Positions 1-14,648 of a stretch of 14,648 nt of DNA are shown here, in pieces. The stretch's first letter is position 1; each line of letters starts with the position of its first letter. Origin of the DNA: Thermoplasmata archaeon (GTDB lineage: Archaea > Thermoplasmatota > Thermoplasmata > UBA184); contig JAKAZU010000019.1 of the NCBI GenBank assembly GCA_021826525.1, positions 1 to 14,648 of the forward strand, written 5' to 3'. The translations under genes and the position numbers were made by a program. The notes beneath the pieces are model-generated. The model searched no databases. It saw nothing but the letters and a program-made list of their open reading frames with translations, and had not been told where the DNA came from.

Positions 1-3000
1 TTCGAGGACGACTCGGACCACGTGTACGTGGTGTACGAACCATCCCCGCCGCTCGCCGTCGTGCTGAACGTGTAGGACTGGCCCACGTCGAGGACCGAGT
101 TATTCGGCGTCGGCTCGCTCGCCATCGGCGTCGAGTAGATGATGAAGTTGAGCGTCGAACTCGTGACCGTGTTGTTGTTCGAATCCGTGACCGTGTAGGA
201 GATCGAGTAGGTCCCCGCCCCGCTCGTGGGCGTGCAGGTGCCCGAGCTCTGCGCCGGAAGCGTCTCGGGCGTGGAGAACGACCCGCACCCAGGGAAACTG
301 TCGAGCGTCCAGACGTAGGAGTCCGAACCGGAGGCGCCACCGCTCGTCAGCGAGGAGAACGTGACCGAGTTGCCGTAGTAGACGTAGGCGAACGGCGTGG
401 AGTAGGTCGGCGTTCCCGCCGTCAGGGCGGCGTCGATCGGGAGCGTGAGGGGCGACGAGATCGCGGTCGCGGGATGTGTCGCGGAGTCCGTAACAGCGAG
501 GGTAAGGTAGAGCGTGCCGCCCGAATGAGCCGAGAGCAGCGAGGCGGTGAGGACGCTGTTGGTGATGTAGCAGGTCTCGCTCGACCCCATCGAACTTCCA
601 TCGCAACCGGAGACCCCGGTCATGCCGGAGTAGCTGACTCCATCGAACGAATAGTTGACGAGCCATCCGTACGGCGAGGTGCCGGTGGAGGGCCTGGTGA
701 GGGTCAGCGCGATGGTGCCCGTCGCCTGGTTTGCGTCGATGGCGGTCACCGTCGTGGTCGGCGACGAGACCGTGAGCGTCGGGTTCACCACCACGTTCTC
801 GCTTTGCGGGCTCGATGAAACGCTGTATGGAATCGTGATGTTGTTATCGGTCAGCTCGATCTCGAAGTAGTACGTTCCCGTGCTGGCGCCGGCGATGGAG
901 GCACAGTAGTATGTGGTGGAGGACGATGCCCCGACCACGATAGGCGTGGCGCAGAGAGCGGCCGCCAGACCCTCGCTATACGCACCGCCCTCGGTCGATG
1001 CGGCGAGCCAGGTGAGGGTAACGCTGCCGGAGCCGAAGCTGCTCAATGCCGGCGTGGTGACGCTCGCCACGTTGTACGTTTGACCCACGTCAAGGTAGTA
1101 GGGGCTGGGGCTCACCGTCGGCGTCGGGGCGACGAGGGGGTAGTTCACGGTCAGGGTCGTCGCCGAACTCGTCGACAACGTCACCGTAGGGGTCGCGCTG
1201 TCTGTGACCGAAGCGCAGACGTTGTAGGAAGCCTTTGTGAAGGTGATCCCCGAGAAGGTGTACGTCGTACCCGACACCCCGGTTGCGGTGCCGAGCGTGG
1301 AGACCACTGAACCGCCCGTGCACGTGGAGGTGGAGTACGTGTACAGCGTGACCGTGTAGTCCGGCGTGCCGCCGGACCAACTCACCGTGAACGAGATCGA
1401 CTGACCCTGGTCCGCCGACTGAGCGCCACTTGGGCTCAGCGTCGGCGCCGTGAGCGCCGCCGTGACCGTCACGACCGGCGAGGCCGACGAAGCGAGCGGC
1501 CCTTCCGGCACGCTCGCACTGTCCGTCACCTGGAGCTCGAATACATAGTGGTCACCCGTAGTGAGCGTGCTTGCGGCGATGACGCAGTTAATCGTGGTAC
1601 TCGGGGCCGACGAACCGGAGTTGGTTCCGCAGAGCGTCGACACCCCATAGCCCCCACTGTTGATGTTTACGTACCACGTCCAGTGGATGAGGCTCGTGCC
1701 TCCGGAGGAGAGCGTGCTCGACACCGTGAGCTGCTGGTTGACGTCGAGGTTGATGTTGCTCGATGCGCCGTTGACCGTCGGCGCGGACGAAGCGGCGAGG
1801 GCCGCGTTCACGGTCACCGTGCCGCTTCCGGTCGATGTCGTCGTGACCGGGGTCGTGGCGGTGTCCGTCATCACGATCTCGTACGTGTACGTTCCCGTGG
1901 CGACACTCCCTCCTACCACGCAGTTCACCACGAGGCTGTTCGATGCGGTGCCGCTCGGAATGGCGCACTGCGTCGACGTCGCCAGAGCGTAGGCACCGCT
2001 GTTGTAGCTCACGTACCAGTAGTACGTCACCGTTCCGCTCCCGCCGATGCTCGCGGGGAGCGTATCCGTCGCTGCCGTTTCGATCTGGCCGTGGTCGATA
2101 TACGCATTCACCACCGTCGGCGCGGCCGCCGTCGCGAGAGCGGGGTTCACGACCACGGTGGTCGGACTGCTTGTCGTGGTCACGGCGGTCGATGCGCTGT
2201 CGGTGATCGTCGCGCAGAAGTAGTAGGTCCCTATGGGGCTCGGCGGGTACGAGAGGAAGCTGTACGGGCTGCCCGTCAGACCACTGGCGCCCTCAACGAA
2301 CGTGCCGGTGTTCGAACAGGGAAGCGTCGTCACATAGTACAGGTTCGCCGTGTAGTCCGGCGCGCCGCCGCTCCAGCTCACGGTAAAGCCGACCGACTGA
2401 CCGAGATCGAGCGTCTGCGTCGCCGACGGGCTGAGGGTCGGGGTGCTGAGCGTCGGATGGACCGTCACCGCGCCGCTCGCGCCCGAGGTCGTGATACCTG
2501 CCGAGCTCGTCGTAGACGTATCCACCAGGCGAACCTCGAAGGTGTAGGTACCGGTCGCGATGTTGCTCGGCACGACGCAGGACACGGTCCCGCCGCTCGA
2601 CCATGACCCGTCAAACGTTACGCACTGGGAGGAGGTCGCAGCGAAATAACCCGCGCCTGTGGAGTAGAACCAATAGTAACTGACGGTCGCGCTAGGGTTA
2701 CTCCCCGCTCCCCCAATGTTCGCAGTCGTCGGTAGCGTGCTCGACACAGCCGTCGCGCTCTGGCCCACGTCGATATTCGCGCTGACCACCGAAGGGGTGC
2801 CCGCGGTGCCAAGCGTGGGGTAGATCGAGATGCTGCTGGAGGTGTTGCTCACCGTTGGCTGGGGGCTCGCCGCCCCCGTCGGATACCCGGTATCGGTCAG
2901 GTCGGTGACGGTCACGTCGAACGCGCAGGTGTCGAGGAGCGTTCCGGGCGTCGGGTTGGTGGCGGTGGTGGAGGTGTAGGTGAACGAGGAGACGCTGCCG

Positions 3001-4001
3001 GGGTTCGAAAACCCGGGGCAGATACTGGGGGAGTGAACCGCCCAGGCGTAGGCGTAGCTGCCCGTCCCGTCCGTGATCCCGGTCGCCGAGACGGTGACCG
3101 ACTGACCCGCATCGATGGTGATCGAGCTGCTGGTGGGGGAGCCCACTCCCACATAGAAGTCTATCGTCGGCGTCTGCGTGAACGCGGAGTAGAGGTCCAT
3201 GCCGGCCGAGGCCGTGCCCGCGGTGCTCCCGCCGTTGTCGGTGATGGTGACCGAGACGGCGGTCGCGAGGTTCCCCGGGGGCAAGGTCGGCGTGCAGGTG
3301 AGCGTCGAAGTGTTGACGATGGTACAGCCCATGCCGTTCGCCTGGAACCAGCTGAAACTATACGTGCCGGTCCCGCCGCTTCCGGTCGCCGTGAAGACGA
3401 CGGTCTGGCCGGCGTCGACGATCGCCGGGTTCGGCGAGATGGTGGCGCAGATGACGCCGCCCGCGCCGTTTCTGGGAGTACAGGATGGGCTAGGAGGGGG
3501 CGGCGCCGCACCGGCGGAAGCCGCCGCCGAATCGCGGGCTGCGGAAGCCGCGGAGACGCTCGCCGAGTGCGAGTTGGAGGAAGCCGCGGCCACCGAGGGT
3601 CCCGACAGGGAACTCGCCGCGACCGGCGCGCTCGCAGCGCTCGAAGAAGAAGGAGAGACCGCCCCGCTCGGGGACACGGTGACCGTGATCGGAGCGGAGG
3701 TCGCGGTCGTCGTCGCGGCGCTATTCGATGCCGAAGCCGCCGCGGAGGAGGAGGATGCAGAAGAACTCGGACTGGAAAGGATCAGGATGCCGGTGCTGAA
3801 CGCGGCGAGCGGACTGGTCATCCCGCTCGCTCCGACGGTCCCCGGTGTCGCGATCGGGACCGCGGTCGCCTGGACCGCATATCCCCCGGGCCCGCCGCTC
3901 GACGGCAGGACCGTGGCTACGGCCGGGGCTATCGCGAAGCCCACCAACGCAATCAGCCCTACGACGAGTACCCACCATGTGCGCGAGCGGTCGGCCTTCA
4001 T
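1..4001 (-). CDS. Giant secreted Ig/PKD-like repeat surface protein (C-terminus outside window)
   Basis: I checked this frame codon by codon. It is open from the ATG at 4001 to the left edge with no stop, giving 1333 visible residues, so the protein is partial. It starts with a signal peptide: basic MKADRSR, hydrophobic WWVLVVGLIALVGFAIAP, then an Ala-rich cleavage region near residue 29. A Ser/Ala/Thr-rich stalk covers about residues 76-165. Tandem beta-rich domains follow, each opening with a D-x-G-Q-like motif; the Asp is at residues 196, 297, 411, 532, 636, 753, 864, 971, 1089 and 1305, with a degenerate YVYYGNSV version near 1208. Many domains carry Cys pairs. The composition is rich in Ser, Thr, Gly and Val, as in exported archaeal adhesin or S-layer-type proteins. 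Binding or structural work at the cell surface is inferred; no enzyme motif is visible. A TATA-like box lies just upstream and there is no Shine-Dalgarno sequence. Confidence 0.9.
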   Translation of the reverse strand, partial: MKADRSRTWWVLVVGLIALVGFAIAPAVATVLPSSGGPGGYAVQATAVPIATPGTVGASGMTSPLAAFSTGILILSSPSSSASSSSAAASASNSAATTTATSAPITVTVSPSGAVSPSSSSAASAPVAASSLSGPSVAAASSNSHSASVSAASAARDSAAASAGAAPPPPSPSCTPRNGAGGVICATISPNPAIVDAGQTVVFTATGSGGTGTYSFSWFQANGMGCTIVNTSTLTCTPTLPPGNLATAVSVTITDNGGSTAGTASAGMDLYSAFTQTPTIDFYVGVGSPTSSSITIDAGQSVTVSATGITDGTGSYAYAWAVHSPSICPGFSNPGSVSSFTYTSTTATNPTPGTLLDTCAFDVTVTDLTDTGYPTGAASPQPTVSNTSSSISIYPTLGTAGTPSVVSANIDVGQSATAVSSTLPTTANIGGAGSNPSATVSYYWFYSTGAGYFAATSSQCVTFDGSWSSGGTVSCVVPSNIATGTYTFEVRLVDTSTTSSAGITTSGASGAVTVHPTLSTPTLSPSATQTLDLGQSVGFTVSWSGGAPDYTANLYYVTTLPCSNTGTFVEGASGLTGSPYSFLSYPPSPIGTYYFCATITDSASTAVTTTSSPTTVVVNPALATAAAPTVVNAYIDHGQIETAATDTLPASIGGSGTVTYYWYVSYNSGAYALATSTQCAIPSGTASNSLVVNCVVGGSVATGTYTYEIVMTDTATTPVTTTSTGSGTVTVNAALAASSAPTVNGASSNINLDVNQQLTVSSTLSSGGTSLIHWTWYVNINSGGYGVSTLCGTNSGSSAPSTTINCVIAASTLTTGDHYVFELQVTDSASVPEGPLASSASPVVTVTAALTAPTLSPSGAQSADQGQSISFTVSWSGGTPDYTVTLYTYSTSTCTGGSVVSTLGTATGVSGTTYTFSGITFTKASYNVCASVTDSATPTVTLSTSSATTLTVNYPLVAPTPTVSPSPYYLDVGQTYNVASVTTPALSSFGSGSVTLTWLAASTEGGAYSEGLAAALCATPIVVGASSSTTYYCASIAGASTGTYYFEIELTDNNITIPYSVSSSPQSENVVVNPTLTVSSPTTTVTAIDANQATGTIALTLTRPSTGTSPYGWLVNYSFDGVSYSGMTGVSGCDGSSMGSSETCYITNSVLTASLLSAHSGGTLYLTLAVTDSATHPATAISSPLTLPIDAALTAGTPTYSTPFAYVYYGNSVTFSSLTSGGASGSDSYVWTLDSFPGCGSFSTPETLPAQSSGTCTPTSGAGTYSISYTVTDSNNNTVTSSTLNFIIYSTPMASEPTPNNSVLDVGQSYTFSTTASGGDGSYTTYTWSESSS

Positions 4002-4028
4002 GACTACTAGGGTGGCCAGCGCACCGCG

Positions 4029-4040
4029 TATTTTAAAACT
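4029..4040 (-). promoter_or_regulatory. TATA-like box for the giant surface protein
   Basis: On the minus strand the sequence AGTTTTAAAATA is centred about 33 nt before the ATG at 4001. A start site about 26 nt downstream of the box would leave a leader of only a few bases. This AT-rich island is conspicuous in a GC-rich region. Confidence 0.65.
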
Positions 4041-4330
4041 TAGGATGCTCTCTTATACGTTTCAGGGGAGGAGACCCGGGTCCGCCTCCGGGCCTCCCCC
4101 CGGGTGCGGGGTCCGGCGCCCGGCCCGGGCGGGATGGGAGCCGCCCCTCGCGTCCGATCGGCTGCCGGGCAGGGGACGCTCGCGATAGGCAGGCGCCCGA
4201 CGGGGCACCGATGGTCTCGCCGCGCGATCCGCCCCTATTCCGACGCGGGCGCGCCCGGCGGTCCCTTCGAGACGAGCCCGAGCGCCGACCCTCGTCCGCT
4301 CCACGGCCGCGGTTTACGCCACGGTCGGAA
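4041..4330. other. GC-rich spacer between two divergent promoters
   Basis: This 290-bp stretch separates the minus-strand surface protein promoter from the plus-strand ACT-V4R promoter. Open frames here look like shadows: Arg/Pro/Gly-rich, no family motif and no promoter of their own. A second AT-rich spot (ACGTATAAGAG on the minus strand, near 4050-4060) could be an alternative or upstream promoter element for the surface protein. I see no RNA gene or clear repeat. Confidence 0.4.
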
Positions 4331-4340
4331 TCTTTATTGG
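4331..4340 (+). promoter_or_regulatory. TATA-like box for the ACT-V4R gene (leaderless)
   Basis: TCTTTATTGG is centred about 28 nt before the GTG at 4363, so transcription would begin at or next to the start codon. This decides the start in favour of GTG 4363 over the internal ATG at 4501. Confidence 0.7.
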
Positions 4341-4362
4341 ACGTCAGGGGAGCCCGGGGACT

Positions 4363-5295
4363 GTGAGCGAAGGTTCTCCGACCGTCGGGCCATCGCGCCC
4401 TGCCCGACCCTCCCGCGTCAGTCCCGATCGGGCGAAGCCGGATCCCTCGCGGAAGCGGACCGAGCGGGACGAGCCCACCGACCCGGCCGGGCCTCCGCCG
4501 ATGTACCCTCGCTCGATCGGTGCCGCCGCCCCGCCGGGACCCGACGTCTACGAGGTCTTCGTCCGGATCCGTTCCCGCGTCTCGATCGGCGGACGGCTCT
4601 TCGCGCTGTTTGCGGAGGCCAACGTGGATGTCCTGGGCATCTTCGGCCAGGTCGATGACGACCGCCGTAACGGCAATCTCATCCTCTATGCCGACTATGC
4701 CCAATCGAAACGCGAGCCCCTCGCGTTCCTCGATCTCCTCCGCCGGCAGGAGTACGTGGTCGACGCCCGACTCGCCTACAAGGGCCGCCTCTTCCTCGAG
4801 GAGATGGCGTTCCCTCCGACCAGCGACGGCGCGTATCGGGTGCTCATCTTCCCGGTCGAGTGGTGGTCCTCTCTCGTGAGCGGGCTGGTCCATCAGTACG
4901 GTACCGCCGCCGGTTCGATCCTGCACGAGCAGGGGCTCAACGCGGGCCGGGCCCAGGTCCACCACGTGGTGGCCCGCGTTCCCTCGGTCGACCGCGCGCT
5001 CTTCCTCGCAACGCTGCGCGCGGCCGGACGAGCGAGCGGGTGGGGCCTCTTCGAGATCGGCGAGGAAGGGACCCCCGACGGGCCCGAGATCTTTCGGATC
5101 GCGGTCCGCGAAGGGCCGTGGGTCCGCATGAGTCCGTTCTCCCTGGAAGGATGCCAGTTCACGGTCGGTTTCCTGCGCGGAGCGCTGCAAGAGATCTGCC
5201 GGACCGATCTGGTCGTTCGCGGCCTGACGTACGATCGCGGGGAGTTGCGATTCGAGCTCGTCGGCGTCGAGCCGAATCCCTCCGCGCCCGGCTGA
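4363..5295 (+). CDS. ACT-like + V4R-like domain protein (probable ligand sensor)
   Basis: 310 residues from a GTG start supported by a TATA box 28 nt upstream. Residues 1-60 are a Pro/Arg/Ser-rich disordered tail. Residues about 63-145 look like an ACT domain (VFVRIRSRVSIGGRLFALF, then VDVLGIFGQVDDD and ILYADYA), a fold that binds small ligands and often mediates allostery. Residues about 160-302 resemble V4R / 4-vinyl-reductase domains: a YGTAAGSIL-type helix, SGWGLFEI, and near the end GCQFTVGFLRGALQ with Cys264 where the family often has one. No DNA-binding or catalytic domain is visible, so the protein probably senses a small molecule and acts on a partner. It is divergent from the surface protein gene and convergent with the KaiC-like gene 40 bp away. 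The ACT call rests on pattern only; the V4R call is somewhat firmer. Confidence 0.75.
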   Translation: MSEGSPTVGPSRPARPSRVSPDRAKPDPSRKRTERDEPTDPAGPPPMYPRSIGAAAPPGPDVYEVFVRIRSRVSIGGRLFALFAEANVDVLGIFGQVDDDRRNGNLILYADYAQSKREPLAFLDLLRRQEYVVDARLAYKGRLFLEEMAFPPTSDGAYRVLIFPVEWWSSLVSGLVHQYGTAAGSILHEQGLNAGRAQVHHVVARVPSVDRALFLATLRAAGRASGWGLFEIGEEGTPDGPEIFRIAVREGPWVRMSPFSLEGCQFTVGFLRGALQEICRTDLVVRGLTYDRGELRFELVGVEPNPSAPG

Positions 5296-5335
5296 GCCGG
5301 CGCGGCGCGGGCCCCCCGAGGGTCGCGGCGGAACG

Positions 5336-7036
5336 TCAGACTCCGCTCGGGGGCCACTCCGCACGGAGCCGGCCCGCCGGTGCTTCCAATCGCCCCCCGC
5401 TATCGGCCCATCGAATCCCCGGAGCCGGGGCTCCCGGCGGAGAACTGGGCGTGGCCGGCGCCGGGGCGCGAGGGCCGTCCGAAGGTATGCCCACGATGAG
5501 TCCTTGGCCGGCCACCACCCTACACTCGCGTGGGCTTGGGTCGACCGTGCGCCCCGTCATTCGAGGCACCGTGAGCCACACCCGGTCGGACCCTCCTCCC
5601 GTATCCCGCCGCAGGCGTATCGTTCCGCGGACGAGCGAGCTCAGCGTCTCCGCGGCCGACTCCCGATCCGGCAAGGTCATCAGGGTGAGGCAGCCGAGGC
5701 TGTCCAGGGTGGACAGGAGTTCGGCGCCGCCGGCCCGTGAGTTCGAGGGGAGAAGCGGGCCGACCGAATCGATTACGAGCCGGCCGGCGCGTAGGCGGCG
5801 GACATGGTAACCGATCTCACCGACGATGCGGGCCACATACGCGCTCAGATGCCCGGCGTCGGTCGCGGCCTCCCGACTCAGCTCCTCGATCTGGGGCCCG
5901 ACATTGAGGAAGGTGATCATGCCGTTCTCGATCCATCCGCGGAAGGTCAGACCCAGGCTGTCCGTCGTCCGGACGAGGGCTTCGGGGCTCCCTTGGGTGA
6001 CGATGTAGAGCGTCGGGTGCCCGAGGCGGGCTCCCTGCGCGGCGAACTCGGCGCAGAGGAGGGACTTCCCGCTCTGGGGGCTCCCGACCACCAAGTACGG
6101 GTGCGGCCCCGGGAATCCCCCTCCGAGCAATAGGTCGAGGCCGGGCACGCCGGTCGATTGGGAGGTCGCCTGCCGGACCGTGCGGAGCCGTTCGACCAAC
6201 GCCGCCGCGAGGGCGTCACAGTCGGGAACCTCGATCGGATCGATCGCGTAGCCCTGGGCGAGCGCCGTGGCGGACTTGCCCAGCCCGGGGATCGCCACCA
6301 GCAATCCGTCGACATCGGGCAGGTCCCGAAGGCGCGCATAGTGCGCGAGGACGGCGAGCTCATTGACCCCCGTATCGGCCTCTTCGAGCGTGACCACGAT
6401 CGGACGAGCTCCACCGTGGATCACGAAGTCGAAGAGATGCGCGACCCCCGAGGCGCCGACGACCTGTCCGGGGGAGCTTACGTCGAATCCCTCGACGTCC
6501 AAGGTTTGCCGGATCCGGTCCAGCGGCGCGAGGAACGCCGCGAGTCCCGCGGGTTGGATCCGGTACGCACGTCGGGTGGTCCTTCCGACGATCGATGCAT
6601 CGTAGGAGACCTGGCAGGATAGGCATCGCACGAGATAGCCGGGAGCGATCTGCGCGACGCCGCAATGCGGACAGGCGAAGGTCGCGAGCGGGCGGGGTGC
6701 GGGAATCGCTTCCATCGCCCTCACGGCGGCCCCGCCGGAGGACCCGAGCCGGGGAGACGTTGAACCCTTCGCCGGAATCTCCGCCGGCCACGACGAATCG
6801 ATAACCTCGAAGGCCGTGCCGTGGCAGCGTGGGCAAATCAGCATCGATTGCGTGGAGACGAGCTCCAGCGCACCCGCGTCGACCAGTCGATCGAAGTGGG
6901 TCATGACCTCGTCCCGGTCCAGCCGGACTCCGTCCAGGGGACGGATCTCGGGCGGATCGATCCCGACTTCGGCGTACTGATGGAGCAACGTGCCTCCGTC
7001 TCGGAGCATCGCCGCGATCGCCCAACTCGCCTTCAT
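5336..7036 (-). CDS. KaiC/RecA-like ATPase with N-terminal HTH, zinc-ribbon and nuclease-fold-like regions
   Basis: 566 residues. The C-terminal half is a KaiC/RadA-type P-loop domain: STGVPGLDLLLGGGFP at 294-309, Walker A GSPQSGKS at 318-325, and Walker B RLVIDS with Asp423. Residues about 1-65 could be a winged-helix-like region. Cys pairs CPRC (68-71), CPHC (122-125) and CLSC (138-141) suggest one or two zinc ribbons. Residues about 190-270 (SGVAHLFDFVIHGG, PIVVTLEEAD, LLVAIPGLGKSA) resemble the restriction-endonuclease-like fold of archaeal regulatory proteins. The usual E-x-K site reads L-E-E, so nuclease activity is doubtful. The last 50 residues are Pro/Ala-rich. Only one KaiC domain is present, unlike the double cyanobacterial KaiC. 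A role in signalling or transcriptional control is inferred. I see no clear TATA box or Shine-Dalgarno sequence before the ATG. It is co-oriented with the upstream glycosyltransferase, 178 bp away. Confidence 0.85.
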   Translation of the reverse strand: MKASWAIAAMLRDGGTLLHQYAEVGIDPPEIRPLDGVRLDRDEVMTHFDRLVDAGALELVSTQSMLICPRCHGTAFEVIDSSWPAEIPAKGSTSPRLGSSGGAAVRAMEAIPAPRPLATFACPHCGVAQIAPGYLVRCLSCQVSYDASIVGRTTRRAYRIQPAGLAAFLAPLDRIRQTLDVEGFDVSSPGQVVGASGVAHLFDFVIHGGARPIVVTLEEADTGVNELAVLAHYARLRDLPDVDGLLVAIPGLGKSATALAQGYAIDPIEVPDCDALAAALVERLRTVRQATSQSTGVPGLDLLLGGGFPGPHPYLVVGSPQSGKSLLCAEFAAQGARLGHPTLYIVTQGSPEALVRTTDSLGLTFRGWIENGMITFLNVGPQIEELSREAATDAGHLSAYVARIVGEIGYHVRRLRAGRLVIDSVGPLLPSNSRAGGAELLSTLDSLGCLTLMTLPDRESAAETLSSLVRGTIRLRRDTGGGSDRVWLTVPRMTGRTVDPSPRECRVVAGQGLIVGIPSDGPRAPAPATPSSPPGAPAPGIRWADSGGRLEAPAGRLRAEWPPSGV

Positions 7037-7214
7037 GGCCCCGGTCCGTGAGCGACGTCTCGGGTAGCGCGGCCGACCGCGTGCCCAGAGGGGGGGGCGC
7101 CGCGATCGGCCCGGCGTGGGCTGTTCAATCGTTCCGCAACCGGGCTACCGATCGGTCGGAGCCTGCGGCTCGCCCGAGTCCGCGCATCATCCGTGAGGAT
7201 CACCCGGCTCACCC

Positions 7215-8714
7215 CTAATGACTGGCCCTCGGCGACCATGGACGGAAGACGGGGCCCGAGTCATGCGGCACGGCGATGGGCGCCTCGACCGCGACGCGGG
7301 GGGTCCGTGCCGACGGGCCCCTCGCCGGGTCCCGATCGGTACCGGTTCGAGCGACCGGGGCGAACTCGCCCTCCGAAGCCATCGCGGTGGCCGCCGGTGA
7401 AGGTCGTCCCAATGAGATTCCCGGAACGAGAACCCCGGGGATGGGATCCCGCCGGAAGAGCGCCGAGCGAGCGTGCGAGCCCGGTGCGGCCCCGGCGGCC
7501 AGACTCGGACGAGCCTCGAGACCCGGCCGGCTGCCGACGCCCGAGGTCTTGCGGATGACCTCGAACGACGTTCGCGACGGGGGCCGTAGGGCGCTCCAAT
7601 AGAGCGTGCCTCCCTCGTAGAAGGCCACGGCGAATTGAAGGAGGAACATCACGACCGAGTGACGAACCGAGCGGACCGAGGCCGCCCCGAACTGATACGC
7701 GGCGAAGTAGGAGGCCAGATTGAAGGCGGAGAGGCCGAACAGCAACCAATTGAGCTGGACTCCCAGCGCGAAATCGATCAGCAGGAGGTAGAGCCCTATG
7801 AACCCGGTCCATCCAAGCATGTACCGATAGACCCCGAAGGCGAGCGCCGTCGGGCTCGCTCGTTCGATCTCCGAGTGCGCGCGGAGAAAGGAGAACAGCC
7901 AGCGGCGACGCTGGCGGAAGAAGTCGTGCCGAGAGGTCGGAGGTGCTACCAGGACGTAGGCCGGGATGAGGCCGAAGCGGTAGCCCCGTTGGCGTATCCG
8001 CAAAGCCATCAATAGGTCCTCGGCCCCATAGGTGCCGTAATCCCAGCCGATCTCCACGGCCACGTCCGCCCGGACGACCAGTCCTTCCCCATGGGCGACG
8101 TGCGGGCGGCCGGTCGCGTTGAAGGTTCGGCAGAACACTTCGCAGTCCGTCACTCGGATGAAGTCGGCCAGGGTCGACATCAGGTGCGCATCGTAGGATC
8201 GGAGCCGGATCAATCCCTGCCCCGCCTCGTCCGTCATCCGCCAGACCTGGGCAACGTATTCGCGCGTCACGAGGCTGTCGTCGTCGAGGAAGATCAGGTA
8301 CGTCTCCGGGCCGTAGCCGAGCTCTCCGAGCTTCAACGTGCCGTAGTGCAACGCCCGCATCTTGTTGCGGGACCCGTTCGGGCAGGCGTACCCGGCGGGG
8401 ACCGTGAGCATCGAGGCCGAATAGAGAAACGGATCCCGTTCCTCCTTGATCACGAAGAACTCGAGCGCGGCCCGGTAGCCCTTGAGCTCGGAAAGGATCC
8501 ACTCCACCACATCCGGGTTCTCCCCGTTCGTGCAGATCACGACCGCGACGCGTCGGCCCACGACGACCGGCCGGTCGTCCCGTGAGCCACCCTTTCGGCG
8601 GTGCAGGGGAGAGAACCAGCCTCGGAAGACGCCCGAGACCTGCCAGACCGCAATCGGGAGATACAGCGAGACAAAGACCGCGGATACGATCGCTAGAACC
8701 GTGAGCCCATCCAC
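7215..8714 (-). CDS. Membrane glycosyltransferase, family 2 (processive/egghead-like)
   Basis: 499 residues from GTG 8714. A first membrane helix (about 4-24) is followed by a cytoplasmic GT-A domain: VAVVICTNGENPD near 56-68, the DDD metal site at 144-146 (YLIFLDDDSLV), HGEGLVVRADV near 208-218, the catalytic-base region GAEDLLMALR with Glu232-Asp233, and QRRRW at 268-272. Together these match the D, DxD, ED, QxxRW signature of processive family 2 enzymes; the HGEG...GWDYG...AEDL spacing recalls egghead-type mannosyltransferases. Further membrane helices lie at about 299-320, 322-344 and 353-375. A disordered Pro/Ala/Arg tail of about 105 residues ends the protein. It probably moves sugars from a nucleotide donor to a lipid or polymer at the membrane; the substrate is unknown. 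The start is uncertain: the frame is open to an ATG at 8834, but those 40 residues look non-coding and hold a TATA-like site; GTG 8741 is also possible. Confidence 0.88.
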   Translation of the reverse strand: MDGLTVLAIVSAVFVSLYLPIAVWQVSGVFRGWFSPLHRRKGGSRDDRPVVVGRRVAVVICTNGENPDVVEWILSELKGYRAALEFFVIKEERDPFLYSASMLTVPAGYACPNGSRNKMRALHYGTLKLGELGYGPETYLIFLDDDSLVTREYVAQVWRMTDEAGQGLIRLRSYDAHLMSTLADFIRVTDCEVFCRTFNATGRPHVAHGEGLVVRADVAVEIGWDYGTYGAEDLLMALRIRQRGYRFGLIPAYVLVAPPTSRHDFFRQRRRWLFSFLRAHSEIERASPTALAFGVYRYMLGWTGFIGLYLLLIDFALGVQLNWLLFGLSAFNLASYFAAYQFGAASVRSVRHSVVMFLLQFAVAFYEGGTLYWSALRPPSRTSFEVIRKTSGVGSRPGLEARPSLAAGAAPGSHARSALFRRDPIPGVLVPGISLGRPSPAATAMASEGEFAPVARTGTDRDPARGPSARTPRVAVEAPIAVPHDSGPVFRPWSPRASH

Positions 8715-8788
8715 TCGGCAATCCCCCCGGGGTTCCACGATTCCGGCCCTTTGCCAACTCGGGGCCGCACGGCGCCGCCACCCAGCGG

Positions 8789-8800
8789 TGGATATTTCAA
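8789..8800 (-). promoter_or_regulatory. Possible TATA-like box for the glycosyltransferase
   Basis: On the minus strand TTGAAATATCC is the only AT-rich spot upstream. It would start transcription near 8768 and leave a leader of about 54 nt before GTG 8714. It argues against the ATG at 8834, which lies upstream of the box. Confidence 0.35.
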
Positions 8801-8834
8801 TGTTTGCGCTCTCCAAGAGTGGGCGCCCACGCAC

Positions 8835-9112
8835 CGCGGACGGGCGTCGGGCAACCGCCCGAGGGGGATCGACCGACTCGAGCGCGCGACCCGCCGGATA
8901 CGCTCCAACCCAACCCGTATCCCCACTCTAACGACCGTCTTCGCTCCGCCCGAAATGGTGACCGGCACGGGCTGAACCCCTACGTTCGGCCTCTTCCGAG
9001 GGCGATCCTACGTGCCTTCATTCGACCCGACGCAGGGCCGTCCGCCCAACGGGGACCAGGGACAGGCCCCCCGCCTTCCCGTTTAGAGCCGTTCTGACCG
9101 TTCGTTCGCCTC
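8835..9112. other. Intergenic stretch, no gene recognised
   Basis: No frame here has family motifs or a convincing promoter-plus-start arrangement; the open frames are Arg/Pro-rich shadows. Near 9079-9089 there is a weak TATA-like CCCGTTTAGAG about 27 nt before the start of the first hairpin element. It would be a candidate promoter if that element is transcribed rightward. A GTTCGTTCG run at about 9100-9108 already belongs to the repeat zone that follows. Confidence 0.35.
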
Positions 9113-9243
9113 CGCGTTCGCGTTCGCGTTCGCGTTCGGTGCCCCCCGTTCGCGGTAAGGCATCTAACCGTGCTGTTCAGGCTTCAACCCCCCTACGGGG
9201 GGGTTGGGGATTCAGCCGAACGAACGAACAAACGAACGAACAC
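9113..9243 (+). repeat. Hairpin element, copy 1 (direct repeat of 13691-13821)
   Basis: The left arm is a GTTCGC-type hexamer tract (9113-9138). The conserved core is 9150-9218. Its first 40 bases differ from copy 2 at four sites, and its last 15 (TTGGGGATTCAGCCG) are identical. In the middle CAACCCCCC (9185-9193) and GGGGGGTTG form a strong stem around a tiny loop. The right arm is two CGAACGAAC blocks separated by AAA. Open frames crossing it translate to low-complexity Glu-Arg-Thr-Asn peptides, so I do not treat it as coding. It could be a structured RNA, a protein-binding DNA element or a mobile-repeat remnant. Confidence 0.75.
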
Positions 9244-9292
9244 CCCCCCTCACCCCCCGAACGAACGCACGAACGAACGGGCGAACGAACGC
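9219..9292. repeat. CGAA-type tetranucleotide tract 1
   Basis: CGAACGAAC blocks recur with three-base spacers (AAA, GCA, GGG), interrupted by a C-rich run at 9241-9257. The stretch 9270-9292 is an exact copy of a 23-base unit: CGAACGAAC, GGG, CGAACGAAC, GC. It overlaps the right arm of hairpin element copy 1. Confidence 0.85.
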
Positions 9293-9465
9293 CGATCTAT
9301 CGACCCGTTTTGCCCGCTCCGAGGGCCCGGCACACCCGGCGGGCGAACCGTCCCAACGCACCGAACGCTCTGACGAGGAATCGACCGACGAAGCGCAGGA
9401 ATCGCCCGACGAAACGCCTTCCACAGCGCACCCAGAGAGCGGTTCGATACCACCGCACGACCCCC

Positions 9466-9548
9466 CGAACGCACGCACCGAACGAACGAACGGGCGAACG
9501 AACGCGCCGAACGAACGAACGAACGGGCGAACGAACGCACCGAACGAA
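9466..9548. repeat. CGAA-type tetranucleotide tract 2
   Basis: About 80 bp of CGAAC blocks. It includes two exact copies (9483-9505 and 9516-9538) of the same 23-base unit seen in tract 1 and in hairpin element copy 2. It lies about 220 bp beyond tract 1 and has no core hairpin of its own. Confidence 0.85.
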
Positions 9549-10257
9549 GGCTTTGAATTTGAACCGGCCCGGGCCGCCCGTGTGAATCGAAGCCTAAGCC
9601 TCCAGGGAAGGACTGGTTGAATCGAAACTCCGCGGAGGACCTCTCGGAGCCGGTCGGTCCCGGGCCCCGGGGGCTCCGGTCCACGAGATTCTGACGAAGC
9701 GCTTCGGCTACAACCTCACCGCCGTCGTCCCTGAGATGTTCGAGGACGGCACCGCCCGAGCTCTTCCCAACGGCCGCTCTGAGTCGCCGGGCTTCTCGTC
9801 GCTCTCCTCGTACTTGGGCAGAACGTCATCCCCCTTTCCCACTGGCGGCCGCTTCCCTCGGCTCGATGACATCATGGACCGAGTGCTGTCCAATGGACGG
9901 GCCGCCCGCCTTCGCCGGCTTCGGGTAGCTATGTCCCGGGGGGGCATGCGCGGGAACGCCCACCGACGTGCGTTGCCGGCCCATGGACCGTTCCCGGCTT
10001 CCCGCACCGTCCGCCGGCTTCCGGACGGGGAAATCGCCCGGCAGGGCGCCGGCAGTCTCGGCGCACGATCGTACGTCGCTCGAGCCTCGCCGGAAGCCGT
10101 CGCCGATCGATCGAGGGAGAGCGGATGTCGTCGGGCGCCTCGCTCGCGGTCGAACTTGCGCGATCCGGGCCTGCGCCCTTCCCGCCCCGGACCTCCGTTC
10201 CGACGCCGCGGACCTGCATCGGCCCTCGGCGGCGTCGACTCCGCCGAGCACGCGACC
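9549..10257. other. Long gene-poor stretch before the VOC gene
   Basis: About 700 bp with no gene I can support. A long plus-strand frame from 9736 joins the VOC gene but its first 185 residues are Arg/Pro/Ser-rich with no motif, and the TATA box at 10258 places the true start at 10291. A short piece at about 9679-9760 (VHEILTKRFGYNLTAVV in the plus frame) reads more like protein than its surroundings and may be a gene remnant. I see no RNA gene. Confidence 0.4.
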
Positions 10258-10268
10258 CTAGTTATACG
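10258..10268 (+). promoter_or_regulatory. TATA-like box for the first VOC gene (leaderless)
   Basis: TAGTTATACGC is centred about 27 nt before ATG 10291, so the transcript would begin at the start codon. It sets the start at 10291 despite the longer open frame upstream. Confidence 0.65.
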
Positions 10269-10290
10269 CCAGTACCCTCACGAGTCGCAC

Positions 10291-10689
10291 ATGGACGCTA
10301 CGGTCGAAGGGCTCGAAGCGGTGACCGTCCACGTGCGCGACATCCACCAGGCGCGAAAGTTCTACGGCGAGGTGCTCGGGCTCAAGGAACTCCATTTCGA
10401 CGGGACCGCGGGCTGGGCGGTGTTCGCGATCCCCGGCGTCCGCACCACCCTTCGAATGCACGTGTACGACCCTGAGGAGGGGGGACGCGAACCGGGGACC
10501 GTCTCAGGGATCGTGTTCTCCCACCCGGACCCCGTCGCGGCCTGTGTGGAGATCGCCCGACGAGGGGGAACCATCACGGATCCTCCCCACACGATCCGCC
10601 GTCCCGGATTCACCACCACGTTATCGGTAATCGCCGACCCCGATGGAAACGAGTTCGTGCTCCGCTCGCCTCCGACGCCGGTCCAGTAG
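10291..10689 (+). CDS. VOC (glyoxalase/bleomycin-resistance-like) family protein
   Basis: 132 residues, the usual size for a single-chain VOC protein. Two beta-alpha-beta-beta-beta repeats are visible. The first is EAVTVHVRDIHQARKFYGEV with His14 in a typical metal-ligand place, followed by VLGLKEL. The second contains GIVFSHPDPVAACVEIARRG and ends in VIADPDGNEFVLRSP with Glu121, the usual last metal ligand. Such proteins act as glyoxalases, dioxygenases, isomerases or drug-binding proteins; the substrate cannot be read from sequence. It has its own leaderless promoter. About 250 bp separate it from the SnoaL-like gene, so it is probably a separate transcript at the head of the VOC/SnoaL/DinB cluster. 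It is not a close copy of the second VOC protein at 12356. Confidence 0.88.
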   Translation: MDATVEGLEAVTVHVRDIHQARKFYGEVLGLKELHFDGTAGWAVFAIPGVRTTLRMHVYDPEEGGREPGTVSGIVFSHPDPVAACVEIARRGGTITDPPHTIRRPGFTTTLSVIADPDGNEFVLRSPPTPVQ

Positions 10690-10907
10690 CCGTTCCCGGG
10701 CGGCTCACCGCTTCGGGACCGCCCATTCGTGTTGCCGCAGAAAGTTCGGACAGGCATCTAGGGCCCCTCCTCGTCGGGTGCTCGACCCTGGGGCTGGGGG
10801 GAAGGGCGGAATTCGCATCTCGAATCAAATGGGTCCTCGGGTGGGTCCACGGGTCAGCAACGCCCGGGCCCAAACTTCGGAGAAGCTTTGCCATCGACCG
10901 ACGCGGG

Positions 10908-10917
10908 GCTATGTACC
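10908..10917 (+). promoter_or_regulatory. TATA-like box for the SnoaL-DinB pair
   Basis: GCTATGTACC is centred about 27 nt before ATG 10939. It lies inside an alternative N-terminal extension beginning at ATG 10888, which makes that longer start unlikely. Confidence 0.5.
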
Positions 10918-10938
10918 CTCTTCGCCTCACGGCTCGAC

Positions 10939-11292
10939 ATGAGCTCGAATACGCAGCTGGTCGAAGCTCACATGGGGGCGGCGCCCGCGAAGGCCGCCGA
11001 GTTCCTCGCCGACGACTTTGAATGGATCGAGTGGGCCGACGGAGTTCCACCCGGTGGAGCGCGGACAAGGGGGAAGGCCGCGTTTGTTCAGAACTACGGC
11101 GACGATGATCTTCGGGACGACATCCATCGAGTCATCGAAGCGGGAAACGTCGTGGTGGTTGAGGGCGTAGCTCACGTCACGAAGAAGGACGGTCGGAAGT
11201 TCAACGTTCAGTTTTGCAACATCTTCGAACTCGAGAACGGCAAGATCACTCGAAAGTCGTCCTACGGCGCCCTGATCAAGGAGTCCGCGTGA
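10939..11292 (+). CDS. SnoaL-like / NTF2-fold small protein
   Basis: 117 residues. Features of the cone-shaped NTF2/SnoaL fold are visible: an N-terminal helix with FLADDFEWIEW, a GGARTRGKAAFVQNY segment resembling the usual 'G-x-x-G-K-x-A-I' loop, then alternating strands VIEAGNVVVVEGVAH and NVQFCNIFELENGKITRKSSY. The F-E-L-E-N-G-K-I motif is typical of this family. Members are ketosteroid-isomerase-like enzymes, polyketide cyclases or plain ligand-binding proteins; the active function here is unknown. ATG 10939 is chosen because of the TATA box 27 nt upstream. Its TGA stop overlaps the GTG start of the DinB gene, so the two are probably co-transcribed and translationally coupled. Confidence 0.85.
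   Translation: MSSNTQLVEAHMGAAPAKAAEFLADDFEWIEWADGVPPGGARTRGKAAFVQNYGDDDLRDDIHRVIEAGNVVVVEGVAHVTKKDGRKFNVQFCNIFELENGKITRKSSYGALIKESA
11278..11283 (+). promoter_or_regulatory. Shine-Dalgarno AAGGAG deciding the first DinB start
   Basis: AAGGAG lies 5 nt before GTG 11289, inside the end of the SnoaL-like gene. It favours this GTG over ATG 11316, which has no such site. The resulting N-terminus puts the conserved Trp at residue 20, exactly as in the second DinB protein. Confidence 0.7.
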
Positions 11293-11849
11293 ACGTGGGT
11301 CCGCCGGGACCACCGATGACCTCGGAGCTCGAGTCGATCCGGAGTTGGTTCGCGTACCTGGCCGCCGCGCGCCGCGGTTACCTCGAGACCCTCGCGAAGC
11401 TGCCCGTCGAGGAGCTCGCACGCGACCGGGGTGCGTCCCACCCCACTCTCCTCGACATTTTCGCGCACTCTCAGGGTGCCCTGTACTTCTGGATGAAGAG
11501 CTGCGCGAAGTTCGAGTTCCCACCGCAGCCAGGGGATCCAGACGCTCCCCCTAGTATCGCGGCTCTCAGGACGGACGAGACGTACATCCAGACTCAAATC
11601 CAGAGGATCATGGCGGAACTGACCGAGGCCGACCTCGATCGCACGGTTTTCCGGGAGGAGGGAAGGGGCTCACCCCACGATTGTAACATCCCGATCCGCG
11701 AGGTGCTTTGGCACTTGGTTGAGGAGGAACTCCAGCACCGCGGGGAGCTCAACGCCCTCCTCTGGCAAATCGATGTCGACGCCCCGGTCCTCAGTTGGAT
11801 CGATTGGGGGCACGATGTGGGCCGGATCCGGGATTCTCCCGCAAAGTGA
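11289..11849 (+). CDS. DinB/YfiT-like four-helix-bundle protein, paralogue 1
   Basis: 186 residues from GTG 11289, which overlaps the SnoaL stop (GTGA). The DinB-like pattern is clear: ARRGYLETLAKLP, a DRGASHPTLLDIFAH helix with His60, and near the end VLWHLVEEELQHRGEL with His142 and His150. DinB-fold proteins are metal-binding four-helix bundles; some are thiol-dependent transferases or hydrolases for small molecules such as bacillithiol- or mycothiol-linked substrates, and many are uncharacterised. The usual third metal His (H-x-x-x-H) reads Glu146 here. It is a paralogue of the protein at 12759: the DRGAS block and the WHxVEEELQHRGELNAL block are shared, followed by Q-x-DVDAP. It is the second gene of a SnoaL-DinB operon. 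Confidence 0.87.
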   Translation: MNVGPPGPPMTSELESIRSWFAYLAAARRGYLETLAKLPVEELARDRGASHPTLLDIFAHSQGALYFWMKSCAKFEFPPQPGDPDAPPSIAALRTDETYIQTQIQRIMAELTEADLDRTVFREEGRGSPHDCNIPIREVLWHLVEEELQHRGELNALLWQIDVDAPVLSWIDWGHDVGRIRDSPAK

Positions 11850-12320
11850 TCGTATCAGCGTAGCAGGGCCACCGAGAGGGGTGTTGTCCGGAAGACGCAA
11901 CGACCCCCTTCGGGACATGGTTCTTCGGTAGCTCTCTCGCGGAGACCTACCGCGCGTCACGAAGGACTGTCCGCTCTGCGGACTTGATGCCGAGGCCCGC
12001 ACTTACGACGGACATCCGGGGTTCGGTTTCTAATGGCGGACCCGCCCGCCCTAGGGCCGCGACGCGAGTGCTCCTATCTTGCCCACCTAGCAGCTCTCCT
12101 CCTCACAACTCTAATTGGGTCTTCCGGAATCTTCGGGGATCCCCGAGGAGATGGGCCGGATGAGGGGATTGCCCATTGGCGCGGTCGTGATGGAAGGGCG
12201 CGAGTGGGAATCTATCACCCTCCCCCGGGACCCCCTCGTTCCACTCCAGGGCGGCTCCCCCGCCCTCTCGCTTGGGCACGGAACTAATACTTGGACTCCA
12301 CGCCCGACAACCCCGGAAGT
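11850..12320. other. Intergenic stretch with a possible zinc-ribbon gene remnant
   Basis: About 470 bp between the two DinB operons with no full gene. A short plus-strand frame at 11932-12033 reads LSRGDLPRVTK, then DCPLCGLDAEARTYDGHP, GFGF and a stop. It looks protein-like but follows an in-frame TAG at 11929-11931 and has no ATG, GTG or TTG start, so it is best read as a fragment. An AT-rich spot near 12108-12117 (CTCTAATTGG) could be a stray promoter. Other frames look like shadows. Confidence 0.4.
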
Positions 12321-12332
12321 ACCCTTTAACTG
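12321..12332 (+). promoter_or_regulatory. TATA-like box for the VOC-DinB pair (leaderless)
   Basis: ACCCTTTAACTG is centred about 29 nt before ATG 12356, consistent with a leaderless transcript for the second VOC gene. Confidence 0.55.
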
Positions 12333-12355
12333 GCGAGCGCCGGTAGCCGTGCCCG

Positions 12356-12754
12356 ATGATCGACCATGTGAACGCTCTCGCCCTCACCGTGCGCGATGTC
12401 AAGAAGTGCGCCGAGTTCTACCGGGACAAGGTCGGCCTCAAGGTCCAGATGATGGACGACGAGGAGGCGTACCTGTCGTTTTCCCAGAAGGGGTCTCCGG
12501 TGTTGGCGATTATCGGGGCCCAGGGATTGGCGAAGGAGCTCCCGCCCGAGCGGATCCGGGCGGACGAAAGTCCGCTGGTGCGCAATTACATCGCAGTGTT
12601 TGTGGAGGACGCGGACCGGGAGTACGAAACGCTGCGGGCGAAGGGAGTCAAGTTCCTGCAGCCCCCCGCCACTCGTCCCAGCGGTCAGCGGTTCGCGTTC
12701 TTCGAAGACCCGGAAGGGAATCTCTGGGAGATCTCCCACTTCCCGAAGGAGTGA
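12356..12754 (+). CDS. VOC (glyoxalase-like) family protein, second copy
   Basis: 132 residues. The family pattern is good: HVNALALTVRDVKKCAEFYR, DKVGLKV, then the second module NYIAVFVEDADREYETLRAKG and a C-terminal FFEDPEGNLWEISHF with Glu125 as the usual metal ligand. The first-strand metal position is Leu rather than His or Gln (ALALTV), so the metal site may be incomplete or shared across a dimer. The two VOC proteins of the cluster diverge strongly outside these motifs, so they are probably not a recent duplication. The gene starts with a leaderless promoter and ends 4 nt before the second DinB gene, mirroring the SnoaL-DinB arrangement upstream. The substrate is unknown. Confidence 0.88.
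   Translation: MIDHVNALALTVRDVKKCAEFYRDKVGLKVQMMDDEEAYLSFSQKGSPVLAIIGAQGLAKELPPERIRADESPLVRNYIAVFVEDADREYETLRAKGVKFLQPPATRPSGQRFAFFEDPEGNLWEISHFPKE
12746..12751 (+). promoter_or_regulatory. Shine-Dalgarno AAGGAG for the second DinB gene
   Basis: AAGGAG lies 7 nt before ATG 12759 and overlaps the end of the VOC gene. The same hexamer precedes the first DinB gene, so both internal operon genes use a Shine-Dalgarno sequence while the leading genes look leaderless. Confidence 0.7.
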
Positions 12755-12758
12755 GACC

Positions 12759-13286
12759 ATGGCGCCGAAGACCACGAAGGTGGACGAGACCCAGTTGGCG
12801 CGGGCGTGGATCGATTGGTTGGTCGACACCCGGCGGGACTACCTCGACGCTCTGCTTCGGCTACCCCGGAAGGAGCGCCTTCGCGACCGGGGCGCGTCGT
12901 TTCCGTCGATGCAGGACATCTTCCTCCACATCCTCGATAACAACGCATGGTGGTTTGACAGCGTCATCAACGGACGGCAGGAGTCACATCACGAGATCAA
13001 GGGGTCGCTGAGCGACGGCGAGTTGCGACGTCAGGATCGTCGGATCGCTCGGTCGAGTCGTCGCCTCGCGAGGTCCTTGACTCCGGCCCGCTTGAATCGG
13101 AGGTTCGTCGTCCGCGGCACTCAGGGCGATGGCACGCCGTTCGAGATGCGGATGAACCTTCGCACGATCATCTGGCACATGGTCGAGGAAGAACTCCAGC
13201 ACCGCGGAGAGCTCAATGCGCTCTTCTGGCAGCAGGACGTGGACGCACCGACGCGCGCCTGGTTCAGCAGCGCGTTGGCCGGCTGA
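12759..13286 (+). CDS. DinB/YfiT-like four-helix-bundle protein, paralogue 2
   Basis: 175 residues. It begins MAPKTTKVDETQLARAWIDW, aligning with paralogue 1 at Trp20, then RRDYLDALLRLP and the DRGASFPSMQDIFLH helix with His57. Near the C-terminus it has IIWHMVEEELQHRGEL with His140 and His148, and Glu144 where many DinB proteins have a metal His. The middle (about 75-115) is Arg/Ser-rich and diverges most from paralogue 1. Function is probably a metal-dependent small-molecule transferase or hydrolase, by family only. It follows the VOC gene by 4 nt and has its own Shine-Dalgarno sequence, so co-transcription is likely. Confidence 0.87.
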   Translation: MAPKTTKVDETQLARAWIDWLVDTRRDYLDALLRLPRKERLRDRGASFPSMQDIFLHILDNNAWWFDSVINGRQESHHEIKGSLSDGELRRQDRRIARSSRRLARSLTPARLNRRFVVRGTQGDGTPFEMRMNLRTIIWHMVEEELQHRGELNALFWQQDVDAPTRAWFSSALAG

Positions 13287-13690
13287 GGCCGTAGCGCCGG
13301 ATCCGGACGAAGGCGGTACGGACCCGAGGAGCCTCCTCGCTCGCGGTGGGCTCAGTCGCACGATTTGGCTGCGGACGCACGACCGCCCTGGGCTCGGGCG
13401 TCACATACTGACGCGTCGCCCGCGGGGTGCCCCTACTGCGCCTTCGCCCGTCCTTATGGGGGCAGTTCGGCATGGTTCGAGAAGCGACGAGAACGGCGCG
13501 GAGGGAGACAGCCAACGAGAGAACCTCGGCAATCCCGGGGTGGGGGAAGCTCCGTGGGAAGGTCGTGATCGTAACCGTCCCGCCTTCTCGATGAGGAGTT
13601 ACGAGACCTCCTCGATCTGCCGAAAGTCGTCGCGCGCGTCGAAGGGGGTATCGAGCCGACAGCGAGGGTAGGGAGGTACCCCTCTCTCTT
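13287..13690. other. Gene-poor stretch downstream of the second DinB gene
   Basis: About 400 bp without a supportable gene. A plus-strand frame from 13365 contains GCPYCAFARPYGGSSAWFEK near 13425-13484, a zinc-finger-like piece in otherwise low-complexity sequence; it may be chance or a remnant. A small hairpin GGGTA / TACCC lies near 13667-13682 just before the second hairpin element. No T-rich terminator is visible. Confidence 0.35.
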
Positions 13691-13821
13691 GCGTTCAGCG
13701 TTCGTTCGCTCGGTGTCTCTGGCCGGTCGCGGTAGGGTGTCTAACCGTGCTGTGCAGGCTTCAACCGCCCCTGCGGGGGAGTTGGGGATTCAGCCGGACG
13801 AACGAACGGGCGAACGAACGC
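13691..13821 (+). repeat. Hairpin element, copy 2 (direct repeat of 9113-9243)
   Basis: Same layout and orientation as copy 1. The left arm is CGTTCGTTCGC (13699-13709). The conserved core is 13727-13796. In it CAAC (13762-13765) pairs with GTTG (13781-13784) around an inner CCCC/GGGG stem. The right arm is two CGAACGAAC blocks separated by GGG (13799-13821), identical to the 23-base units of the tracts near copy 1. Left and right arms are complementary over 10 bases, so the whole element could fold into a long stem enclosing the core hairpin. Copy 2 lies 4.58 kb from copy 1, on the other side of the VOC/SnoaL/DinB cluster. Confidence 0.75.
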
Positions 13822-13893
13822 ACGGTTCTGTAACGTTATCGAGCCGAAACAGGTGCATTCCCAGACCCCTTGGTGGACCTCGTCCTCGCACGA

Positions 13894-13916
13894 GGCCGGC
13901 CGAAGGCTGGTCGGCC
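13894..13916. other. Stem-loop near the end of the small membrane protein gene
   Basis: GGCCGGCC and GGTCGGCC form an 8-bp stem with one G-U pair and a 7-base loop, read on the plus strand. It sits 14 bp beyond the TAA of the minus-strand gene. It could help end or stabilise transcripts, but there is no T tract, so the role is unclear. Confidence 0.35.
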
Positions 13917-13929
13917 AGAAGCGAAGCGT

Positions 13930-14325
13930 TTACACGAATCGGCTGCCGATGGCCACCAGCAGAATGTAGATCGCAGGAATCTCGTCTCCAAAGTCGTCGG
14001 GGCTGTTCCGCTCGACGAGCGCCCCGAAGATTTTCGCCGCCAGCGCGACGACCAGCAGGACGACCGTTACGTTGGCCGCAGTCTCGAGCTGACGGATGGT
14101 GGATAACCCGCGGAGCCGCGTGGTCCAGAGCGCGATCAGCACAACCGCGATGACGAGCACGACCAGGTCATCGACGGCGAAGATGGGGCTGCTCGAGAAC
14201 TCCTCCCCGGCGGTGGCTCCAAACACGAGGGCGATCACCCCCAGGAACAGGAAGATCGCCCCCCGCCGACGCCACCGCGCGAGTTCCGAACCGGACTCCT
14301 CGGGAGGGCTCGTGGAGCCGCTCAC
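13930..14325 (-). CDS. Small multi-pass membrane protein, function unknown
   Basis: 131 residues from GTG 14325. The cytoplasmic-looking N-terminus (about 1-21) is polar and ends in RWRRR. Membrane helices follow at about 22-38 (GAIFLFLGVIALVFGAT), 53-68 (DLVVLVIAVVLIALW), 85-103 (NVTVVLLVVALAAKIFGAL) and probably 118-129 (AIYILLVAIG), with acidic loops (EERSS-free GEEFSSSP and ERNSPDDFGDE) between them. The stop comes only a few residues after the last helix. I do not recognise a family and see no catalytic motif. The GTG start is supported by a TATA-like box 28 nt upstream. The gene is divergent from the partial membrane protein gene at the right edge and may share a control region with it. 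Confidence 0.75.
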   Translation of the reverse strand: MSGSTSPPEESGSELARWRRRGAIFLFLGVIALVFGATAGEEFSSSPIFAVDDLVVLVIAVVLIALWTTRLRGLSTIRQLETAANVTVVLLVVALAAKIFGALVERNSPDDFGDEIPAIYILLVAIGSRFV

Positions 14326-14346
14326 GCAATCGCGGAGTGTCGAGGG

Positions 14347-14360
14347 CTAGATAATTTTTG
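14347..14360 (-). promoter_or_regulatory. AT-rich box between divergent membrane protein genes
   Basis: On the minus strand AAAAATTATCTAG is centred about 28 nt before GTG 14325, giving a leaderless transcript. Read on the plus strand the same box (GATAATTTTT) could also start transcription near 14380, upstream of the gene at 14441. Confidence 0.6.
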
Positions 14361-14440
14361 GGATGATTCGGGTCGGTCTTCTGGAGGGCGCCGAGTACGA
14401 ACTCGAGGGTCTTGTCTCGATACTGAACAGGGCCCCCTCG

Positions 14441-14648
14441 ATGGCAATCGCCACGGGCTCGGGCCTGACCCACGAGCTTCCCGGTCCTCCCCCAGTGGCA
14501 TCCGGGACCCCTCCCGCGATCCTGACGTGGCGGGCCTATCCGCTCGTCCTCGTGCCGGTGGGTGCGCTCGTCGTCGCCCTTCTTCTGGACCAGTTCGTGT
14601 TCCTCGACTACGTCCACGTGATGAGCGGGGCGCTCTGGACCGGGATCG
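14441..14648 (+). CDS. Partial membrane protein, runs off the right edge
   Basis: An open plus-strand frame with no stop before the window ends; 69 residues are visible from ATG 14441. After a polar Pro-rich N-terminus (MAIATGSGLTHELPGPPP) comes a membrane helix YPLVLVPVGALVVALLL, then FLDYVHVMSGALWTGI. A His followed by G-A-L-W-x-G at the start of a helix is seen in DUF2269/CopD-like membrane proteins, but too little is visible for a firm name. An in-frame ATG at 14363 would add 26 residues. I prefer 14441 because the AT-rich box at 14347-14360 lies too close to 14363 to serve it. Confidence 0.55.
   Translation, partial: MAIATGSGLTHELPGPPPVASGTPPAILTWRAYPLVLVPVGALVVALLLDQFVFLDYVHVMSGALWTGI

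What the first reader, a model, noticed from the sequence alone, without database searches (positions are those of the whole stretch)
9113..13821. Two direct copies of an undescribed hairpin element bracket the VOC/SnoaL/DinB cluster
A roughly 130-bp element occurs at 9113-9243 and 13691-13821 in the same orientation. Both copies have GTTCG-rich left arms, a 69-70 base core with few differences, a G/C-rich hairpin inside a conserved CAAC/GTTG pair, and CGAAC-rich right arms. Everything between them is the five-gene small-molecule cluster plus gene-poor DNA. This could be a structured RNA family, a mobile-element end, or a recombination site that helps move or amplify the cluster. I do not recognise it as tRNA, rRNA, RNase P, SRP RNA or CRISPR.
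Basis: partly seen in the sequence, partly recalled or inferred. Interest (0 to 1): 0.72.

Follow-up and report, generated by a model that had tools for sequence, protein, structure and literature searches.

The report
Dispersed hairpin repeat in Thermoplasmata archaea
The window carries two copies of a short DNA repeat that can fold back on itself; copies are scattered through a few related archaeal genomes and often sit where neighbouring DNA has been rearranged, but nothing ties the repeat to the genes it happens to bracket here.

Summary
In detail: a ~130-bp element lies at 9113-9243 and 13691-13821 in the same orientation, 84% identical. It matches no Rfam family. It is a dispersed, lineage-restricted repeat: ten copies are known, two here and eight in three related MAGs (3 of 103 genomes of the family; 3 of 400 of the class; strict E-values). 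Its parts: GTTCG-rich left arm, a conserved hairpin 1 (compensatory changes), a second hairpin of one of two unrelated types, CGAAC-rich right arm. The full T-shaped fold is not uniform: exact hairpin 1 is in the minimum-energy fold of 5 of 10 copies in every window tried, of W1 in one window. Copies with the same left flank have different right flanks and vice versa, with switches in or beside the element. No gene is common to the surroundings of all copies, so the VOC/SnoaL/DinB bracket looks coincidental. Best reading: a non-autonomous, MITE/foldback-like repeat serving as a rearrangement point. Transposase, target duplication and transcription are not shown; arm complementarity beats all shuffles in only 4 of 10 copies. 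A structure-recognised recombination site is not excluded, but attC boxes are absent in 10 of 10 copies.

The parts
9113..9243 (+). copy 1 (W1) of the element, class I
13691..13856 (+). copy 2 (W2), class I, with its right tail (homologous to L002 561-718)
8996..9098 (+). upstream block; the left flank of W1 is shared with copies L002b (77%) and L072 (84%) but not with W2
9099..9138 (+). left arm of W1, GTTCG-rich
9151..9172 (+). hairpin 1 of W1, CGCGGTAAGGCATCTAACCGTG
   Evidence: in the minimum-energy fold of the core and of one of three longer windows
9182..9209 (+). hairpin 2 of W1 (class I): 12-bp stem with a C(TACG)G loop and two G-U pairs
9217..9243 (+). right arm of W1, CGAAC-rich
13728..13749 (+). 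hairpin 1 of W2, CGCGGTAGGGTGTCTAACCGTG (pairing inferred from the alignment; its own fold prefers another register)
13759..13787 (+). hairpin 2 of W2 (class I), TGCG loop
9252..9487 (+). GAACG-rich module; two stretches of it (82% and 97% identical), in permuted order and joined to the right tail of the element, lie near the end of contig C182 of G033
9475..9995 (+). module lying on the other side of, and inverted relative to, the element in L071 (83-88%); carries a transposase C-terminal relic at about 9646-9789

Best explanation
A non-coding, dispersed, MITE- or foldback-like non-autonomous repeat of about 130-240 bp, so far confined to a few related Thermoplasmata. SHOWN: dispersed copies, comparative support for hairpin 1, two types of hairpin 2, restriction to one lineage, flanks that change in or beside the element. 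INFERRED: that a single strand (DNA or RNA) folds into a T in which tetranucleotide-rich arms close over two hairpins; that copies spread by a transposase acting in trans and/or by recombination between copies; and that this shuffled the accessory DNA around them. On this reading the bracketing of the five-gene cluster is incidental.
For: Ten copies, four in G001, one in G033, three in G042, two in the window. W2 and L002a share 167 columns at 86% and BLAST finds nothing else shared between their 500-nt flanks: a unit with two edges. W1, L002b and L072 share their left flank (72.7-84% pairwise) but not their right flanks; L072 and L074a share a right flank (485 columns, 83%) but not their left flanks; L070 and L074 are one orthologous locus (flanks 91% and 81%) with element and ORF between replaced; the transposase-relic module lies on opposite sides of W1 and L071. 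Hairpin 1: 91.3% of 80 cells paired against 32.5-37.5% in the six slid registers, 3 of 10 pairs changed on both sides. Present in 3 of 103 family genomes (matches of 35.9 bits or more), 3 of 106 of the order, 3 of 400 sampled from the class.
Against: No clear terminal inverted repeat or target duplication at the edges of W2 and L002a (longest shared direct word 6 and 4 nt, inverted 5 nt, not at the edges). No Y1 transposase in 3 of 3 host MAGs, which may be incomplete; other transposase and recombinase families were not searched there. The relatives of the nearby transposase relic show no element-like words in 10 of 12 loci; L126 has one GAACGAAC, L115 one GAACGAAC and one TCTAACC. The element (60-73% GC) is not AT-rich as MITEs typically are, and is about as GC-rich as the window (67%). 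Arms beat all 300 shuffles in 4 of 10 copies (W1, L002a, L002b, L072), tie in L071, fail in 5; other copies' arms match as well as own ones. Exact hairpin 1 is absent from the minimum-energy folds of W2, L002a and L002b and partial in L086. L070 has no recognisable right arm. No empty site was found.
Confidence: 0.55

Rival explanations
1. A structured RNA family (multi-copy small RNA or 5' leader), with the given strand transcribed.
For: Hairpin 2 of class I ends in C(TACG)G in W1 and L002a and C(TGCG)G in W2, UNCG loops (motif recalled); 4 of 6 class II-like copies (L002b, L072, L074a, L074b) end in GTAAN. Hairpin 1 has G-U in 5 of 8 copies at each of two positions, which is A-C on the other strand. 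By energy the given strand of the core is more stable in 7 of 7 TCTARCC-type copies and over 171 nt in 6 of 7. L074b differs from L002a at three places of hairpin 1, all keeping the pairing.
Against: By z-score the given strand is better in only 5 of 7 of those cores (not L002b, L071) and 6 of 7 long stretches (not L071); in the other three copies the complement is more stable in 3 of 3 cores and 2 of 3 long stretches, so no single sense strand fits all. z-scores are modest (W2 core -0.26). The exact hairpin 1 is in the minimum-energy fold of 5 of 10 copies throughout, and of W1 in one of three windows. Copies are related, so these are not independent trials. No Rfam match; no RNA data. Neighbouring genes differ, against a leader.
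Confidence: 0.2
2. A recombination site recognised as a folded strand, working like an integron attC or pdif-type site, at which flanking modules are exchanged.
For: In two separable exchanges (class I against class II right halves; the pair L072/L074a) left-hand homology ends at +3 to +5 and right-hand homology begins at +16 to +18, i.e. between the two hairpins. Toxin-antitoxin-like ORFs lie beside the L071 copy (by eye).
Against: RYYYAAC...GTTRRRY in attC arrangement: 0 of 10 copies. Only two such exchanges are visible; the many pairwise breakpoints are not independent, and homologous recombination between repeats could give them. Another switch (L070/L074b) falls at the left arm. Integron integrases and tyrosine recombinases were not searched for.
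Confidence: 0.12
3. A small conserved coding sequence, or the 5' end of HTH genes.
For: One frame is open through hairpin 1 in all 7 copies translated and reads FAVRYLTVL-like; in L074b it runs on into an ORF with a weak HTH match (HTH_24, E 0.0012, below cut-off).
Against: That frame stops soon after in L071, L072 and W2; the three pairing-preserving changes of L074b are all non-synonymous in it; W2 has radical replacements. The W1 ORF in that frame (9170-9373) has no Pfam match.
Confidence: 0.04
4. Ordinary GC-rich simple repeats with chance palindromes and no unit of inheritance.
For: Arms are tetranucleotide arrays, and such arrays occur in 9 of 103 family genomes.
Against: The W1 core matches the G001 copy over its full 84 nt at 94% (E 9.4e-31), and hairpin 1 matches across genomes at E down to 8.4e-12 (model partly built from those copies).
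Confidence: 0.05

Closest known systems
Prokaryotic MITEs (review PMC10969869; section 2.1 and passages seen)
   Same: Short (<500 bp), multi-copy, foldable; MITEs can flank other DNA (a figure legend there names integrons flanked by MITEs)
   Different: No clear TIR or target duplication, not AT-rich, no autonomous partner found, two internal hairpins
Foldback (FB) elements of animals and plants (recalled, not looked up)
   Same: Inverted arms built of short tandem subrepeats, association with rearrangements
   Different: Archaeal, far smaller, internal hairpins
REP/BIME palindromes and their RAYT transposases (recalled; PMC3733652 and PMC3116915 seen in the listing only)
   Same: Palindromic repeats, sometimes in pairs
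   Different: No Y1 transposase in 3 of 3 host MAGs, few copies; the GTAG/CGTC tag was not tested
Integron attC sites, including archaeal ones (PMC9668308, passages seen)
   Same: Foldable sites bordering accessory genes; flank exchange
   Different: No attC boxes in 10 of 10 copies; not one site per gene
T-shaped viral terminal repeats such as those of parvoviruses (recalled)
   Same: Stem with tetranucleotide repeats topped by two small hairpins
   Different: Lies inside contigs with cellular-type genes; stem repeats vary between copies; replication genes not searched. A likeness of shape only

Membership tests
MITE | short, multi-copy, dispersed, with edges | tested here: met
MITE | terminal inverted repeats | tested here: inconclusive
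   arms are inverted tetranucleotide arrays, significant in 4 of 10 copies; outer edges of W2 and L002a show only 5-nt inverted matches
MITE | target site duplication (lost with age) | tested here: not met
   two copies tested
MITE | autonomous partner with the same ends | tested here: inconclusive
   Y1 absent in 3 of 3 MAGs; nearby transposase family lacks the words in 10 of 12 loci; other families not searched
attC site | RYYYAAC ... GTTRRRY boxes at the base of the folded site (motif recalled) | tested here: not met
   0 of 10 copies
attC site | integron integrase in the genome | not tested
REP/RAYT | Y1 transposase in the genome | tested here: not met
   0 of 3 MAGs; controls rang in 5 of 14
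Rfam family | score at or above the gathering cut-off | tested here: not met
   window at E<=1 and 7 loci holding the other eight copies
structured RNA | compensatory changes beyond chance | tested here: met
   hairpin 1 only: 3 of 10 pairs, 2 of 500 shuffles reach it; 8 related sequences and a structure read from them
structured RNA | stable fold in single copies | tested here: inconclusive
structured RNA | transcript | not testable with these tools
   no RNA data

The most novel reading that the evidence does not exclude
An archaeal recombination site read as a folded strand: its left half (arm plus hairpin 1) and right half (hairpin 2 plus arm) are exchangeable at the junction between the hairpins, so that accessory modules are shuffled in Thermoplasmata without an integron.
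Probability: 0.1. Interest if true: 0.75.

Novelty: new variant of a known kind. Interest (0 to 1): 0.34.

Why it matters
A small foldable repeat at which flanking DNA changes between copies could explain part of the gene turnover in accessory regions of these uncultured archaea, and gives a concrete sequence model to look for in better assemblies.

Tried and rejected
Arm covariation: I first thought that arms of different sequence (GTTC, GTGC, GTCC) always keep a complementary partner arm. The matrix test did not bear that out: 4 of 10 copies beat all shuffles, one ties, and cross-matches between copies are as good. A uniform T fold: checked; exact hairpin 1 is in the minimum-energy fold in all three windows for L071, L072, L074a, L074b and L070, in one of three for W1, partly (4 of 10 pairs) for L086, in none for W2, L002a, L002b.

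Viral origin: the hairpin 1 pattern gave 3 hits in viral contigs; all are one coding stretch (DIGKISNRV) in long ORFs, a chance match. The class I pattern and the right tail gave 0. Plasmids: no match for 98 nt of W1. The phage collection was not searched.

L001 (Pseudomonas) came with the pattern; it was not examined and is taken as chance. L003 (G002) has an 18-nt exact match inside an MFS-like gene fragment downstream of a DinB gene; not counted as a copy.

R1 at E<=1 rang in 83 of 103 family genomes, but after the seven matches of 35.9-61.5 bits the best is 24.1; those were dropped as noise. Hairpin 1 pattern with up to 3 mismatches: 4 of 103 genomes; G085 lies in a coding-looking stretch and was dropped. 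GTAA-hairpin pattern: 5 places in 3 genomes; G028 lies in a coding-looking stretch without arms (by eye; one search had failed to show it) and was dropped; G042:C176 gave the copy L086; the reversed-pattern control rang once, in G042. Tetranucleotide pattern: 9 of 103 genomes, G001 and eight others; of those eight only G062 (L092) has complementary arms of these units.

Empty site: the gene right of copy 2 has orthologues in 2 of 103 genomes, G007 (68%) and in part G062; G007 is not collinear with the window, so no empty site could be read.
Full report
WHAT IS THERE. The window holds two copies of one element in the same orientation, 9113-9243 (W1) and 13691-13821 (W2), 83.7% identical over 129 columns. 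A pattern taken from them occurs exactly twice, with 0.00 expected in shuffles. There is no tRNA and no Rfam family (the only listed match, E 0.58, lies at 4635-4702, far below its cut-off); 98 nt of W1 match no plasmid. No whole genome is held for the window.

WHERE ELSE IT OCCURS. One scan of genome contigs with the pattern gave three stretches; the useful one is a Thermoplasmata MAG, YF1.bin107 (L002, genome G001). An 84-nt query from W1 matches it end to end at 94% (E 9.4e-31), and the same contig carries a second, different copy. In the 103 genomes of that family a hairpin 1 pattern with up to 3 mismatches rang in 4: G001, G033 and G042 carry the element; the fourth, G085, lies in a coding-looking stretch and was dropped. 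A covariance model of the left flank plus hairpin 1 (R1, built on 8 copies) gave seven matches of 35.9 bits or more, all in these three genomes, and rang in 3 of 106 genomes of the order at E<=0.005 and 3 of 400 sampled from the class at E<=0.003, the same three. The searches over 40 genomes use stricter filters that lose weak matches. A hairpin 2 pattern added a tenth copy, L086. The ten: W1, W2; L002a, L002b, L071, L070 (G001); L072 (G033); L074a, L074b, L086 (G042). The eight outside the window lie on contigs of 3.2-10.1 kb, so counts are lower bounds. A right tail without hairpins, joined to the module of window 9252-9487 in permuted order, lies near a contig end in G033.

ANATOMY. From 5' to 3': a left arm rich in GTTCG (GTGC in L074b and part of L002b, GTCC in L070, L074a and L086); hairpin 1; a linker; hairpin 2; a right arm of GAAC, GCAC or GGAC units. 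Hairpin 1 is CGCGGTAAGGYATCTAACCGTG with an A-A mismatch in 6 of 8 aligned copies. On 8 copies the named stem has 91.3% of 80 cells paired, against 32.5-37.5% when slid by 1-3 columns; 3 pairs change on both sides (2 of 500 shuffles reach this), 3 never vary. The structure was read from these same sequences and L074a is the main outlier, so this is moderate support. Hairpin 2 has two types. Class I (W1, W2, L002a): CTTCAACC...GTTGGGG with TACG, TGCG, TACG loops; in W1 it is closed further by GCTG/CAGC. Class II (L002b, L071, L072, L074b; L074a and L086 similar): CGCGCG-rich, with GTAAN loops in L002b, L072, L074a, L074b; in L086 the loop has the opposite orientation relative to hairpin 1.

HOW SOLID THE FOLD IS. 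z-scores of the core on the given strand run from -3.35 (L072) to -0.26 (W2), of 171 nt from -4.91 (L002a) to +0.62 (L070). In the 7 copies of the TCTARCC type the given strand has the lower energy in 7 of 7 cores and 6 of 7 long stretches, but the better z-score in 5 of 7 and 6 of 7; in the other 3 copies the complement has the lower energy in 3 of 3 cores and 2 of 3 long stretches. The exact hairpin 1 is in the minimum-energy fold in all three windows tried for 5 of 10 copies, in one of three for W1, partly for L086, in none for W2, L002a and L002b, which prefer other registers over the same letters. Arms: own arms beat all 300 mononucleotide shuffles in 4 of 10 copies, tie in 1, fail in 5, and other copies' arms match as well. 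So the T shape is an inference that single copies support unevenly.

FLANKS CHANGE AT THE ELEMENT. Relative to an anchor after hairpin 1: W1, L002b and L072 share their left flank (W1/L002b 77% over 196 columns, W1/L072 84% over 138, L002b/L072 73% over 209), but homology of W1 to the class II copies stops at +3 to +5 and the right flanks differ. L072 and L074a share 485 columns at 83% from +18/+16 to the right, while their left flanks show no match. L070 and L074b lie at one orthologous place (143 columns at 91% on the left, 999 at 81% further right), with different element versions and ORFs between; the L074 ORF has weak HTH matches below cut-off, that of L070 none. W2 and L002a share only the unit from -55 to +110. 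A module right of W1 lies left of, and inverted to, L071; it holds the relic of a transposase C-terminus whose intact relatives occur in other family genomes. Two separable exchanges thus fall between the two hairpins; the L070/L074b switch falls at the left arm.

NEIGHBOURS. No gene is common to all copies: the five-gene cluster and a convergent membrane-protein-like ORF here; acylphosphatase-like genes (PF00708) in L002 and L074; a 423-aa protein without Pfam match downstream of L074a and, truncated, of L072 (2 of 103 family genomes; 8 proteins including itself in the large database; no Pfam); toxin-antitoxin-like ORFs beside L071 (by eye). Pairs occur in L002 (direct, about 1.9 kb apart) and L074 (divergent, about 0.4 kb apart) too, enclosing other DNA. 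I therefore take the bracketing here as incidental.

MECHANISM. I commit to a non-autonomous foldback/MITE-like repeat that has spread within this lineage and whose copies are places of rearrangement (0.55). Transposase, insertion chemistry, fold in the cell and transcription are inferred or unknown. Against it: no target duplication or sharp TIR in the two copies tested, no Y1 transposase in 3 of 3 MAGs, composition like the surroundings (60-73% against 67% GC). A structured RNA (0.20, lowered from 0.24) is the main rival; a structure-recognised recombination site (0.12) is the most novel, with attC boxes absent in 10 of 10 copies.

LITERATURE. Searches of the held PMC library for foldback or MITE with Thermoplasmata or archaea, Lutacidiplasmatales and archaeal integrons showed no description of this element in the titles and abstract beginnings listed; most papers were not opened. 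The Lutacidiplasmatales genome paper PMC9287336 has no word beginning with repeat, hairpin, transpos or mobile in its main text; that the hosts belong to that order is my guess from recall, not a result. MITE features are from section 2.1 and passages of PMC10969869, archaeal integrons from passages of PMC9668308.

Noticed in passing
window about 9646-9789; L107 389-1640: Relic of the C-terminus of a transposase-like protein whose intact relatives carry an N-terminal stretch that looks like a SWIM zinc finger (by eye)
   Followed up: partly
L070 1852-2547 against L074 3373-3942: Orthologous locus upstream of a surface-protein-like ORF where element plus small ORF are replaced by unrelated versions in two genomes
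   Followed up: partly
window 11709-11786 and 13173-13250: The two DinB-family genes of the cluster share an 82% identical 3' stretch, suggesting a duplication
   Followed up: no
L003 (G002) 3898-3942, - strand: 18-nt exact match to the class I core inside an MFS-like gene fragment downstream of a DinB gene in the same archaeal family; may be chance or a captured piece
   Followed up: partly
L002 about 1660-2135: Stretch between two near-palindromes (CCACGGTTGAAACCGTGG and CCACCGATTTCAATCGGTGG), like IS200/IS605 ends from recall, although no Y1 transposase was found in that MAG
   Followed up: partly
L092 (G062) about 1404-1540: Long inverted GGCGTACGGACGG / CCGTCCGTACGCC arms around about 95 nt; possibly an unrelated element of the same design
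   Followed up: partly
L072 1230-1400 and L074 2640-2810, - strand: Palindrome-rich 140-160-nt stretch between the element and the 423-aa ORF, conserved between two genomes (by eye)
   Followed up: no
W1, W2, L002a, L002b, L071, L072, L074b: One reading frame is open through hairpin 1 in all seven copies translated (FAVRYLTVL-like)
   Followed up: partly
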